Below are positions 1 to 64,000 of a stretch of 64,000 nucleotides of DNA, one piece after another (position 1 is the first letter of the stretch; every line of letters begins with the position of its first letter). Made by a program: the position numbers and the translations under genes. Source of the DNA: Bacilli bacterium (GTDB lineage Bacteria; Bacillota_I; Bacilli_A; ML615J-28; CAG-313); contig JAFVWY010000010.1 in the NCBI GenBank assembly GCA_017501465.1, positions 1-64,000 of the forward strand. Reading direction: 5' to 3'. Below the pieces are notes generated by a model. It was not told where the DNA came from and made no database searches. It was given only the letters and a program-made list of their open reading frames with translations.

Positions 1-35
1 AATTTGATAAACAAATAACAAGGAGGAATGCACGT

Positions 36-443
36 ATGAAAAAAGTTTGTTTAGCATTGTTAACGATGCTTACACTAGGTATGCTATGTAGTTGTGGGGG
101 ATATGTTAAGAATTATTCTGCAACCATTTTGATTACTTCTTGTCAAGGTGATAAAGCAAGTATGGAATTTGATACATTTAATGGAACGTATAATTTCAAA
201 TTAAGAAGAGATAATATGGCTGAGTATACACTTGATTATGAAGCAAGTCTAGCTGAAGGTGAAATGAGTGTTTATATCGGAGTTGATGGTGAAAAAGAAT
301 TATTATTTATAGTTAAGGGTGGAGAATCCTACGACGAAACGATTACACTTCATAATAAATATGATAATAAAAAAACAATCTACATTATTCTTGAATCGAC
401 AGGTAAATGTGTAGATGGTGATTTTGAGTTTGAGTACAATTAA
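36..443 (+). CDS. Small lipoprotein of unknown function
   Basis: Encodes 135 residues starting with a lipoprotein signal peptide: a KK positive end, a hydrophobic stretch, and the lipobox LCSC with the lipidated Cys at residue 20. The mature part (about 115 aa) is polar and looks beta-rich, with no domain I recognise. An AAGGAGG ribosome site lies about 8 nt before the ATG, so the start is well supported. It is probably anchored to the outer face of the membrane. A methyltransferase gene follows 51 nt downstream and may be cotranscribed. The function is unknown. Confidence 0.75.
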   Translation: MKKVCLALLTMLTLGMLCSCGGYVKNYSATILITSCQGDKASMEFDTFNGTYNFKLRRDNMAEYTLDYEASLAEGEMSVYIGVDGEKELLFIVKGGESYDETITLHNKYDNKKTIYIILESTGKCVDGDFEFEYN

Positions 444-494
444 TTTAAGTGAAGCAAACAAATAAATTTGAATTAATCGAGGTGTTTAATTTAT

Positions 495-1286
495 ATGGAT
501 GGTGTTAATAAAACATTATATATTCCTTTGTATGGTAAATCTTATGTTAGTAAAAAAGGAATTATTTTAAAAGATAAAAAAGCTGAAGAAATATGGGAGA
601 AAGAGCAGTTTAAGCTAAAAGGCAGATCAAAGTCTAAGTGGTTATCTTATTATATGGGGATTCGTGCATCAGTTTTTGATGAATGGGTACAAGAACAAAT
701 GACAAAATATCCTGAAGCTGTTGTAATTCATATTGGATGTGGAATGGATAGTAGAGTTATAAGAGTAAAAACAAATAATCATTATTGGTATGATGTTGAT
801 TTCCCTGAAGTGATTGCTGAAAGAAGAAAATATTATAACGAAGATGAACACTACAAGATGATTAATGGCGATGCTAGAAAATCTGATTGGTTAGATAAAA
901 TTTCTTATAATAAACATGCTATTGTTGTATTAGAAGGAATAAGCATGTATTTAACAAATTTAGAGTTAAAAAAATTGATATCAAATATAGGTAATCATTT
1001 TGAAGCTGTCAATTTATTAATGGATTGTTATTCTTTATTTGCTGCAAAAATGTCGAAATATAAAAATCCAATAAAAGATGTTGGAGTTACAAATGTTTAT
1101 GGACTTGATAATCCTGAATTAGTAGTAGGTAGTAATGTTTTATTTAAGAAAGAACATGAAATGACACCTGATAAATATATTGAAGAATTAAAAGGTTTAG
1201 AAAAATTTATTTTTAGAAAATTATATGCTGGAAATTTATCAAAGAAATTATATAAATTATATGAATTTGAAAAATCACTAAATTAG
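495..1286 (+). CDS. Class I SAM-dependent methyltransferase, LCMT/TcmP-like
   Basis: 263 aa. The fold signature is that of leucine carboxyl methyltransferase/TcmP-type enzymes: a glycine-rich SAM loop (GCGMDSR, about residue 81-87), followed by the acidic beta2 end (YDVDFPEV) and a VLEGISMYL segment, all typical of the family. The enzyme should transfer a methyl group from S-adenosylmethionine to an O- or carboxyl acceptor; the substrate cannot be read from the sequence. It is cytosolic, with no signal peptide. It sits between a lipoprotein gene and an alpha/beta-hydrolase gene (gap 33 nt), perhaps one transcript. Confidence 0.75.
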   Translation: MDGVNKTLYIPLYGKSYVSKKGIILKDKKAEEIWEKEQFKLKGRSKSKWLSYYMGIRASVFDEWVQEQMTKYPEAVVIHIGCGMDSRVIRVKTNNHYWYDVDFPEVIAERRKYYNEDEHYKMINGDARKSDWLDKISYNKHAIVVLEGISMYLTNLELKKLISNIGNHFEAVNLLMDCYSLFAAKMSKYKNPIKDVGVTNVYGLDNPELVVGSNVLFKKEHEMTPDKYIEELKGLEKFIFRKLYAGNLSKKLYKLYEFEKSLN

Positions 1287-1319
1287 AATTTATAGAATGA
1301 ACGTTTAGGAGTGAAAATA

Positions 1320-2204
1320 ATGTTCGAGAAATTAAAGGCAAATATGTTATTTAACAAATTATTACAAAGACCAAATATAGATAGAGCATACGCAATGGTG
1401 CCAGAAACTGATTCTTGGTATGATACAATTAAAAAAGTTCATGAATCTTTAGATAAAATAAGCAAAAAGCCACATCAAATGCTTGAAATAAATAGTAAAG
1501 ACAATCTTATATTAAAAGCGATTTATTATCCTAATGGAAACGGCAGTAATGTTACCGTTATTTGTATTCACGGATATACAAGTCACGCCGAACGAGAATG
1601 GGCTTTTCCTGGATTGTTTTATTTATCACTTGGATATAATGTTTTAATTCCGTATCAAAGGGCTCATGGATTAAGTGAAGGGAAATATATTTCTTTTGGT
1701 GCATTAGAACATATGGATATGATTGATTGGGTTAATAAAATTAATGAAATGAATCCAAATGGGAAAATCATAATCCACGGATCGAGTATGGGTGGTGGAA
1801 TAGTATTAGATTTATCTAAAATTAAAATGGAGAATGTTAAGTGTTTAATCGCAGATGCTCCGAGTGTCAGTATAGAAAGATTCTTTAAAAATGTATCAAA
1901 AGAAGTATTTAAATCCAATTCTGATAAAATAGCATTCTATGCAATTGAGCGATTTAAGAAAGAATTTGGGTATGATGTAGGTGAATTTGAAAGTGTTGAG
2001 ATTGTTGCTAATAGTCAATATCCAATACTTTTATCAGCTGGTAGCAATGAGCATTTAGAAAAACTATTTGAAACTATAAAAAGAGTTAATCCAAATGAAA
2101 CGAATATTGTCATTTTGCCTGATTGCAATCATGGTAATGGAATGTATAAACAAACAGAACTATATCAATGTAGTATAAAACAATTCTTAGATAAATATAT
2201 ATAA
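1320..2204 (+). CDS. Alpha/beta hydrolase, serine esterase/peptidase type
   Basis: About 294 aa. A CIHGYTSH oxyanion-type motif, the nucleophile elbow GSSMGG and a late PDCNHG segment supplying the probable catalytic His mark an alpha/beta hydrolase of the S33/BAAT-like group found in Bacillota. A GTG at 1311 is in frame, but the AGGAG ribosome site (1307-1311) overlaps it and sits 8 nt before the ATG at 1320, so the ATG is preferred. No signal peptide is seen; the N terminus is mildly hydrophobic. The substrate is unknown. A 3-prime UTR with direct repeats and a terminator follows. Confidence 0.75.
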   Translation: MFEKLKANMLFNKLLQRPNIDRAYAMVPETDSWYDTIKKVHESLDKISKKPHQMLEINSKDNLILKAIYYPNGNGSNVTVICIHGYTSHAEREWAFPGLFYLSLGYNVLIPYQRAHGLSEGKYISFGALEHMDMIDWVNKINEMNPNGKIIIHGSSMGGGIVLDLSKIKMENVKCLIADAPSVSIERFFKNVSKEVFKSNSDKIAFYAIERFKKEFGYDVGEFESVEIVANSQYPILLSAGSNEHLEKLFETIKRVNPNETNIVILPDCNHGNGMYKQTELYQCSIKQFLDKYI

Positions 2205-2230
2205 TTAAACTATCTGATAAATTCCTATTT

Positions 2231-2320
2231 ATCGATTTAGGTGGTTTCAACTATTAATCGATTATTAGGTGGTTTCATTATTAAACGATATGATAAGGTG
2301 GTTTCAATAATTAAACGATT
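2231..2320 (+). repeat. Short imperfect direct repeats in a 3-prime UTR
   Basis: Three copies of AGGTGGTTTCA lie at 2239-2249, 2267-2277 and 2296-2306. They alternate with four copies of an A(T/A)CGAT box at about 26-30 bp spacing. The array lies between the hydrolase stop and the terminator at 2367-2399, so it is probably transcribed. Each copy contains an SD-like AGGTGG but no start codon at a usable distance. The rest of 2205-2551 holds a terminator and the promoter of the MATE gene; I see no gene in it. Confidence 0.8.
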
Positions 2321-2366
2321 TACTGTAATTGTATTAATATTGTCGTACCTTGCCAAATTAAAAGAC

Positions 2367-2399
2367 AAGTTTTGATACGAAAATATCAAGACTTTTTTT
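2367..2399 (+). terminator. Rho-independent terminator after the hydrolase
   Basis: A 9-bp stem GTTTTGATA/TATCAAGAC (one wobble) with a CGAAAA loop is followed by seven T. It lies 160 nt after the hydrolase stop. Confidence 0.75.
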
Positions 2400-2514
2400 G
2401 TTTTTATAGAGCTTTTAGGGTAAAAACACCTCTAATTCATTGTTAAATGTTTTTAGCGCTGTTAAATTTAATTAATTTTAGCAACTATATTTTTATGAAA
2501 ACTATTGATGTATA

Positions 2515-2523
2515 TGATATAAT
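2515..2523 (+). promoter_or_regulatory. Extended -10 promoter of the MATE gene
   Basis: TGATATAAT: TG-N-TATAAT, about 28 nt before the ATG at 2552. The -35 is weak (ATGAAA, 17 bp upstream), consistent with an extended -10 promoter. Confidence 0.65.
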
Positions 2524-2551
2524 TTAGTAAAGGATGTGAAGGGAGTAATTT

Positions 2552-3907
2552 ATGTTTAATAAAATAAAAACATCTTTTAAAAATATAAATCATAAACTAT
2601 TTATCGCTCTACTTGTGATGGGATTAGTACCAACTATTTATACGACATTAAGAGTATTTTGGCTTGGAAATCTTCCAGGTGAATATTCATTTAGTATTGC
2701 TGGTCAATTGTCTTGGATTAATTTAATATATGAAGTTATTAATGAAGCAATAATACTACCTTTATTTTATTTTGTTGGAAAAGTTTTATCTGACAAAAAA
2801 GAGTTAACAAACAGAATGAAGACGGGGGTGTTATTAACTCTTGGAATATATGTTTTATTATCCATATTTATAATATCTTGTGCTAATCAACTTCTTAAAG
2901 TTATGGCAACTGATCCATCAATAATTGATGCAAGTGCTACATATATTAGAATAGAAGCTATAGCTAATATATTTGGTATTTTAAGCCAATTTGCTTTAGT
3001 TGGTTTAGTCACACTAGGAAAAGACAAATTAGTATATATTCTAACTGGAATTAAACTAGTTTTATGTGTTGTATTAGATTTATTTTTAGTATCAACATTA
3101 TCAATTTCTGCCAATTTAGGTGTTAATGGTATTGGCATATCTAATATCATTGTTAATTTTATTTTATTTGCAACTACATTATTATTACTTACTAAAAATG
3201 GAGTCAATGTTTTTAATAAAGAAAAGATGGATTTTAGATGGACAAAGGAATTTGTTAAAGTTGGTGGAATATCCGGCTTAGAATCTTTTGTTAGAAATCT
3301 TGCTTATATGGTAATGATTGCAAGAATGGTAAATGTAGTTAATGAACAAGGAACTTATTGGGTTGCTAATAACTTTATATGGGGATGGATGTTGCTTCCT
3401 ATCTTACAACTTGGTGAATTAATAAAACAAGAAACATCAACTAATAAAGATGCAGTCAAGAATAATACTTTAGGATATTTTACAATTACAACTATTACAA
3501 TAATTGCATGGTGTATTCTAATACCTTTATATAAACCATTTATGGCTCATGTATTGAATTTCAGTGATGTTGATAAATTATTTGAACTCGTAATGGTATT
3601 ATTTGGATTCTATATATTATTTGCTATTCAAAATGTATTTGATGCAACATTTTATGGCTTAGGCAAGACACATTATATGCTTTTTGAATCTATCGTTACT
3701 AATTCAATTTATTATGGAATAACATTTATTCTATATGTGACTGGTGTATGGCAGCCTACATTAATTGGAATTGCTTTATTATTTGGTATAGGAAATGCTT
3801 TTGATACTATAGTATCCATTGGAGCTTATTGGTTCTTGCTTAAGAGACATAATATAAATATTTTAGATGTAGAAGACAATACGAAGATTGCTGAGGACAC
3901 TTTATGA
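2552..3907 (+). CDS. MATE-family efflux transporter
   Basis: 451 aa with about 12 hydrophobic segments and the layout of Na+- or H+-coupled MATE multidrug/toxin extrusion proteins. The N-terminal half has the typical EAIILPLFYFVG stretch and a QFALVGLVTLGK segment; the C-terminal half repeats the fold. It should export organic cations or other small molecules. A GAAGGGAG ribosome site precedes the ATG. The gene ends in TGA immediately followed by TAA, and the TGA overlaps the next ATG (ATGA), so the following HExxH protein is translationally coupled. The substrate is unknown. Confidence 0.8.
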   Translation: MFNKIKTSFKNINHKLFIALLVMGLVPTIYTTLRVFWLGNLPGEYSFSIAGQLSWINLIYEVINEAIILPLFYFVGKVLSDKKELTNRMKTGVLLTLGIYVLLSIFIISCANQLLKVMATDPSIIDASATYIRIEAIANIFGILSQFALVGLVTLGKDKLVYILTGIKLVLCVVLDLFLVSTLSISANLGVNGIGISNIIVNFILFATTLLLLTKNGVNVFNKEKMDFRWTKEFVKVGGISGLESFVRNLAYMVMIARMVNVVNEQGTYWVANNFIWGWMLLPILQLGELIKQETSTNKDAVKNNTLGYFTITTITIIAWCILIPLYKPFMAHVLNFSDVDKLFELVMVLFGFYILFAIQNVFDATFYGLGKTHYMLFESIVTNSIYYGITFILYVTGVWQPTLIGIALLFGIGNAFDTIVSIGAYWFLLKRHNINILDVEDNTKIAEDTL

Positions 3908-4476
3908 TAAAAGAAGAATTCAAGAAAGTGTATGAGAAATATAACCCGATATTCGAACCAATAATATCTAAAATGATTCAGGATAATTATAAGTATTTTC
4001 AAATAGGAGAAACCATAAGATGGGGATTCAGATATGACAATGATTTAGCCATTATGGGTACTTGTAATAGAAAAAACAATGAAATTCATTTAAATATATT
4101 TTCAGTTAAGAAAGCATATGAAGATAATAATTTAATGGATGTAGAATATTTCGTTATTCATGAAGCAAGACATATATTTCAAAATATTAAAATAAAAGAA
4201 CATAAAGCTGGAATTAATAATGGTGTTGATCCCAATTTGATTGAAAAATGGATTTATGAAGGTGAGCACTATATAAAATCATTAGATGAAAATGGCAATG
4301 AGAATCCTAAATATTTTGAACAGGATTCTGAACTTGATGCATATGCATTCTCGTATGCTTTAATGAAATATAAGTATAAGGATGTTGATTTGTACGTCCC
4401 AAAATACTATGGAAATGAATTTTATAGTATCGTTGAAGATTGGCTAAAATACTTCAAAAATTATGATGAAGAATAG
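3904..4476 (+). CDS. Putative cytosolic zinc metallopeptidase-like protein
   Basis: 190 aa without signal peptide or membrane segments. A zinc-protease signature HEARH (H86-E87-x-x-H90) sits in a helix, and a downstream acidic helix (QDSELDAYAFSYAL, about 141-154) could supply the third ligand, as in gluzincin/ImmA-like folds. I do not recognise the exact family. The start overlaps the stop of the MATE gene by 4 nt, so the two are coexpressed and may act on the same compound or stress. Proteolytic activity is inferred from the motif only. Confidence 0.6.
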   Translation: MIKEEFKKVYEKYNPIFEPIISKMIQDNYKYFQIGETIRWGFRYDNDLAIMGTCNRKNNEIHLNIFSVKKAYEDNNLMDVEYFVIHEARHIFQNIKIKEHKAGINNGVDPNLIEKWIYEGEHYIKSLDENGNENPKYFEQDSELDAYAFSYALMKYKYKDVDLYVPKYYGNEFYSIVEDWLKYFKNYDEE

Positions 4477-4485
4477 AAAAAATGA

Positions 4486-4794
4486 CATGTAGAAAAAGTT
4501 GTATATAGACTAAGTAGACTATGTCATATTAGTGCTGATGGCACTGTAAATGTCACTCAAAATGGCACTGTAAAAATTATAATTACTAGTGGTGGTAATG
4601 GAGAAAATCCAAATGCCATCATTTTTTTTATTCTTGAAGGATGTGGTGCAGCATGAGGGTTATCTGATGATCAAATATATATAAGAAAAGGACAAAAAGT
4701 CGAAGAAAAATATTGCTATAATTTTAGCTTATTAGCAGCAGTAATTAAGTCTGATATTGTTCAAAATAATGAAATTTTTGGGAATCCCATTTAA
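4486..4794 (+). pseudogene. Decayed protein gene with in-frame TGA and no start
   Basis: A frame of about 100 sense codons runs from just after a TGA at 4483 to TAA at 4792, interrupted only by TGA at 4654-4656 and lacking ATG/GTG/TTG with a ribosome site. The first part contains a direct repeat (GGCACTGTAAA at 4540-4550 and 4564-4574) encoding two NGTV/DGTV strands, then a glycine-rich and hydrophobic part. The second part continues smoothly after the TGA. It looks like the 3-prime part of a small beta-rich protein gene that has decayed. The parent family is not recognised. Confidence 0.4.
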
Positions 4795-4852
4795 AAATAG
4801 GTAGGGGTATGCAATTGTATTAAAATTGTGTAACGTTGCCATTTGAAATTAG

Positions 4853-4877
4853 AGTCTTCTTAGTTGAAGACTTTTTT
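4853..4877 (+). terminator. Rho-independent terminator
   Basis: Stem GTCTTC/GAAGAC (4854-4859/4866-4871), loop TTAGTT, then six T. It terminates transcription through the decayed gene region. Confidence 0.7.
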
Positions 4878-5107
4878 ATTTTAATATAATCTTTATAATT
4901 TTCTTTTTATATTTTATCGTGTATATTACTGTGGGCAATATTATATGTTTTATTGTTATTTTTATTAAGTTTAGGAATTTCATTACTTTATAAGTTAACT
5001 ATACAAAAACTTTTATACAAAATCGTAGATAAAATATATGGTTTATTGAAAAAAATCGGATCTTTTATTTTCCAAAAAATTAATTGTATCTTAAATAAAG
5101 AATAAAA

Positions 5108-5137
5108 AAATAGCTATTTTTTAATAGCTATTTTTAT
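5108..5137. terminator. Bidirectional-looking terminator
   Basis: Stem AAATAGCTATT/AATAGCTATTT with a TTTT loop, A-rich before and T-rich after. It separates the 4477-5105 remnant region from the regulator promoter. The stretch 4878-5105 before it holds only a hydrophobic open frame without a start codon. Confidence 0.65.
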
Positions 5138-5213
5138 TGTTTATTGTAAAAATAATATATTTATGATAAAATATATTCAAGAATGACAAATCTTTTGTCA
5201 AGAGATAAAGTTC

Positions 5214-5236
5214 TAGCACCTAGAGACTAGGTTCTA
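5214..5236. promoter_or_regulatory. Inverted repeat, probable operator of the XRE regulator
   Basis: TAGcACCTAG-aga-CTAGGTtCTA is a near-perfect dyad (6 bp core, one mismatch, then 3 bp) ending right before the -35 region of the XRE gene. Its place and symmetry fit an operator for autoregulation by the neighbouring HTH protein; binding is inference. Confidence 0.55.
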
Positions 5237-5237
5237 G

Positions 5238-5265
5238 TTACATTAATTAAATAGTATGTTATAAT
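5238..5265 (+). promoter_or_regulatory. Promoter of the XRE/lipoprotein operon
   Basis: Extended -10 TGTTATAAT (5257-5265) with a weak TTACAT 16 bp upstream. A GAGGAGG ribosome site and the ATG at 5283 follow. Confidence 0.65.
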
Positions 5266-5282
5266 GCTAGTGAGGAGGACAT

Positions 5283-6014
5283 ATGGACAAGTTTAAGTTT
5301 GGCGAATACATCTACCAAAAGCGAAAAAAACTTAATCTTACTCAAGATGAATTAGGAAGAAAATTAGGTGTTACTAATAAAGCGGTTAGTAAGTGGGAGG
5401 TTGGTGAAACATTACCTGATGTTTCTATGTTAGCACCACTTGCGAAAGTTTTAGAAGTTAGTGTTGATGAATTGCTTAATTACACTGATAAAACAGTAAA
5501 TGATCAAAGTTCTAAACCTAAATTTAATTTAATTATGTTAATTTCTTTAATCGTTTTAACGGTTGCTGAGATTATTACTATTATTTTATTAATAATATCT
5601 TATAATAAAGAAGTTCCTTCTATCAAAAGCGTTTGTGTTACCAATGATAATATTAAGGAAATAGTAGATATTAATCCTTCAAGTCAAGTTGTTTGTGATG
5701 AAGAAGTTTTAAAGATTGATTCAACATTTAAATTAAATAATGGTTATGAATTAATAGAAGGTGAAAGCGTATCTTTTACGATTGTGTATCAATATGAATA
5801 TTATTATTACTTAAAGGATGGTAGTATTGGTATGGTTACATATTACAATCGTTTCTATGATGTTGTGCTAGATTTTGATAACCCAGAAGCTTTAGTTTCA
5901 GTTCATTTAGAACCAAAGTTTAACATTGAAGATTTTAAAGGTTTTAATCAAGTCAAAATCAGTTATATTGTATTAGATGCACAAGGCACAATAAATAAAG
6001 ATTATAGTAATTAA
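5283..6014 (+). CDS. Membrane-anchored XRE-family transcriptional regulator
   Basis: 243 aa. Residues 5-62 are an XRE/Cro helix-turn-helix (the TNKAVSKWE recognition region and the LAKVLEVSVDELL end are typical). A linker, then one membrane span (about 81-106), then an extracytoplasmic beta-rich domain of about 135 residues with two Cys (VCVTN, VVCDE). The layout suggests a one-component sensor: DNA binding inside, sensing outside. It heads a gene set with two lipoproteins 10 nt apart each, whose expression it probably controls. The signal is unknown. Confidence 0.8.
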   Translation: MDKFKFGEYIYQKRKKLNLTQDELGRKLGVTNKAVSKWEVGETLPDVSMLAPLAKVLEVSVDELLNYTDKTVNDQSSKPKFNLIMLISLIVLTVAEIITIILLIISYNKEVPSIKSVCVTNDNIKEIVDINPSSQVVCDEEVLKIDSTFKLNNGYELIEGESVSFTIVYQYEYYYYLKDGSIGMVTYYNRFYDVVLDFDNPEALVSVHLEPKFNIEDFKGFNQVKISYIVLDAQGTINKDYSN

Positions 6015-6024
6015 GAAAGGAAAA

Positions 6025-6750
6025 ATGAAAATGAAAAATAAAAATATTTTTATATTATTAGTCATTATTTGTTTATTAACTTTAACAAGTTGTGCATCTG
6101 GTGGAGGAAGTGCTGGTGGTGATATGGGAGGAGATACCCCTGGAGGTAGCATTCCATCTATGGATAACGATTTTAAAGACATGTTTGAAGATTTATCTTT
6201 TAACCAAGTAATGAAATATACATATAATGATTCTGTTTATATAATTAAAGAATTAAAAGATATAACACCTATTGATGAACTTTCTAATAATAATTTAAGT
6301 AATTACATTTTCGTTATTAAAGAATATGATAAGATTAAAGATGAAAATGTTTCAAATTGGACAGTCAATTATAAAATAGATGTTAGTAAATATTTAACTA
6401 ATATTCAATTAGAAGAAGAATTTATTTATAATTTCTATTCAAAGATTGAAAGTTCTTTAAATGCTAATAAGATTAGAACTTCAATTGATATAGAATTTTA
6501 TGATAATATTTTTGAAATTGAAAAAGAACTGCCAGTCGATATGAAGAAAGATTTTACAAGTGTATTTTCAATTGATGTTTATTTGCCATATCAAGTAATA
6601 AATCAAAACACAAGTGATGTATTCTATATAAATGTCCCTATTAAGTCATTCCTTGCATATAAAAATAATGATGAAATTACAATTTCATTAGAAGAAGACT
6701 TGATTTTAAGTTATGAAATATTCATAGCTGCTTCTAATGTTTTTAACTAG
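6025..6750 (+). CDS. Glycine-rich-linker lipoprotein of unknown function
   Basis: 241 aa. The signal peptide ends in the lipobox LTSC. A glycine/serine-rich linker follows, then a soluble domain of about 190 residues that I do not recognise. Two in-frame ATGs start the gene (6025, 6031); AAAGGA lies just upstream. It sits 10 nt after the XRE-TM regulator and 9 nt before the VWA lipoprotein, so the three form one operon. Its mature start (CASGGG) resembles that of the VWA neighbour (CAAGSG), which suggests a shared surface complex. Confidence 0.7.
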   Translation: MKMKNKNIFILLVIICLLTLTSCASGGGSAGGDMGGDTPGGSIPSMDNDFKDMFEDLSFNQVMKYTYNDSVYIIKELKDITPIDELSNNNLSNYIFVIKEYDKIKDENVSNWTVNYKIDVSKYLTNIQLEEEFIYNFYSKIESSLNANKIRTSIDIEFYDNIFEIEKELPVDMKKDFTSVFSIDVYLPYQVINQNTSDVFYINVPIKSFLAYKNNDEITISLEEDLILSYEIFIAASNVFN

Positions 6751-6759
6751 GAGGAATTT

Positions 6760-8247
6760 ATGAAAAAATTAATGTGTTTATTATTATCGGTTTTATTATT
6801 GGTAGTTACTGGCTGTGCAGCTGGTAGTGGTAATAGTCTCAGCGATGCTGGTGGTATGGGAGATAGTATGTCAAATTATGCTCCTGGAGAAGATTACAAT
6901 GAAGATCAATACTTAGAAATAAAGGAAGCAGACTATGTAAGTACAGAAGTTAACAATAAAGTAAACGTTAGTTTAGATAGTTCAACTGCCGCATATGCTA
7001 ATATTAGAAAGCTAATCAATAATATGTATAATATACCTAAAGATGCTGTTAATATTGAACAAATGTTAAACTATTTTAACTACTCATATGTAAATGAAAC
7101 AGAACACCAATTAACTAGTTTTTTAGAAATGGCTAAGTGTCCTTGGAAAGAATCTAGTTATTTACTAAGTGTTGCTGTTCAAGCTAAAGATTATGTTATT
7201 GAAGAAGATGTTGCAAATAACTTTGTATTCTTAATCGATGTTAGTGGTTCAATGTATAGTAACGACAAATTACCATTGTTGATTGAAGCTTTTAATATTT
7301 TAATTGAAAACCTAAATGAAAATGACCGTGTATCTGTAGTTACATATGCAGGTTCAGAAAGTGTTTTATTAGATGGTGCATATGGTCATGAAAAGACAAA
7401 AATTTCTGCTGTTATTTCTGATTTAACAGCTGGTGGAAGTACAGCTGGATCAAAGGGCATAAAAAAGGCTTATGAACTTGCAGAAAAACATTTCATTAGT
7501 GGTGGAAACAATCGTGTTTTCCTAGCAACAGATGGTGATTTTAATGTAGGTATTAATACAATTGCTGGGCTTAAGCATTTTATCTCTGAAAAACGTAATA
7601 CTGGCGTTTATTTATCTTTATTTGGATTTGGTACAGGTAATTTAAAAGCTGACACAATGGATACTTTAGCTCAAGCTGGAAATGGTAACTATTACTATAT
7701 TGATTCTATTCTAGAAGCACAAAAAGTATTTGTTACTGAACTAGGTGGTACATTACAAACAGTTGCAAAAGATGCAAAAGTTCAAGTTGAATTTAATAAA
7801 GATGTTGTAAGCCAATATCGCTTAATTGGTTATGAAAATAAAATTTTAACTGATGAAGAATTTGATAATAATGAAACTGATGCGGGTGAAATCGGTGCTG
7901 GACATACAACTGTATGTCTAATTGAAGTGGTTTTAAAGGATGAAATTGAAGCAGGATTTGAAGAAATTGTTAAATGTACAGTTCGTTATAAAGATGTTCT
8001 TGATGGCGAATTAGACAAAGAAGTAGTCACTTCTTTAACTAATGTTACTATTGCTCCTAGCCATGATTTCTTATTCCAAACAGCAGTTGTAGAATTTGGC
8101 TTAGTTTTAAGAGATTCTAAATATAAAGGTGAAGCCAGCTTAGAATCTATTATTGAAAGAGTTAATAAAGCAGTTTATCAACAAGATACTTTTAAAAAAG
8201 AATTTTTACAACTTGTAATTAAATATATGGAAGATTACAATAGATAG
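6760..8247 (+). CDS. YfbK-like von Willebrand factor A lipoprotein
   Basis: 495 aa. Signal peptide with lipobox VTGC, then a glycine-rich linker and the N-terminal domain of YfbK proteins (MLNYFNYSY ... CPWKESSYLL). Next comes a VWA domain with a complete MIDAS: DVSGS at 160-164, the Thr loop GGSTAGS and the Asp loop ATDGDFN. A C-terminal YfbK-type domain ends the protein. It should bind a divalent metal and a protein ligand outside the membrane. A GGAGGAA ribosome site is present. It is cotranscribed with the XRE-TM regulator and the preceding lipoprotein; the partner is unknown. Confidence 0.85.
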   Translation: MKKLMCLLLSVLLLVVTGCAAGSGNSLSDAGGMGDSMSNYAPGEDYNEDQYLEIKEADYVSTEVNNKVNVSLDSSTAAYANIRKLINNMYNIPKDAVNIEQMLNYFNYSYVNETEHQLTSFLEMAKCPWKESSYLLSVAVQAKDYVIEEDVANNFVFLIDVSGSMYSNDKLPLLIEAFNILIENLNENDRVSVVTYAGSESVLLDGAYGHEKTKISAVISDLTAGGSTAGSKGIKKAYELAEKHFISGGNNRVFLATDGDFNVGINTIAGLKHFISEKRNTGVYLSLFGFGTGNLKADTMDTLAQAGNGNYYYIDSILEAQKVFVTELGGTLQTVAKDAKVQVEFNKDVVSQYRLIGYENKILTDEEFDNNETDAGEIGAGHTTVCLIEVVLKDEIEAGFEEIVKCTVRYKDVLDGELDKEVVTSLTNVTIAPSHDFLFQTAVVEFGLVLRDSKYKGEASLESIIERVNKAVYQQDTFKKEFLQLVIKYMEDYNR

Positions 8248-8255
8248 AAAAATAA

Positions 8256-8287
8256 AAAGATAGATATAATTATATCTATCTTTTTTT
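8256..8287 (+). terminator. Terminator after the VWA lipoprotein
   Basis: Stem AAAGATAGATAT/ATATCTATCTTT, 4-nt loop, then a T run. Confidence 0.8.
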
Positions 8288-8294
8288 AATATAA

Positions 8295-8323
8295 TTGATT
8301 AAATTTTGTTTTTATATTATAAT
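8295..8323 (+). promoter_or_regulatory. Promoter of the LRR lipoprotein gene
   Basis: TTGATT - 17 bp - TATAAT; the gene starts at 8352. Confidence 0.65.
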
Positions 8324-8351
8324 AGGTGATATAGAAAGTTGAAGGTTTGGT

Positions 8352-10481
8352 ATGAAACGAATTTATAAATTTTTAATTTTATTACTTGTATTATCTCTTA
8401 CAGGGTGTAATTCTAATGGAGATGATACTGGTAGTGGTAGTAATAATAACGAAGGACAAGTATTAACTGATAAACAAGGTTTAGTCTATGAACTAAGTTC
8501 AGATAAGTCTTTTTATGCTGTAGTTAATACACTAGATTCAGTTAGTAAACATGTTGAAATACCAGACATATTTAAAGAATTGCCTGTTAAACAGATAAAG
8601 AAGTTTGCTTTTAAAGGTAGAGATAATATCGAAAGTATTTATATACCGGATAGCATTGAAAAAATTGATAAGTATGCGATATATGAATGTATAAGTTTAG
8701 CTAGTATTAACGTACCTTTTGTAGGAGAACAAAACAATAGTGTTAACAACTGGTTTGGTTATATTTTTGGAGCGGAAAGTTATAATGAAAATAAATTTAT
8801 GGTTCCATCTTCTTTAAAAGAGGTAACACTTAGAAATGTTCAATCTATAGCTGAAAATGCATTTTACGGATGTAATAATATTATAAGTTTAACTCTACCA
8901 TATACGGTAAAAGAAATAAAAGATAATGCTTTTCAGCATTGTCAAGGATTAAAAATTCTTTATTATGAAGGTAATATCTCTAAGTGGTGTAATATTGAAT
9001 TTTCAAATCAATTTTCAACACCAATGTATTATGCTGAAAATTTCTATTTAAAACAAGATAATGATTTTATTGAAATTAAAAATATTACAATACCAGAAGA
9101 TATTACATCTATCAAATCATTTACTTTTACTGGTTTTAAAAATCTTCATGGAGTTGTCTTGCCTAAACATGTTAATGAAATACAAACTGCAGCATTTGGT
9201 CAGTCTTTGATTAAAGTAATTGAATTAGAAGGATCTAAACAATTTGGATTTAGAGCCTTTGTACAATGTTCTTCTTTAGAACATATAGTATTTAGAGGAA
9301 CTCTTTTAGAATGGTGTCAAAATCACTTTGAAGACATTTATGCAAACCCAATGTGTAATGGTTCTAATTTTTCTTTAATAGACGAATTTGGAAATATTGA
9401 GCGACCTACTTCTATAATAATTCCGGAAGAGTTAATAAGTCTTAATCCATATCAATTTACTGGTTTAAAACAATTAGAAGAATTAGTTATAGGTGAAAAT
9501 ATTGAATCAATAGGTGGTAGTGCTTTTAGTAGTTGTAATAATTTAAAAACTATAACAGTTTACAATAGCCCAATTCTTAATTCAACATTTGATTACTGTT
9601 TTAATGTAGAAACTGTTAATATTGGTCCTAACGTAAATTATATTGAGATGGGGGTTTTTAATGATTTACTATCTTTAAAATCGATAAATGTTGATAGTGA
9701 TAATTTATATTATACCTCTATTGATGGATCTCTTTATTCTAAAGATCAAACAATTTTGTTTAAATATGTAAATTCTCATACTTTAGACGAATTTATTATA
9801 CCAAAGAGTGTTAAAAAAATAGATGCATATAGTTTTAAAAATCATAACTTAAAACGTTTATTTGTTTCAGCAAATGCTGATGTTATCGATGGTAATGCAT
9901 TTAATGAAAGTATTAAAGTTTATTTAGAAAAAGAATATGATTCATTATACATCTTAAATCATGGAGTAGTCTTCTATGAAAATGTCATTAAGAATGATTT
10001 ATATTATTTAGATGATTTTGTCTATATATTAAATAAAGAGTCAAATACTTGTTTAATTAGTGAATATGTTGGAACACGTAATGTTATTAATATTAAAGAT
10101 AGTATTTTAGTAAACGGTGTTAACTATCAAATAACAAAAATTGGTAATTATGCATTCTATATAAATGAATATATTGATTTTGTTACTTTACCTAATTCAA
10201 TAGAAGAAATTGGTGATGGTGCTTTTTCTGAATGTATTAATTTAACGATGATAAATATTCCTAATTCAGTTGGAAAATTAGGTTCATATGCGTTTTCTGA
10301 ATGTTATAGTTTAGAAAGTATTATTGTTCCAAGTAGTGTTTTAATAATTGGTGAGGAGTGTTTTAAATCACGTTATGGAATCACTATTTATTGTGAGGCA
10401 GAAACTAAACCAAGTGGTTGGGTTAATAATTTTTATAGTGCAACTGCAACTATTGTTTGGGGACATCAAATTGAAGAGTAA
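8352..10481 (+). CDS. BspA-type leucine-rich repeat lipoprotein
   Basis: 709 aa. Lipobox LTGC (C19) follows a short signal peptide, then an acidic/Asn linker. The rest is a chain of BspA-like LRR_5 repeats (pattern IP.SV..I...AF..C..L). Two long island modules with a W-C...PM core (about residues 212-250 and 317-353) break the repeat. Such proteins are surface-exposed and bind proteins or glycans. It has its own promoter and terminator, so it is probably separate from the XRE-VWA operon, though adjacent. The ligand is unknown. Confidence 0.85.
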   Translation: MKRIYKFLILLLVLSLTGCNSNGDDTGSGSNNNEGQVLTDKQGLVYELSSDKSFYAVVNTLDSVSKHVEIPDIFKELPVKQIKKFAFKGRDNIESIYIPDSIEKIDKYAIYECISLASINVPFVGEQNNSVNNWFGYIFGAESYNENKFMVPSSLKEVTLRNVQSIAENAFYGCNNIISLTLPYTVKEIKDNAFQHCQGLKILYYEGNISKWCNIEFSNQFSTPMYYAENFYLKQDNDFIEIKNITIPEDITSIKSFTFTGFKNLHGVVLPKHVNEIQTAAFGQSLIKVIELEGSKQFGFRAFVQCSSLEHIVFRGTLLEWCQNHFEDIYANPMCNGSNFSLIDEFGNIERPTSIIIPEELISLNPYQFTGLKQLEELVIGENIESIGGSAFSSCNNLKTITVYNSPILNSTFDYCFNVETVNIGPNVNYIEMGVFNDLLSLKSINVDSDNLYYTSIDGSLYSKDQTILFKYVNSHTLDEFIIPKSVKKIDAYSFKNHNLKRLFVSANADVIDGNAFNESIKVYLEKEYDSLYILNHGVVFYENVIKNDLYYLDDFVYILNKESNTCLISEYVGTRNVINIKDSILVNGVNYQITKIGNYAFYINEYIDFVTLPNSIEEIGDGAFSECINLTMINIPNSVGKLGSYAFSECYSLESIIVPSSVLIIGEECFKSRYGITIYCEAETKPSGWVNNFYSATATIVWGHQIEE

Positions 10482-10484
10482 ATT

Positions 10485-10511
10485 AAAGCAAGGTAAAACC
10501 TTGCTTTTTAA
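10485..10511 (+). terminator. Terminator after the LRR gene
   Basis: Stem AAAGCAAGG/CCTTGCTTT, loop TAAAA, followed by T-rich sequence. Confidence 0.8.
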
Positions 10512-10544
10512 TTTATTTAAAAAATATCGAAATATGTAAAAATG

Positions 10545-10553
10545 TGTTATAAT
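10545..10553 (+). promoter_or_regulatory. Extended -10 promoter
   Basis: TGTTATAAT, 30 nt before the ATG at 10584; the -35 is poor. Confidence 0.55.
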
Positions 10554-10583
10554 AAAAATGAATTTAAATAATTGGAGTATATT

Positions 10584-11678
10584 ATGAGTTATAGTATTGA
10601 ACAAATAATTGAAAAAGCAAAAGAAATATGTAGTGTTAAAGAATTTAATAAATATGTTAATTCTAGAGAGTATGAATTAAAAGTAACGGCTCTTGCAGGG
10701 TCAATCATTGTTGAAGATAATATTATTGAAGAAATGTTACTCAATGTTAATAAATTATTTAGTAATTTTAAAGAATTAGCATTTACTTTATTTTTTGTTT
10801 GTTATACAGTATGTAGAAGACAAAATTATGGAAATGTTTTAGATTTAGCAATATCATATGAAGATAAATTTGAAGAATACGAAATAATGAAACACATCAA
10901 ATTAATGGCAGTTTTAGATGTTTCTTCTCATTCATCTACTCTTTATAAAGCCATTAAAGAATCTAGTAAATTAATTGAACTAGTTAACGATGATTGTGAT
11001 TTTACAAACCATGTTGGTGTATTGAATGTATACACTGGGTTAATTTGTAAGTATTTTGAATATCAGCTTGATGAAAGATTTGAACCTGAGAATAAAGAAT
11101 TATTAACAAAAGCTCTAAAAAGTATTAAAAAGGTAATTGAAATTGAAAAAGAAAAAAATGGTTCATATGAAAATGTCTATTCTAAATTTTATCTAAATTA
11201 TGGTAGAATATTAATCCTTTTAGGTAAATATAATAAAGGAGAAGAAGAAATTCAAAGAGCAATAAGTTTATTATCAAATTCAACAGATCGCGCATCTAAA
11301 GTAAATGAATATAATCAATACTTATTAAAAGCATCTATCATTCATTCTTATGATTTAAATGAAGAAAAAATAAAAGACTTAGATAAAATCAAGGTTAGTA
11401 ATTACAAATCAATTGCGTTAATGACAACTTTACTTGGTTTCTTATTAGGAACAATAAATATATTTACTACCATAACTGATGCTTTTACTTTAACAGTTTT
11501 AATGGTTGGTTATTGTGGTTTATTAATGATTTTACTAGGTACTATTTTACTTGGGTTTACTTTAACTTTAAAAGAAAGAAAAATACGTCTTTATATCTAC
11601 GATATTTTAATATTAGTAGTAGGTGTAGTTATTTTTGGTCTTGCTTTACTAACAGTTATCAATAAAGGGATGATTTAA
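10584..11678 (+). CDS. Helical-repeat protein with C-terminal membrane segments
   Basis: About 364 aa. Residues 1-260 are predicted all-helical, with TPR-like character (NYGRILILLGKYNKGEEEIQRAISLL). Residues 268-360 contain about three membrane spans. The in-frame TTG at 10572 lies inside the TTGGAG ribosome site, so the ATG at 10584 is the start. The stop overlaps the ATG of the PP2C gene by 1 nt (TAATG), indicating tight cotranslation. The helical domain faces the cytosol in the simplest topology and could scaffold the phosphatase. The exact family is not recognised. Confidence 0.65.
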   Translation: MSYSIEQIIEKAKEICSVKEFNKYVNSREYELKVTALAGSIIVEDNIIEEMLLNVNKLFSNFKELAFTLFFVCYTVCRRQNYGNVLDLAISYEDKFEEYEIMKHIKLMAVLDVSSHSSTLYKAIKESSKLIELVNDDCDFTNHVGVLNVYTGLICKYFEYQLDERFEPENKELLTKALKSIKKVIEIEKEKNGSYENVYSKFYLNYGRILILLGKYNKGEEEIQRAISLLSNSTDRASKVNEYNQYLLKASIIHSYDLNEEKIKDLDKIKVSNYKSIALMTTLLGFLLGTINIFTTITDAFTLTVLMVGYCGLLMILLGTILLGFTLTLKERKIRLYIYDILILVVGVVIFGLALLTVINKGMI

Positions 11679-12478
11679 TGAAAATACAAGCTTTAACAAG
11701 AAAATCTCATTTTTGGAATGAGGATCGCTTCATTGTTGGTAATAATTATTGGATTGTTATTGATGGTGCAACCCCTCTTATTAAAAAAAATAACGAAAAT
11801 CTTGCTAGATACATGGTAGATTATATCAAAAAAAATATTGATAAGTATAAAGGGCGTATTAAAGATAGATTGATTAAGTTATCAAGTGATTTATATGATG
11901 AACTTAAATTAGTTTCAAATGATGCAGCATATAAACCTTCAGCAAGTCTTGCTTATGTTGAATTAATTGATGAAGTCTTTTATGTGGGTGTTCTTGGCGA
12001 TTGTGAAGTTACTATTAAAACAAATAATAATGAAATTATTCGCTGTTTTAAAGATGACTTATCAAAACTAGATGCTATTTCGCTTACAAGATTACAAGAG
12101 GAAGCTAGTAAAAGGAATATTAATGTAAAAGATGCTAGAAAATATATCATTGATACATTAATTAAACATCGTAGACTAATTAATCAAAGTGGCGGTTATC
12201 AAGCATATACAATTTCTGATAATTTGGAATTTAGAGAATATAGTTTTTCTATTGAATCAAAAAAAGTAAAAGAAATTTATTTATATTCGGATGGTTTTTC
12301 AGCAAGTTTTCAACAATTAAAGATTTATGATAAACATGAAGATTTATTTAAACATACTTTAGATATTAAATTAGAAGTGGAAAAAATCGTCAAAACTGCA
12401 TTTTCTGATGGTAATTGTAATAAATATCCCCGTTTTAAAAAGATTGATGATATTACAATTATTCAAATAATAAATTAA
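11678..12478 (+). CDS. PP2C-family serine/threonine phosphatase
   Basis: 266 aa. Spaced PP2C metal motifs are visible: NEDRF near residue 14-18, VIDGATP near 31-37, PSASLAYVEL, GVLGDCE, YSDGFSAS and KKIDDITII at the end. These supply the Asp ligands for the two-metal centre, so the enzyme is probably active against phosphoSer/Thr proteins. It is cytosolic. Its start overlaps the stop of the helical/TM protein by 1 nt, suggesting a membrane-tethered pair. No Hanks-type kinase occurs in the window, so the substrate must be modified by a kinase encoded elsewhere. Confidence 0.8.
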   Translation: MKIQALTRKSHFWNEDRFIVGNNYWIVIDGATPLIKKNNENLARYMVDYIKKNIDKYKGRIKDRLIKLSSDLYDELKLVSNDAAYKPSASLAYVELIDEVFYVGVLGDCEVTIKTNNNEIIRCFKDDLSKLDAISLTRLQEEASKRNINVKDARKYIIDTLIKHRRLINQSGGYQAYTISDNLEFREYSFSIESKKVKEIYLYSDGFSASFQQLKIYDKHEDLFKHTLDIKLEVEKIVKTAFSDGNCNKYPRFKKIDDITIIQIIN

Positions 12479-12512
12479 AAAAATGGCTTATTTTAGTAAG
12501 CCATTTTTTATC
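12479..12512 (+). terminator. Terminator after the PP2C gene
   Basis: Stem AAAATGGCTTA/TAAGCCATTTT, loop TTTTAG, then T run. Confidence 0.85.
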
Positions 12513-12528
12513 TTTATTTTATCTTTGG

Positions 12529-12557
12529 TTGAATATAAGTTTAAAAAGTGGTAAAAT
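12529..12557 (+). promoter_or_regulatory. Promoter of trkA-trkH
   Basis: TTGAAT - 17 bp - TAAAAT, about 35 nt before the trkA ATG. Confidence 0.55.
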
Positions 12558-12591
12558 AATATAATAAAAAGTAATATTAACGGAGGTAATT

Positions 12592-13947
12592 ATGAAGATA
12601 GTAGTTATCGGTGATGGCAAAGTAGGTAATGCAATTATTGAAAATGCTTGTCTAGAAGGTCATCAAGTAATAGTTATTGATAAAAACCCAGATATCGTAG
12701 AAGATATAGTTAATAGATATGATGTTATGGGGATTTGTGGTAATGGTGCTAGTTACGGAATTTTAAGAAGTGCCGAAGTTAGTAGAGCAAATTTAGTTAT
12801 TGCGGTTACAGCAAGTGACGAGACAAATATTTTAGCGTGTATTATTGCTAAGAAATTGGGAGCCAAAGCTACTATCGCAAGAGTTAGAAACTATGAATAT
12901 AATCAACACATTAAAAATATCAAAGTAGACTTTGATATTGATATGACTATCAATCCAGAAAAAGAATGTGCTGATGAAATATTAAAAGTTATCAACTTCC
13001 CAGAAGCAATAAGAGTTGATAATTTTGGCGATGGTACTGTAGATTTAGTCGAATTATATATCCCAGAGAATAGTTTATTAATTGGTCAGACTTTAGCATC
13101 TATATCTTCAAAATTTCAAGTTAAAGTTTTAGTTTGTGCAGTACAAAGAAAAGATGAAGTGATTATTCCGACTGGTCAATTTGTTTTTATGCCGAAAGAT
13201 AAGATTCATATTACCGCTAATAGAACAAACATTAAACAGTTTTTAAATAAACTTGGTTTAATAGAAACAAAGATTAAATCTGTTTTAATTATTGGTGGTG
13301 GAAGAATTACAGAATTCTTAGGTCAAGAATTAATTCGAAATAAATATGAAGTTAAGATTATTGAAAAAGATAGAAAGCGTTGTTTAGAACTTAGTGAATT
13401 ATTACCAAAAGCATCTATTATTTGTGGAGATGGCACTAGCCAAAAAGTTTTAAATGAGGAAGGATTAAAACAAAGCGATGCTATTATTTCATTAACTGGT
13501 GTCGATGAAGAAAATATTATAATTTCTATGTATTCAGCTAAAATGAATGTTAAAAAAGTAGTTGCTAAAGTTAATAAATCTTCATTTGTTAGTATTATGG
13601 AAACACTTAGTATGGCTACTATAGTTTCTCCTAAAGATATTATTGCATCAAGAATTGTAAGCTATATTAGAGCTAGGGGAAATTCACGTGGAAGTAATAT
13701 TGTTACATTATATAAATTAGTTAATAATAAAGTTGAAGCATTAGAGTTTATTGCAAAACAAAAAAGTAAAGTATTAAATAAATGTTTAAAAGATTTAAAA
13801 TTAAAACCTAAATTACTTATCGCTGGTATTATCCATGATGGTGAATTTATTGTGCCAAGTGGTTCCGATACAATTCAAATGGATGATAAAGTTATTGTCG
13901 TTACAGCAGGGCAATATTTAGATGATTTAGATGATATTTTGGAATAG
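12592..13947 (+). CDS. trkA: Trk potassium uptake NAD-binding regulator TrkA
   Basis: 451 aa, the usual length of two-unit TrkA. It has two Rossmann NAD-binding domains (GDGKVG near residue 7 and GGGRITEFLG near 231), each followed by a TrkA-C ligand domain. As the cytosolic gating ring it binds NAD(H)/nucleotides and controls the TrkH pore. GGAGG precedes the ATG. trkH begins 3 nt after the stop, forming a complete K+ uptake operon. Confidence 0.93.
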   Translation: MKIVVIGDGKVGNAIIENACLEGHQVIVIDKNPDIVEDIVNRYDVMGICGNGASYGILRSAEVSRANLVIAVTASDETNILACIIAKKLGAKATIARVRNYEYNQHIKNIKVDFDIDMTINPEKECADEILKVINFPEAIRVDNFGDGTVDLVELYIPENSLLIGQTLASISSKFQVKVLVCAVQRKDEVIIPTGQFVFMPKDKIHITANRTNIKQFLNKLGLIETKIKSVLIIGGGRITEFLGQELIRNKYEVKIIEKDRKRCLELSELLPKASIICGDGTSQKVLNEEGLKQSDAIISLTGVDEENIIISMYSAKMNVKKVVAKVNKSSFVSIMETLSMATIVSPKDIIASRIVSYIRARGNSRGSNIVTLYKLVNNKVEALEFIAKQKSKVLNKCLKDLKLKPKLLIAGIIHDGEFIVPSGSDTIQMDDKVIVVTAGQYLDDLDDILE

Positions 13948-13950
13948 CTT

Positions 13951-15420
13951 ATGAATTATACAAGTATTAAAAATATTCTTGGTAAAATCATGGTGCTTTT
14001 AGCATTTTTAATGTTTTTACCAATCATCGTATGTTTATGTGAAGACGAAAGTGAAAGAAATTTAATATCTTTTCTAATTCCTATTACTTTACTATTTGTT
14101 ATTGGTAAACTTTTAATGGTAAAAAAAGCAGAGAATAATTCATTATTACCAAGAGAAGGGTTTATAATTGTAGCTTTATCTTGGATTATAATGTCTTTAT
14201 TTGGTTGTTTGCCATTTATTATATCAGGAGAAATCCCTAATTTTATTGATGCTTTTTTTGAGATTACATCTGGTTTTACTACAACAGGTAGTTCAATTTT
14301 AAATGATCCTTCCAAACTTAGTAAAAGTATGATGTTTTGGCGAAGTTTTTCACACTGGATTGGTGGTATGGGAATACTTGTCTTTATTCTTGCTATTATC
14401 CCAGAAAGTAAAGATGGTTCGGCAATGTATATTTTAAGAGCTGAATCACCTGGCCCACAAGTAGGGAAACTAGTATCAAAGATGAGAGTTACATCAAGAA
14501 TTCTATATTTAATATATGTTTTCTTAACTGTTTTACAAGTGTTAATTCTTTGGTTGGGTCCAGATGCAAAAATGGATTTCTTCAATAGCTTAATTTATAC
14601 TTTTGGTACAGCTGGTACTGGTGGATTAGGTGTTGATGTAGGAAGCTTGGAAACATATACTGCATATTCTCAATATGTAATCGCAGTCTTTATGTTAATA
14701 TTCGGAATAAATTTTTCTTTATTCTATTTAATTTTGATTGGCAATTTCAAAGAAGTATTTAAAAATCAGGAAGTAAAGTTATATTTTATAATAGTTATTA
14801 TTAGTATTTTAATTGTATTTTTAAATATCTATAATAATTATGCAACAACTGAAGAAGCATTTAGACATGCATTCTTCCAAGTCTCATCTATTATAACAAC
14901 TACAGGATATTCAACTACTAATTTTGCTGATTCTAGTTTATTCCCTTCTATGGCTCAAATGGTTCTTATTTTCTTAATGCTTTTTGGTGCATGTGCAGGA
15001 TCTACTGGAGGCGGTATCAAAATTTCAAGAATTAATATTTTATTTAGATCAATCTTGAAAAAGATAAAAAATATGGTGAGTCCTAGAAAAGTTGAAGTAT
15101 TAATAATTGATGGAAATAAAACTGATGAAGAAATGGTAAATTCAGTCCATACATTCTTGGTTGTTTATATGATAGTACTTTTTGCTGTTGCTTTTATTAT
15201 ATCTATTGATGGCTATGATTTTACAACTAACTTTTCAGCATCTTTAGCTTGTTTAAGTAATATTGGACCTGGATTAGGTAAAGTAGGTCCTTATGAAAAC
15301 TTTAATGGTTTTTCATATTTTTCTAAGTTTATATTGTCATTAGAAATGATAACAGGACGTTTAGAACTATTCCCAATGTTAATACTATTTAGTCCAAAAA
15401 CTTGGAAAAAAAGAGTTTAA
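13951..15420 (+). CDS. trkH: Trk potassium uptake channel protein TrkH
   Basis: 489 aa integral membrane protein with the four M1-P-M2 repeats of TrkH/KtrB. Selectivity-filter-like turns are visible: TTTGSS, GTAGTGGLG, ITTTGYSTT and NIGPG. The SHWIGGMG and GACAGSTGGGIK stretches are family hallmarks. It conducts K+ into the cell with TrkA as the regulatory ring. It lies 3 nt after trkA and has no strong separate ribosome site, suggesting coupling to trkA translation. Confidence 0.93.
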   Translation: MNYTSIKNILGKIMVLLAFLMFLPIIVCLCEDESERNLISFLIPITLLFVIGKLLMVKKAENNSLLPREGFIIVALSWIIMSLFGCLPFIISGEIPNFIDAFFEITSGFTTTGSSILNDPSKLSKSMMFWRSFSHWIGGMGILVFILAIIPESKDGSAMYILRAESPGPQVGKLVSKMRVTSRILYLIYVFLTVLQVLILWLGPDAKMDFFNSLIYTFGTAGTGGLGVDVGSLETYTAYSQYVIAVFMLIFGINFSLFYLILIGNFKEVFKNQEVKLYFIIVIISILIVFLNIYNNYATTEEAFRHAFFQVSSIITTTGYSTTNFADSSLFPSMAQMVLIFLMLFGACAGSTGGGIKISRINILFRSILKKIKNMVSPRKVEVLIIDGNKTDEEMVNSVHTFLVVYMIVLFAVAFIISIDGYDFTTNFSASLACLSNIGPGLGKVGPYENFNGFSYFSKFILSLEMITGRLELFPMLILFSPKTWKKRV

Positions 15421-15472
15421 AATGTTAAAAAAATAAAATGTTCATATAATATATAATAAGGAGGAAAAATAT

Positions 15473-15940
15473 ATGGCTTTTTGTAGACAATGTGGAAATA
15501 AATTAGGAGAAGAACAAAAATTTTGTCCTGTTTGTGGAGCAAAAGTAGGACAAGTAGAAGAACATCCACAACCAACAGTTAATCCTGCTCCAGTATATAC
15601 TCAACCTGTTCAATATGCTCAACCTGTAGAACAAGCTCCTGCTAAAGAACCGGTAGTTTATACAATTTTTTCAATTATTGGTTTAATTGGTGGTATTTGT
15701 TCAATGGTTCTTAGTGTAACATTTATTTATTCTTTTTTTGCACTATTTTCTGGTATCCCATCTTTAGTATTAAGTGCAATTGCAAAGAAAAGTGTTAAAC
15801 ATCATGGAAAGGCAAAAGCTGGTTTTGTATTATCATTAATTTCTGTGATTATTGGTGGTCTTTTTGTGCTTTTATTATTAACAATAATTCCACTAATTCC
15901 AGAACTTGCTGAACTATTTTCAGAATTTGCTGCTTACTAA
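15473..15940 (+). CDS. Zinc-ribbon membrane protein, paralogue 1
   Basis: 155 aa. An N-terminal zinc ribbon (CRQCG ... CPVCG, residues 4-24) is followed by a Pro/Gln/Val-rich linker and a DUF4190-like membrane part with two spans separated by a basic AIAKKSVKHHGKAKAGF loop. It is the first of three paralogues in a row. The ribbon is cytosolic in the likely topology. A strong AAGGAGG ribosome site and its own terminator are present. The function of this family is not established. Confidence 0.75.
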   Translation: MAFCRQCGNKLGEEQKFCPVCGAKVGQVEEHPQPTVNPAPVYTQPVQYAQPVEQAPAKEPVVYTIFSIIGLIGGICSMVLSVTFIYSFFALFSGIPSLVLSAIAKKSVKHHGKAKAGFVLSLISVIIGGLFVLLLLTIIPLIPELAELFSEFAAY

Positions 15941-15965
15941 AAAAAAGGCTTATGCCTTTTTTTGT
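15940..15965 (+). terminator. Terminator after zinc-ribbon paralogue 1
   Basis: Stem AAAAAGGC/GCCTTTTT with TTAT loop, then T run. Confidence 0.8.
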
Positions 15966-15979
15966 TTTTTGTAATAAAC

Positions 15980-16008
15980 TTGCAAATTGAAGTATAATAG
16001 TGTATAAT
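15980..16008 (+). promoter_or_regulatory. Promoter of zinc-ribbon paralogue 2
   Basis: TTGCAA - 17 bp - TATAAT. Confidence 0.7.
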
Positions 16009-16038
16009 TAAAATATACTATATAGGAGGTATAATAAA

Positions 16039-16497
16039 ATGACTTTTTGTAAAAAATGTGGTCATTTGATTTCAGATGATTCAATGTATTGTCCAAAATG
16101 TGGTACTGCTAAAGAAGTGATTCAATCAGAAGTTATTCATGCTGAACCTATTCAACAAACTCAACAACCAACTAAACTAGTTAGCAGAAGAGGCGAACCT
16201 GTAGTATTTAAAGTATTTTCTATTATTGCTTTAGTATTAGGTATTGTTTCTTTAGCAATGGCTTCATTAGGTTTTTTAAATATGTTTAATTTTTTCTTCT
16301 TAGGATATTTATTAGGAGCTTTCGCAATTTCTTTTGGTGTCCCTGGTATTGTATTTGGTGCAATATCAAAGAAAAGAACATATATTAGCCATGGTAAGGC
16401 AGTTACTGGTTTTGTACTTTCATTAATTGGTACTATTATTGGTGCAATCGTATTTATTATTACTTATATTCAATTGCTAGAAAGTATAATTTATTAA
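16039..16497 (+). CDS. Zinc-ribbon membrane protein, paralogue 2
   Basis: 152 aa with the same plan as the preceding gene: an N-terminal zinc ribbon (CKKCG ... CPKCG), a linker, and two membrane segments flanking a basic SKKRTYISHGKAVTGF loop (DUF4190-like). It has its own promoter and terminator, so it is a separate transcription unit despite the tandem arrangement. The similarity of linker and loop shows that these genes arose by local duplication. Function unknown. Confidence 0.75.
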   Translation: MTFCKKCGHLISDDSMYCPKCGTAKEVIQSEVIHAEPIQQTQQPTKLVSRRGEPVVFKVFSIIALVLGIVSLAMASLGFLNMFNFFFLGYLLGAFAISFGVPGIVFGAISKKRTYISHGKAVTGFVLSLIGTIIGAIVFIITYIQLLESIIY

Positions 16498-16507
16498 TTA
16501 AAAAAAT

Positions 16508-16535
16508 GAAAGAGTATATACTCTTTCTTTTTTTG
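16508..16535 (+). terminator. Terminator after zinc-ribbon paralogue 2
   Basis: Stem GAAAGAG/CTCTTTC, loop TATATA, T run. Confidence 0.8.
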
Positions 16536-16556
16536 TTAAACAAATTTTCTTATATG

Positions 16557-16585
16557 TTGAAAAAATGAATCAATTATTATATAAT
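16557..16585 (+). promoter_or_regulatory. Promoter of the third zinc-ribbon gene operon
   Basis: TTGAAA - 17 bp - TATAAT. An ATG at 16565 in frame with the downstream gene lies inside this promoter, so it is not the start. Confidence 0.75.
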
Positions 16586-16612
16586 AATATTAATTATTAT
16601 TTGGAGGTAATT

Positions 16613-17068
16613 ATGTATACTTGTAAGAAGTGCGGAAAAGAATTAAATGATGAGTTAATGTTTTGTACATCTTGTGGTACTAAAAAAGAATCAACTAATA
16701 AAACTGAAGAGGTTACTCCAAATCGTAAAACATTATATATTAATCTTTTAATTAAAAAAGAAAAAATGTATCAAATATTTAGTATCCTTTCCATTGTTTT
16801 AGGTAGTATATCTTGTGTTATTGGATATTTTGCGGTGGACATTTTTTATTTGACTTCAGATGGTGATTTAATTAGAACAATAATGTTATTATTATCACTT
16901 TCTTTTTCGGTGCCTGCTTTTGTATTAAATGTTATTGCAACGAAAACTACCAGACATCTTACTAAGATTAAAATTGGGTATATTTTTTCAATTCTTGGCC
17001 TAATTCTTAGTATTACAATGATGGTATTAATGATTATTGATGGTTTAGGCACTAAATTTATGCGTTAA
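16613..17068 (+). CDS. Zinc-ribbon membrane protein, paralogue 3
   Basis: 151 aa. Zinc ribbon CKKCG ... CTSCG at residues 4-22, a short linker without the Pro/Gln-rich part of paralogue 1, then a membrane region with about three hydrophobic stretches and the basic TKTTRHLTKIKIG loop. The start at 16613 is chosen because TTGGAGG lies 6 nt before it, the protein then aligns with its two paralogues, and the upstream ATG falls in the promoter. It heads a unit with the M28 peptidase (14 nt downstream), the ureohydrolase and the SpeD-like gene. Confidence 0.75.
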   Translation: MYTCKKCGKELNDELMFCTSCGTKKESTNKTEEVTPNRKTLYINLLIKKEKMYQIFSILSIVLGSISCVIGYFAVDIFYLTSDGDLIRTIMLLLSLSFSVPAFVLNVIATKTTRHLTKIKIGYIFSILGLILSITMMVLMIIDGLGTKFMR

Positions 17069-17081
17069 TTTAGGATAGGTT

Positions 17082-17999
17082 ATGAAAAATTATTTACAAT
17101 TATTAATTGAAAAATTTCCAATAAGAAGAAGCAAAGATCAAAAAGAACAATTTAGAGCATTTATAAAAAATGAAGTAAATAATTATGATGTAGTTATTGA
17201 AAATTTAGAAAATAAACATAATAATATTATAATAGGAAATGTAGCAAAAGCGAAGGTTGTTTTTACTGCTCATTATGACACACCAGCTGCAAGTCTATAT
17301 CCTAATTTAATGTTACCGAAAAACTTCGTTTTAAGTTTATTATATGGAATCTTTTTTCCAATATTAATGGCTTTGATATCACTTGCTTTAGCATATGGAT
17401 TATATTCTTTAATGAGATTTCCATATGAAACTATTCTGCTATTATATATTGTTATTTATTTTGGGATGTTTTATCTTTTGACTAGATGTTTTCCAAATAA
17501 AAATAATTCAAATGATAATACATCGGGTGTTTCAGTAATTTTAACATTAATTGAAAAGAATTATCAAGATGTAGCATTTATTCTTTTTGATAATGAAGAA
17601 AAAGGATTATTGGGTTCCAAAGCATATAAAAAAGCTCATAAAGAAATGATGAGTAAAAAAGTATTGATTAATTTTGACTGTGTTGGTAATGGTAAACATA
17701 TTATAATAACTTCCAAAAAAGAAGCTAGAACAACGGAATTATATACTGTATTAACGAATTGTTTTACTAGTGATTTAGAATATAGTGTAGAATTTGTTCC
17801 AATGGAAAAGTCTAGAAGTAATACAGATCATAAAAATTATGAACTAGGCATAGGTATTTTAGCCTGTATTAAAACTAAGAAAGGTTTTTGTTATACCCCT
17901 AGAATTCATACCAAAAAAGATATAAAAGTTGATTTTAATAATATTTTATTTATTACAAATAATTTATCAAAATTAATTGAAAACTATAAAACAAGATAA
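17082..17999 (+). CDS. Membrane-spanning M28-family aminopeptidase
   Basis: 305 aa. Zinc-binding motifs of M28 peptidases are in order: AHYDT (H64, D66), NDNTSG, DNEEKG, a later NFDCVGN and SNTDHKNYE. An unusual insertion between the first and second motifs holds two hydrophobic spans (about 85-135), which would place the catalytic parts on one side of the membrane. It probably removes N-terminal residues from peptides. It follows paralogue 3 by 14 nt and precedes the ureohydrolase by 27 nt, suggesting one transcript. Confidence 0.75.
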   Translation: MKNYLQLLIEKFPIRRSKDQKEQFRAFIKNEVNNYDVVIENLENKHNNIIIGNVAKAKVVFTAHYDTPAASLYPNLMLPKNFVLSLLYGIFFPILMALISLALAYGLYSLMRFPYETILLLYIVIYFGMFYLLTRCFPNKNNSNDNTSGVSVILTLIEKNYQDVAFILFDNEEKGLLGSKAYKKAHKEMMSKKVLINFDCVGNGKHIIITSKKEARTTELYTVLTNCFTSDLEYSVEFVPMEKSRSNTDHKNYELGIGILACIKTKKGFCYTPRIHTKKDIKVDFNNILFITNNLSKLIENYKTR

Positions 18000-18026
18000 T
18001 AAGATATTTATTTTGAAGAGGTATCT

Positions 18027-18902
18027 ATGAAACCATTTAGAGGATTATTAACAGAAAAAGAAAATGCTTTAGTTTATATTACAGGTATAGCTTATGATTT
18101 AGGCGCATCAGTCGGGAAAGGTGCGAGTTTTGCACCAAGTGTAATAAGAGATTTATCAAAACATTTGCCACCATTTACCATGGATGGTGATTCAATTGAA
18201 GATATTAAATTATATGATAATGATATTATCACACCTGATTCATTAGATGATATTAAAAATAAAACACTTGAACTATTTACTGAAAATATTTTTAATGTAT
18301 TTATAGGTGGAGACCATTCTGTATCAATTCCCTTAGAAGAAAATTTCTATGATTATTGGATTAAGCAAAACAAAACTCCAGTTATTATTCATATTGATGC
18401 ACATCCTGATTTTTGTGATTTTTATGATGGGTCTAAGTATTCTCATGCTTGTCCTAATATGCGCGCATATGATAAAGGTTACAAGTTGGAAAATATTACA
18501 TTAATTGGTATTAGAGGTTTTGAAAGACAGGAGGTTGAATTCTTTGATAAACATCCGGAACTAAAGATTTATCGTTCAAGTTATATCAAAGAAAATGGCA
18601 TTAATAATATGTTAGAGCAAATCATTAATAAATATTCTAGTGAAGAATATGTAGTTTATATTTCATATGATATTGATGCTAATGATCCTTCTTTTGTTAG
18701 TGGAACAGGAACTCCCGAGGCATTCGGAATGGACTCCTATGAAGTATTAAAAGTAATTACTACTTTAATTAATAAATTAAATGTTAAGTGTTTTGATATT
18801 GTTGAAGTATCTCCAACACTTGATGATAAAAATAATACTGCTTCATGGTTGGTTTTAAAGACTCTTTATGAAGTATTTAGAAAATTAATAGAAAAGAGAT
18901 AA
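18027..18902 (+). CDS. speB: Ureohydrolase, agmatinase/arginase family
   Basis: 291 aa. All binuclear Mn ligands are present: GGDHS (H97), DAHPD (D124, H126, D128) and SYDID (D215, D217), followed by DPSFVSGTGTPE, typical of agmatinases. The family hydrolyses guanidino compounds to urea; agmatine to putrescine is the best guess, arginine or formimidoylglutamate are alternatives. GAAGAGG precedes the ATG. The SpeD-like gene starts 5 nt after the stop, so the two almost certainly act in one polyamine pathway. The symbol is by family and context. Confidence 0.8.
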   Translation: MKPFRGLLTEKENALVYITGIAYDLGASVGKGASFAPSVIRDLSKHLPPFTMDGDSIEDIKLYDNDIITPDSLDDIKNKTLELFTENIFNVFIGGDHSVSIPLEENFYDYWIKQNKTPVIIHIDAHPDFCDFYDGSKYSHACPNMRAYDKGYKLENITLIGIRGFERQEVEFFDKHPELKIYRSSYIKENGINNMLEQIINKYSSEEYVVYISYDIDANDPSFVSGTGTPEAFGMDSYEVLKVITTLINKLNVKCFDIVEVSPTLDDKNNTASWLVLKTLYEVFRKLIEKR

Positions 18903-18906
18903 ATTT

Positions 18907-19716
18907 ATGAAACATATAACTTTAGATTGTTATGGCGCTAGTCAACATTTACTAAATGATTTAACAACAGTTTATGAAACATTAAATTATTTAGGGTATA
19001 AATTTAATTTAGAACCAATTGCACCACCTCATATCATTCCATATTATTATGGCAGAGTTAAACAAGATAGTGGCATTAGTGCGTATGTATTATTAAAAGG
19101 TGGTCATATTACAATTCATACTTTCCCATTTAGAGAATGTTACTTTGTTGATATTTTCTCAGGTGTTGATTTTGATGAAAACGAAATAAAAGATTATTTC
19201 TTAGATAATTTACCATTTAGTATGGAAGCTTCAAATTTTGAAATGATTGATCGTACTAAACAAAGATTTGATATTTCTCCATATGCACCTGATTGCGATT
19301 TTGGACCTCATTTAATGAGTGAAATTCATACCAATAAAGATATTACGATGGATATGATGTATGACTTTTTAGAAAGTTTTGTCTCTAAAATTAATATGGA
19401 TCCAATCATTAGAACAGTTGTCAATAAAGATAAAATTGAAAACCCTTCTTATATGTCTGGTATAGTAATAATTGCACAAAGTCATATTGCATTCCATTAT
19501 AATATTAAAGAAAAAGTAATTTTAGCTGACTTATTTTCATGTGCACCGTTTAATTATGATGAAGTAGAAAATTTATTTGCTCAACTTGGAACTATTACTT
19601 CAAATGTGTTAGTTCCACGTGGTACTAAACATATTTATAGAGTTCATTCAGAAATAACAGATGATGAATTAAAAGCTAGTACTTTATGGCAAAAAAATAT
19701 TGGAATTAATCGATAA
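18907..19716 (+). CDS. Tandem SpeD-domain pyruvoyl decarboxylase (AdoMetDC-like)
   Basis: 269 aa, about twice a bacterial SpeD (near 125 aa). Two SpeD-like halves are visible. The first (about 1-125) has KGGHITIH where SpeD has the ESHxxIH processing site, so the pyruvoyl Ser is Gly66, and the position 20 residues later, Cys in SpeD, is Gly86. The second half (about 145-269) keeps Ser192 (AQSH), His197 at +5 and Cys212 at +20, the spacing of Bacillus SpeD. Self-cleavage would occur at Gln191-Ser192. It lies 5 nt after the ureohydrolase gene. With no spermidine synthase nearby, it could be a repurposed arginine or ornithine decarboxylase rather than an AdoMet decarboxylase. Confidence 0.8.
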   Translation: MKHITLDCYGASQHLLNDLTTVYETLNYLGYKFNLEPIAPPHIIPYYYGRVKQDSGISAYVLLKGGHITIHTFPFRECYFVDIFSGVDFDENEIKDYFLDNLPFSMEASNFEMIDRTKQRFDISPYAPDCDFGPHLMSEIHTNKDITMDMMYDFLESFVSKINMDPIIRTVVNKDKIENPSYMSGIVIIAQSHIAFHYNIKEKVILADLFSCAPFNYDEVENLFAQLGTITSNVLVPRGTKHIYRVHSEITDDELKASTLWQKNIGINR

Positions 19717-19723
19717 AAAAAAG

Positions 19724-19750
19724 AAACAAGCCTTTTGTTGCTTGTTTTTT
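19724..19750 (+). terminator. Terminator after the SpeD-like gene
   Basis: Stem AAACAAGC/GCTTGTTT, 8-nt loop, T run. Confidence 0.85.
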
Positions 19751-19772
19751 TAATTACAAAGGGATTAATTGA

Positions 19773-19801
19773 TTGAAAAAAAGCATAAAAAATGGTATAA
19801 T
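19773..19801 (+). promoter_or_regulatory. Promoter of the acyltransferase/symporter operon
   Basis: TTGAAA - 17 bp - TATAAT, near-consensus sigmaA type. Confidence 0.8.
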
Positions 19802-19838
19802 AAGTTATAATATAATTTAAATATTAATGGTGATTTTT

Positions 19839-21038
19839 ATGAAGAAAAAATGGTCAAGGGTAAGACATAGAGTGATTACTGTTGTCGTAAGATTCTTTTT
19901 AAGACCCATTATGAGAATAAAATATGGGTTTAAAGGTAAAAAATTTAAAGGTGGAAAACGAGGTTATTTAGTATTGTCTAACCATCAAACATCAATGGAT
20001 CAATTTTTTATTGCGTGTATTTTAGGTAGAAAAACATATTATATTGGTTCTGATGATTTATTGACTATAAGATTTTTAAGTCCACTACTTCAATGGGCAG
20101 TAAGACTAATCCCTTACAAGAAAGCTTCTACTGATTTTACCATTCTTAGAACTTGTCGTCAAGTAGCATCTGAAAATTGTAATATTGTAATGTTTCCTGA
20201 GGGTAATAGAACATACACTGGAAAAACATGTTATATTAATCCAACAGTTGCAAAAATGATCAAATTTCTAAAAATGCCGGTTGCTTTTGTTCATATCGAA
20301 AATGGATATGGTGTACTACCAAGATTTGCTAATAAAGAAAGAAAAGGAAAATGTAGTGCTGAAGTATTTGAAGTCTTAGAATATGATGAGTATAAAGATT
20401 TATCCAATGAACAAATTGAACAACTAGTAAAAGAAAAACTATCTTTTGATGAATCCATTCCTAGTGGACCTTTTAAATCTAAAAGAAAGGCTGAATATTT
20501 AGAAAGAGTAATATATAATTGTCCTATTTGCGGATTTAGTCATTTTATTTCTAATAAGGATACTCTTACTTGTATGAAGTGTAATGCTAGTGTTGATTAT
20601 AATGAGTATAAGCAATTTGAGTCGAAAGATGGAAAGATACCATTTAAAAATGTTGATGAATGGTATTCTTATCAAAGAAAGTATATTTCTAATTTAAGTT
20701 TATCTTCTTTTGAAGAAAATCAATGTATTTTTGAAGATAAAGGTAACTTATTTTTAGTTATTCCTCGTAAGAAGAAACAATTATTATTAGAATATTGTAA
20801 TATCTTATTATTTAAAGATAGAATAGAATTTATTACCGAAAAAGAACATTTTAAACTTTTACTTGAAGACATAGTTTCTAGTGGGGTGTTTGGTAAAAAT
20901 AAAGTAAACTTTTATACTAAAGAAAAGACATATCAAATAAAATCAGATGTTCATTTTAATGCTTTAAAGTATGTTGAAATGATTTATAAATACAAACAAG
21001 AAATAGGAGGCGCTTCTGATGAAATTTGGGGTATTTAG
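19839..21038 (+). CDS. PlsC-like acyltransferase with C-terminal zinc ribbon
   Basis: About 399 aa. Residues 1-190 form a PlsC-type acyltransferase: NHQTSMD (H49, D54) and FPEGNRT (119-125). The C-terminal half is not standard: a zinc ribbon (CPIC 228-231, CMKC 245-248) and a beta-rich, PH-like stretch. The N-terminal part should acylate lysophosphatidate at the membrane; the tail may bind a partner or regulate. The ATG at 19827 has no ribosome site, whereas ATG 19839 follows GGTG, so the latter is used here. The gene overlaps the symporter gene by 20 nt. Confidence 0.75.
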   Translation: MKKKWSRVRHRVITVVVRFFLRPIMRIKYGFKGKKFKGGKRGYLVLSNHQTSMDQFFIACILGRKTYYIGSDDLLTIRFLSPLLQWAVRLIPYKKASTDFTILRTCRQVASENCNIVMFPEGNRTYTGKTCYINPTVAKMIKFLKMPVAFVHIENGYGVLPRFANKERKGKCSAEVFEVLEYDEYKDLSNEQIEQLVKEKLSFDESIPSGPFKSKRKAEYLERVIYNCPICGFSHFISNKDTLTCMKCNASVDYNEYKQFESKDGKIPFKNVDEWYSYQRKYISNLSLSSFEENQCIFEDKGNLFLVIPRKKKQLLLEYCNILLFKDRIEFITEKEHFKLLLEDIVSSGVFGKNKVNFYTKEKTYQIKSDVHFNALKYVEMIYKYKQEIGGASDEIWGI

Positions 21039-22509
21039 TGCAGTACAAACTGAACTTTGGGATACAAACGTTTGGGCGTTTATTTTAGTAGTTGGGATTT
21101 TATTTGGAGGAATGATTCTTGCACACATGTTAAAGAAGATGATTCCTGCTTTAAATAAAATGTTAATTCCAGCATCTGTTTTAGGTGGATTGCTTATTTT
21201 AGTGTTTACAACTTTGTATCAAATTATTACTAAAGACGTATTTTTTGACTTAAAAATATTCGCAGTTGATTTAAACAATGAAGTAACTGGAACTAGTATG
21301 TTGGATAGTATTACTTATCACTGCTTAGGTATTGGCTTTGTTGCAATGAGTCTAAGAACTTCGGATGCTGCTAAGAAAAAAGGTAGAATGGGTGAAGTTA
21401 TAGATACTGGTGTTACTACTGTTTCAACTTATTTAATACAAGCAATTATTGGTTTGTTAATTACAATACCACTTGCTCAACCAGTAGTTGATGGTTTAAT
21501 TGAGGGTTCTGGTGTATTACTTGCTTTAGGATTTGGTCAAGGAACTGGACAAGCTATGAACTTTGGTAAAGCTTTTGCGGACCAAGTTACAATTATGCCG
21601 GATTATTATTTAAAAAATGGTAAAGACTTTGGTTTAGCCATCGCAGCACTTGGTTTCCTTTGTGCTAGTATAGGTGGGGTAATTTATTTAAATATTTTAA
21701 AACGCCAAGGTAAAGTTAAAATAGTTACACAAAAAGAAGTTGAAGAATTATCTGTTGAAAATATTCAAACTAAAGATGAAATTGGTATGAATGAATCAAT
21801 TGATAAATTTTCTGTTCAACTAGCTTTTGTTATGATTGTTTATGCATTATCTTATGGTGCAATGCAACTAGTTAAAGGTATTTTTGGAGATCCTAATACA
21901 CAAAGAACTATCTTTGGCTTTAATTTCTTAATTGGTACATTACTTGCAATTCTATTAAAGAATTTATTTAGATTACTTAGAAAAGCAGGCCTTGTCAAAC
22001 ATCAATATCTTAATAATTTTATGTTGAATAGAATTAGTGGTGTAGCATTTGATATCATGATTGTATCTGGTATTGCAGCTATTAACTTAGAATTATTAAA
22101 GGGTTACTGGTATGTATTATTACTTATGACAATTCTAGGTGCGATATCTACATTCATCTTTATTAGGTTTGTAAGTAAAAAATTCCATAGTGAATATAAA
22201 TATGAACAATTCATGGGAATGTATGGGATGTTAACGGGTACTGCTAGTACTGGTATTATTCTATTAAGAGAAATTGATCCAAACTTCAAAACTCCAGCCA
22301 GTGATAACTTAGTGTATCAAAATCTTCCAGCAATTATTCTTGGCTTCCCAATGTTAATGCTTATTAAAGAAGCAGTAAAGAGTAGAGAACATGCTTTATG
22401 GGTTTTATTAATCCTTGTAGGCTATTTAGCATTTTTAATGATTATTTTATTTAGAAGACAAATATTTAAATCAAGAAAGAAAAAAAATCCAGAAGTTGTC
22501 AAGGAATAA
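21019..22509 (+). CDS. GltS-family sodium/glutamate symporter-like protein
   Basis: 496 aa, polytopic. The stretch LLALGFGQGTGQAMNFG matches the re-entrant GFGQGxGQA hallmark of GltS, and a second repeat-like segment (MYGMLTGTASTGIILLREIDP) lies in the C-terminal half. It probably imports an acidic amino acid or related anion with Na+. It is about 90 residues longer than E. coli GltS, with an extended acidic cytosolic loop (about 240-262). The start, with ATAGGAGG upstream, lies inside the acyltransferase gene. Confidence 0.8.
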   Translation: MKFGVFSAVQTELWDTNVWAFILVVGILFGGMILAHMLKKMIPALNKMLIPASVLGGLLILVFTTLYQIITKDVFFDLKIFAVDLNNEVTGTSMLDSITYHCLGIGFVAMSLRTSDAAKKKGRMGEVIDTGVTTVSTYLIQAIIGLLITIPLAQPVVDGLIEGSGVLLALGFGQGTGQAMNFGKAFADQVTIMPDYYLKNGKDFGLAIAALGFLCASIGGVIYLNILKRQGKVKIVTQKEVEELSVENIQTKDEIGMNESIDKFSVQLAFVMIVYALSYGAMQLVKGIFGDPNTQRTIFGFNFLIGTLLAILLKNLFRLLRKAGLVKHQYLNNFMLNRISGVAFDIMIVSGIAAINLELLKGYWYVLLLMTILGAISTFIFIRFVSKKFHSEYKYEQFMGMYGMLTGTASTGIILLREIDPNFKTPASDNLVYQNLPAIILGFPMLMLIKEAVKSREHALWVLLILVGYLAFLMIILFRRQIFKSRKKKNPEVVKE

Positions 22510-22534
22510 AAATGAATTAATCTTTTTGAAAAGT

Positions 22535-22564
22535 AAGTGTAGAATATTCGTTCTACACTTTTTT
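22535..22564 (+). terminator. Terminator after the symporter gene
   Basis: Stem AAGTGTAGAA/TTCTACACTT, loop TATTCG, T run. Confidence 0.88.
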
Positions 22565-22566
22565 AT

Positions 22567-22595
22567 TTGAATAAAATAGTCTTATATGATATAAT
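22567..22595 (+). promoter_or_regulatory. Promoter of lysA
   Basis: TTGAAT - 17 bp - TATAAT within the extended form TGATATAAT (22587-22595). Confidence 0.75.
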
Positions 22596-22622
22596 AAAAA
22601 TATAAAATATGAGGTAACTAGT

Positions 22623-23912
22623 ATGAAACCAATAGGATTAAAAGAAAAAAATAACATTACTTATATTAATGATTTCTCAATTAATGATTTAGTAAAAGAA
22701 TATAAAACTCCATTATACATTATTGATGAAAAACAATTATTAAAAAACATTAATGATTATAAGGATTCTTTTAAAAGTTTAATGTTTAAAACTAATGTTG
22801 TATATGCATCAAAAGCTTTATTAACTAAAGAATTAACTCATATTTTAAGTGAAAAAGACTTATATATGGATGCGGTTAGTTTGGGAGATCTATTTGTTGC
22901 AAAATCATCTGATTTTGATATGAAAAAAATTGTTTTTCATGGTAATAATAAATCATTAGCTGAATTAGAATATGCGGTTATTAATGATGTTGGTATTATT
23001 GTTGTAGATAATCTATATGAATTAAAATTGCTAATTGATGTTACTAACAGATTAGAGAAAAAGATTAATATAATGTTAAGGGTTAATCCTGGTATTGATG
23101 TTCATACTCACGTTTATGTTCAAACTTCTAAATTATCTTCCAAATTTGGAGAAAGTATTTTTGATGATGAAATCATTCATACCCTTATTAGTACTTTATT
23201 AACTTCTAAATATATTAATTTAATAGGTTTCCATGCTCATATTGGTTCTAGTGTCATGGAAGCGGAAGCATATCAATTAGAAATTGAAAAAATGGTTGCT
23301 TTTCAAAATAAGATTAATAATGAATACCATTTATCGCTTAAGCACTTAAATATTGGCGGTGGGTTTGGAATTACATATACAAAGAAAAATAAAGCAATGC
23401 CAATTCCAAAAATGATTTCTAAAGTAATAGGGTATTTAGAAGCAGAAATTAGTAAAACAAATAGTTTAATCAGTGATGTTTATATTGAACCAGGTCGTTC
23501 TATAGTAGGCAATGCCGGTGTTACCATTTATTCAATTTCACAAATTAAGCCAACATATGGAATGAAAAACTATTTATTCATTGATGGAGGAATGACTGAT
23601 AATATAAGACCCGCATTATATGAGGCTACTTATGAGGTTGATGTGGTTAATAAATTATCTGAAAATAAAGAACATTTGGTAGATGTTGTTGGTAAGTGTT
23701 GTGAGTCGGGTGATATTATCAGAAAAGATGCTCTAATACCTAGTGTTACTGATCAAGATCTATTGATTGTGTATTGTACTGGCGCATATAATTATTCAAT
23801 GTTTTCAAACTATAATAATATGTTAAAACCTGCTTTAATCAGTGTTGGTGATAAAGTGACACTTTGGAGTAGAAGAGAAGAATTGTCAGATTTAATTAGA
23901 TTATTTAAATAA
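22623..23912 (+). CDS. lysA: Diaminopimelate decarboxylase LysA
   Basis: 429 aa fold-type III PLP decarboxylase. The PLP lysine is K64 in YASKALL; HIGSS, GGGFGI, EPGRSIVGNAG (phosphate and substrate loop) and GKCCESGD (catalytic Cys of the partner subunit) follow in order. It converts meso-diaminopimelate to lysine and CO2 in the cytosol. It is a single-gene unit with its own promoter and terminator. The motif set fits DAP rather than ornithine decarboxylase, though a close polyamine paralogue cannot be fully excluded from sequence reading. Confidence 0.88.
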   Translation: MKPIGLKEKNNITYINDFSINDLVKEYKTPLYIIDEKQLLKNINDYKDSFKSLMFKTNVVYASKALLTKELTHILSEKDLYMDAVSLGDLFVAKSSDFDMKKIVFHGNNKSLAELEYAVINDVGIIVVDNLYELKLLIDVTNRLEKKINIMLRVNPGIDVHTHVYVQTSKLSSKFGESIFDDEIIHTLISTLLTSKYINLIGFHAHIGSSVMEAEAYQLEIEKMVAFQNKINNEYHLSLKHLNIGGGFGITYTKKNKAMPIPKMISKVIGYLEAEISKTNSLISDVYIEPGRSIVGNAGVTIYSISQIKPTYGMKNYLFIDGGMTDNIRPALYEATYEVDVVNKLSENKEHLVDVVGKCCESGDIIRKDALIPSVTDQDLLIVYCTGAYNYSMFSNYNNMLKPALISVGDKVTLWSRREELSDLIRLFK

Positions 23913-23940
23913 ACAAGCAAATTTTTTTGCTTGTTTTTTT
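23911..23940 (+). terminator. Terminator after lysA
   Basis: Stem AAACAAGCAAA/TTTGCTTGTTT, then T run. Confidence 0.85.
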
Positions 23941-23985
23941 ATGTGCATTCTGGCCATTTAAAAATGCTATTTAGTAGATTTGATA

Positions 23986-24014
23986 TTGTTATTTTTCTTA
24001 AAAAAGTGTATAAT
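23986..24014 (+). promoter_or_regulatory. Promoter of the RsgI-domain lipoprotein gene
   Basis: TTGTTA - 17 bp - TATAAT. Confidence 0.7.
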
Positions 24015-24039
24015 ATTTGTGTAGAAAGGAAGTTGTATT

Positions 24040-25221
24040 ATGAAAAAAATTCAAAATTTATTATTTATTATTCTAGTTTTATTTTCACTAACTTTTATAG
24101 TTGCATGTGGAAAAGATGACGCACCAGAAGCTACTATGGTAACTATTGATGTAAATCCAAGTTTTGAAATAATAGTAGATGAAGAAAAAAAGGTTGTGTC
24201 AATAACTGCTTTAAATGATGATGCAAGTGTATTGTTATATGGTGAAGTGTTTGTTGGAAAAACAATTGAAGAAGTAACTAATACAATTATGAACCTAAGT
24301 GTAGAATTGGGTTATGTTGCAGAACAGGCAGAAGAAAAAATTCAAATTAGCGTTTCTGGAGCAACTGATTTTAAAGAAGATTTAGAAAAAGAAATATCTA
24401 AGACAATTGAAAAAACTTTAGAAGATGCTAATATTGAAGTTGTTGTAGAAAAAGTAGAAAGTATGAAAATTGATGCATTAAAAGAAGTTGTTAAATTAAA
24501 CTCAACTCTTTCTCAAGAAGAAATTGATGCAATGAGTGAAGAACAATTAATTAATGCGTTAAAAGTTTCTAGAATAGAAACTCAAGAATTACTTAATGAA
24601 GAAATGAGAGAGTTCTATTTCTCAATGAAAAACTATGAAATTAGTTTTGCTGAAAAAGAATATACTGCAAAAATCATCGATGAGTTAGGTGGGTTATACG
24701 ATTTTATTAGTTCAACTTATAGTTCTGCCCTTGATGCTTATCAAAATGTAATTCAAAATGTTGAACAATTAAAATTTGATTTATTAATTGATTCTGACTC
24801 AGTTTATCAAAAAACTTTAAATCAAGTATTAGATGCGAAAACTAAATTCTTAGAACAAAAGAAATATGTAGCAACACTAGAAGCTGGCAACGTAAAACTT
24901 GAAGCCGAAATTAAACTAGATGAATTAAAAACAGTATATGATGGTTTAATCAAAGCATTAGAAAATGCTAAAGCTAGTGCAGTATCTGCATTCGATTCTG
25001 TAATTAGCGCGTTAAAGAAAGTTGAAGAAACTCTAGTAAGTGTTGAAAATATGTTTGATGCTAATATTAAAGAAACTTTATCAGCAAAAGCATCTGAATT
25101 AGAAGCTACTTTAAATCAAGCTAAGAGTGAATTCTTTACAGCATTTGAAGATGAATATAAAGATGACATCAATGCTTATGAAGAAATGCTAAGAGCTCAA
25201 AAAGAAGCATTACAAAAATAG
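24040..25221 (+). CDS. Lipoprotein with RsgI-like domain and long helical tail
   Basis: 393 aa. The signal peptide ends at lipobox IVAC (C23). Residues 30-110 read as the extracytoplasmic domain of RsgI-type anti-sigma factors (VTIDVNPSFEIIVDEE, then VVSITALNDDASVLL). Residues 120-393 are highly charged and helical, probably coiled coil. It lacks the membrane span and cytosolic sigma-binding part of RsgI, and no sigI is adjacent. It therefore looks like a lipid-anchored relative of the sensor module. Single-gene unit; ligand unknown. Confidence 0.75.
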   Translation: MKKIQNLLFIILVLFSLTFIVACGKDDAPEATMVTIDVNPSFEIIVDEEKKVVSITALNDDASVLLYGEVFVGKTIEEVTNTIMNLSVELGYVAEQAEEKIQISVSGATDFKEDLEKEISKTIEKTLEDANIEVVVEKVESMKIDALKEVVKLNSTLSQEEIDAMSEEQLINALKVSRIETQELLNEEMREFYFSMKNYEISFAEKEYTAKIIDELGGLYDFISSTYSSALDAYQNVIQNVEQLKFDLLIDSDSVYQKTLNQVLDAKTKFLEQKKYVATLEAGNVKLEAEIKLDELKTVYDGLIKALENAKASAVSAFDSVISALKKVEETLVSVENMFDANIKETLSAKASELEATLNQAKSEFFTAFEDEYKDDINAYEEMLRAQKEALQK

Positions 25222-25241
25222 CACCTTTTGGTGCTTTTTTT
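25220..25241 (+). terminator. Terminator after the RsgI-domain lipoprotein
   Basis: Stem AGCACC/GGTGCT, TTTT loop, T run. Confidence 0.85.
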
Positions 25242-25250
25242 ATTTATTTA

Positions 25251-25259
25251 TGATATAAT
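25251..25259 (+). promoter_or_regulatory. Extended -10 promoter of the aldo/keto reductase gene
   Basis: TGATATAAT, 22 nt before the ATG; no clear -35. Confidence 0.6.
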
Positions 25260-25280
25260 AAAACAAAAAGGAGTTTTTCT

Positions 25281-26399
25281 ATGATGATACCAAATAAAAA
25301 ACTAGGATTTGGCTTAATGCGTCTTCCTTTAACAAATACACAAGACTATAAAACTATTGATATGGATAAAGCAAAACAAATGATTGATACTTTCATGAAC
25401 AATGGATTCACTTATTTTGATACAGCATATGTTTATCACGGGGGAATAAGTGAAAAAATGTTTGGAGAATTAGTATCAAAAAGATATCCAAGAGAAAGTT
25501 TTACTGTAACATCTAAAATGCCAATGTTTATTATTGAGAAGATAGAAGATTATGAAAGAATCTTTAATGAACAACTTACTAGATGCCAAGTAGAATATTT
25601 TGATTACTATTTTTTACATTCTTTAAATATCAATACATATAACGATAAAGTTGTACCTCACAAAGCTTTTGAATTTATTGCTAAAAAGAAAGAAGAAGGT
25701 AAGATTAAACATATCGGTTTTTCTTTCCATGATACTGCTGAGGTTCTTGATAAAATCTTAACTGAACATCCTGAAGTTGAACTTGTTCAATTGCAAATTA
25801 ACTATATTGATTGGGAAAGTGAGGCCATTCAATCCAGAAAGTGTTATGAAGTATGTGTTAAACATAATAAAAAAGTGGCTATCATGGAACCTTTAAAAGG
25901 TGGGAAATTAATTAATATTCCTCAAGAAGCTATTAAATTATTTAAACAACATTCTAATTTATCAGTTGCTTCATGGGGCTTAAGATATGCTGCTAGCTTA
26001 GAAAATGTTATTATAGTTCTAAGTGGGATGTCAACAATAGAACAAGTAGAAGATAACATCAGTTTTATGAAAGACTTTAAACCACTTTCTAATGAAGAAC
26101 AATGCGTTATTAAGGAAGTTGTAGATATTATAAAAAATGCAATTGCAATTCCATGTACAGATTGTAAATATTGTATAGATGGATGCCCAATGCAAATACA
26201 AATACCTAAATATTTCAGTTTATATAATAATACAAAACAATTTGGCCATTTAAAAGAACATGATGATCGTTTTAAAAGATTAAGTGATAATGGTGGTTTG
26301 CCTAGTGCTTGTATTGAGTGTGGTCAATGTGTTAGTGTTTGTCCACAACACATTAACATTATTGAAAATTTAAAAGTTATTTCTAAAGAATTTGAATAA
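25281..26399 (+). CDS. Aldo/keto reductase with two C-terminal 4Fe-4S motifs
   Basis: 372 aa. The TIM-barrel AKR part (1-270) shows GFGLMRLP, the catalytic-type FDTAYVYHGG and the HIGFSFHD region. The tail carries two full ferredoxin-like clusters: C292/C295/C298/C302 and C344/C347/C350/C354. This is the layout of the anaerobe-type AKR-ferredoxin fusions, which probably reduce aldehydes or quinones with electrons passing between NAD(P)H and Fe-S centres. A second ATG follows at 25284; AAAGGAG lies upstream. Single-gene unit. Confidence 0.85.
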   Translation: MMIPNKKLGFGLMRLPLTNTQDYKTIDMDKAKQMIDTFMNNGFTYFDTAYVYHGGISEKMFGELVSKRYPRESFTVTSKMPMFIIEKIEDYERIFNEQLTRCQVEYFDYYFLHSLNINTYNDKVVPHKAFEFIAKKKEEGKIKHIGFSFHDTAEVLDKILTEHPEVELVQLQINYIDWESEAIQSRKCYEVCVKHNKKVAIMEPLKGGKLINIPQEAIKLFKQHSNLSVASWGLRYAASLENVIIVLSGMSTIEQVEDNISFMKDFKPLSNEEQCVIKEVVDIIKNAIAIPCTDCKYCIDGCPMQIQIPKYFSLYNNTKQFGHLKEHDDRFKRLSDNGGLPSACIECGQCVSVCPQHINIIENLKVISKEFE

Positions 26400-26406
26400 T
26401 TAAATA

Positions 26407-26439
26407 AAAAAAGGATAAAGATGAGCTTTATCCTTTTTT
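26407..26439. terminator. Bidirectional terminator between converging genes
   Basis: Stem AAAAAAGGATAAAG/CTTTATCCTTTTTT with ATGAG loop. It serves the aldo/keto reductase on plus and copZ on minus. Confidence 0.88.
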
Positions 26440-26440
26440 A

Positions 26441-26668
26441 TTATTCTACTTTAGTTACTGTAAAACCTAAGTTATTGATTGTATCAACTAAAATTTGATC
26501 ATCAATATCTTTTTTTAAGGTAATAGTAGCACATTTTTCTTCCAAAGAGACATTATATTCCTTAACTTCTTTAAAAGTAGAAAGAACATTTTCAACTCTT
26601 TTTACACAGCCTCCACATTTTAATCCTTCAATATAGATCTTTTTATTAATTTTTTTACCAAAAAACAT
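26441..26668 (-). CDS. copZ: CopZ-like copper chaperone (HMA domain)
   Basis: 75 aa, one heavy-metal-associated domain. The metal site reads GLKCGGC, with the CxxC pair that binds Cu(I); the rest gives the beta-alpha-beta-beta-alpha-beta pattern. A short FFGKKINKK N-terminal extension precedes it. It should carry Cu(I) to the N-terminal HMA domain of CopA. The gene starts 1 nt after the copA stop, with its ribosome site inside the copA end, so the two are cotranslated. Confidence 0.85.
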   Translation of the reverse strand: MFFGKKINKKIYIEGLKCGGCVKRVENVLSTFKEVKEYNVSLEEKCATITLKKDIDDQILVDTINNLGFTVTKVE

Positions 26669-26669
26669 T

Positions 26670-28871
26670 TTAAATCTCCTTTCTGTTTAATTTTAATAAT
26701 CGTAAGGCATTTAGAATAACAGTAAGACTGCTTAATGTCATACCAATACCTGCAAACATTGGGTTTAAAGAGATACCAAATGATTTAAATATCCCTATTG
26801 CAATTGGTATCATCAAGATATTATAAAAGAATGCCCAGAAAAGATTTTGCTTTATATTTCTAATGGTTTTTTTGCTAATATTGATAATGTTTAAAATTTT
26901 ATTCAAATCATTATTCATTATAATAACATCAGAAGCATTTAAAGCAATGTCAGTGCCATTATTGATTCCCACTCCAATATTGGCCTCTGTTAATGCTGGA
27001 GCATCGTTGATTCCGTCCCCTACCATCATAACACAATTATTATCTTGAGTAAGTTCTTTAATTTTATTAACTTTTTCAACTGGTAATACATTAGAAATTA
27101 TATTTGTAATACCTAATTCTTTACCAACTATTTCAGCTGTTTCTTTGTTATCACCTGTTAGCATAATTGTTTCTATATTTTGTTTTTGAAGTTTTTCAAT
27201 TACTGTTTTTGCTTCATCTTTGATAATATCACTAATTCCAATAATTGCATGAACTTGATTATCAATTATTACATAAACAATTGAATTGCCTTTTTCTTTT
27301 AGACTTATTTCATCATTCTCGTAAGTATTTTTCATTTTTATAATATTAAATAATTTACTATTTCCTAAGTAAATAAGTTTATTATCAATGATACCTTTAA
27401 TACCAATACCTTCTAAAATTTCAAAATCACTTACTTCTAGTAAATCAATTTTGTTATTTTTTGCATAGTTAACAAATGTATTAGAAATGGGGTGATTTGA
27501 TTTGGCTTCCAAAGATACGACATATTGCATATAGTCAGGTAAGTATTCAATAACTTTTGAAATTGAAAGTTTACCATATGTTAAGGTACCTGTTTTGTCA
27601 AAAACAATCATATTTGTTTTACATGCGATTTCTAAAATACTACCTTTTTTAACAAGAATGCCTTGGTTTGCTAAAGTACCAGTAGAAATCACTATAGCTA
27701 AAGGGGTTGCAAGGCCTAATGCACAAGGACATGCTACAACTAATACACTAACAAATGTTGTGATTGCTTCTTCAAATCCTTTGCCAATTATTAAATATGT
27801 AATCATAGTCACTAAAGCAATTACCATAATAGATGGTACAAAGTAACTACTAACTTTATCAGCAACTCTTGAAATGTTTGCTTTGGAGTTAGTTGCGTTA
27901 ACAACTAAACGAACAATTTCGGAAACTGTAGAATCTTTTCCGATTTTTTTAGCTGCATATTCTACATAACCGTTTTGAACAATACTGCCAGCGATAACTT
28001 TAGAATCTTGTACTTTTTTTACAGGTTTACTTTCACCTGTTAAGAAAGATTCATCGGTATAACAAGTCCCATTAACTATAATTCCATCTACAGCAATTTT
28101 ATCACCAGCTTTAGCAATTAGAATATCATCTACTTGAACCTCATCGATAGTGACTTCTTTAAACCCGTCGTTGGTTTTTAAGAAAGCCATATTTGGAGTG
28201 ATTTGTACTAAATCTTTAATTGCCATTTTTGTTTTTTCTTTAGCGTTAGTATCAATTACTCTTCCTAAATTAACAAAGAAAATAATTACTATACAACAAT
28301 CATAGTATAAGTTATTAGCTGTAGTAGTTTTATTTGTAAGAAGTAGGATAGTGTTTACTAAACTATATATAAAACTTGCTATAAAACCAAGTGTTACTAA
28401 AGTATCCATATTAGGGCTTAAATAAAAAATATTCTTGATACCATTTTTAAAGATATGTAACCCATATATAATATAAGGAATAGTAAGTATTAACAAACTT
28501 ATAGCATAGTTTTTGGGATTAAGATGATGATTAATAATTTTTGGTGTAGGGATATGTAACATATGACCCATTGCTAAATATAAAAATATGATAGTTAAAA
28601 CGCTAAAACTTAAAAGTGTAATAATTCGTTTTCTTTTATTAGACCTTTCATCATCTAATTTAAAAATTCCTAAAGGTTCGAAACCTGATGATTTAATATA
28701 GTTATTTATTGTGTTAATATTAATTGATTCTTCATAATCAATTGATGCACAAGCTAATACTAGATTAACTGTTGCATTAATGATACCGGGTTGTTTATTC
28801 AAATACTTTTCTAAAGAGTTAGAACAAGCGCTACAGCTCATACCACCAATTTTTAAAGTAATACTTTTCAT
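26670..28871 (-). CDS. copA: Copper-exporting P1B-type ATPase CopA
   Basis: 733 aa with one N-terminal HMA domain (C13, C16 in GMSCSAC). It has the actuator TGES, the membrane metal site C381-P-C383, the phosphorylation site D425-KTGT, GDGINDAP and the C-terminal M...SS and YN residues specific for Cu(I). It exports Cu(I) using ATP. copZ follows directly. A GGAGG site precedes the ATG and TATAAT lies at 28890-28895 on the minus strand. No CsoR or CopY gene is adjacent, so its regulator is elsewhere. Confidence 0.93.
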   Translation of the reverse strand: MKSITLKIGGMSCSACSNSLEKYLNKQPGIINATVNLVLACASIDYEESININTINNYIKSSGFEPLGIFKLDDERSNKRKRIITLLSFSVLTIIFLYLAMGHMLHIPTPKIINHHLNPKNYAISLLILTIPYIIYGLHIFKNGIKNIFYLSPNMDTLVTLGFIASFIYSLVNTILLLTNKTTTANNLYYDCCIVIIFFVNLGRVIDTNAKEKTKMAIKDLVQITPNMAFLKTNDGFKEVTIDEVQVDDILIAKAGDKIAVDGIIVNGTCYTDESFLTGESKPVKKVQDSKVIAGSIVQNGYVEYAAKKIGKDSTVSEIVRLVVNATNSKANISRVADKVSSYFVPSIMVIALVTMITYLIIGKGFEEAITTFVSVLVVACPCALGLATPLAIVISTGTLANQGILVKKGSILEIACKTNMIVFDKTGTLTYGKLSISKVIEYLPDYMQYVVSLEAKSNHPISNTFVNYAKNNKIDLLEVSDFEILEGIGIKGIIDNKLIYLGNSKLFNIIKMKNTYENDEISLKEKGNSIVYVIIDNQVHAIIGISDIIKDEAKTVIEKLQKQNIETIMLTGDNKETAEIVGKELGITNIISNVLPVEKVNKIKELTQDNNCVMMVGDGINDAPALTEANIGVGINNGTDIALNASDVIIMNNDLNKILNIINISKKTIRNIKQNLFWAFFYNILMIPIAIGIFKSFGISLNPMFAGIGMTLSSLTVILNALRLLKLNRKEI

Positions 28872-28943
28872 AATTTACCTCCGTTAATAATTATACACCA
28901 AAAAAGTTTTTAAGTCTTAATTCGTGCATTTTTATTCGTATTA

Positions 28944-28952
28944 TGTTATACT
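28944..28952 (+). promoter_or_regulatory. Extended -10 promoter of the DUF362 gene
   Basis: TGTTATACT about 20 nt before the start; -35 weak. Confidence 0.45.
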
Positions 28953-28972
28953 ATTTTAAATGAGGTTTTTAT

Positions 28973-29851
28973 ATGAGTAAAGTATATTTTAGTAGAAAAA
29001 TAACTAGTGAAAAATTAGTTGAATTATTTGAATTAGTAAACAAACCATTAATGGGGAATGTTTGTGTTAAAGTTCATTCTGGTGAAAAAGGTAATCAAAA
29101 CTTTTTACATCCTGAATTTTTTGAAAAAATTATTAATCATGTAGATGGTACTGTTGTTGAATGTAACACTGCCTATGAAGGGGTTAGAAATGAATCATCT
29201 AAACATTTAGAATTATTAAAAGAACATGGTTGGAGTAAGTGTTTTAAAGTTGATTTATTGGATGAGTTCGGTCCTGATTTAGAACTTAAAATTCCTAATG
29301 GATTAGTTATTAAAAATAACTTTGTTGGTAAAAATATTGTTAATTATCAATCAATGTTAGTTTTATCACATTTTAAAGGACATCCTATGGGTGGATATGG
29401 TGGTGCTATCAAACAATTATCGATTGGTTGTGCGTCATCTAGCGGCAAGTGTTGGATTCATTCAGGTGGATATACTTTAGATCAAAAAATTCACTGGAAA
29501 CATACGGCTAAACAAAATCAATTTTTAGAAGCGATGGCTGATGCTGCAAAAAGTGTTGTTGATTATTTTAAAGGAAATATTGTATACATTAATGTTATGG
29601 CTAATATGAGTGTTGATTGTGATTGTTGTGCGATAGCAGAAGATCCTTGTATTAAAGATATTGGTATTTTAGCATCTACTGATCCAGTTGCTATAGATAA
29701 AGCATGTATTGATTTAGTTAAAAAATCTACTGATATCGGTAAAGAACACTTTTTAGAACGTGTGACTTCAAGAAATGGAGAACATACCATTGATGCTGCT
29801 TATAATTTAGGTATTGGTTCAAAAGAATATGAATTAATAGAAGTGGAATAA
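28973..29851 (+). CDS. DUF362 domain protein
   Basis: 292 aa. It resembles DUF362 proteins: VKVHSGEKGN near the start, LSHFKGHPMGGYGGAIKQLSIGCAS in the middle, and DCDCCAIAEDPCIKDIGILASTDPVAIDKACIDLV near the end. The Cys-rich DCDCC ... C stretch may bind metal or an Fe-S centre, but the ferredoxin tail found in many relatives is absent. It is cytosolic. The biochemical function of this family is not settled. It leads a small gene set with a VTT membrane protein (41 nt gap) and an RNA methylase. Confidence 0.75.
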   Translation: MSKVYFSRKITSEKLVELFELVNKPLMGNVCVKVHSGEKGNQNFLHPEFFEKIINHVDGTVVECNTAYEGVRNESSKHLELLKEHGWSKCFKVDLLDEFGPDLELKIPNGLVIKNNFVGKNIVNYQSMLVLSHFKGHPMGGYGGAIKQLSIGCASSSGKCWIHSGGYTLDQKIHWKHTAKQNQFLEAMADAAKSVVDYFKGNIVYINVMANMSVDCDCCAIAEDPCIKDIGILASTDPVAIDKACIDLVKKSTDIGKEHFLERVTSRNGEHTIDAAYNLGIGSKEYELIEVE

Positions 29852-29892
29852 AAAGCGAGTAATTAAAATATATTTAAAAGAAAAGGATAATT

Positions 29893-30615
29893 ATGAAAAA
29901 AGAGCAAATTTACAAGTTATTAGAAGTTACGATTATAGCTGCCGCTTTTATGACTTTCTTTGAAGCTATTTTTGCAATTCCAGGAGTAACGGATTCTATT
30001 AGTGAATGGATTCATAATCTGAACCAAAGATGGTTGTTATGGTTAGTAATTTGGTTAGTAATGTTTATCCAAGTTTGTATTATTCCAATACCGGCATACA
30101 TTGTTTTGAATACAGCTGTTAATATAGGTTTGATTTCTAGAAATACAAATATTCTAACTTCTCTTACATCAGAAAATTTTTGGATATTTGTCTTAGTATC
30201 TATTAGTGCTTATATGGCTGGTGCAGTGGTTGCCTATGGAATGGGATATAAGTATGGAAGAAGAACATTAATGTGGTGTGCGGGTAATCCGGAAGATTAT
30301 GAAAAATGGAGTTTGTATTTAAAAACTAATGGTAAGTGGGCATATTTTGCAACGGTATTATTGCCAATATTCCCTGATGACTTATTATGTTTGGTTGCTG
30401 GTTCAATTAAATTTGACTTCAAATTTTTCTTAGGTAGTAATTTTATAGGTAGAACCATTGGCTTGATTACAACATTAGTTGCTTTAGTGGTATTTAATCA
30501 TGTTACTAATGGTACAATTCCTTGGTCATTAATAATTTGGGTATTTATTCTATCTATATTAGTAATCTCACTATTAATGATGAAAAAAGAAATTAAGAAA
30601 GAACAAGTAAAATAA
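29893..30615 (+). CDS. VTT/DedA-related (TVP38-like) membrane protein
   Basis: 240 aa with about five to six membrane segments. The central part contains the VTT signature: AYGMGYKYGRRTLMWCAG, then TVLLPIFPDDLLCLVAGSIKFDFKFFLGSNFIGR, where the conserved GR and PDD motifs of SNARE-associated/TVP38 proteins are visible. The family is linked to membrane homeostasis and lipid scrambling. AAAAGGA lies upstream of the ATG. The next gene starts 1 nt after the stop. Confidence 0.8.
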   Translation: MKKEQIYKLLEVTIIAAAFMTFFEAIFAIPGVTDSISEWIHNLNQRWLLWLVIWLVMFIQVCIIPIPAYIVLNTAVNIGLISRNTNILTSLTSENFWIFVLVSISAYMAGAVVAYGMGYKYGRRTLMWCAGNPEDYEKWSLYLKTNGKWAYFATVLLPIFPDDLLCLVAGSIKFDFKFFLGSNFIGRTIGLITTLVALVVFNHVTNGTIPWSLIIWVFILSILVISLLMMKKEIKKEQVK

Positions 30616-30616
30616 A

Positions 30617-31333
30617 ATGGCACTTTATAAAAAAGAAAATAATACATCATATACTTTAGGTATTACTTTAACTATTGAACTCCTAAAAACTAAACCTAAT
30701 TTAGTTAAACAAGTGTATTTCCATTCTAATTTCGAAAAAAAAGAAGCATATGAATTAATTGTTAAACTATGTCAACAACATCACATAAATATAGTTACTA
30801 GTAATAAAGTTTTTAATGTTTTATCATCAAAAGATAACTGTTATGTTATTGCAGAATTCTTTAAATTTGAATCGAATATAGATAATAAGGCTAATCACTT
30901 AGTTTTAGTAAATCCTAGTGATTCAGGTAATTTAGGGACTATCATGCGTTCAGCTTTAGGATTTAATATTACTAATATTATTATCATAAATCCAGGTGTT
31001 GATTGTTTTAATCCTAAGAGTATCAGATCTTCAATGGGAGCTATATTCCATCTAAATATTAAATATTTTGATAGTTTTGATGAATATAAAGAGCAATTTT
31101 TACCAAGGGACTTTTTCCCATTTATGTTAAAAGCAAATACTAAACTAGAAGATATTCACTCTTTAAAAAGAGAAAAAAATTATTCATTAATCTTTGGTAA
31201 TGAGGCCACTGGGTTAAATGATTCATTCCTAAATGTGGGTAGTCCTATCATAATTAAGCACACTAATAAAATTGATAGTTTGAACTTACCGATTGCGGTA
31301 AGCATTGCATTATACGAAGTAAGCAAAAAGTAG
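30617..31333 (+). CDS. SpoU-family RNA 2-prime-O-methyltransferase
   Basis: 238 aa. An N-terminal L30e-like substrate-binding part (1-95) precedes a SpoU/TrmH trefoil-knot domain with its three motifs: NPSDSGNLGTIMRSALGF, LIFGNEATGL and SLNLPIAVSIALYE. It should methylate a ribose 2-prime hydroxyl in rRNA or tRNA using SAM, acting as a dimer. It starts 1 nt after the VTT gene stop, so it is the last gene of that unit. The target nucleotide cannot be deduced. Confidence 0.85.
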   Translation: MALYKKENNTSYTLGITLTIELLKTKPNLVKQVYFHSNFEKKEAYELIVKLCQQHHINIVTSNKVFNVLSSKDNCYVIAEFFKFESNIDNKANHLVLVNPSDSGNLGTIMRSALGFNITNIIIINPGVDCFNPKSIRSSMGAIFHLNIKYFDSFDEYKEQFLPRDFFPFMLKANTKLEDIHSLKREKNYSLIFGNEATGLNDSFLNVGSPIIIKHTNKIDSLNLPIAVSIALYEVSKK

Positions 31334-31353
31334 GTATTATTACCTACTTTTTT
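31327..31353 (+). terminator. Terminator overlapping the methylase stop codon
   Basis: Stem AAAGTAGGTA/TACCTACTTT with TTAT loop; the TAG stop lies within the stem. Confidence 0.82.
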
Positions 31354-31391
31354 ATAAAAGTGAAATTATAATGAAATTAAAGGTAGTTTGA

Positions 31392-31420
31392 TTGCAAAAA
31401 AATGGAATTTATTGTATAAT
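31392..31420 (+). promoter_or_regulatory. Promoter of uppS-cdsA-dxr-rseP
   Basis: TTGCAA - 17 bp - TATAAT, 18 nt before the uppS ATG. Confidence 0.75.
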
Positions 31421-31437
31421 AAGAAAAAGGTGAATTT

Positions 31438-32127
31438 ATGGGAAATGTTATATTTAATAAGTTGCCTAATCATATTGCCTTTATATTAGATGGTAATGGT
31501 CGTTGGGCTAAAAAGTTAGGATTAAGTAGAACTAGTGGGCATCTAAAAGGAATTAATACTTTAAAAAATATTATCAAAGAAGTAAAAAATCTTGGCATTA
31601 AATATATGAGTGTTTATTGTTTTAGTGTTGAAAACTTTGATAGACCAAAAGAAGAAGTTGACTTTTTGATGGATAAAGCTTATACAGAATTCAAAAAAAT
31701 TGACTTAAAAAAGATAGATTTTAATATTCGCATCATCGGTGAAAGAACTAGGCTTGATAGTAAAATGTTAGAAGCTATTGATCAAGTAAATAGTACATCT
31801 TTTATTGAAGATAGATTTACTTTATTTGTTGCTTTTAATTACAGTTCTCAATTGGAAATTGTTAATGCCGCCAAAGAAATGAAAAGTAGAAAACTAGCAT
31901 TTACTAAAGAAAATTTTGAAAAATGTTTATATACATATCCTGCACCTTTTATAGATTTATTAGTAAGAACAAGTCACGAGCAACGTTTGAGTAACTTTAT
32001 GTTATATCAAGCAAGTTATGCTGAATTATATTTCCCTAAAACTTTATGGCCAGCATTTACTAAAAAATGTTTATATAGAGCTTTAGAAGAATATCAAAAT
32101 AGAGATCGTCGATTTGGTAAATTATGA
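31438..32127 (+). CDS. uppS: Undecaprenyl (polyprenyl) diphosphate synthase UppS
   Basis: 229 aa cis-prenyltransferase. HIAFILDGNGRWAK (catalytic Asp18, with Asn20 and Arg22) and the late RTSHEQRLSNFMLYQASYAELYF motif are diagnostic. It condenses isopentenyl diphosphate onto a farnesyl starter to make the lipid carrier for wall synthesis. The stop is TGA, followed one codon later by TAA. The TGAGG at the stop also forms the ribosome site of cdsA. Confidence 0.95.
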   Translation: MGNVIFNKLPNHIAFILDGNGRWAKKLGLSRTSGHLKGINTLKNIIKEVKNLGIKYMSVYCFSVENFDRPKEEVDFLMDKAYTEFKKIDLKKIDFNIRIIGERTRLDSKMLEAIDQVNSTSFIEDRFTLFVAFNYSSQLEIVNAAKEMKSRKLAFTKENFEKCLYTYPAPFIDLLVRTSHEQRLSNFMLYQASYAELYFPKTLWPAFTKKCLYRALEEYQNRDRRFGKL

Positions 32128-32134
32128 GGTTAAT

Positions 32135-32986
32135 ATGAAAAAAAGAATAATTACTGGAATTATAATGGTTCTATTAATGGTTCCACTTGTTATATTAAGT
32201 GGTTGGTACTATACTACATTTGTTGCAATATTATCATATGCAGCAGGCTATGAAGTACTTAAAATGATGGAAGTTGAAGAAATTCGTTTTAAAAGATTGA
32301 AATATGTTGCTCCTTTATGGAATGCATTGACAGTATTTGCAGCGGCAACTGATTCTGTTTTATTGCTTCCGCTTTGTGTATTAGTATGTTTATTATATTT
32401 TGCTTTAGCGGTAATTTATAAGAAATTTAATATTAATAGTTCAATGAAACTAGTATTTACATATTTTTATACTGGTCTTACATTTAGTTTTATTTACAAT
32501 TTAAGAATGCCTTTTGTTGGTGGATATTTTAATGTTGGATTATATCGATTAGCATTATTGGCAATCCTGGTTACTTTTACTGATATGGGAGCTTATACTT
32601 TTGGATTATTGTTTGGTAAGAAAAAGTTATGCCCTGAAATTTCACCTAAAAAAACAGTTGAAGGTGCTATTGGTGGATTAATTAGTGGAGTTGTTTCTGG
32701 TGTTGCTTTCTATTTTATTATTAGTGAATGTGTTACTAATTATAGTATTTTAAATATCCCATTTGATTGGCATTTAATTTTTGAAATTTTGATTGTTTTA
32801 TTATTTTCGGTTGTTATTTCGTGTGCAACGCAAATTGGAGATTTAGTAGCTTCCAAGCTTAAAAGACATTATGGTATTAAAGATTTTGGCAAAATATTTC
32901 CAGGACATGGCGGTGTAATGGATCGTTTTGATAGTTTAATTTTTGCAGGCGCATTATTTTGTGCTCTATTAGCATTCTTATTATAG
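32135..32986 (+). CDS. cdsA: Phosphatidate cytidylyltransferase CdsA
   Basis: About 283 aa, with eight or so membrane segments. The signature FPGHGGVMDRFDSL near the C terminus, plus TDMGAYTFGLLFGKKKLCPEISPKKTVEG, identifies CdsA. It makes CDP-diacylglycerol from phosphatidate and CTP in the membrane. A TTG at 32114 is in frame, but the ATG at 32135 follows GAGGTTAAT and matches the usual N terminus (KKRIITGI). dxr starts 1 nt after the stop. Confidence 0.93.
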   Translation: MKKRIITGIIMVLLMVPLVILSGWYYTTFVAILSYAAGYEVLKMMEVEEIRFKRLKYVAPLWNALTVFAAATDSVLLLPLCVLVCLLYFALAVIYKKFNINSSMKLVFTYFYTGLTFSFIYNLRMPFVGGYFNVGLYRLALLAILVTFTDMGAYTFGLLFGKKKLCPEISPKKTVEGAIGGLISGVVSGVAFYFIISECVTNYSILNIPFDWHLIFEILIVLLFSVVISCATQIGDLVASKLKRHYGIKDFGKIFPGHGGVMDRFDSLIFAGALFCALLAFLL

Positions 32987-32987
32987 T

Positions 32988-34133
32988 ATGAAAGATATTA
33001 TTTTATTAGGAGCAACTGGCTCTATAGGTTCCCAAACTTTAGATATTATTGATAAAAATCCCCATCTTTATACATTAAAAGCTTTCTCGTTCGGGCATAA
33101 TATAAACAAAGCTTTAGAAATTATTGAAAAGTTTAAACCATTAATGGTATGTACACCTTTTGATGATTGTTATGAAGAAATTAAAAGACTGACAAATATA
33201 TTAGTTACTAAGAGTTTAGAAGAAGTTTCATCTTTTGAAACTGGTAATCCATATGTTGTTAATGCGATAGTAGGAATTGATGGTTTGATTCCAACGATTA
33301 CTGCTATTAAAAAAAATCGAGTGTTACTACTTGCTAATAAAGAAAGTTTGGTAATGGCAGGGGAATTGGTAAATCAATTATTGGATGAACATAATTCTGT
33401 TATTGTTCCCATTGATAGTGAACATAGCGCTTTATATCAATTGTTACATAAAGAATATCATAGTACTGTTAAAAAATTAATTATCACTGCAAGTGGTGGT
33501 GCATTAAGAGATTATCCTATTGAAAAACTAAATAATGTTAAAGCACAAGATGCATTAAAACATCCAAATTGGCAAATGGGTGCTAAAATTACGATTGATT
33601 CGGCTACAATGATAAATAAAGTGTTTGAATTAATTGAGGCGCATTATTTATTTAGGTTTTCAATTGATTCTATAAAAGCTGTAATGGATAGAAGAAGTAT
33701 TGTACATGCTTTAGTAGAAATGGAAAATGGAATGGTAGCTTATCACCAAGCACAAAACGATATGCATTTACCAATTGAATATGCGCTACAATATCCAGAT
33801 TCTATTGACTTTAATTTAGCAAATGAATTAGTTGAGGCCAATCAAGTAATGGAAAGATGTCATTTAGAAGAATTGGATATTAATAGATTTAAAGTTTTAA
33901 AACTTGCTAAACATGTTATAGAAACTAAGGGGTTTAGTGGAGTGATTTTAACTACTATTAATGATATTTTTGTTGATAAGTTTTTAAAAGATGAATGTGG
34001 TTTTTTAGATATTGAAAATAATATTTTTAAATATCTTAATATTTATGAAGATAAATTTAAAGATTTGGAATATAATATTGAAAACATTATAAAAGTTAAA
34101 GAATTAATTATTAAGGAGGTTAATAAGAAATGA
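32988..34133 (+). CDS. dxr: 1-deoxy-D-xylulose 5-phosphate reductoisomerase Dxr
   Basis: 381 aa. NADPH motif GATGSIGSQTLD at residues 7-18; substrate and metal residues in NKESLVMAG, PIDSEHSAL and TASGGALRD; GAKITIDSATMINK follows. It makes methylerythritol phosphate, so the organism uses the MEP isoprenoid route, which feeds UppS in the same operon. The gene ends TGA overlapping the rseP ATG (ATGA), with TAA right after the TGA. Confidence 0.95.
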   Translation: MKDIILLGATGSIGSQTLDIIDKNPHLYTLKAFSFGHNINKALEIIEKFKPLMVCTPFDDCYEEIKRLTNILVTKSLEEVSSFETGNPYVVNAIVGIDGLIPTITAIKKNRVLLLANKESLVMAGELVNQLLDEHNSVIVPIDSEHSALYQLLHKEYHSTVKKLIITASGGALRDYPIEKLNNVKAQDALKHPNWQMGAKITIDSATMINKVFELIEAHYLFRFSIDSIKAVMDRRSIVHALVEMENGMVAYHQAQNDMHLPIEYALQYPDSIDFNLANELVEANQVMERCHLEELDINRFKVLKLAKHVIETKGFSGVILTTINDIFVDKFLKDECGFLDIENNIFKYLNIYEDKFKDLEYNIENIIKVKELIIKEVNKK

Positions 34134-35755
34134 TAATATTAGGTATTTTAGCCTTTGTATTAATCCTAGGTATTATAGTTCTTATTCATGAAGGGGGACA
34201 TTTTTTACTTGCTAGAAAAGCTGGTATTTTATGTTATGAATTCTCAATCGGGATGGGCCCTTTAATTTGGCAAAAGAAAGTTGGCGAAACTTCTTACTCT
34301 ATAAGACTAATTCCTATCGGTGGTTATGTATCAATGGCGGGTGAAGAAGTTGAATCTAATCCTTTGAATGGATATGAATATGTTAAACTAAGCTTTGATG
34401 ATGATGGTTTAGTAACAGAAATGTATGCGGTTAAAGATTTAGAAAACAAATTCCCTCAAGACCAAAATAAAGATGAATTTTACAAAATTGTAAGCTCTAA
34501 TTTAGTTGGTACTAAAGAAGAACTACCAGGCGAATTATTTATTACTATTGAAAAAGATGGTGAAACTTTTAGCTATGAAGTTAAAAGAGATGCTATGGTT
34601 AGATTTAGTAAAAAAGAAGCTTTTCAAATTGCACCTTTTAATAGACTATTTATTAATAAAACATTATTACAAAGATTTTTAGCAGTATTTGCTGGACCTT
34701 TTATGAACTTTGTTCTTGCTTGGTTTGTCTTCTTTATTCTAGGACTTTGTATGGGCTATTCTGATACTTCAACAACTATTTTAGGTGAAGTTAGTCCAAA
34801 TACGCCTGCTTTTGTAGCTGGACTTAGAGAAGGAGATAAAATTTTATCTGTTGGTGATTCTGAGCAATTTAAAGATTGGGAAGATTTGTCAAATGCTTTA
34901 GATAAATACGCAGAAGGTGAAAATTTCACAGGTACAGTCACTGTTCATTATGAAAGAGACGGAGTTAAAGCAGTTGCAACTGTTAATCCATTAGTATACG
35001 TTCAATCTGCTTATTTATATTTCCCTGCTGATGGAACTAATGATTTAATAATTGCTGCATTCCCTAATGATAATGAGGAAACACCATCTTATAAAGCGGG
35101 TCTTAGAGATCAAGATAAACTATATTCTGTAATTAATGAAAAAGGGGAAGAGCACATCTTTACATCAAGAAGTGATGTATTAAATTATTTTAATGTAGGT
35201 GCGGGTACTGACTCTTCTAAATTTAAGTTTAAAGTTGAAAGAAACGGTGAAATAGTTACTACAGATGTTATTGAAACATATAAAAAACAAATTTTTGTTG
35301 ACCAAGGTGTTGAAGTTTGTCGCGTTCAATTAGGTATTTCACCAAATGTCACTAGAAATATAGGCAGAGTGATTATTGAACCATTTAAAGAAGTAGGTAG
35401 AAGTTGTACAGTTATTTTTAAAACTTTAGGTGCGTTATTTACTAAAGACTCTGGTTTAAGTATTAAAGACTTAAGTGGACCTGTTGGCATCGCAACAGCG
35501 ACAGTTTCAATTGTTGAACAAGGATTACCATCATTATTAAATTGGTTAGCAATTTTAAGTGTTAATATTGGATTTATGAATATTATTCCACTTCCAGCTT
35601 TAGATGGTGGAAGACTTGCCTTTATTGGATATGAAGCAATTACAAAGAAAAAAGCAAATCCAAAAGTTGAAAATATCATACATTCTATTGGATTTATTCT
35701 ATTAATGTTATTATTTGTTTTTGTAGCATTTAATGATGTATTTAGACTATTCTAA
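34130..35755 (+). CDS. rseP: Site-2 intramembrane zinc metalloprotease RseP/RasP
   Basis: 541 aa, longer than the usual near-420. The zinc site HEGGH (residues 21-25) lies in the first membrane span. A long insert (about 75-165) precedes the second span, PDZ-type regions follow, and the C-terminal part holds the second metal motif PLPALDGGR with the last spans. It cleaves membrane anti-sigma factors and signal-peptide remnants in the bilayer. The start overlaps dxr by 4 nt with AAGGAGG just upstream. Confidence 0.92.
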   Translation: MIILGILAFVLILGIIVLIHEGGHFLLARKAGILCYEFSIGMGPLIWQKKVGETSYSIRLIPIGGYVSMAGEEVESNPLNGYEYVKLSFDDDGLVTEMYAVKDLENKFPQDQNKDEFYKIVSSNLVGTKEELPGELFITIEKDGETFSYEVKRDAMVRFSKKEAFQIAPFNRLFINKTLLQRFLAVFAGPFMNFVLAWFVFFILGLCMGYSDTSTTILGEVSPNTPAFVAGLREGDKILSVGDSEQFKDWEDLSNALDKYAEGENFTGTVTVHYERDGVKAVATVNPLVYVQSAYLYFPADGTNDLIIAAFPNDNEETPSYKAGLRDQDKLYSVINEKGEEHIFTSRSDVLNYFNVGAGTDSSKFKFKVERNGEIVTTDVIETYKKQIFVDQGVEVCRVQLGISPNVTRNIGRVIIEPFKEVGRSCTVIFKTLGALFTKDSGLSIKDLSGPVGIATATVSIVEQGLPSLLNWLAILSVNIGFMNIIPLPALDGGRLAFIGYEAITKKKANPKVENIIHSIGFILLMLLFVFVAFNDVFRLF

Positions 35756-35771
35756 AAGAAGGTAAATTAAG

Positions 35772-35984
35772 TTGTATTTAGAAATTAGTTATTTGATTTT
35801 GTTTTTAGCAGGTTTTTTAATCTTTTTTAAAATAATTAAAGATTCCAATTTTCCTAAAATATTTAAGGCCGGCAAAACAAATTCTATAGTCATTGCTTCT
35901 ATCTTAATTTCAATAATTTGTTCATATTTGTTTACTAGTGCAATTATGAAATTTATTGAAGTGATTATATCAATTGTAAAATAA
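35772..35984 (+). CDS. DUF1146-like small membrane protein
   Basis: 70 aa starting with TTG; GAAGG lies 10 nt before. Two membrane segments (5-20 and 37-54) flank a short basic loop KIFKAGKTNS, the plan of the DUF1146/YwzB family. It lies 16 nt after rseP and is probably the last gene of that operon. The function is unknown. Identification rests on size and pattern only. Confidence 0.5.
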   Translation: MYLEISYLILFLAGFLIFFKIIKDSNFPKIFKAGKTNSIVIASILISIICSYLFTSAIMKFIEVIISIVK

Positions 35985-36017
35985 AAGATAAATAAAGAAA
36001 TTTATTTATCTTTTTTT
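35984..36017 (+). terminator. Terminator of the uppS-rseP operon
   Basis: Stem AAAGATAAATAAA/TTTATTTATCTTT, GAAA loop, T run. Confidence 0.88.
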
Positions 36018-36062
36018 GTATAAAAGTATTTTTATTATCCATACTAACTATGAGGTGATAAA

Positions 36063-36722
36063 ATGAAGAAAATGTCGAAAAAGCTTGGCCAAAATAAGTT
36101 TCAATTTTTCTTTTTTGTGGGAATTTTATCCTTTGTTTTAATTGCATTAGTAATTGCAGCGGCAACGCCTGTTACTGATGATACGCCAAATGATGATGAT
36201 GTAATTAATGATAACAACCAAAATGATGATGTGGTTGATTCAACTCCTACAATTACAGATGTAGAAGAAGAATTCATTATTCCATTGTCTAATGAATTAG
36301 AATATCTTGTTACTAGAAAGTTTTATGAAAAAGATGCAAGTACTACTGATCAAGAAAAAGCCTTGATTAAGTATGGAACTACCTTTAGAACTAGTGATGG
36401 AACATCTTATGCACTAGTTAATAATGAAAATTTTGATGTAGTTGCATGTTTTAGTGGTAAAGTGATTGATGTTAAAGAACATCCACTATATAGTAACTAT
36501 GTTGTTATCGAACATGACAACGACATTAAAACATATTACTATGGATTGTCTGAAGTAGTAGTTAGTGTAGGTATGGAAGTTGAACAAAATATGAAAATTG
36601 GCGTAAGTGGAACCACAGAATTAGATAGTGAAGCAGGGAATCACGTTTATCTAAAAGTTGAAAAGAATGGAAAAAAGCTAAATCCTGAAAAATTAACAGG
36701 TAAGAAAATAAGTGAAATATAA
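36063..36722 (+). CDS. spoIIQ: SpoIIQ-like degenerate M23/LytM protein
   Basis: 219 aa. One N-terminal membrane span (about 14-35), an Asp/Asn-rich linker (about 38-60), then a LytM/M23-fold domain. VTRKFYEKDASTTDQEKAL and FDVVACFSGKVIDVKEHPL ... YVVIEHDNDIKTYYYGLSEV follow Bacillus SpoIIQ closely. The metallopeptidase His and Asp of the first motif are missing (TFRTSDGTSYA) and the second motif reads NHVYL, so it is probably not catalytic. In spore formers SpoIIQ joins SpoIIIAH across the forespore septum. TGAGGTG precedes the ATG. Confidence 0.72.
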   Translation: MKKMSKKLGQNKFQFFFFVGILSFVLIALVIAAATPVTDDTPNDDDVINDNNQNDDVVDSTPTITDVEEEFIIPLSNELEYLVTRKFYEKDASTTDQEKALIKYGTTFRTSDGTSYALVNNENFDVVACFSGKVIDVKEHPLYSNYVVIEHDNDIKTYYYGLSEVVVSVGMEVEQNMKIGVSGTTELDSEAGNHVYLKVEKNGKKLNPEKLTGKKISEI

Positions 36723-36725
36723 TAA

Positions 36726-36760
36726 ATAAGCTACTAACATTTGGTTAGTAGTTTATTTAT
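36726..36760 (+). terminator. Terminator after the SpoIIQ-like gene
   Basis: 13-bp stem (one G-T pair) ATAAGCTACTAAC/GTTAGTAGTTTAT, loop ATTTG. Confidence 0.85.
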
Positions 36761-36791
36761 TTTTATATTGTAAATATTTTTTTACAAGTGT

Positions 36792-36820
36792 TTGACTTTT
36801 AAAATAGTTGGGCGTATAAT
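36792..36820 (+). promoter_or_regulatory. Promoter of typA
   Basis: TTGACT - 17 bp - TATAAT, strong sigmaA type. Confidence 0.82.
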
Positions 36821-36846
36821 TTAAAAGTAAAAATGAGGTAACAACT

Positions 36847-38667
36847 ATGAATATTAAGAATATTGCAATTATCGCACACGTTGATCATGGAAAAACAACA
36901 CTTGTTGATACTTTATTACAAGCATCATCAACTTTTAGAGAAAATGAAGTAAGAGAAAAACGAGTAATGGATTCTAACGATTTAGAAAAAGAAAGAGGCA
37001 TTACTATTCTTGCTAAAAATACTGCAATTAATTATAAGGATTATCGTATTAATATTTTAGATACACCAGGACATGCGGATTTCTCTGGTGAGGTTGAACG
37101 TATTATGGGTATGGTTGATGGCGTTTTATTACTTGTTGATGCTTATGAAGGCACTATGCCTCAAACAAGATTTGTATTAAAAAAAGCTTTAGAAAATAAG
37201 TTAAAAACGATTGTTGTTATAAATAAAGTTGACAGAGAATTTGCAAATCCTAATCGTGCTGTTGATGAAGTGTTAGATTTGTTTATTGAGCTAGGTGCGG
37301 ATGATGAACAATTAGAGTTTCCTGTCGTATATGCATCTGCAATAAAGAATACTTGTAGCTTATCAGCTAATGTGGAAGATCAAAAAGAGGGAATGGAACC
37401 ACTTCTTGATATGATTTTAAAAGAAATTCCAGATCCTCAAGTAGATATTAATGGTATATTTCAGTTTCAACCAGCCTTACTTGATTATAATGATTATGTT
37501 GGACGCCTTGGAATTGGTAGAATTACTAAAGGTAGTATAAAAGTTGGTGATACTGTTAATTGCATTAGAGTGGACGGTTCAATTAAATCATTTAAAATAC
37601 AAAAATTATTAGGTTTTATTGGTTTAAAAAGGGTAGAAATTTTTGAAGGTTTTGCAGGAGATATTGTTGGTATAGCTGGTCTTGCTGATATCTTTGTTGG
37701 TGAAACAATTACAAAAGGCGGCCTAGAAGAAAGACTCCCTTTAATAAATATTAGTGAACCTACAGTTCAAATGAATTTTGGAACAAATACATCCCCTTTT
37801 AGTGGACAAGAAGGACAATTTGTAACTGCTAGAAAAATTGAAGACTATTTATTCAAGGAAACAGAAAAAGATGTAAGTTTAAGAGTTGAAAGAATTGGTG
37901 GAAAAGAAGAATGGATAGTATCTGGTCGCGGAGAACTTCATTTAAGCATTTTAATTGAAAATATGCGTCGTCTTGGCTATGAATTCCATGTATCTCGTCC
38001 AAGAGTTATTCAAAAAGAAATTGATGGAAAAATTTGTGAACCATATGAAGATTTACAAATTGATTGTCCAAGTGAATATATAGGTTCTGTTATCGAAATG
38101 TTAGGAACTAAACATGGCGAACTAATTACTATGAATACTTATGAAAATCAAACAAGATTAATTTATATCATACCATCACGAGGATTAATTAGTTTTAATA
38201 CTGACTTTATGACAGCTACTCATGGTTATGGTATTATGAGTCATTCTTTTTTAGAGTATCGTCCTAAAGAAAATATTGGATTCTTAGGCAGAAAATTAGG
38301 TGCGTTAGTTTCTAGCCACACAGGTCCTGCTACTTCATATGCTTGTGGTCAAATTGAAGATCGTGGTGAATTATTAATTGAACCAGGAACTGAAGTTTAT
38401 GAAGGTATGATTGTTGGTATTTGTAATCGAGAAGAAGACCTTGCCGTTAATATTACAAGAGAAAAACAACAAACTAACCAAAGAAGTTCAACAAAAGATA
38501 ATACTGTTGTTCTAAAAAGACCACGGACTATGTCTTTAGAAAATTATTTAGAATTTATTAATGATGATGAATTAGTAGAAGTAACTCCTAAATCAATTAG
38601 AGTTCGAAAAGTTATTTTAAATACTAATGATCGTAAAAGATACGATGCTTATCATCCTAAGAAGTAG
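36847..38667 (+). CDS. typA: Translational GTPase TypA/BipA
   Basis: 606 aa. Translation-factor GTPase motifs: G1 [22 protein letters not shown] and NKVD, followed by EF-Tu domain 2, the EF-G-like domains and the BipA-specific C-terminal part ([17 protein letters not shown]). It binds the ribosome and helps 50S assembly and stress growth. TGAGGT precedes the ATG. The next gene begins 7 nt after its stop. Confidence 0.95.
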
Positions 38668-38674
38668 GTAAATT

Positions 38675-39481
38675 ATGATTAGAAAATGTTATACTATTAA
38701 TCCTAATAGAACTAAAGAGGAAATCAAGAATTATCAATTTTTATTAGAAAAAGGGATATATCAAGGTGTAGAAATATTTTATCCATATAGAAAAACACTT
38801 GAAGAAATTGAAACTTATAAAAATGCCATTCTTGAATATAATAAAATAAATAATGTAGAATTTGTTTGTCATTTACCATATGGAAATGATTCTAATCTTG
38901 CTACATTAAAAGATATCGATGAAATCATGGATAGATTTAGAAGAGCAATTGATTTTGCAAATGTTTTTGGTGTTAAAAAATTAACATTACATCCAGGTTT
39001 TCATGATTTTTCTGTAGATAGAACTAAAGCAATTAAACTTGCTGCAGAACATATTAAACAATTATGTCAATATGCCAGTCAATATAATATGTATATTATG
39101 TTGGAAAATTTAATTAGTGATAATGAATTAATGCGCACAACTGATGAGTATTTTGAGTTAAAAGATTTGATTAGTGAAAAAAATTTAAAATTCATTTTTG
39201 ACGTAGCTCATTTTCATTGTTCTAAATTTTGTAGTAATACTAACGATATCATTACATTCTTACATGCAGTTAAAGATGATTTGATGCATTTACATATCAG
39301 TGATAATGATGGAACAAAAGATATGCATGCAAGAATTGGGGTTGGCATTATAGATTTTAATACTTATTTCAATGAATTAGAAAGAATTGGTTATAAAGGC
39401 TTATATAGTTCAGAAGTTTTATTTAATAGTGCAGATGATTTATTACAAACTGCAATTGATATGGATAACGCAAAAAAATAA
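38675..39481 (+). CDS. Xylose isomerase-like TIM-barrel enzyme
   Basis: 268 aa. It fits the sugar-phosphate isomerase/epimerase-endonuclease IV superfamily. Metal ligands are visible in LHPGFHD, MLENL, FDVAHFHCSKF and LHISDNDG. The substrate is unknown; a sugar epimerase is more likely than AP endonuclease since the EndoIV-specific motifs are not clear. It begins 7 nt after typA, whose TAGGT stop region serves as ribosome site, so it is cotranscribed with it. Confidence 0.75.
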   Translation: MIRKCYTINPNRTKEEIKNYQFLLEKGIYQGVEIFYPYRKTLEEIETYKNAILEYNKINNVEFVCHLPYGNDSNLATLKDIDEIMDRFRRAIDFANVFGVKKLTLHPGFHDFSVDRTKAIKLAAEHIKQLCQYASQYNMYIMLENLISDNELMRTTDEYFELKDLISEKNLKFIFDVAHFHCSKFCSNTNDIITFLHAVKDDLMHLHISDNDGTKDMHARIGVGIIDFNTYFNELERIGYKGLYSSEVLFNSADDLLQTAIDMDNAKK

Positions 39482-39504
39482 GGGTTGTAAAACCCTTATT
39501 TTTT
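39474..39504. terminator. Bidirectional terminator
   Basis: Stem AATAAGGGTT/AACCCTTATT, loop GTAA, between converging genes. Confidence 0.85.
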
Positions 39505-39891
39505 ATGTTCTTTAATATAATTATAGCCAAACAATAAAATAAATGTAAATGACACTATGCCAATAAATAAATAGTTTTTACAAAAGTCAAAAGCTTGCCC
39601 TTTACTAATGGCTTTAAAAAATACTCCTAATGTATAAAAACTAATGATTGAACTAGCCATACAAGAGATAATGTTATAATATTGATTATCATATTTGTAA
39701 TTTAGTAAGCCATATGCCATAATAATTATTGAAATGATAATTGCAACAATATAATCAGAGTTAAAAGAAATATCAGTACCCCATTCATCTTGATATAATT
39801 CAAAACTATTGATGTATAAAATCAAACTAATTACAAACATTGAAAAACCAGCTATACCTATTAATATTGGTTTAATTAATTTGTTCTTCAT
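39496..39891 (-). CDS. Four-span membrane protein downstream of thiT
   Basis: About 131 aa with four hydrophobic segments and no recognised domain. An in-frame ATG at 39909 exists, but GGAGGAG lies just before the ATG at 39891, so the latter is chosen. The gene overlaps the end of thiT by 20 nt and is therefore under the same TPP riboswitch. That context suggests a role connected with thiamine, but nothing in the sequence proves it. Confidence 0.6.
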   Translation of the reverse strand: MKNKLIKPILIGIAGFSMFVISLILYINSFELYQDEWGTDISFNSDYIVAIIISIIIMAYGLLNYKYDNQYYNIISCMASSIISFYTLGVFFKAISKGQAFDFCKNYLFIGIVSFTFILLFGYNYIKEHKK

Positions 39892-40489
39892 TTTTAACTC
39901 CTCCATCATTAGGACTTAATATCTCAGAAAATTTCATTGATATAATTATTAAAATAATAGCATTTATAATAATATTAGGAATCATAAATCCACCGTTATA
40001 TATCAAACTGTAAACCATTGGTCCACCAATATATCCCTCAGGGCATGATGAACTCCAGAAAATTACGCCAGCTAAATAGTGACTAAGTAGTTTTAATAAT
40101 CCACCTAATACTACAGCAATGATCAAAAAAGTAATTTTTTGTTTTTGAGTTTGGGCTTTTTGATACTTGTTTTTAAATAATCCAGCACAAGCCACAAGAG
40201 GATATGCGATTATATAGTCTAGTAATAATTGTAAAATCATCATATACCAAGAGTTTGCACTTAAATATAATCCGCCTAGTAGTTGTAAAAAACTTAGGAT
40301 TAATCCTGATAGTAAGCCTGCTTTAAATCCGCGTCTAATAGAAATTATTAGAATTGGAAGCATTGCAATACCAATTGAACCACCATTCGGAAATAGACCT
40401 CTAGTGATTCCGCCTTGAAGCATATCTAAGGCGAAAGCTAGAGCACCGATAATTGCTATTTCAGCGACTATCTTGTTGTTTAATTTCAT
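39872..40489 (-). CDS. thiT: ThiT thiamine-binding S component (ECF transporter)
   Basis: 205 aa, six membrane segments. It matches ThiT/YuaJ: ALDMLQGGITRGLFPNGGSIGIAMLPI near the N terminus and SIRRGFKAGLLSGLILSFLQLLGG. The S component binds thiamine and works with the general EcfA-A'-T module, which is not in this window. AAAGGAGG precedes the ATG. A TPP riboswitch and terminator in the leader show repression by thiamine diphosphate, which confirms the substrate. Confidence 0.92.
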   Translation of the reverse strand: MKLNNKIVAEIAIIGALAFALDMLQGGITRGLFPNGGSIGIAMLPILIISIRRGFKAGLLSGLILSFLQLLGGLYLSANSWYMMILQLLLDYIIAYPLVACAGLFKNKYQKAQTQKQKITFLIIAVVLGGLLKLLSHYLAGVIFWSSSCPEGYIGGPMVYSLIYNGGFMIPNIIINAIILIIISMKFSEILSPNDGGVKNEEQIN

Positions 40490-40503
40490 AACTTGCCTCC
40501 TTT

Positions 40504-40544
40504 AAAATAAAAATCCTTTTTGATCAAAGTAATGTCAAAAAGGA
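40504..40544 (-). terminator. Riboswitch-controlled terminator of thiT
   Basis: On the minus strand TCCTTTTTGA/TCAAAAAGGA forms a hairpin followed by TTTTTATTTT. It lies between the TPP aptamer and the thiT ribosome site. Confidence 0.8.
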
Positions 40545-40562
40545 ATTTAAGGGCAATAAAAA

Positions 40563-40641
40563 AGGTTCCTTACGCTAGCATTACCTAGATCAAGTTATGG
40601 GTCGTTAATTTAATAACCTCTCAGCCGAAGCTCCCCAGTAA
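40563..40641 (-). promoter_or_regulatory. TPP riboswitch (THI element)
   Basis: The minus strand reads ACTGGGGAGC, CTGAGAGG, ACGACCC, ACTTGATCTAGGTAATG and CTAGCGTAAGGAA in order, the conserved parts of the thiamine diphosphate aptamer (P1, P2/J2-3 CUGAGA, P4/P5 GAUC..GUAAUGC.AGCGUA-GGAA). With the downstream terminator it should shut off thiT when TPP is plentiful. Confidence 0.96.
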
Positions 40642-40661
40642 ATTATTTTATTTACCATTTT

Positions 40662-40670
40662 ATTATATCA
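40662..40670 (-). promoter_or_regulatory. Extended -10 promoter of the thiT leader
   Basis: TGATATAAT on the minus strand, about 20 nt before the aptamer. Confidence 0.65.
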
Positions 40671-40674
40671 CTAA

Positions 40675-40707
40675 AAAATAAAAAAATCTACTTAAATGTA
40701 GATTTTT
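40675..40707 (-). terminator. Terminator after udk
   Basis: Minus-strand stem AAAAATCTAC/GTAGATTTTT, followed by a T run. Confidence 0.8.
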
Positions 40708-41332
40708 ATTTGTTTTGAGCATGTTTTAAAAGAGAACGAATCTTAGTGCTTAATACATCAATTGCAACTTCATTTTTACCACCTTCAGGAACGATAATAT
40801 CAGCATGTCTTTTAGATGGTTCTACAAATGTATGATGCATTGGTCTAACTGTTGTTAAATATTGATTCACAACACTTTGAATTGTTCTACCACGATCTTC
40901 AATATCTCTTTTTAGACGTCTAATAAATCTAATATCATCTGGTGTATCGACATAGATTTTCATGTCAAATAGATTAATTAGTTCGGGATATGCAAAAATC
41001 ATGATGCCCTCAATAATTAAAACATCAGATGGTTCTACTAATTCTGTTTCTTCACTTCTTACAGAATAGACAAAGTCATAAATGGGTTTATTAATAGATT
41101 TGCCTTGTTTTAATGCTTCAATATGTTCAATTAAAAGGGTAATATCAATTGAGTCAGGATGGTCGAAATTGATTTTTCTTCTTTCTTCTAAAGATTTATC
41201 ACGAGCGTCTTTATAATAATCATCAAGACGTAACATTGCAACTTTGCCATAAGGTTCTGAAATTTTCTTTAGTTTTTTTGCAATTGTTGTTTTACCTGAT
41301 GCGGTTCCTCCTGCAATGCCTATTATTTTCAT
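40706..41332 (-). CDS. udk: Uridine/cytidine kinase Udk
   Basis: 208 aa. P-loop GGTASGKTT (residues 8-16), LDDYYKD, NFDHPDSID, a YDF-containing stretch and RRLKRDIEDRGR are characteristic of uridine kinase. It phosphorylates uridine and cytidine to monophosphates in the pyrimidine salvage route. GGAGG precedes the ATG. Monocistronic, with a -10 TATGAT around 41355 on the minus strand and its own terminator. Confidence 0.93.
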   Translation of the reverse strand: MKIIGIAGGTASGKTTIAKKLKKISEPYGKVAMLRLDDYYKDARDKSLEERRKINFDHPDSIDITLLIEHIEALKQGKSINKPIYDFVYSVRSEETELVEPSDVLIIEGIMIFAYPELINLFDMKIYVDTPDDIRFIRRLKRDIEDRGRTIQSVVNQYLTTVRPMHHTFVEPSKRHADIIVPEGGKNEVAIDVLSTKIRSLLKHAQNK

Positions 41333-41405
41333 AATATTACCTCCTAAAAGCTAGAACTATCATACCATAATTACAAAATAAAATAAATTAAAAAAATAAT
41401 ATAAA

Positions 41406-41434
41406 TTTACAAATTTTGACTTTTTTGGTATAAT
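41406..41434 (+). promoter_or_regulatory. Promoter of the serine hydrolase operon
   Basis: TTTACA - 17 bp - TATAAT with TGG before it (extended -10). Confidence 0.65.
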
Positions 41435-41460
41435 TTTAAAGGGAAGTAGGATGATGTTTT

Positions 41461-42573
41461 ATGAAATATACTATATCAAAAGAAGATTTTTTTAATATTT
41501 GCCAAGAGTATGATATTGTTGGTGGTAATATTGTTGTTGTCGATCATAATGAAATGGTAACTTACCAATATGGTTTAATGGATAAAGAAGATAATGTTGC
41601 AACAAAGGATACTACAATATATCGAATAGCTTCCATTTCTAAAACAGTTCTTGCAATAGGAGCAATGAAGTTAGTTGAAATGGGTTTATTGAATCTAGAC
41701 GAAGACATTAGTACATATCTTGGTTTCAAAGTTAGAAATCCAAAATTTCCGGATAAGATAATTACTACTAGAATGTTAATGACACAAACATCTTCAATTA
41801 CTGATGGATTTGAAGATGAGGATATTACTAATGTTGATCGATTTGACGGATATAATGGGGTGAATGGTAGAAGTTTGAATTTACCTTTAGAAACTTTATT
41901 AGTACCAAATGATTCTATTTATTATACTGATTTAACATTTAGTGATTATGAACCTGGAACTAATTTTATTTATAGTAATTTTGGATGTGGAATATTGGCT
42001 TGTATTATGGAAAAAGTCGCTAATCAAAATTACGATGATTTTATGAAAGAACACATCTTTGACAAGTTAGGATTAGATGCAAGTTATTATGCATATAACA
42101 TAAAACATCAAGATATGATAGCTAGTTTATATAGTGGTGAAAGAGTAAATAGAGGTGTTAATTTTCCAAAACGGGCTTATAAAAAAGCACCAATTGGTCA
42201 AAGCTATTTAGGTCCGGCTGGAGGTTTATTTATTAAACCACTGGATCTTGCTAAAATAATGCAAAGTTTTTGGAAAAAAGAATATCAAGTATTAAAAGAT
42301 GAAACCATTAAAAAAATGATGGAAATCAATTGGGTAGGCAGTGCTGATGAATATAAAAAGAAAGCTCTACAATTAATGGTGATTGAAGATATTGTCCCAA
42401 TAACTTTATATGGACACTTTGGTTCAGCTTATGGGCTTAGAAGTATGATGTTCTTCAATAAAGAATTGGAAACTGGTGTATGTTTCATGACAAATGGCAT
42501 AACATCACCAAAAAGAAAAGATTTAATTCCAGCTATTCATTACGATATAATTACTAAAATTTGGGGTAAATAA
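41461..42573 (+). CDS. Beta-lactamase-fold serine hydrolase (class C type)
   Basis: 370 aa. Penicillin-binding/class C hydrolase motifs: SISK (SxxK, nucleophile Ser near residue 58), YSN near 176 and HFGSAYG in place of KTG near 319. No signal peptide or membrane span is seen, so it is probably a cytosolic esterase or D-amino peptidase rather than a cell-wall enzyme. It leads a three-gene unit: the nuclease lipoprotein ATG follows its stop directly. The substrate is unknown. Confidence 0.78.
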   Translation: MKYTISKEDFFNICQEYDIVGGNIVVVDHNEMVTYQYGLMDKEDNVATKDTTIYRIASISKTVLAIGAMKLVEMGLLNLDEDISTYLGFKVRNPKFPDKIITTRMLMTQTSSITDGFEDEDITNVDRFDGYNGVNGRSLNLPLETLLVPNDSIYYTDLTFSDYEPGTNFIYSNFGCGILACIMEKVANQNYDDFMKEHIFDKLGLDASYYAYNIKHQDMIASLYSGERVNRGVNFPKRAYKKAPIGQSYLGPAGGLFIKPLDLAKIMQSFWKKEYQVLKDETIKKMMEINWVGSADEYKKKALQLMVIEDIVPITLYGHFGSAYGLRSMMFFNKELETGVCFMTNGITSPKRKDLIPAIHYDIITKIWGK

Positions 42574-43374
42574 ATGAAAAAGTTTTTAACATTTTTTGTT
42601 ACACTTATTTTTTGTATTTTTTTAACTAGTTGTGAATATCCAAATAAGGATAATGTAACTAGAGTTAGACTTCCTGATTTAACAGGAATGACTAGAAGTG
42701 AAATTGAAGAAAAGATGGATAGTCTAAATTTAAGATTTTCTTTTGGTTTTAAACATATAGAATATTACGGAAGTAGTATGTATGATCAATTTGTAGAATA
42801 TGGTAATGGTTTTGAAGCTGGTGATAGAGTTGATATTAATACTTTCTTGTATATATTTACAACAGCACTTCCACTACCTAGTGAAAAAATTGTCGATTTA
42901 GAGATGAATTTTGACTATGAGGGGAAAACTTTTTTAGAAGACGGAATTGAAAAAGTAACGCTTGCGAGAAGTATTGATGGCGACACTGCACACTTTTATA
43001 CTACAGATGGTAGTTATATTAAAGTTCGATTTTTAGGAATTGATACCCCAGAATCAACGATGGAACATGAGGCTTGGGGAAAAGCAGCATCTAATTTTAC
43101 TAAAAATTTATTAGAAAATGCAGAAACTATAGTAATTGAAGCAGAAGGGAATATGACTGATACATATGGCAGATATTTAGCATTTGTTTGGGCTGATGGT
43201 GTATTAGTAAATTTAGAAGTAGTACAAAATGGTTACTCAAATTGTAAATTATCTTCTAGTAGTAAATATTTTGATGCTTTATATGAAACAGAACTTGCTA
43301 TTAGTAAAACTGGAAGAAGAGTGTGGGGAGAAATAGATCCAGATTATGATTATGAAAGAAGGGAATTTAAATAA
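42574..43374 (+). CDS. Lipoprotein with PASTA-like and thermonuclease domains
   Basis: 266 aa. Lipobox LTSC (C20) ends the signal peptide. Residues 33-110 look like a PASTA domain (LPDLTGMTRSEIEEKMDSLN). The rest is a staphylococcal-nuclease fold with the catalytic set: SIDGDTAHF, VRFLGIDTPE, and DTYGRYLAFVW (Asp/Arg/Glu residues kept). It should cleave DNA or RNA at the cell surface with Ca2+. Its ATG abuts the hydrolase stop and its stop overlaps the GDPD start (TAATG). Confidence 0.85.
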   Translation: MKKFLTFFVTLIFCIFLTSCEYPNKDNVTRVRLPDLTGMTRSEIEEKMDSLNLRFSFGFKHIEYYGSSMYDQFVEYGNGFEAGDRVDINTFLYIFTTALPLPSEKIVDLEMNFDYEGKTFLEDGIEKVTLARSIDGDTAHFYTTDGSYIKVRFLGIDTPESTMEHEAWGKAASNFTKNLLENAETIVIEAEGNMTDTYGRYLAFVWADGVLVNLEVVQNGYSNCKLSSSSKYFDALYETELAISKTGRRVWGEIDPDYDYERREFK

Positions 43375-44093
43375 TGGAAACTATTAAAATTAATAAACAA
43401 AATACTTTAATGATTGCACACAGAGGTTTATGTGGTTTTGAAAGAGAAAATACAATTCCTGCTTTTGTTGCTGCTGGCAATCATACTTATTATGGCTGTG
43501 AATGTGATATTCATAGAACAACAGATGGTAGATATGTCGTAATTCATGATAGTGATACACAAAGAGTGGCGGGCACTTCATTAGTTGTTGAAGAACATAC
43601 CCTAGAAGAAATTAAACAAGTAGAACTTTTAGGTTTATTTAGTGGAGTTAAAGAAACGAGTTTAAGAATTCCTACCCTTGAAGAATATATTTTATGTTGT
43701 AAAAGATATAATAAAAAATGTATTATAGAGTTTAAGGGTGAATTTCAAAAAGAATGGGTTAATGAAGTAATTGAAATTATTAAAAGTCTAAATTACTTAG
43801 AAGAATGTATTTTCATTTCTTTTTATTTTAATAACTTATTATATGTCTATGAATACGATAGCGCACTACCTTGTCAATTATTACTTACAGAATTATTTCC
43901 GGAAGCAGTAGAAGCTATTCAAAAATATCATATGGATATTGATATCAATTTTCATAACATTACCAAAGAACAAGTTGAGTTTATTCACTCTTTAGGATTA
44001 AAAGTCAATGTTTGGACTGTTAATTTAGAAGAAGATGGTAATAGAATGATTGAATATGGAGTAGATTTTATTACAACAAATATTCTAGAATAA
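43374..44093 (+). CDS. Glycerophosphodiester phosphodiesterase
   Basis: 239 aa TIM barrel. Family motifs: AHRG (16-19), ENTIPAF, ECDIHRTTDG and VIHDSD, then IEFKGEF and the late VNVWTVN. These include the metal ligands (two Glu, one Asp) and the two catalytic His. It hydrolyses glycerophosphodiesters to glycerol 3-phosphate and an alcohol. No signal peptide, so it acts in the cytosol. It overlaps the nuclease gene by 1 nt. Confidence 0.9.
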   Translation: METIKINKQNTLMIAHRGLCGFERENTIPAFVAAGNHTYYGCECDIHRTTDGRYVVIHDSDTQRVAGTSLVVEEHTLEEIKQVELLGLFSGVKETSLRIPTLEEYILCCKRYNKKCIIEFKGEFQKEWVNEVIEIIKSLNYLEECIFISFYFNNLLYVYEYDSALPCQLLLTELFPEAVEAIQKYHMDIDINFHNITKEQVEFIHSLGLKVNVWTVNLEEDGNRMIEYGVDFITTNILE

Positions 44094-44096
44094 AAA

Positions 44097-44125
44097 AAGC
44101 CTGATTTTCATCAGGTTTTTTATTT
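44097..44125. terminator. Bidirectional terminator
   Basis: Stem AAGCCTGAT/ATCAGGTTT, loop TTTC, with A before and T after; between converging genes. Confidence 0.85.
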
Positions 44126-44386
44126 TAGCAAATAATAAATTAAAATACTATAACCAACAACACCTAAAATATTGATAATGACAAAGTACCAATGTTTAGT
44201 TTTATGGTGTTTAATAATCATCGCAAGATAGCCACCATATGCTCCTCCTAATATAGATAAAAGTAATAGTACTTTTTCAGGTATTCTATTTTTATTACTT
44301 TTTTTGGATCTCTTCTTATCAACTGCATATACTATAAAAGTAATGATACTGATAAAAATTAAATAAGGGATTAAATATTTTTCCAT
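44120..44386 (-). CDS. DUF1294 membrane protein
   Basis: 88 aa, three membrane segments. The core VDKKRSKKSNKNRIPEKVLLLLSILGGAYGGYLAM and the following HHKTKHWYF match DUF1294. Function unknown. It lies 10 nt downstream of recU on the same strand. Confidence 0.85.
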   Translation of the reverse strand: MEKYLIPYLIFISIITFIVYAVDKKRSKKSNKNRIPEKVLLLLSILGGAYGGYLAMIIKHHKTKHWYFVIINILGVVGYSILIYYLLK

Positions 44387-44396
44387 AAGTGACTCC

Positions 44397-44987
44397 TTAA
44401 AAATATATTTTTTTTACAGCTTCAATATAATCAATTGGATTATTGTTGCCTATAGTAATTTTTTCTGCATGTTCTTTAAAATAGTTATAGGGAATACTTT
44501 TTCTATTACCATTTAAAGAATCGTTGTATAGCTTTATTAATATTTTAGCATCTAATAAGTATACTTCTTGATAGTCATTAAACATAATAAGTAAAAAAGC
44601 TATACCACCATGTTGATCTACTTTTTTTAGGTGATCAATTTGGTGAATATAAATATTAGAAAAAGGGAATGATTTACCATTACAAGACTTTGCTTCAAAG
44701 TCTAAATATTTGCCATTATATATACCGTTATAATCGGTAGTTGATGGTATTTGATAAAAAGCCTCTGTAATTTTTGCTTTACTTCTAGTAGGATATGATA
44801 CTTTAGTAACTTTAATTGGTGTTGGCTTTTTATAAACAACACAAATATCATTATCTAGATAGTATCTGTTTGTTTTATTAATTAAATCTTCAAACTTAAG
44901 ACCTAGACGTGATTTTGAGGCGTTTTTTCTTGTCGTTTTTGAAGTTTTAATAGTAGAATTGGTTTTTATCCCTTTGGAATAGTTCAT
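44397..44987 (-). CDS. recU: Holliday junction resolvase RecU
   Basis: 196 aa. After a basic Ser/Thr/Lys N-terminal arm comes the RecU nuclease core: GLKFEDLINKTN, TDYNGIYNGKYLDFEAK (the Asp/Glu/Lys active site) and HQIDHLKKVDQHGGIAF. It cuts Holliday junctions during recombination repair. In Bacillus it sits next to ponA; here it is paired with a DUF1294 gene. CAGGTGA before the ATG is the ribosome site, with TGATATAAT upstream. Confidence 0.9.
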   Translation of the reverse strand: MNYSKGIKTNSTIKTSKTTRKNASKSRLGLKFEDLINKTNRYYLDNDICVVYKKPTPIKVTKVSYPTRSKAKITEAFYQIPSTTDYNGIYNGKYLDFEAKSCNGKSFPFSNIYIHQIDHLKKVDQHGGIAFLLIMFNDYQEVYLLDAKILIKLYNDSLNGNRKSIPYNYFKEHAEKITIGNNNPIDYIEAVKKIYF

Positions 44988-45005
44988 TACAAATCACCTG
45001 AAATA

Positions 45006-45014
45006 ATTATATCA
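45006..45014 (-). promoter_or_regulatory. Extended -10 promoter of recU
   Basis: TGATATAAT on the minus strand, about 20 nt before the recU ATG. Confidence 0.6.
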
Positions 45015-45060
45015 TAAGTATTTAAAAGTACGTTAAATAATGAATATAAAACTAAAAAAA

Positions 45061-45089
45061 TTGACATTTTCTATAATATGGGGTATAAT
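45061..45089 (+). promoter_or_regulatory. Promoter of rny
   Basis: TTGACA - 17 bp - TATAAT, consensus boxes. The leader to the ATG at 45199 is about 100 nt. Confidence 0.85.
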
Positions 45090-45198
45090 AAGTGGGTAAG
45101 AAAATTATTGACTTTTTAAATTACAACAATAATTGTTGTGTGAAATATATACTAATAATTTAAATTACAATTAAATAAATAGAAAGAAGGGAAGAAAT

Positions 45199-46776
45199 AT
45201 GGATACACTACATATCATCTTCTTAATTCTTCTAATCGTTTCTATTGCTGCTGCAGTAGGTGCATACTTTTTTGCTATGTCAAAAGGTAAAAATATTGTT
45301 GAAAAGAAATATACTGATTTAGGCAAAACTGCTGAAAGTATTATTGACAATGCAAAAAAAGAAGGCGAAAGACGCCAAAAAGAATTAATTTCTGATACTA
45401 AAAAAGAAATTGCTTCTTTGAAAGAAGAATATGAAAAAGAAGTATCAGCAAAGAAAAATAGTCTTCAAGATTTAGAAAAGAAATTAGAACAAAGAGAAGA
45501 TCGTTTAGACACTCGTTCTATGAGTTTAGATAAACGAGAAGATGCATTAGTTATTAAAGAAAACAAAATTGAAGAAACTAAAGTTGCACTTGAAAAACGT
45601 AGTGATAAAATTGAAGAATTAATTGAAGAACAAGAAAGAAAATTACTTGAAATTTCTGGCTTAACTGTTAGTGAAGCTAAAGAAATTATTATGAAAAAGA
45701 CTGAAGAAGAAATGGCAATGGAAATTGCTGTTTACATTAAGGAAGAAGAAGAAAAAGCTAAATCTGAAAGTGTTAAAAAGAGTCAAACTATTCTTGCTAA
45801 TGCTATTCAACAATATGCTAATGAAACAATTCAAGAAAAGACTGTTTCTGTTGTAAGTCTTCCAAATGATGAAATGAAAGGTCGAATCATCGGTAGAGAA
45901 GGACGTAATATTCGTTCTATCGAAGCAGTTACTGGTGTTGATTTAATTATTGATGATACGCCAGATTCAATTGTAATTTCTTGTTTTGATCCTATCAGAA
46001 GAGAAATTGCTAGACGAACTTTAGAAATCTTAGTTAGTGATGGAAGAATCCAACCACCTAGAATTGAAGAAGTATTTAATAAATGTCAAAAAGAATTAGA
46101 AAATGAAATTCGTGAAGAAGGCGAAAAGGCTGTATTTGAAACAGGTATTGGTAAGATTCATCCTGAACTAGTTAAAACTATTGGTAAACTACATTTTAGA
46201 ACAAGTTATGGTCAAAATGCATTAGCTCACTCTAAAGAAGTTGCATTTCTAGCTGGTAAACTTGCCGTAGAAATTGGTTTAGATGAAATTTTAGCTCGCC
46301 GTGCTGGTTTATTACATGATATTGGTAAAGCTAGTGACCACGAAGTAGAAGGTAGCCACGTTGAAATTGGTGTAGAAATTGCTACTAAGTTTAGAGAAAA
46401 CGAAACTGTTATTGATGCAATTGCTTCTCACCATGGCGATGTTGAAGCTAAGACTATTATTGCACATTTAGTTGCTGCTGCTGATACATTATCTGCTGCA
46501 AGACCAGGTGCAAGAAGTGAATCTTTAGATAACTATATTAAACGTCTACAAGCATTAGAAGAATTATCTAATGAATTCCGCGGTGTTGATAAAACTTATG
46601 CTCTACAAGCAGGACGTGAAGTTAGAGTATTAGTTAAACCTGAGGAAATTACAGACGCCGAAGCGGCCAAACTTGCTAGAGATATCAAGAAGAAAATCGA
46701 AACTACAATGAATTATCCAGGAACAATTAAGGTTACTGTTATTCGTGAAGTTAGAGTTCAAGAGGTTGCTCGTTAG
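45199..46776 (+). CDS. rny: Ribonuclease Y
   Basis: 525 aa. N-terminal membrane anchor (5-25), a long coiled coil (about 30-190), a KH domain ([19 protein letters not shown]) and an HD domain ([22 protein letters not shown]). It is the main initiator of mRNA decay in Bacillota, acting at the inner membrane. GAAGGGAAG precedes the ATG. ymdB follows 11 nt later, as in Bacillus. Confidence 0.95.
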
Positions 46777-46787
46777 AAAGGGAAAAC

Positions 46788-47564
46788 ATGAGATTTTTAT
46801 TAATTGGTGATGTTTTTGGAGAAATGGGTCGCAACATTTTAAAACAAGAACTTCCACGAATTAAAAAAGAGTATGGCATTAATTTTGTTATTGTTAATGG
46901 AGAAAATATTGCTCATGGCAAGGGAATTATTGAAAGATACTATAAAGAACTTTTAAATTTAAATGTTGATGTAGTAACACTTGGTAATCATGCTTTCAGC
47001 AATAAAAATGTTTACGAATTTATTGATGATGCTAGAAGATTGATTAGACCCATTAATTTTCCAACACAAGTGCCTGGTAGCGATTATGTAACTGTTAATT
47101 ATAATGGTATTAAGATTACAGTGTTTCAAGTTTTAGGTAAAGTATTTATGGATGATGATTATTTAAATCCATTCCATACAGCTGAAAATTTATTAGAAAC
47201 ATTAAATAGTGATATTTACATTTGTGATATTCATGCTGAGGCAACTAGTGAAAAAATTGCTTTTGCTAGACATTTTGATGGAAAGATAAATATTGTGGTT
47301 GGAACTCACACTCACGTTCAAACTAATGATGCTCATATTATGCCAAATGGTACAATGTATATGAGTGACTTAGGTATGACAGGAGCTTTAGATGGGATAA
47401 TAGGGGTAGAAGAAGATCCAATTATTCATCAATATTTAACAGGTGAACATAAGAGACATATCCCTAAATCTACTGGTAGAAAGCAATTTAATGCTTTAAT
47501 GGTAGAAATAAATGAACAAACTCACAAAGTAACAAAATTCGACATTATTCATATGGTACAATGA
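46788..47564 (+). CDS. ymdB: YmdB metallophosphoesterase (cyclic nucleotide phosphodiesterase)
   Basis: 258 aa. Calcineurin-like ligands are in order: IGDVFGEMGR (D), VNGENIAHGKG, LGNHAF, CDIHAEATSEK, VVGTHTHVQT. It resembles Bacillus YmdB, which hydrolyses cyclic nucleotides and influences biofilm and motility decisions. It ends in TGA with TAG one codon later. It lies between rny and spoVS, the conserved order. The intergenic gap to spoVS holds a stem-loop. Confidence 0.93.
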   Translation: MRFLLIGDVFGEMGRNILKQELPRIKKEYGINFVIVNGENIAHGKGIIERYYKELLNLNVDVVTLGNHAFSNKNVYEFIDDARRLIRPINFPTQVPGSDYVTVNYNGIKITVFQVLGKVFMDDDYLNPFHTAENLLETLNSDIYICDIHAEATSEKIAFARHFDGKINIVVGTHTHVQTNDAHIMPNGTMYMSDLGMTGALDGIIGVEEDPIIHQYLTGEHKRHIPKSTGRKQFNALMVEINEQTHKVTKFDIIHMVQ

Positions 47565-47567
47565 CTT

Positions 47568-47594
47568 TAGATAATCTTTTTCCATGATTATCTA
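47568..47594 (+). other. Stem-loop between ymdB and spoVS
   Basis: Perfect 9-bp dyad TAGATAATC/GATTATCTA with a 9-nt T-rich loop. It has no T run after it, so it is not a normal terminator. It ends 5 nt before the AGGAGG of spoVS. It could mark an mRNA processing site or stabilise the spoVS 5-prime end. Confidence 0.65.
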
Positions 47595-47615
47595 GAAGTA
47601 GGAGGATATATAATA

Positions 47616-47879
47616 ATGGAAGTATTAAAAGTGTCATCAAATTCAAAACCAAACTCAGTTGCAGGAGCATTAGCTAATGCCTTTAGGGAAAAAGCAACTG
47701 TAGAAATTCAAGCGATAGGAGCTGGCTCACTTAATCAAGCAATTAAAGCAATAGCGATTGCTAGAGGTTACGTAGCACCTACAGGAAAAGATTTGGTATG
47801 CGTTCCAGCCTTTTCAGATGTTTTAATCGATGGTGAAGAACGAACTGCAATTAAATTAATTGTAGAAACTAGAAAATAA
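47616..47879 (+). CDS. spoVS: Stage V sporulation protein S
   Basis: 87 aa, the exact size of SpoVS. The Alba-like fold sequence starts EVLKVSSNSKPNSVAGALA and continues with AIGAGSLNQAIKAIAIARGYV and LVCVPAFSD, highly conserved in spore formers. It is needed for later stages of sporulation and septation control in Bacillus, although homologues also occur in non-spore formers. AGGAGG precedes the ATG. It ends the rny-ymdB-spoVS set with a strong terminator. Confidence 0.95.
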   Translation: MEVLKVSSNSKPNSVAGALANAFREKATVEIQAIGAGSLNQAIKAIAIARGYVAPTGKDLVCVPAFSDVLIDGEERTAIKLIVETRK

Positions 47880-47882
47880 AAT

Positions 47883-47914
47883 AATAGTTGGTATTAATAA
47901 TACCAACTATTTTT
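47883..47914 (+). terminator. Terminator after spoVS
   Basis: Stem AATAGTTGGTA/TACCAACTATT, 7-nt loop, T run. Confidence 0.88.
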
Positions 47915-47935
47915 AAAAAAAAAGGAAGTGGTAAA

Positions 47936-48499
47936 ATGTTACCAACTATTGAAACTGAAAGATTGATTTTAAGAAATATTCAAAAAGAAGATGCTTTTGA
48001 CATGTATGAATATGCAAGAACTACGCTTGTTGGTCCCAAAGCTGGGTGGGCACCTCATAATAGTGTTTATGAAACAACAGCAGTTATTTCTTTGTTTATA
48101 CAACAAGCACAAAGAACTGGTCTTGGCGTTTATGCTATAATTTTAAAAGAAACTAATAAAATGATTGGCACTATTGAATTATTTAACTTATATGCTAATT
48201 TCAAGGCTGAAATGGGATATGCTTTAAATCCTAAATATTGGGGGTTGGGAATTATTCCTGAGGCTGGAAGAGCAATATTAAAATGGGGTTTTGAAGAACT
48301 TAATTTAAAAAGAATTGAAATAAATTTATTTGTAGATAATATTCAATCAGAAAGAGTGTGTCAAAAATTAGGATTATCTTTTGAAGGTATTATTCGCAAT
48401 GGGTATATGCGCTATGATGGTTTAATCTTTGATGAGAAAAAATACAGTATCACAGATCTAGATTATCATAGACTATATAAAGAAAGAATTAGTGCTTAA
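47936..48499 (+). CDS. GNAT acetyltransferase, RimJ/RimL type
   Basis: About 187 aa. It begins IETERLILRNIQKEDA, as usual in the RimJ/RimL/YdaF group. The acetyl-CoA loop region is ALNPKYWGLGIIPEAGRA, followed by VDNIQSERVCQKLGLSFEG. It should acetylate an alpha-amino group of a protein or a small amine. The longer frame upstream has no ribosome site; AAGGAAG lies before the ATG at 47936. It has its own unit between spoVS and miaB, an insertion relative to the Bacillus order. Confidence 0.85.
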   Translation: MLPTIETERLILRNIQKEDAFDMYEYARTTLVGPKAGWAPHNSVYETTAVISLFIQQAQRTGLGVYAIILKETNKMIGTIELFNLYANFKAEMGYALNPKYWGLGIIPEAGRAILKWGFEELNLKRIEINLFVDNIQSERVCQKLGLSFEGIIRNGYMRYDGLIFDEKKYSITDLDYHRLYKERISA

Positions 48500-48525
48500 C
48501 CATAAGGAAACTTATGGTTTTTATT
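48498..48525 (+). terminator. Terminator after the acetyltransferase gene
   Basis: Stem AACCATAAG/CTTATGGTT, GAAA tetraloop, T run; the TAA stop lies in the stem. Confidence 0.88.
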
Positions 48526-48553
48526 TTACATTTATGTAATATTATGATATAAT
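48525..48553 (+). promoter_or_regulatory. Promoter of miaB
   Basis: TTTACA - 17 bp - TATAAT in the extended form TGATATAAT (48545-48553). Confidence 0.7.
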
Positions 48554-48588
48554 GAAAAGAATCAAGAAATAGAAAAGAGATATAAATT

Positions 48589-50031
48589 ATGAAAATGCTA
48601 AAAAAGGAATATGGTATTTGTAATAAACCTAGTTTAAATTCAGCTAGAAAACGAATTTTAAATGATTCTAAAATTATCAAATTTGAATTTCCTGAGAAAT
48701 TGATTGGTATTGGTAACGGAAAAAATTATTTAGTAAAAACATATGGTTGTCAGGGAAATTTAGCAGATAGTGAAAAGATTTCAGGTCTTTTAGAAAAACT
48801 AGGTTTTACACCTTGTGAAAGTGAAGCTACTGCTGATTTAGTAATTTTTAATACTTGTGCAATTCGTGAGAATGCTGAAAACAGAATTTATGGAGAACTT
48901 GGTCGCATTAAAAAGATTAAAAAAGTAAAACCAGATATGATCATTGGAATTTGTGGGTGTATGATGCAAGAAGAGTCAACAATTACTATGATTCAAAAAA
49001 AATATCCCCATGTTGATTTAATTTTTGGTACTCATAATATAACTAAACTACCAGAGTATATTGAACATACTTTGAATAATAGAAAAGTAATTGATGTATT
49101 AAGTGTCGAAGGTGATATTTATGAAGATGTACCAGTTATAAGAGACCACCCTTATAAGGCATGGGTTAATATAATGTATGGTTGTGATGAATTCTGTACT
49201 TATTGTATAGTCCCATATACAAGAGGGAGAGAAAGATCTAGAATGCCAGAAGATATTATTAAAGAGGTTAAAGAATTAGCTGAAAATGGATATAAAGAAG
49301 TTACTCTACTAGGTCAAAATGTTAATGCCTATGGAAAGGATTTAGGTATAAATTATGGCTTTGCAGACTTATTAACTGATTTAAATAAAATTAAAATTGA
49401 TCGCATCCGTTTTACAACAAGCCATCCAAGAGATTTTGATGACGCGACAATTGATGCAATGGCACTTGGTGGAAATATTATGCCTCATTTACACTTGCCT
49501 GTCCAATCTGGTAATGATGAAGTTTTGAAACGTATGAATAGAAAATATACTAGTGGTGAATATATTGAAAAAATGAAAAAACTAAAAGAAAGAGTTCTGG
49601 GCATTAGCATTACTACAGATATTATTGTAGCTTTTCCTGGTGAAACAGAAGAACAATTTCAAGACACTATTAAATTAGTCAAAGAAATTGAATATGAAGG
49701 AGCTTATACTTTTATTTATTCTCCGCGTGAAGGAACTCCAGCTGCAAAATATCCTAACCCTTTGACAGAAGAAGAAAAGAAACAAAGATTATTGACATTA
49801 AATGAAGTAATTAATGAATACACTAATAAAGGCCATAAACGCTTTGAGAATGAAATTGTTGAAGTTTTAGTAGATGGTAAGAGTAAAAGTAGCGAAGAAA
49901 TGTATACAGGATATACTAAACATAATATGTTAGTTAATTTTGAAGGTACTGACGATTTGATCGGAACTATTGTTAAAGTTAAAGTTTTAAAATCTTTCAC
50001 TTGGCATTTGCTTGGTGAGATAGTAAAATAG
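48589..50031 (+). CDS. miaB: tRNA methylthiotransferase MiaB
   Basis: 480 aa. The N-terminal Fe-S domain holds TYGCQGN, NTCAIRENA and GICGCM; the radical-SAM loop is CDEFCTYCIVP (CxxxCxxC) followed by a TIM barrel and a C-terminal TRAM domain. It adds the 2-methylthio group to i6A37 of tRNA. cotE comes next, as in Bacillus, but ymcA (ricA), which lies between them there, is absent. Confidence 0.94.
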   Translation: MKMLKKEYGICNKPSLNSARKRILNDSKIIKFEFPEKLIGIGNGKNYLVKTYGCQGNLADSEKISGLLEKLGFTPCESEATADLVIFNTCAIRENAENRIYGELGRIKKIKKVKPDMIIGICGCMMQEESTITMIQKKYPHVDLIFGTHNITKLPEYIEHTLNNRKVIDVLSVEGDIYEDVPVIRDHPYKAWVNIMYGCDEFCTYCIVPYTRGRERSRMPEDIIKEVKELAENGYKEVTLLGQNVNAYGKDLGINYGFADLLTDLNKIKIDRIRFTTSHPRDFDDATIDAMALGGNIMPHLHLPVQSGNDEVLKRMNRKYTSGEYIEKMKKLKERVLGISITTDIIVAFPGETEEQFQDTIKLVKEIEYEGAYTFIYSPREGTPAAKYPNPLTEEEKKQRLLTLNEVINEYTNKGHKRFENEIVEVLVDGKSKSSEEMYTGYTKHNMLVNFEGTDDLIGTIVKVKVLKSFTWHLLGEIVK

Positions 50032-50060
50032 TCAAAACAGTTTTTGTTTTGGCTTTTTTT
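50031..50060 (+). terminator. Terminator after miaB
   Basis: Stem GTCAAAACA/TGTTTTGGC (one wobble), loop GTTTT, T run. Confidence 0.82.
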
Positions 50061-50108
50061 GTATCAAAAAAAATATTATTGAATATATTATAGTGAGGAG
50101 GGATGTCC

Positions 50109-50624
50109 ATGAGCGAAATACGAGAAATAGTAACTAGAGCAGTAGTATGCAAAGGGAAAAAGACTATTAGGATTAATACCACAGTACCTCTAACGGATAC
50201 TGCCAATAAAATTTTGGGTTGTTTTGTTACTGCTAACCAAATAAGTACAGAATTACTTAATGAAAAAGTAAAAGTAAATGGCAATTTTGAAATAAATATT
50301 TGGTATTTAACAGAAAACTCAAATACAACTAATGTTACTAAAAGTAGTTTAACATATGAAGATACCATCAAAGTTAGAAAAATCATTTGTGATGTCATTG
50401 GCAATAATTTAAGTGTTGTTACTAGTTTATTGCAAGAACCAACATGTATGAATGCTGAAATCTGTAATGATGGAATAAAAGTAGAAGTATTATTGGAAGT
50501 ATTAGCAGAGGTTATTGGTGAAACCAAAATGATGGTTACTACGTTTGCGTGTCAGGAAACAAATGATGCGTTTGACGACTTCGAAAACGAAATTAATGAA
50601 GATTTTTTAAATGAGGAAGGTTAA
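50109..50624 (+). CDS. cotE: Spore coat morphogenetic protein CotE
   Basis: About 171 aa. The start MSEIREIVTRAVVCKGKK, the middle LGCFVTANQIS and VNGNFEINIWY, and the end LEVLAEVIGETKMMV with an acidic tail follow Bacillus CotE. In Bacillus CotE organises the outer coat around the forespore. The ATG at 50103 touches the GAGGAGG site; ATG 50109, 7 nt away, gives the family N terminus and is chosen. The place after miaB and before a LysM protein supports the call. Confidence 0.88.
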   Translation: MSEIREIVTRAVVCKGKKTIRINTTVPLTDTANKILGCFVTANQISTELLNEKVKVNGNFEINIWYLTENSNTTNVTKSSLTYEDTIKVRKIICDVIGNNLSVVTSLLQEPTCMNAEICNDGIKVEVLLEVLAEVIGETKMMVTTFACQETNDAFDDFENEINEDFLNEEG

Positions 50625-51004
50625 TGAGAATACATATTGTTAAACCTAATGAGACAATTAAAGATATAAGTAAAAGTTATAATTTAACACTTGATGAAAT
50701 TAAAAGTGCTAATACCCATTTCCGCTCATGGGAACATTTAGCACCAGGAGTAAAAATTAAATTACCAGAAATACCTGAATATGTTAGTGAAGAAATTGAT
50801 CTTATTGAACCATTTATTGAAGACTATTATCCAGAATTAGAAGTTGATAATATAAAAGCAACAGAAACTACTAAAACTGATGTAATAGAAGATGAAAAAA
50901 ATGATATAAAAAATAATAATCTAAAACAAGCCAATAAAAAAACAAATAAATATTATTATCCTTGGTATATGTATTATGGTTATCCATTTTATAAAAAAAG
51001 ATAG
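50624..51004 (+). CDS. SafA-like LysM spore morphogenetic protein
   Basis: 126 aa. An N-terminal LysM domain (1-48: HIVKPNETIKDISKSYNL ... PGVKIKLP) is followed by an acidic, Asn/Lys-rich linker and a Tyr/Pro-rich end (YYYPWYMYYGYPFY). LysM binds peptidoglycan; the plan is that of SafA/SpoVID-type coat or cortex morphogenetic proteins, but much shorter. It overlaps cotE by 1 nt (TAATG). The Tyr-rich tail could be cross-linked in the coat. The SafA name is by analogy. Confidence 0.75.
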   Translation: MRIHIVKPNETIKDISKSYNLTLDEIKSANTHFRSWEHLAPGVKIKLPEIPEYVSEEIDLIEPFIEDYYPELEVDNIKATETTKTDVIEDEKNDIKNNNLKQANKKTNKYYYPWYMYYGYPFYKKR

Positions 51005-51027
51005 CTTAAAAATAGCTATCTTTTTTA
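50996..51027 (+). terminator. Terminator after the cotE-LysM unit
   Basis: Stem AAAAGATAGCT/AGCTATCTTTT, 7-nt loop, T run. Confidence 0.85.
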
Positions 51028-51030
51028 TAG

Positions 51031-51044
51031 TGTAAACGTTTTCT
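51031..51044. promoter_or_regulatory. cre-like operator, distal
   Basis: TGTAAACGTTTTCT, close to the LacI/CcpA-family cre consensus with the central CG dyad. It lies 166 bp before the oppA -35 box. Confidence 0.65.
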
Positions 51045-51159
51045 CTTGATTTTTTTCTATTTTTTAAACACTGAAATTAATGTGAAAATTAATAATTATA
51101 TAGGTAAAAAGGGGACATTTTAATAAAAAAACAAAAAAAATATTTTTCAAAAAGTTCAA

Positions 51160-51173
51160 AGTAAACGTTTTCA
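51160..51173. promoter_or_regulatory. cre-like operator, proximal
   Basis: AGTAAACGTTTTCA shares the GTAAACGTTTTC core with the distal site; the centres are 129 bp apart. It ends 23 bp before the -35 box. A LacI-family protein (CcpA or a specific regulator) is expected. Confidence 0.7.
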
Positions 51174-51196
51174 ACTATCGCTTTCTATTACATATG

Positions 51197-51225
51197 TTGA
51201 CATTGATATAAAAAAAGAGTATAAT
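51197..51225 (+). promoter_or_regulatory. Strong promoter of the opp operon
   Basis: TTGACA - 17 bp - TATAAT, perfect consensus in both boxes and spacing. Confidence 0.9.
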
Positions 51226-51228
51226 TAA

Positions 51229-51252
51229 TGTAAACATTGAAGAATGTTTGCA
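51229..51252 (+). promoter_or_regulatory. Dyad at the oppA transcription start
   Basis: TGTAAACATT-gaag-AATGTTTGCA, a 10-bp dyad with one wobble pair, placed at about +1 to +20. It may be an operator or a 5-prime RNA hairpin protecting the transcript. Confidence 0.6.
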
Positions 51253-51280
51253 TATTTAAAATTTTAAAAGGAGAAAAATT

Positions 51281-54001
51281 ATGAAAAGCTTACTTAAAAA
51301 GATGTCTTTAGTTGCTTTATTACTTGTAGCTGTTGTTGTAGCTGCTGGTTGTGGTGACAAAAAGGCAAAATATACTGTTACTTATTATAGCATTAGTAAT
51401 CCTACTCAAGCTATTGGTCAAGAACAAGTTGTTGAAGGTAAAGAACCATCAGGACAAGTTTCTGGCTATTTCTTAGAAGGTGGATTATTTACAGATGCTG
51501 CTGGTACAGCTGCATTTAGTGGTGTTGTTGAAGGAAATGTTTCACTATATGGTAATTTCGTTAAAGATTCATTTACTTACCAAGGTTCATTCTCTTTAAG
51601 CCCTGCTACATTCAATCCATTACAATACAGATCAACTACTGATGCTGTTCCTCTAGATTATACAACTCTAGGTTTCTATGGATTCACTTATAATGCTGAT
51701 CAAACTGGTTTCGAATTAGCTCCAGTTATGGCTGCTGCTGATCCAGTTGACGTTACTGCTTTATACGCTGTTGATAATAAATATGGTATTGAAGGTAAAA
51801 CTAGTGGTTATGCATTCCGTATCGCTTTAAATAGAAGCGCTACTTGGGAAAATGGCGAACCTATCACTTCTGAAGACTATATTTATACTATGAAAGAATT
51901 ATTAGATCCTAAGATGGGTAACTATCGTGCTGCTAACTATTACAATGCTTCAACTAATATCGCTAACGCTAAAGGTTACTTCTATAGCGGACAAAAAGGT
52001 ATTGGCGAAGCTGAAATGACTTACTCTGTATTTGAAGAAGCTATCTATGATAAACTTATCTTTAGATGGGATTTAGAAGCTACTAACAAATTCATTAAAG
52101 GTTGGATTTGCGGTAATGGTTATGATGCATATGTTAAACAAGGTGCATTCGGTCCTGCTGGTGAAATTCTTCCATTATTAGTAAATGGTTTAGGTGCTTC
52201 ATTCTCATTCGATGATGCTGCTGTTAAAGCTTTAGATGGTAAAACATTAGCTGAAATCGTTGCTGATCCTGCTTCTAAAACTATTGTTGATGAATTATTT
52301 GCATTCTGGTGTACAGAACCAAATGAAGAATTAAACTTCTTCGAAGCTGAATACAGCATGCCTGAAGTTTCATTTGATCAAGTTGGTTTAATCGCTGTTG
52401 ATGATTACACAATTGATATCGTTTATGATAACGAATTAGCTGGTTTCTATATCAAATATAGTATTGGTTTACCTCTTGTTAATCAAGGTTTATATTCTAA
52501 ATTAAAAGTTCAAGATGAAAATGGTGTTTGGTCTACAACTTATGGTTCAAGCGTTGAAACTTATATGGGTTATGGTCCATACAAGATGACTCAATATATC
52601 GTTGACCAATTAATGGTATTCGAAAGAAATGAAAACTGGTTTGGTTACCAAGCTGCTTTCGCTGATACTTATGGTTCATTCGTTGCTGAATTTGATGGTC
52701 AAGAACATCCACAATATCAAACTTCAAGAATTACTTTAAGATACGTTCCTGAAATCGCTACTAGAGAACAAATGTTCTTAAAAGGTGAATTAGATGCATT
52801 TGGTATGACTACTGAATATTTCCAAAAATATAAATCAAGTGTTAGATTATACAATGCAACTGGTGCTTCTACATACTATGGAATTATCTTATCAGATTAC
52901 GATTCATTAGTAGCTCGTGAAGCTGTTCTTAACGGTGTTGAATATACTCCTGATTATAAAGGTGCTGATAAACAATACAATAAAACTATCTTAACTGTTA
53001 CTGAATTCCGTCAAGCATTAACATATGCTATTGATAGAAATAAAGTTGTTGCTAACTTATATCCAGGTGGATCACCTGCTACAAGTTTATATTCTAACTT
53101 AATCATTGCTGACCCAGATAAAGGTTTATCATTCAACTCATTCAATGAAACTAAAGAAGCTATCTGTGAATTCTGGGGCGTTAAATATGGTGAAGGTGAA
53201 GACTTTGCTACATTAGATGAAGCTTATGCAGCTATTACTGGTTATGACTTAGCTTCTGCTAAGAAGTTAGTTGACGTTGCTGTTGATAAAGCTATTGAAC
53301 AAGGTTTAATGGGTCCAAACACAATCGTTAGATTAGACTACTGTGGTTCTACAGACTCTGAAACTGAAAAGAAATGGTACAATACATTCAATGAATGTTT
53401 CGTAGAATTATTCAAAGGCACTAAATTAGAAGGTAAATTCATCTATGATTACAATACTAACTTAGGTTCTGACTTTGGTGGTGCTATCCAATCTGGTCTT
53501 GCTGATACAGCTTGGGGCTTCGGTTGGTCAGGCGGCGAATTAGATCCATATGATCTATTCCAAGTTTACGTTGACGCAGCTGTTAATGATGATCCATATC
53601 AATATGACAAATGGATTAATCGTAACACTAAAGATTACGAAGTAACTGTTAACCTAGATTTAGGTGAAGGTGCTCAAGATTACACTTATACAGTATTCGA
53701 ATGGTATCAAATCTTAAATGGTACTCATGATGAACATAACTTCAAATACTTAAAAGTTGACAATGCTATCCGTGCTAAAGTATTAGCAGCTTGTGAATTA
53801 AGAGTATTACAAGATTACACTCATGTTCCTCTAATGAACCAAGGTTCAGTTCAATTATTATCTTACAAGTGTAACTATGGTAAAGAAACTTATATGTTCG
53901 GTATGGGCTTCGGTGGCTTACGTTATATCACTTATAACTACAGTGATGCTGAATGGGCTGCTTATGTTAAAGCTCAACCAAATGGTACTTTAAGTTACTA
54001 A
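51281..54001 (+). CDS. oppA: Oligopeptide ABC transporter substrate-binding lipoprotein
   Basis: 906 aa, much larger than usual OppA (near 540). The lipobox AAGC ends the signal. Residues 28-95 resemble an InlB-type beta-grasp repeat (GLFTDAAGTAAFSG ... VSLYGNF), then the SBP_bac_5 domain (FSLSPATFNPLQYRSTTDA, WENGEPITSEDYIYTMKELLDP, TVTEFRQALTYAIDRNKV, GFGWSGGELDPYD). It captures oligopeptides outside the cell for OppBCDF. Codon choice is biased (TTC, AAC, GCT), typical of high expression. Perfect promoter, cre-like sites and AAAAGGAG upstream. Confidence 0.92.
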   Translation: MKSLLKKMSLVALLLVAVVVAAGCGDKKAKYTVTYYSISNPTQAIGQEQVVEGKEPSGQVSGYFLEGGLFTDAAGTAAFSGVVEGNVSLYGNFVKDSFTYQGSFSLSPATFNPLQYRSTTDAVPLDYTTLGFYGFTYNADQTGFELAPVMAAADPVDVTALYAVDNKYGIEGKTSGYAFRIALNRSATWENGEPITSEDYIYTMKELLDPKMGNYRAANYYNASTNIANAKGYFYSGQKGIGEAEMTYSVFEEAIYDKLIFRWDLEATNKFIKGWICGNGYDAYVKQGAFGPAGEILPLLVNGLGASFSFDDAAVKALDGKTLAEIVADPASKTIVDELFAFWCTEPNEELNFFEAEYSMPEVSFDQVGLIAVDDYTIDIVYDNELAGFYIKYSIGLPLVNQGLYSKLKVQDENGVWSTTYGSSVETYMGYGPYKMTQYIVDQLMVFERNENWFGYQAAFADTYGSFVAEFDGQEHPQYQTSRITLRYVPEIATREQMFLKGELDAFGMTTEYFQKYKSSVRLYNATGASTYYGIILSDYDSLVAREAVLNGVEYTPDYKGADKQYNKTILTVTEFRQALTYAIDRNKVVANLYPGGSPATSLYSNLIIADPDKGLSFNSFNETKEAICEFWGVKYGEGEDFATLDEAYAAITGYDLASAKKLVDVAVDKAIEQGLMGPNTIVRLDYCGSTDSETEKKWYNTFNECFVELFKGTKLEGKFIYDYNTNLGSDFGGAIQSGLADTAWGFGWSGGELDPYDLFQVYVDAAVNDDPYQYDKWINRNTKDYEVTVNLDLGEGAQDYTYTVFEWYQILNGTHDEHNFKYLKVDNAIRAKVLAACELRVLQDYTHVPLMNQGSVQLLSYKCNYGKETYMFGMGFGGLRYITYNYSDAEWAAYVKAQPNGTLSY

Positions 54002-54043
54002 TTTGAAGAATTAATTTTTAAAAAATTAATTAAAAAAGTTTAC

Positions 54044-54090
54044 TAATCAGTAAAAAACAGGGGGGTTAAACCCCCCTGTTGTACTGATTA
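54044..54090 (+). other. GC-rich stem-loop in the oppA-oppB gap
   Basis: The inner stem ACAGGGGGGT/ACCCCCCTGT (54057-54066/54070-54079) with a TAA loop is perfect, with an outer stem TAATCAGTA/TACTGATTA. It is not followed by a T run, so it is a weak terminator at best. It is probably a 3-prime stabiliser or attenuator giving more oppA than oppB-F mRNA. Confidence 0.8.
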
Positions 54091-54135
54091 TTTATAAGAA
54101 GTTATTAAGAGAAATTTTGATAATTTCTTATAAAT
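54090..54135 (+). other. Second stem-loop in the oppA-oppB gap
   Basis: ATTTATAAGAA (54090-54100) pairs perfectly with TTCTTATAAAT (54125-54135); inner TTAT/ATAA can extend it. It shares its first base with the GC-rich hairpin, so the two are nearly stacked. With it, the 185-nt gap between oppA and oppB is largely filled by structure. Confidence 0.65.
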
Positions 54136-54186
54136 ATTTATAAAAACATAAATATTTGAATATTAAATGAAATGGAGAAATCTTTT

Positions 54187-55152
54187 ATGTACATGTTTAA
54201 GTATATTTTAAAAAGAATTGGTTTAATGTTACTTACATTCTTCGTTATCATGACAATGTGTTTCGTACTTGTTAAACTATTACCGGTAGTAGACGTAAAA
54301 GTTTTTGGACAAGATGCTAACATCATCAAAATGAGACGTGAAGCATTAGGTTATGGTAAACCAATTATGGAACAGTATTTTATTTTCTTAAAGTCTGTTA
54401 TAGTTCACGGCAACTGGGGTGTTGGTGAACAAATGTATACAGGTTCAGAAGTTATTGATATTTTCAGACAAAAACTTCCTGCTACTATCTTAGTTAATGT
54501 ATACTCTATGATTCTTTCAGTGCCAGTAGGCTTATTATTTGGTATCTACGCAGCACTTAAGAAAAATAAGTGGCAAGATCACTTTATTTCAACATCTGTA
54601 ATGATTTTCGTAAGTGTACCTAGTTACGTTTATGCATTCTTAATTCAATATTTATTATGCTTTAAATTAGGTTGGTTTGATTTCATTATGGCGCCATGTG
54701 AAACTTTAAGTGACTATTTAAGTTGGACTACATTCTTATCTTTAATTCCTGCAATTTTGTCACTATCATTTGGTACTATTGCTGGTTTCACACGTTATAC
54801 TCGTGCTGAGTTAACAGAAGTATTAACAAGTGATTTTATGTTACTTGCAAGAACTAAAGGTTTAACTAAATCACAAGCTACTGTTCGACATGCATTACGT
54901 AATGCCATGGTTCCAATTTTCCCAATGATTATTGGTCAATTCGTTGGTATCTTATCAGGTTCATTAATTATTGAAAGTATTTTCAGTATTCCTGGTGTAG
55001 GTGGTCTTTACGTACAATCAATTAACTTAAAAGACTATAACTTCTTCATGTTATTATCTGCATTCTATACATTCATCGGTTTAGCAGCTAATATCATTGT
55101 TGACATTAGTTATGGTATTATCGATCCAAGAATTAGAATGGGGGCTAGATAA
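54187..55152 (+). CDS. oppB: Oligopeptide ABC transporter permease OppB
   Basis: About 321 aa, six membrane segments. The FKYILKRIGLMLLTFFVIMTM start and the EAA loop RTKGLTKSQATVRHALRNAM are typical. It forms half of the channel with OppC. ATG 54172 lies before the GGAGA site; ATG 54187 is 8 nt after it and is preferred. It begins a four-gene run of close or overlapping genes to oppF. Confidence 0.9.
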   Translation: MYMFKYILKRIGLMLLTFFVIMTMCFVLVKLLPVVDVKVFGQDANIIKMRREALGYGKPIMEQYFIFLKSVIVHGNWGVGEQMYTGSEVIDIFRQKLPATILVNVYSMILSVPVGLLFGIYAALKKNKWQDHFISTSVMIFVSVPSYVYAFLIQYLLCFKLGWFDFIMAPCETLSDYLSWTTFLSLIPAILSLSFGTIAGFTRYTRAELTEVLTSDFMLLARTKGLTKSQATVRHALRNAMVPIFPMIIGQFVGILSGSLIIESIFSIPGVGGLYVQSINLKDYNFFMLLSAFYTFIGLAANIIVDISYGIIDPRIRMGAR

Positions 55153-55153
55153 T

Positions 55154-56788
55154 ATGAATCAAACTCAATTTCAAGCTTATCAAAATATCCCACAAGAAAA
55201 ATTCACAATCGTTGCAACTCAAGATATCCATGATTTAAAACTTGACACTAAACCAGTAGGATATATGAAAGATGCTTTCAGAAGATTCTGTAAAAATAAA
55301 GCTTCTGTTACTGCAGCTATCATCATTATCTTCTTACTATTATTTGCGGTAGTAGGTCCTTTCATTTCAAAATATGAAACTACTTTCGTAGATCAAAATG
55401 TTCAATATTTATTACCTAAGTCAAAAAATTTACAATTCTTAGGTTGGAATGGTTATTCTAAAAAGACAATTTCTAAAGCCGATTATATTGAATATCGTGC
55501 TATTGAACAAGAATTAGGTGTTGAAGTAATTAGTAAAGTGTATGATGAATATACTACTGAAACTAAAATGGGGAAATTAGTTTATTATAACACTTACTAT
55601 GAATGTAAAGTAAATAGTTATACAGCAACTATTATGAAGGAAGTTCAATTAACAAAAGAAGCATATGTTGCTTTACAAAATTATCAAGATGAAAATGATG
55701 TTCAAGTTATTTATCCAATTACTAGAATGATTTATTTTAAAACTGATGAAAGTGTAAGAGCAGATAATGCTAACAAAGATGCTAATGGTAAATTCTATTC
55801 TCAAAGTATTTATAAAGATAATGCTAATATTTGGTATAGAATTCAAGGCTCAGGTAACAATAAAGGTATTCCTGCTGGATATACTAACAAGAATACATAT
55901 GATGAAATCAAATTAACTCACGACTATGTTACTTCATCTTTAGTATCAACTAGTGATGATTACACAAGTAAAATGCGTGTTTCTTTTGAAGAAAATAATG
56001 AATTTAAATACGCTAAGAAAGTAAGTGGCGGTAACTATTTAGTTCGTGTTAATTATAATGAGTATTTCGAATATTTACATGGTCATGAACCACTATTCTT
56101 ATTCGGTGCTGACCAATACGGAAAAGATATTTTCGTTAATTTAGCTGCCGGTGCAAGATTTAGTTTAATTTTCGCATTATGTATTTCAGCTATTAACTTA
56201 ATTATTGGCGCTATCTATGGTGCTATTGAAGGTTACTATGGTGGTGCCGCCGATATGATTATGGAACGTATTACTGATATTTTAGGTGGTGTTCCATTCA
56301 TGATTGTTGTTACTTTATTTAAATTACATATTATGGATAAAGTAGGTACAGTTACTACAATGATATTTGCCTTTGTCTTAACTGGATGGATAGGCATGGC
56401 GTCTACTACACGTATGCAATTCTATCGTTATAAGAACCAAGAATATGTTTTAGCTGCTAGAACATTAGGTGCTAAAGACAGAAGAATTATGTTTAAACAT
56501 ATTTTCCCTAATGCTTTAGGTACTTTAATTACTAGTTGCGTACTTGTAATTCCTGGTGTAATTTTCTCAGAATCTAGTTTAAGTTACTTAGGTATCGTTA
56601 ACTTAGGTGTTGGTGGATCAACTTCAGTTGGTACATTAATGGCTAATGGTAGAGGTTCAATTTCTACATACCCACACGTTATCTTATTCCCAGCAGTATT
56701 TATTGCATTATTAATGATAACATTCAATTTATTTGGTAACGGGTTACGTGATGCATTTAACCCTTCACTAAGAGGATCGGAGGAATAA
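55154..56788 (+). CDS. oppC: Oligopeptide ABC transporter permease OppC with large insertion
   Basis: About 545 aa against a usual 300. A cytosolic N terminus and first span (about 50-72) are followed by an insertion of roughly 230 residues on the outside (Tyr/Asn/Lys-rich), and then the normal permease core (FLFGADQYGKDIF, AARTLGAKDRRIMFKHIFPN EAA loop, SYLGIVNLGVGG). The insert could contact the large OppA. The start is the ATG at 55154, 1 nt after oppB; the frame upstream overlaps oppB and is not used. Confidence 0.9.
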   Translation: MNQTQFQAYQNIPQEKFTIVATQDIHDLKLDTKPVGYMKDAFRRFCKNKASVTAAIIIIFLLLFAVVGPFISKYETTFVDQNVQYLLPKSKNLQFLGWNGYSKKTISKADYIEYRAIEQELGVEVISKVYDEYTTETKMGKLVYYNTYYECKVNSYTATIMKEVQLTKEAYVALQNYQDENDVQVIYPITRMIYFKTDESVRADNANKDANGKFYSQSIYKDNANIWYRIQGSGNNKGIPAGYTNKNTYDEIKLTHDYVTSSLVSTSDDYTSKMRVSFEENNEFKYAKKVSGGNYLVRVNYNEYFEYLHGHEPLFLFGADQYGKDIFVNLAAGARFSLIFALCISAINLIIGAIYGAIEGYYGGAADMIMERITDILGGVPFMIVVTLFKLHIMDKVGTVTTMIFAFVLTGWIGMASTTRMQFYRYKNQEYVLAARTLGAKDRRIMFKHIFPNALGTLITSCVLVIPGVIFSESSLSYLGIVNLGVGGSTSVGTLMANGRGSISTYPHVILFPAVFIALLMITFNLFGNGLRDAFNPSLRGSEE

Positions 56789-56789
56789 T

Positions 56790-58955
56790 ATGGAAAAGAA
56801 ATTAGAAGTTAATAATTTAAAGATTTCATTCCGTACTCCAGCTGGTAAAGTACAAGCAGTTAGAAATATTAGTTTTGATCTTTATAAAGGTGAAACACTT
56901 GCTATCGTTGGTGAATCTGGTTCAGGTAAATCAGTTACTAATAAAGCTATTATCGGTATCTCATCTGGTAATGCTATTGTAGAAAGTGGAGAAATCATTT
57001 ACGATGGTCAAGATTTATTAAAAATTACAGAAGAAGATTTCCATAAAATCCGTGGTGATAAAATTGCCATGATATTCCAAGATCCAATGTCAAGTTTAAA
57101 TCCAATTATGCGTGTTGGTAAACAACTTACAGAAGCAATGATCTTAAAAAATAAAGCTAGTAAGAAAAATGCTAGAAGAGATTTTAATGCTAAATTAAAA
57201 TTACTTAATGAAAATATGAACGCTATTGCAGCTGATGAAAATGCAATTAAAGATAATAATGACAAGTGTTCAACATTCGATAAGTTCTGTATTAATAGTA
57301 CAAAATTAGAAGAAGTATACAATAATATCTTAGCAACTGCTCAAGAATTACTTGAATATTTAGAACATATTTTATTCTTAAATTCTAAACAACAAATTAT
57401 TAATAGTGATAAAGTTTATTCAAAAATCTATAGTGATTTAAATGTTATTATACATCCATCATTTATTAAAGAAGATAATCGTTTAAATGAAGTATATAGT
57501 TTAATTGAGGCTGCTAAACAATTTGCAAGTAAAAATGCAGCTGAATTACAAGATGTTGAAGTTCACTGTATTCAAACAGTTGTTGATTTAATTAAAGAAG
57601 CATTACAAAAAGAACAAGTTAATTATTTCACTTTAGGTTATTATACAATGTATGAAGGTGAAGAAGGTGTCTTTGATATCCCTTCTGAAGAATTAAATGT
57701 GAAAACAAGAAAATACTTAGATGATAATTTCATGTTAGATTTTATTGAAAGAGGATCTTATGCCCTTCAACATAGTCATAACGTATCTATTGAAAAGAAA
57801 CAGGCTATTATTCCATTATTAAATGAAGCTTTAGAAATTTTCAAAAATGCAAATTTTACTAAACAAACTGTAAAAGATATTTTAAATCCGATTTATAAAC
57901 AAGTTGTTGATGCTATTGACGGTTTAGAAGTTATCAAAAATAGTGTTGAATATACATTTGTTTCAAGTATGACAAACGTATTAAATAAATATTTCTTTGG
58001 TATCAAGAATAATCCTAAAGAAATGGCACGTTATGAAAAACAAAATAATAAACGTGAAAAATTAATTGCAAGTGGTAAACAAGTTGATTGGAAAGTTGTT
58101 CCTCCATCAATCATTGATTTACAATTAATTGCAAATGACATTTGTATCGTTATTGAAAAATTAAGAAATAACTATATTGAACAAATTAATAATTCTATTA
58201 ATTTTGATAAAAATGCTAAGATGGTTGCTTTAATTGATTTCTTTAAAGAAAAAGCATCTCAAGTAGTTTATACTGTTACACGTAGAGTAGCTAAACTAAA
58301 AGCATTAAAGTTATTAGAAGAAGTTGGTATCCCAGAACCTGCTATTAGATATCGTCAATATCCATTTGAATTCTCAGGTGGTATGAGACAACGTATTGTT
58401 ATTGCAATTGCTTTAGCTGCTAACCCAGATATCTTAATTTGTGATGAACCTACAACTGCACTTGACGTTACTATTCAATCACAAATTCTAGAATTAATTA
58501 ATAAATTAAAAGCAGAAAGAAATTTATCAGTTATCTTTATCACTCATGACTTAGGTGTAGTTGCTAATATGGCTGATAGAATTGCTGTTATGTATGCTGG
58601 TAAGATTGTTGAATATGGAACTGCTGATGATGTATTCTATGATCCTCGTCATCCATACACTTGGGCACTTTTAAGTTCAATGCCTGACTTAGATACAGCT
58701 GAAAAATTAGAAGCTATTCCAGGTACTCCACCAAACATGATCTTCCCTCCAAAAGGAGATGCGTTTGCTGCACGTAATAGATATGCTTTACAAATAGACT
58801 TTGAGGAAGAACCTCCACTATTTGAAGTAACTCCTGGTCACTTAGCTGCAACTTGGTTATTACACCCAAGTGCTCCAAAAGTAGAAGCTCCTAGAATTGT
58901 AACAGAACGTATCGCAAAAATGAAGAAGAGAATGGAGGAAGAAGAAAATGAATAA
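56790..58955 (+). CDS. oppD: Oligopeptide ABC transporter ATPase OppD with large insertion
   Basis: 721 aa, about twice the usual length. Walker A GESGSGKS (41-48) and Q-loop IFQDPMSSLNP (95-105) are followed by an inserted, mainly helical block of about 370 residues. Then come FSGGMRQR (signature, near 528), Walker B ILICDEPTTALD and the H-loop THD. The C-terminal OppD/F oligomerisation part with HPYTWALLSSMPD is present, but the usual Cys cluster there is absent. The insertion sits inside the helical subdomain, where the ATPase meets the permeases. Confidence 0.92.
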   Translation: MEKKLEVNNLKISFRTPAGKVQAVRNISFDLYKGETLAIVGESGSGKSVTNKAIIGISSGNAIVESGEIIYDGQDLLKITEEDFHKIRGDKIAMIFQDPMSSLNPIMRVGKQLTEAMILKNKASKKNARRDFNAKLKLLNENMNAIAADENAIKDNNDKCSTFDKFCINSTKLEEVYNNILATAQELLEYLEHILFLNSKQQIINSDKVYSKIYSDLNVIIHPSFIKEDNRLNEVYSLIEAAKQFASKNAAELQDVEVHCIQTVVDLIKEALQKEQVNYFTLGYYTMYEGEEGVFDIPSEELNVKTRKYLDDNFMLDFIERGSYALQHSHNVSIEKKQAIIPLLNEALEIFKNANFTKQTVKDILNPIYKQVVDAIDGLEVIKNSVEYTFVSSMTNVLNKYFFGIKNNPKEMARYEKQNNKREKLIASGKQVDWKVVPPSIIDLQLIANDICIVIEKLRNNYIEQINNSINFDKNAKMVALIDFFKEKASQVVYTVTRRVAKLKALKLLEEVGIPEPAIRYRQYPFEFSGGMRQRIVIAIALAANPDILICDEPTTALDVTIQSQILELINKLKAERNLSVIFITHDLGVVANMADRIAVMYAGKIVEYGTADDVFYDPRHPYTWALLSSMPDLDTAEKLEAIPGTPPNMIFPPKGDAFAARNRYALQIDFEEEPPLFEVTPGHLAATWLLHPSAPKVEAPRIVTERIAKMKKRMEEEENE

Positions 58956-60198
58956 TAATCAAACTCCTACTCAAAGAGAAGTAATTTTAAAAGTTGATCA
59001 TTTAGAACAATTCTTTAAAATGGGTCCTAGATCATTAAAGGCTGTTAATGATGTTAACTTTGAAATTTACAAAGGTGAAGTATTCGGTTTAGTTGGTGAA
59101 TCTGGATGTGGTAAAACAACAACAGGACGTTCAATTATTCGTTTATATAATATTACTGGTGGTTCTGTATACTTTAAAGGTACTAGAATTGGTGCTGGTG
59201 TTAGAAGATATAAAGAAAGAATTAATGTTTTAAAACAACAATTAAACAATGAAATATTAGAAGCCAAAGCACAAAATGCAGATGCTGATTTAGATGAAAT
59301 TAAAGCAAAATATGCAGAATTAATTCAAGAACAAAAAAGAGAAATTAAAAGTGCTAAATTTGATCAAAAACATTGTGATAGAGAGTATTCAAAAGCTCAA
59401 GTTGCAAAAGTTGATGATTTATATATTCCAAGATTAGAAGAATTACCTGATGGTTCTGAAGAAAAAGCAGTATTAGTTGCTGAATATAAAGAAGCTCGTC
59501 GTTTAGCTAAAAAGGATACTATTACTAGTAAAATTCAAATGATCTTCCAAGATCCGATTGCTTCATTAAATCCTCGTATGACTGTAAGAGAAATTATTGC
59601 TGAAGGTTTAATTATTAGAGGTATTAAAGATAAGAAGATTATTGATAAAGAAGTTTATCGTGTTCTTGAAATGGTTGGCTTAGTTCCAGAACATGCTGGT
59701 CGTTATCCTCATGAATTCTCAGGAGGTCAAAGACAACGTATTGGTATTGCTCGTGCTATTGTTTTAAATCCTGAATTTATTATTGCCGATGAACCTATTT
59801 CAGCACTTGACGTTTCTATTCAAGCTCAAGTTATTAACTTATTAAATGAAATTAGAGAACGTTTAGGATTAACTATTCTATTTATCGCACATGACTTATC
59901 AGTTGTTAAATATTTCTCAGATCGTATTGCGGTAATGTATTATGGTAAAATTGTAGAATTATCTACATCTGATCAAATATTTGCTCATCCATTACATCCA
60001 TATACAAAATCTTTATTCTCTGCTATTCCTCTACCTGACCCTCGTTCAGAAAAGAAGAGAAAGAGAATTACTTATAATCCATTAGTTGCTCATGACTATA
60101 CTGTTGAAGGTCCAACAATGAGAGAAGTAGCTCCTGGACATTTTGTATACTGTAATGAAACTGAATATCAACAATATTTAGAAGAACTTAAAAAATAA
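58948..60198 (+). CDS. oppF: Oligopeptide ABC transporter ATPase OppF with insertion
   Basis: 416 aa. Walker A GESGCGKT (50-57); then, before the Q-loop IFQDPIASLNP (near 199), an insert of about 100 charged residues that looks like a helical hairpin. FSGGQRQR, Walker B FIIADEPISALD and AHDLSVVKYFSD complete the ATPase, and HPYTKSLFSAIPLPD marks the OppF tail. It overlaps oppD by 8 nt with GGAGGAAG upstream. It pairs with OppD to drive peptide import. Confidence 0.92.
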   Translation: MNNNQTPTQREVILKVDHLEQFFKMGPRSLKAVNDVNFEIYKGEVFGLVGESGCGKTTTGRSIIRLYNITGGSVYFKGTRIGAGVRRYKERINVLKQQLNNEILEAKAQNADADLDEIKAKYAELIQEQKREIKSAKFDQKHCDREYSKAQVAKVDDLYIPRLEELPDGSEEKAVLVAEYKEARRLAKKDTITSKIQMIFQDPIASLNPRMTVREIIAEGLIIRGIKDKKIIDKEVYRVLEMVGLVPEHAGRYPHEFSGGQRQRIGIARAIVLNPEFIIADEPISALDVSIQAQVINLLNEIRERLGLTILFIAHDLSVVKYFSDRIAVMYYGKIVELSTSDQIFAHPLHPYTKSLFSAIPLPDPRSEKKRKRITYNPLVAHDYTVEGPTMREVAPGHFVYCNETEYQQYLEELKK

Positions 60199-60201
60199 TA
60201 G

Positions 60202-60238
60202 AAAATCTAGTAGTTTGATATTCAACTACTAGATTTTT
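60202..60238 (+). terminator. Terminator of the opp operon
   Basis: 14-bp stem AAAATCTAGTAGTT/AACTACTAGATTTT, 8-nt loop, T run. Confidence 0.9.
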
Positions 60239-60255
60239 ATTTGAGGTATAAAAAT

Positions 60256-60753
60256 ATGAATGATAAAAAAATTGAAGAACCACAAGTAAATATAGAAGAC
60301 ATGTCACCTGAAGTGTTAGAAAGATATAACATTCCAGTTGCTACTCCAACAAAAGATTATACTAAAGTTCGTAAATATGGTATTTTAATCTTTATATTAA
60401 TATTATTTTCTTTTGCAGTTTTAGCAATCAAAAATACTTGGTATTTAGATGATACAAAAGATATCATTGGTGATATTTCTGATGCTTTTACGGTACCTGG
60501 TATTATGTTCATTGGTGCAGCAATTTTGGTAATATGTTCTAATGGTGGCGCTTTTGATATGATGGTCTATGGCGTTAAGTCTGCTTTAAGTACAATGTTT
60601 AAAAAAGATATTAAAGACCGTAAATATCAAAATTTTGGTGATTATCGTATCGCCAAAGCTCAAAATCCGGCCCCTTATAAACATTTATTAATTTGTGGTG
60701 CAGTATATTTTTTAATTGGAGTCATTTTTTTCGTGATTTATTCATGTATGTAA
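60256..60753 (+). CDS. DUF3899-like two-span membrane protein
   Basis: About 165 aa. An acidic N terminus (about 45 residues) precedes membrane segments near 45-63, 80-97 and 143-162. The stretch DAFTVPGIMFIGAAILVICSNGGAFDMMVYGVKSAL has the D.F...G......G.FD...YG pattern of DUF3899. The in-frame TTG at 60241 overlaps the TGAGGT site, so the ATG at 60256 is the start. Function unknown; it follows the opp terminator. Confidence 0.55.
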   Translation: MNDKKIEEPQVNIEDMSPEVLERYNIPVATPTKDYTKVRKYGILIFILILFSFAVLAIKNTWYLDDTKDIIGDISDAFTVPGIMFIGAAILVICSNGGAFDMMVYGVKSALSTMFKKDIKDRKYQNFGDYRIAKAQNPAPYKHLLICGAVYFLIGVIFFVIYSCM

Positions 60754-60760
60754 GAATAAA

Positions 60761-60794
60761 AAGGATATCTACAAGAATGTAGGTATCTTTTTTT
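60761..60794 (+). terminator. Terminator
   Basis: Stem AAGGATATCTAC/GTAGGTATCTTT with two G-T pairs, loop AAGAAT, T run. Confidence 0.8.
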
Positions 60795-60796
60795 AC

Positions 60797-60825
60797 TTGA
60801 AAAAAGTTACTTAATTTGATATAAT
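60797..60825 (+). promoter_or_regulatory. Promoter of the CDF gene
   Basis: TTGAAA - 17 bp - TATAAT within TGATATAAT. Confidence 0.78.
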
Positions 60826-60852
60826 GTTTTAGACAAAATAGAGAGGTATTTT

Positions 60853-62028
60853 ATGACAAAATTACTAATTAGATTATTTATTAAGAATCATGATAAAATA
60901 AATGACACTAAGGTTCGTGCTAAATACGGGGTTTTAAGTGGTATTGTAGGAATTATTGTTAATTTGATCTTGTGTTCAGTTAAAATATTTGCTGGTCTAA
61001 TTAGCGGTAGTTTATCGATTATGGCAGATGGTATTAATAACTTATCAGATGCTGGGTCGAGTATTGTAACAATGGTTGGCTTTAAATTAGCTACTTTACC
61101 ACCTGATGAAGAACATCCATTTGGACATGAAAGAATTGAATATATTAGTGGAATGATAGTGGCTTTTATCATTATTATTATTGGTCTTAGTCTATTAAAG
61201 TCTTCAATTGAGAAAATAATTGAACCTACTCTAGTAGAAACTAATATTTATGTGTATATCATTTTAGGCCTATCAATGTTATTCAAATTATGGCAAGGTA
61301 TTTTTAATAAAAAAATCGGTAAGAAAATCAATTCTACCGCAATACTTGCTACTTCACAAGATAGTTTAAATGATGTAATTTCTACTTTTGTGGTTCTTGT
61401 TGGTATAATCTTTACTGCATTAACTGATTATAATATTGATGGTATTTTAGGGGTTTTAGTCTCTGTCTTTATTTTGAAGTCAGGCTTAGATTTAGTGAAG
61501 GAGACAACAAAACCTTTAATTGGCGATGCTCCAACGAAGGAAGAAATTAATGAAATTTCTAATAAGATTTTGTCATACGAGGGAATCTTGGGTATTCATG
61601 ATTTAGTCTTCCATAGTTATGGCCCTAATAAAAAGTTTATTACTGTTCATACTGAGGTTGATTCGACTGTAGATGTTATGATTAGTCATGATATGATTGA
61701 TAATATTGAAAGAGATTTTAAACATGAATTGAATATAGATTTAGTAATTCATATGGATCCTGTTAATATAAAAGATGAAAAAACTAACTTTTATAAAGGA
61801 ATAGTCTTAGAAATTGTTAATAATTATGATCCTTGTTTTTCTATTCATGATTTTAGAATTGTTAGTGGTCCAACTCATACTAATATTTTATTTGATCTAG
61901 TAATTCCGGTTAAATATAAGTTAAAACCTTATCAAGTAAAACAAGAAATTAAAGAATTGATTAGTCAATATGATGATAAATTAATTGCAGTAATTCAAGT
62001 CGATCAGTTGTATGATCGTAACAACTAA
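60853..62028 (+). CDS. Cation diffusion facilitator metal exporter
   Basis: 391 aa. Six membrane segments with metal residues in MADGINNLSDAGSS (DxxxxxxD, second span) and TSQDSLNDVIST (fifth span); EEHPFGHERIEY lies between. A cytosolic domain follows, with DLVFHSYGPNKKFITVHTEVD, and is extended at the C terminus by a second ferredoxin-like stretch (about 315-391). The Asp-rich site suggests Mn/Fe/Zn export rather than Zn only. AGAGGT precedes the ATG. Single-gene unit. Confidence 0.88.
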   Translation: MTKLLIRLFIKNHDKINDTKVRAKYGVLSGIVGIIVNLILCSVKIFAGLISGSLSIMADGINNLSDAGSSIVTMVGFKLATLPPDEEHPFGHERIEYISGMIVAFIIIIIGLSLLKSSIEKIIEPTLVETNIYVYIILGLSMLFKLWQGIFNKKIGKKINSTAILATSQDSLNDVISTFVVLVGIIFTALTDYNIDGILGVLVSVFILKSGLDLVKETTKPLIGDAPTKEEINEISNKILSYEGILGIHDLVFHSYGPNKKFITVHTEVDSTVDVMISHDMIDNIERDFKHELNIDLVIHMDPVNIKDEKTNFYKGIVLEIVNNYDPCFSIHDFRIVSGPTHTNILFDLVIPVKYKLKPYQVKQEIKELISQYDDKLIAVIQVDQLYDRNN

Positions 62029-62039
62029 AAACATTATAC

Positions 62040-62068
62040 TTGCATAAAATGTTATAATTTGATATAAT
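62040..62068 (+). promoter_or_regulatory. Promoter of the HNH-like/rsmD/coaD operon
   Basis: TTGCAT - 17 bp - TATAAT within TGATATAAT. Confidence 0.75.
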
Positions 62069-62098
62069 TTATTGAAATTATTATGAAAGAGGAATCTT

Positions 62099-62425
62099 AT
62101 GGATAAAAAAGAAGCATTACTAATTTGGGAACACGAGTATGGAAGTCTTGAATATGCCTATGATATAGTTGGCCGTAAAATTAAAAGAGAAGACTATATG
62201 GTAGAAAATCAAGTTGGTTGGGTTGTTGCATATATGCGACCACTTAATGCTGGTGGTACTACTGATGATGGTAATACTATTATTTTGCATCACCATACTG
62301 CATCAGAAAAAGGTGATTCTTATCCAGAATTTTTTGTTGATTCAAAAAAATACATTGTTAAACATGATGAAATCGAAGATTTCTATTATATTGAATCAAC
62401 AGATAATAGAGATGATGAGCTATAA
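62099..62425 (+). CDS. HNH-fold-like small protein, first catalytic His missing
   Basis: 108 aa. The start W-EHEYG...YAYDIVGRKIKREDY and the core GWVVAYMRPLNAGGTTDDGN (40-59) with LHHHTASEKGD (63-73) follow the pattern of small HNH endonucleases (GW..DHI.P...GG....N....H...N..K). The Asp-His pair is replaced by Ala44-Tyr45, while Asn59, a later His and Lys71 remain. It probably lost nuclease activity or works differently. It is 3 nt from rsmD, within a core operon, so it is likely a house-keeping gene of this lineage. GAGGAA precedes the ATG. Confidence 0.55.
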   Translation: MDKKEALLIWEHEYGSLEYAYDIVGRKIKREDYMVENQVGWVVAYMRPLNAGGTTDDGNTIILHHHTASEKGDSYPEFFVDSKKYIVKHDEIEDFYYIESTDNRDDEL

Positions 62426-62428
62426 TAT

Positions 62429-62977
62429 ATGAGAATTATTGCAGGTATTAATAGAGGAAGAAAATTACAAACTTTAGAAGGTTTATCTACAAGACCAACT
62501 TTAGATGGTACAAAAGAAGCAATTTTTTCTAGTTTAGGTGGTATGCTTCCTGGTTTTGTTGTACTTGATGTTTTTGGTGGTAGCGGAGCGTTAAGTTTAG
62601 AGTCTATTAGTAGAGGTGCTAAGAAAGCATATATCTTAGATAATAATCTAGACGCAATCGAAATTATTAAGAAAAATGCACAAACATTAAACTCAATGAA
62701 AGAACTAACTATTCTTTATGGAGATTACAAACAAATAATTAAAAGATTTGATAAATCAAAAATGTTTGATATTATCTTTTTAGATCCACCATTTAAATTA
62801 AAAGTAATTGATGAATTAATCATCTACATTATTGAGAATGATTTATTGGCTGAAGGTGGATATATTGTTTGTGAGTATCCAAAAGAAGATGTTGTTCAAA
62901 AACATTATGATGGTTATAAGGTTAAACTATGTCGAAGATATTCCAGTAGTGAGGTTTTGATTTTAGAAAAGGAGTAA
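62429..62977 (+). CDS. rsmD: 16S rRNA (guanine966-N2)-methyltransferase RsmD
   Basis: 182 aa. RIIAGINRGRKL at the start, SAM loop DVFGGSGALSLES and the catalytic DPPF motif (IIFLDPPF) identify RsmD. It methylates G966 of 16S rRNA during 30S assembly. It lies 4 nt before coaD, the order known from Bacillus (ylbH-coaD-ylbJ). Confidence 0.92.
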   Translation: MRIIAGINRGRKLQTLEGLSTRPTLDGTKEAIFSSLGGMLPGFVVLDVFGGSGALSLESISRGAKKAYILDNNLDAIEIIKKNAQTLNSMKELTILYGDYKQIIKRFDKSKMFDIIFLDPPFKLKVIDELIIYIIENDLLAEGGYIVCEYPKEDVVQKHYDGYKVKLCRRYSSSEVLILEKE

Positions 62978-62981
62978 AAAT

Positions 62982-63461
62982 ATGCGTATAGGTGTATATC
63001 CTGGGACTTTTGATCCAATTACTAATGGTCATCTAGACATTATTAAAAGAGCTGCAAAACTTTTTGATAAGATTTATGTAGTTGTTCCCAATAATGTCAA
63101 TAAGAAGACTTTATTTAGTGTAGAAGAAAGAATGGAGTTAATTAGAGAAACAACTAAAGACATTCCAAATATTATTGTTGATAAAACATCTTTACTTACT
63201 GTTCAGTATGCTAAACAAGTTGGATCAGATACTATTATTAGAGGTTTAAGAATGGTTAGTGATTTTGAATATGAATTACAAATGGCTGCTTTAAACAAAT
63301 CACTAGATAATGAAATAGAAACTATTTTTATTATGAGTAGTCATCAATATTCATTTTTATCAAGCAGTAGTGTAAAAGAAATGGTTGGTTTTAATGCTGA
63401 TGTAAGTGAATTTGTTCCAAATATAGTATCAACTGCATTAATGAAGAAATATCAAAAATAA
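62982..63461 (+). CDS. coaD: Phosphopantetheine adenylyltransferase CoaD
   Basis: 159 aa, the usual size. VYPGTFDPITNGHLDII carries the TxGH nucleotide-binding motif; RGLRMVSDFEYELQMA and SSHQYSFLSSSSVKE follow, with the ISSTxVR-like motif at the end. It forms dephospho-CoA from phosphopantetheine and ATP. The 3-prime end overlaps the 3-prime end of ylbJ on the other strand by 24 nt. Confidence 0.95.
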   Translation: MRIGVYPGTFDPITNGHLDIIKRAAKLFDKIYVVVPNNVNKKTLFSVEERMELIRETTKDIPNIIVDKTSLLTVQYAKQVGSDTIIRGLRMVSDFEYELQMAALNKSLDNEIETIFIMSSHQYSFLSSSSVKEMVGFNADVSEFVPNIVSTALMKKYQK

Positions 63462-64000
63462 TAATGTGTTAATTAGTATTTGATAAAATCTTCCAATTAA
63501 ATATTGATTAATAAAGTGTCTATTATTAGGCACTTTTTTTATTTCATTAAGTGATTGAAGTATTATACATAATCCACATGATGAAATAAGTAAAGATATT
63601 AGAATTTTTTTTATATTTAATGAAATAGGATATTTTATTAAGTTATTTATTCCACTTGTCACTTCTAAAAAATCAAATATAATCTTTAAGTAAATATTTA
63701 AATCAATTGTATAAATAAGGGACTTAATAATATTAATAAAATAAAATATGATGAAAACATTAAATAAGATTAATGTTGAATTATTTAATAATTTAAAAAT
63801 ATCACATTTATCAAAGTTTGTAACATTTTTAGTATTTTTATGTTTATGTATAATCAACAATAAATAATTAGTAAAAATATTGATAAATATTATATAATAG
63901 GATAACTCCATAAGCTTATTCTCTTTACAAAAATTAATAATAAACAAGGGGTTTATAAAAGAACATGATTTAAGGAGGATCATAGTATCATCATAACTTA
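63438..64000 (-). CDS. ylbJ: Sporulation membrane protein YlbJ, C-terminal part (cut by window)
   Basis: The frame is open from the window edge to the stop at 63438, giving about 186 residues; the N-terminal half lies beyond the window. Hydrophobic segments and the sequences CSFINPLFIINF, FDFLEVTSGINNL and SSCGLCIILQSLNEI match the C-terminal half of YlbJ, a nucleoside-transporter-like sporulation membrane protein. An internal ATG at 63983 is not a likely start since homology continues upstream. Its place next to coaD, though inverted, agrees with the Bacillus rsmD-coaD-ylbJ order. It is unusually AT-rich. Confidence 0.75.
   Translation of the reverse strand, partial: SYDDTMILLKSCSFINPLFIINFCKENKLMELSYYIIFINIFTNYLLLIIHKHKNTKNVTNFDKCDIFKLLNNSTLILFNVFIIFYFINIIKSLIYTIDLNIYLKIIFDFLEVTSGINNLIKYPISLNIKKILISLLISSCGLCIILQSLNEIKKVPNNRHFINQYLIGRFYQILINTLLFLIFLH
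63513..63541 (+). terminator. coaD terminator inside the ylbJ coding region
   Basis: Stem AAAGTGTCT/AGGCACTTT (one G-T pair), loop ATTATT, then seven T. It is read on plus, while on minus the same bases encode part of YlbJ. Confidence 0.75.

Follow-up and report, generated by a model that had tools for sequence, protein, structure and literature searches.

Single-domain SpeDA proteins, which are derived from SpeD, are proven pyruvoyl-dependent L-arginine decarboxylases (Li et al. 2023, PMC10407285). SpeD-SpeDC fusions, known from Desulfotignum, Omnitrophica and Victivallis, combine an N-terminal AdoMet decarboxylase (AdoMetDC) that is active and encoded beside speE with a C-terminal half that is either an ornithine decarboxylase or degenerate (PMC10407285). 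A published model derives the two-domain AdoMetDC of eukaryotes from fused bacterial proteins whose first half is active (PMC10407285). In human AdoMetDC the pyruvoyl group is formed from Ser68, while Ser229 and His243 are needed for processing, and Ser55 of the T. maritima enzyme corresponds to human Ser229 (PMC3975893). The residue numbers place Ser68 in the first half of the human chain, with Ser229 and His243 in the second. Bacterial half-enzymes dimerise into the same sandwich as human AdoMetDC (PMC5201418).

Here we describe a gene pair from a Bacilli bacterium, located in a 64,000-nt stretch of contig JAFVWY010000010.1 that is called the window below. The pair consists of a ureohydrolase gene and a gene for a protein with two SpeD-type domains (the tandem protein). 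With a probability that we put at about 0.7, the two genes lead from arginine to putrescine in two steps; the tandem protein would then be an arginine decarboxylase and a built-in pseudo-dimer with one composite site.

The ureohydrolase and the tandem protein

The first gene (positions 18027 to 18902, plus strand) encodes a SpeB-like ureohydrolase of 291 amino acids that matches the Pfam family Arginase with an E-value of 5.5e-60. Its best NCBIfam family was agmatinase, with 152.7 bits compared with 95 bits for arginase, though the score misses the 174.3-bit cut-off of the agmatinase equivalog TIGR01230. The nearest solved structure was the agmatine ureohydrolase 3pzl (E = 1e-26), and the binuclear metal-ligand motifs GGDHS, DAHPD and DIDANDP are found at 94, 124 and 215. 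Since agmatinases are nearest in both NCBIfam and the PDB and the metal-ligand motifs are present, the protein is likely to have agmatinase activity, as far as its sequence can tell and even though the equivalog cut-off was not reached.

The second gene (18907 to 19716, plus strand) encodes the tandem protein, a predicted pyruvoyl-dependent arginine decarboxylase of 269 amino acids. Read from the window, the gap between the two open reading frames is 4 nt, not 5 nt as given in a first-pass annotation of this DNA. A hairpin with a T tract lies just 3' of the tandem gene, at 19724 to 19747. The terminator scan puts it on the minus strand and the T tract on the plus strand was read from the sequence; four terminator-like sites were found by the scan in the region compared with 0.6 expected. 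The hairpin is probably the transcript end of the tandem gene.

The Pfam family AdoMet_dc (PF02675) matched the tandem protein twice, at 50 and 32.1 bits with a cut-off of 25 bits, and a scan of the whole protein likewise gave two AdoMet_dc stretches (E = 5e-22). The first match is domain 1 (residues 1 to 131; 18907 to 19299, plus strand) and the second is domain 2 (residues 132 to 269; 19300 to 19713, plus strand). In domain 1, the codons of Gly65 and Gly66 (19099 to 19104) occupy the positions of T. maritima Glu62 and Ser63, so that the pyruvoyl Ser is absent, and Gly86 (19162 to 19164) takes the place of the catalytic Cys83. Ser58 (19078 to 19080), the equivalent of T. maritima Ser55 and human Ser229, and His71 (19117 to 19119), the equivalent of T. 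maritima His68, are kept in this domain. Domain 2 contains Ser192 (19480 to 19482), the predicted self-cleavage site and pyruvoyl precursor, as well as His197 (19495 to 19497) and Cys212 (19540 to 19542), the equivalents of His68 and Cys83. The three residues have the exact SpeD spacing, which is also the arrangement (Ser, His at +5 and Cys at +20) that serves as a criterion for SpeDA.

An AlphaFold2 model built with 48 relatives (pLDDT 91.1, pTM 0.90) showed two SpeD repeats. The best PDB matches of a single half of the model were T. maritima SpeD structures, with TM scores of 0.75 to 0.79 on the target. Over the whole length, Foldseek matched the human AdoMetDC proenzymes 1msv and 1jl0 with a probability of 1.00, but rigid superposition on the human enzyme was poor (TM 0.33 to 0.40), so that the packing of the two halves in the model is tentative. 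An earlier and shallower model (12 rows, pLDDT 82) had matched human AdoMetDC weakly; the deeper model matches it by Foldseek E-value, not by rigid TM. The possibility that a class 1a SpeD had been taken for a tandem protein was rejected, as there are two separate Pfam matches and two folds. The first-pass annotation had recognised two SpeD-like halves and had listed Gly66, Gly86, Ser192, His197 and Cys212 from the sequence; both halves indeed exceed the Pfam cut-off and are predicted to adopt the SpeD fold, and the residues are as it described, in a pattern that extends to the whole family.

Conservation and descent of the tandem proteins

Tandem proteins were found among relatives and in public genomes of Bacilli, Clostridia, Myxococcota, Aminicenantes, Peregrinibacteria and a few other groups, and residues were counted in an alignment of 57 tandem proteins. 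Position 66 of domain 1 is Gly in 56 of them and Phe in one, and Ser does not occur; position 86 is D, P, T, V or another residue, with Cys in two proteins. Ser58 and His71 are each present in all 57. The same is true of Ser192 and Cys212 in domain 2, where His197 is kept in 56 and Ser184 is relaxed (52/57). Measured against the nearest relative, domain 1 had a dN/dS of 0.12 and domain 2 one of 0.25. The absence of Ser from position 66, the retention of Ser58 and His71 and the low dN/dS indicate that the cofactor site of domain 1 was lost long ago and that the domain has been conserved since. A pseudogene or a decaying first domain was rejected on account of the dN/dS of 0.12 and the 57/57 retention. 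A search for two-domain homologues had been proposed by the first-pass annotation, and the 57 aligned relatives that it yielded share the asymmetry of the window protein. In the same annotation the first domain was called dead. This stands in so far as the domain has lost its own cofactor site, and is misleading in so far as Ser58 and His71 are invariant and the domain is under at least the constraint of domain 2; it is better described as a cofactor-less partner domain.

When the domains were separated, the first domains formed one clade (support 99/98) and the second domains another (100/100), with 100/100 and 99/89 in a second tree, all on about 130 alignment columns. Neither groups with the AdoMetDC side of the tree, and the clade of bona fide SpeD (SpeD1b) excludes both of them with 100/100. 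One clade per domain fits a single fusion event, to judge from these alignments. A sister relationship of domain 1 and domain 2 through duplication within the protein was neither favoured nor rejected (AU p 0.40). Two SpeDC rows, which have a long branch and were assigned by us, share a larger group with both domains. The first-pass annotation had proposed a fusion with a specialisation opposite to that of eukaryotic AdoMetDC, and the single clade of each domain and their position outside the AdoMetDC side are in agreement with it. In this tree, which holds no proven SpeDA sequence, domain 2 is near uncharacterised single-domain genes, several of which adjoin speB. At one such locus (L087) a deoxyhypusine-synthase-like gene lies between the SpeD-type gene and speB, an arrangement that resembles the published SpeDA-SpeY-SpeB clusters (PMC10407285).

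A mobile or phage origin was rejected, as searches of phage and plasmid collections did not find the tandem protein and viral contigs gave only single-domain or distant relatives of SpeD. Viral contigs (L147, L148, L156, L157 and L168) carry genes for an AdoMetDC-type SpeD and for a SpeDC-like protein as separate reading frames of one contig. In Bacillus phage vB_BcoS-136, a SpeD proenzyme of 357 aa (BFVD A0A3G3BVD9) matches the tandem model over 300 columns and may be a two-domain phage SpeD. Single-domain SpeD-like proteins of 125 to 158 aa were seen in five genomes that have a tandem gene (L120 to L124, in G086, G087, G099, G100 and G090). Their catalytic His/Cys region is altered, for example with Q for H or W for C, and they are possible silent paralogues like the trypanosome prozyme.

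A conserved operon of a different type surrounds the tandem gene at a number of Clostridia-type loci (L031-L038, L040-L043, L045, L066 and L048, the last in G002, a genome of the same family as the window). It starts in some cases with an agmatine-deiminase-like or SpeB gene, and continues with a 640-865 aa protein without a Pfam match, a P-loop protein of about 300 aa with a weak resemblance to KGGVGR-type ATPases, a 710-820 aa protein without a Pfam match and the tandem SpeD, followed in some by a radical SAM protein and a PPDK_N protein.

Polyamine genes and the substrate of the tandem protein

In the genome from which the window was taken, which is 96.6% complete, we found no speE, no member of the deoxyhypusine-synthase family (SpeY-like) and no OKR-fold PLP decarboxylase. 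The only PF02784-type PLP decarboxylase found there was lysA, the diaminopimelate decarboxylase gene at 22623 to 23912 of the window (TIGR01048, 401.8 bits), and a PLP-dependent arginine or ornithine decarboxylase was thus not found among the two PLP folds searched. As with SpeDA genes, the tandem gene in this genome is accompanied by SpeB or agmatine deiminase, canonical SpeA/SpeC being absent. The first-pass annotation had reported no spermidine synthase and had named a speE elsewhere in the genome as evidence against its reading; none turned up at this level of completeness.

Gene contents were compared across 58 genomes with a tandem gene, which are phylogenetically non-independent and in many cases incomplete. 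A strong speE was present in 19 of the 58, and 18 of these 19 also have an additional SpeD-type gene. Among the 39 without speE, 38 have the tandem gene only (Fisher p = 8e-13 for the association of speE with an extra SpeD), and in the sole exception, G087, the extra copy looks degenerate. In L039 and L060 a class-1a SpeD and SpeE stand beside the tandem gene. SpeB occurs in 27 of the 58 genomes, a member of the agmatine deiminase family in 18, either one in 44 and both in one, so that the two are nearly mutually exclusive; agmatine consumers of two unrelated families accompany the tandem protein, which favours arginine as its substrate. The 14 genomes with neither are mostly Clostridia with the different operon. 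SpeB and the tandem gene are separated by -4 to +23 nt at 14 Bacilli-type loci and in L039, and among 60 relatives of the window SpeB is present in 11 of the 12 that have the tandem gene compared with 10 of the 48 that lack it (p = 1e-5). In the window's own lineage the agmatinase-like gene is the only constant partner. OKR-fold PLP decarboxylases are absent from the 22 Bacilli-type genomes, save two matches below the cut-off in G022. Many Clostridia-type genomes do contain one, and this counts against the arginine reading, as do the 14 genomes with neither agmatine consumer.

These data bear on three other explanations. It is very improbable that the tandem protein is an ordinary AdoMetDC in tandem form that feeds an aminopropyltransferase, although its Pfam family is AdoMet_dc and in one locus (L046) the tandem gene, speE and speB adjoin. 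The window's genome has no detected speE, and 18 of the 19 tandem genomes that do hold one have a separate SpeD as well, that of L046 (G085) among them. Furthermore, the tandem protein falls short of the NCBIfam SpeD equivalog TIGR03330 (56.9 bits compared with a cut-off of 75.65), and its domain 2 lies outside the bona fide SpeD clade (100/100).

An arginase that makes ornithine, followed by a SpeDC-like tandem protein that makes putrescine, would yield the same product from the same gene pair. Bacterial SpeD fusions with an ornithine-decarboxylating C-terminal half are known (PMC10407285), and both domains share a larger group with the SpeDC rows. We regard this explanation as unlikely, because the ureohydrolase is nearest to agmatinases by NCBIfam and PDB and because none of the four SpeDC diagnostic residues (Gln, Thr, Phe and Tyr; PMC10407285), at positions deduced from viral SpeDC-like sequences, is found in the window protein. 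Across the family Thr62 occurs in 0 of 57, Gln58 in one and Phe69 in one, and only the Tyr is common. The agmatine deiminase family that replaces SpeB in 17 genomes would also be a misfit for ornithine. A further explanation, unlikely to a similar degree, is that agmatine chemistry is secondary and that the protein is a pyruvoyl-dependent decarboxylase of another amine, for example a modified arginine or some intermediate from the Clostridia operon. The 14 of 58 genomes without SpeB and agmatine deiminase and the uncharacterised partners in the Clostridia operon speak for it. The agmatinase-like gene as sole constant partner in the window's lineage, where we found no other source of agmatine, speaks against it.

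The best reading of the genomic evidence is thus that the tandem protein probably decarboxylates arginine, as favoured by the absences in its own genome, the pattern of speE and extra SpeD genes, the agmatine consumers, the pairing with SpeB and the tree position of domain 2. This agrees with the two-gene route from arginine through agmatine to putrescine suggested in the first-pass annotation: the competing enzymes searched for were absent, agmatine consumers co-occur with the tandem gene, and genomes with speE have a separate SpeD.

Proposed mechanism and comparison with known systems

In the proposed route, the tandem protein would cleave itself between Gln191 and Ser192, and Ser192 would become the pyruvoyl group. 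The mature protein would then decarboxylate L-arginine to agmatine, which the upstream ureohydrolase would split into putrescine and urea. Bacterial SpeD is active as a homodimer whose chains share their sites. Here a single chain holds both halves and would be a built-in pseudo-dimer with one remaining site, to which domain 2 would contribute the pyruvoyl Ser192 and Cys212 and domain 1 would lend Ser58 and His71 in trans. By homology with the human and bacterial enzymes, a single site is expected to combine Ser and Cys of one half with the equivalents of Ser55 and His68 of the other, and the retention pattern fits the eukaryotic AdoMetDC arrangement with the halves exchanged. The retention of His197 in domain 2 (56/57) counts against a composite site, which would put this residue in the silent site.

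We consider it reasonably probable that bacteria invented the trick of eukaryotic AdoMetDC a second time and independently. This would be an inverted, fused SpeD pseudo-dimer whose cofactor-less half supplies catalytic residues in trans, arisen on an arginine decarboxylase background, fixed across several phyla and replacing PLP-dependent arginine decarboxylase. Two genes would then lead from arginine to putrescine without PLP, and putrescine would be the final polyamine. If so, many uncultured gut and sediment bacteria would make putrescine without vitamin B6 by two genes. Many genes that are now filed under AdoMet_dc probably make agmatine, and what is predicted about polyamines in uncultured Bacilli and Clostridia of the gut changes accordingly. 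In addition, the family could be used to test directly what residues have to be retained by a silent half.

Like SpeDA (PMC10407285), the tandem protein has the SpeD fold and the Ser/His/Cys set, lacks an accompanying speE and clusters with speB or agmatine deiminase. SpeDA, however, is a single-domain homodimer, whereas the tandem protein has two domains per chain and one cofactor site, and the window locus differs from the SpeDA clusters in that speB comes first, in reversed order, and speY is missing. The SpeD-SpeDC fusions also have two SpeD-type domains in a chain of about 270-320 aa, with one domain degenerate in Victivallis. In the tandem protein, in contrast, it is the N-terminal site that is lost (no Ser66 in 57/57) and the C-terminal site that is kept. 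We found no earlier description of N-terminally silent SpeD fusions in the open-access literature, most subscription papers being outside this scope. The AdoMetDC and prozyme of Trypanosoma (eLife 2016, PMC5201418) likewise pair an active unit with a catalytically silent paralogue, but they are two separate class 2 proteins and not a fusion. Eukaryotic class 2 AdoMetDC such as human AMD1 is, like the tandem protein, a fused pseudo-dimer with one surviving pyruvoyl site; the catalytic Ser68 of AMD1 is in the first half, whereas the Ser of the tandem protein is in the second. The tandem family appears to have arrived at its solution separately, with the other half falling silent, so that the choice of the half to lose would not be fixed.
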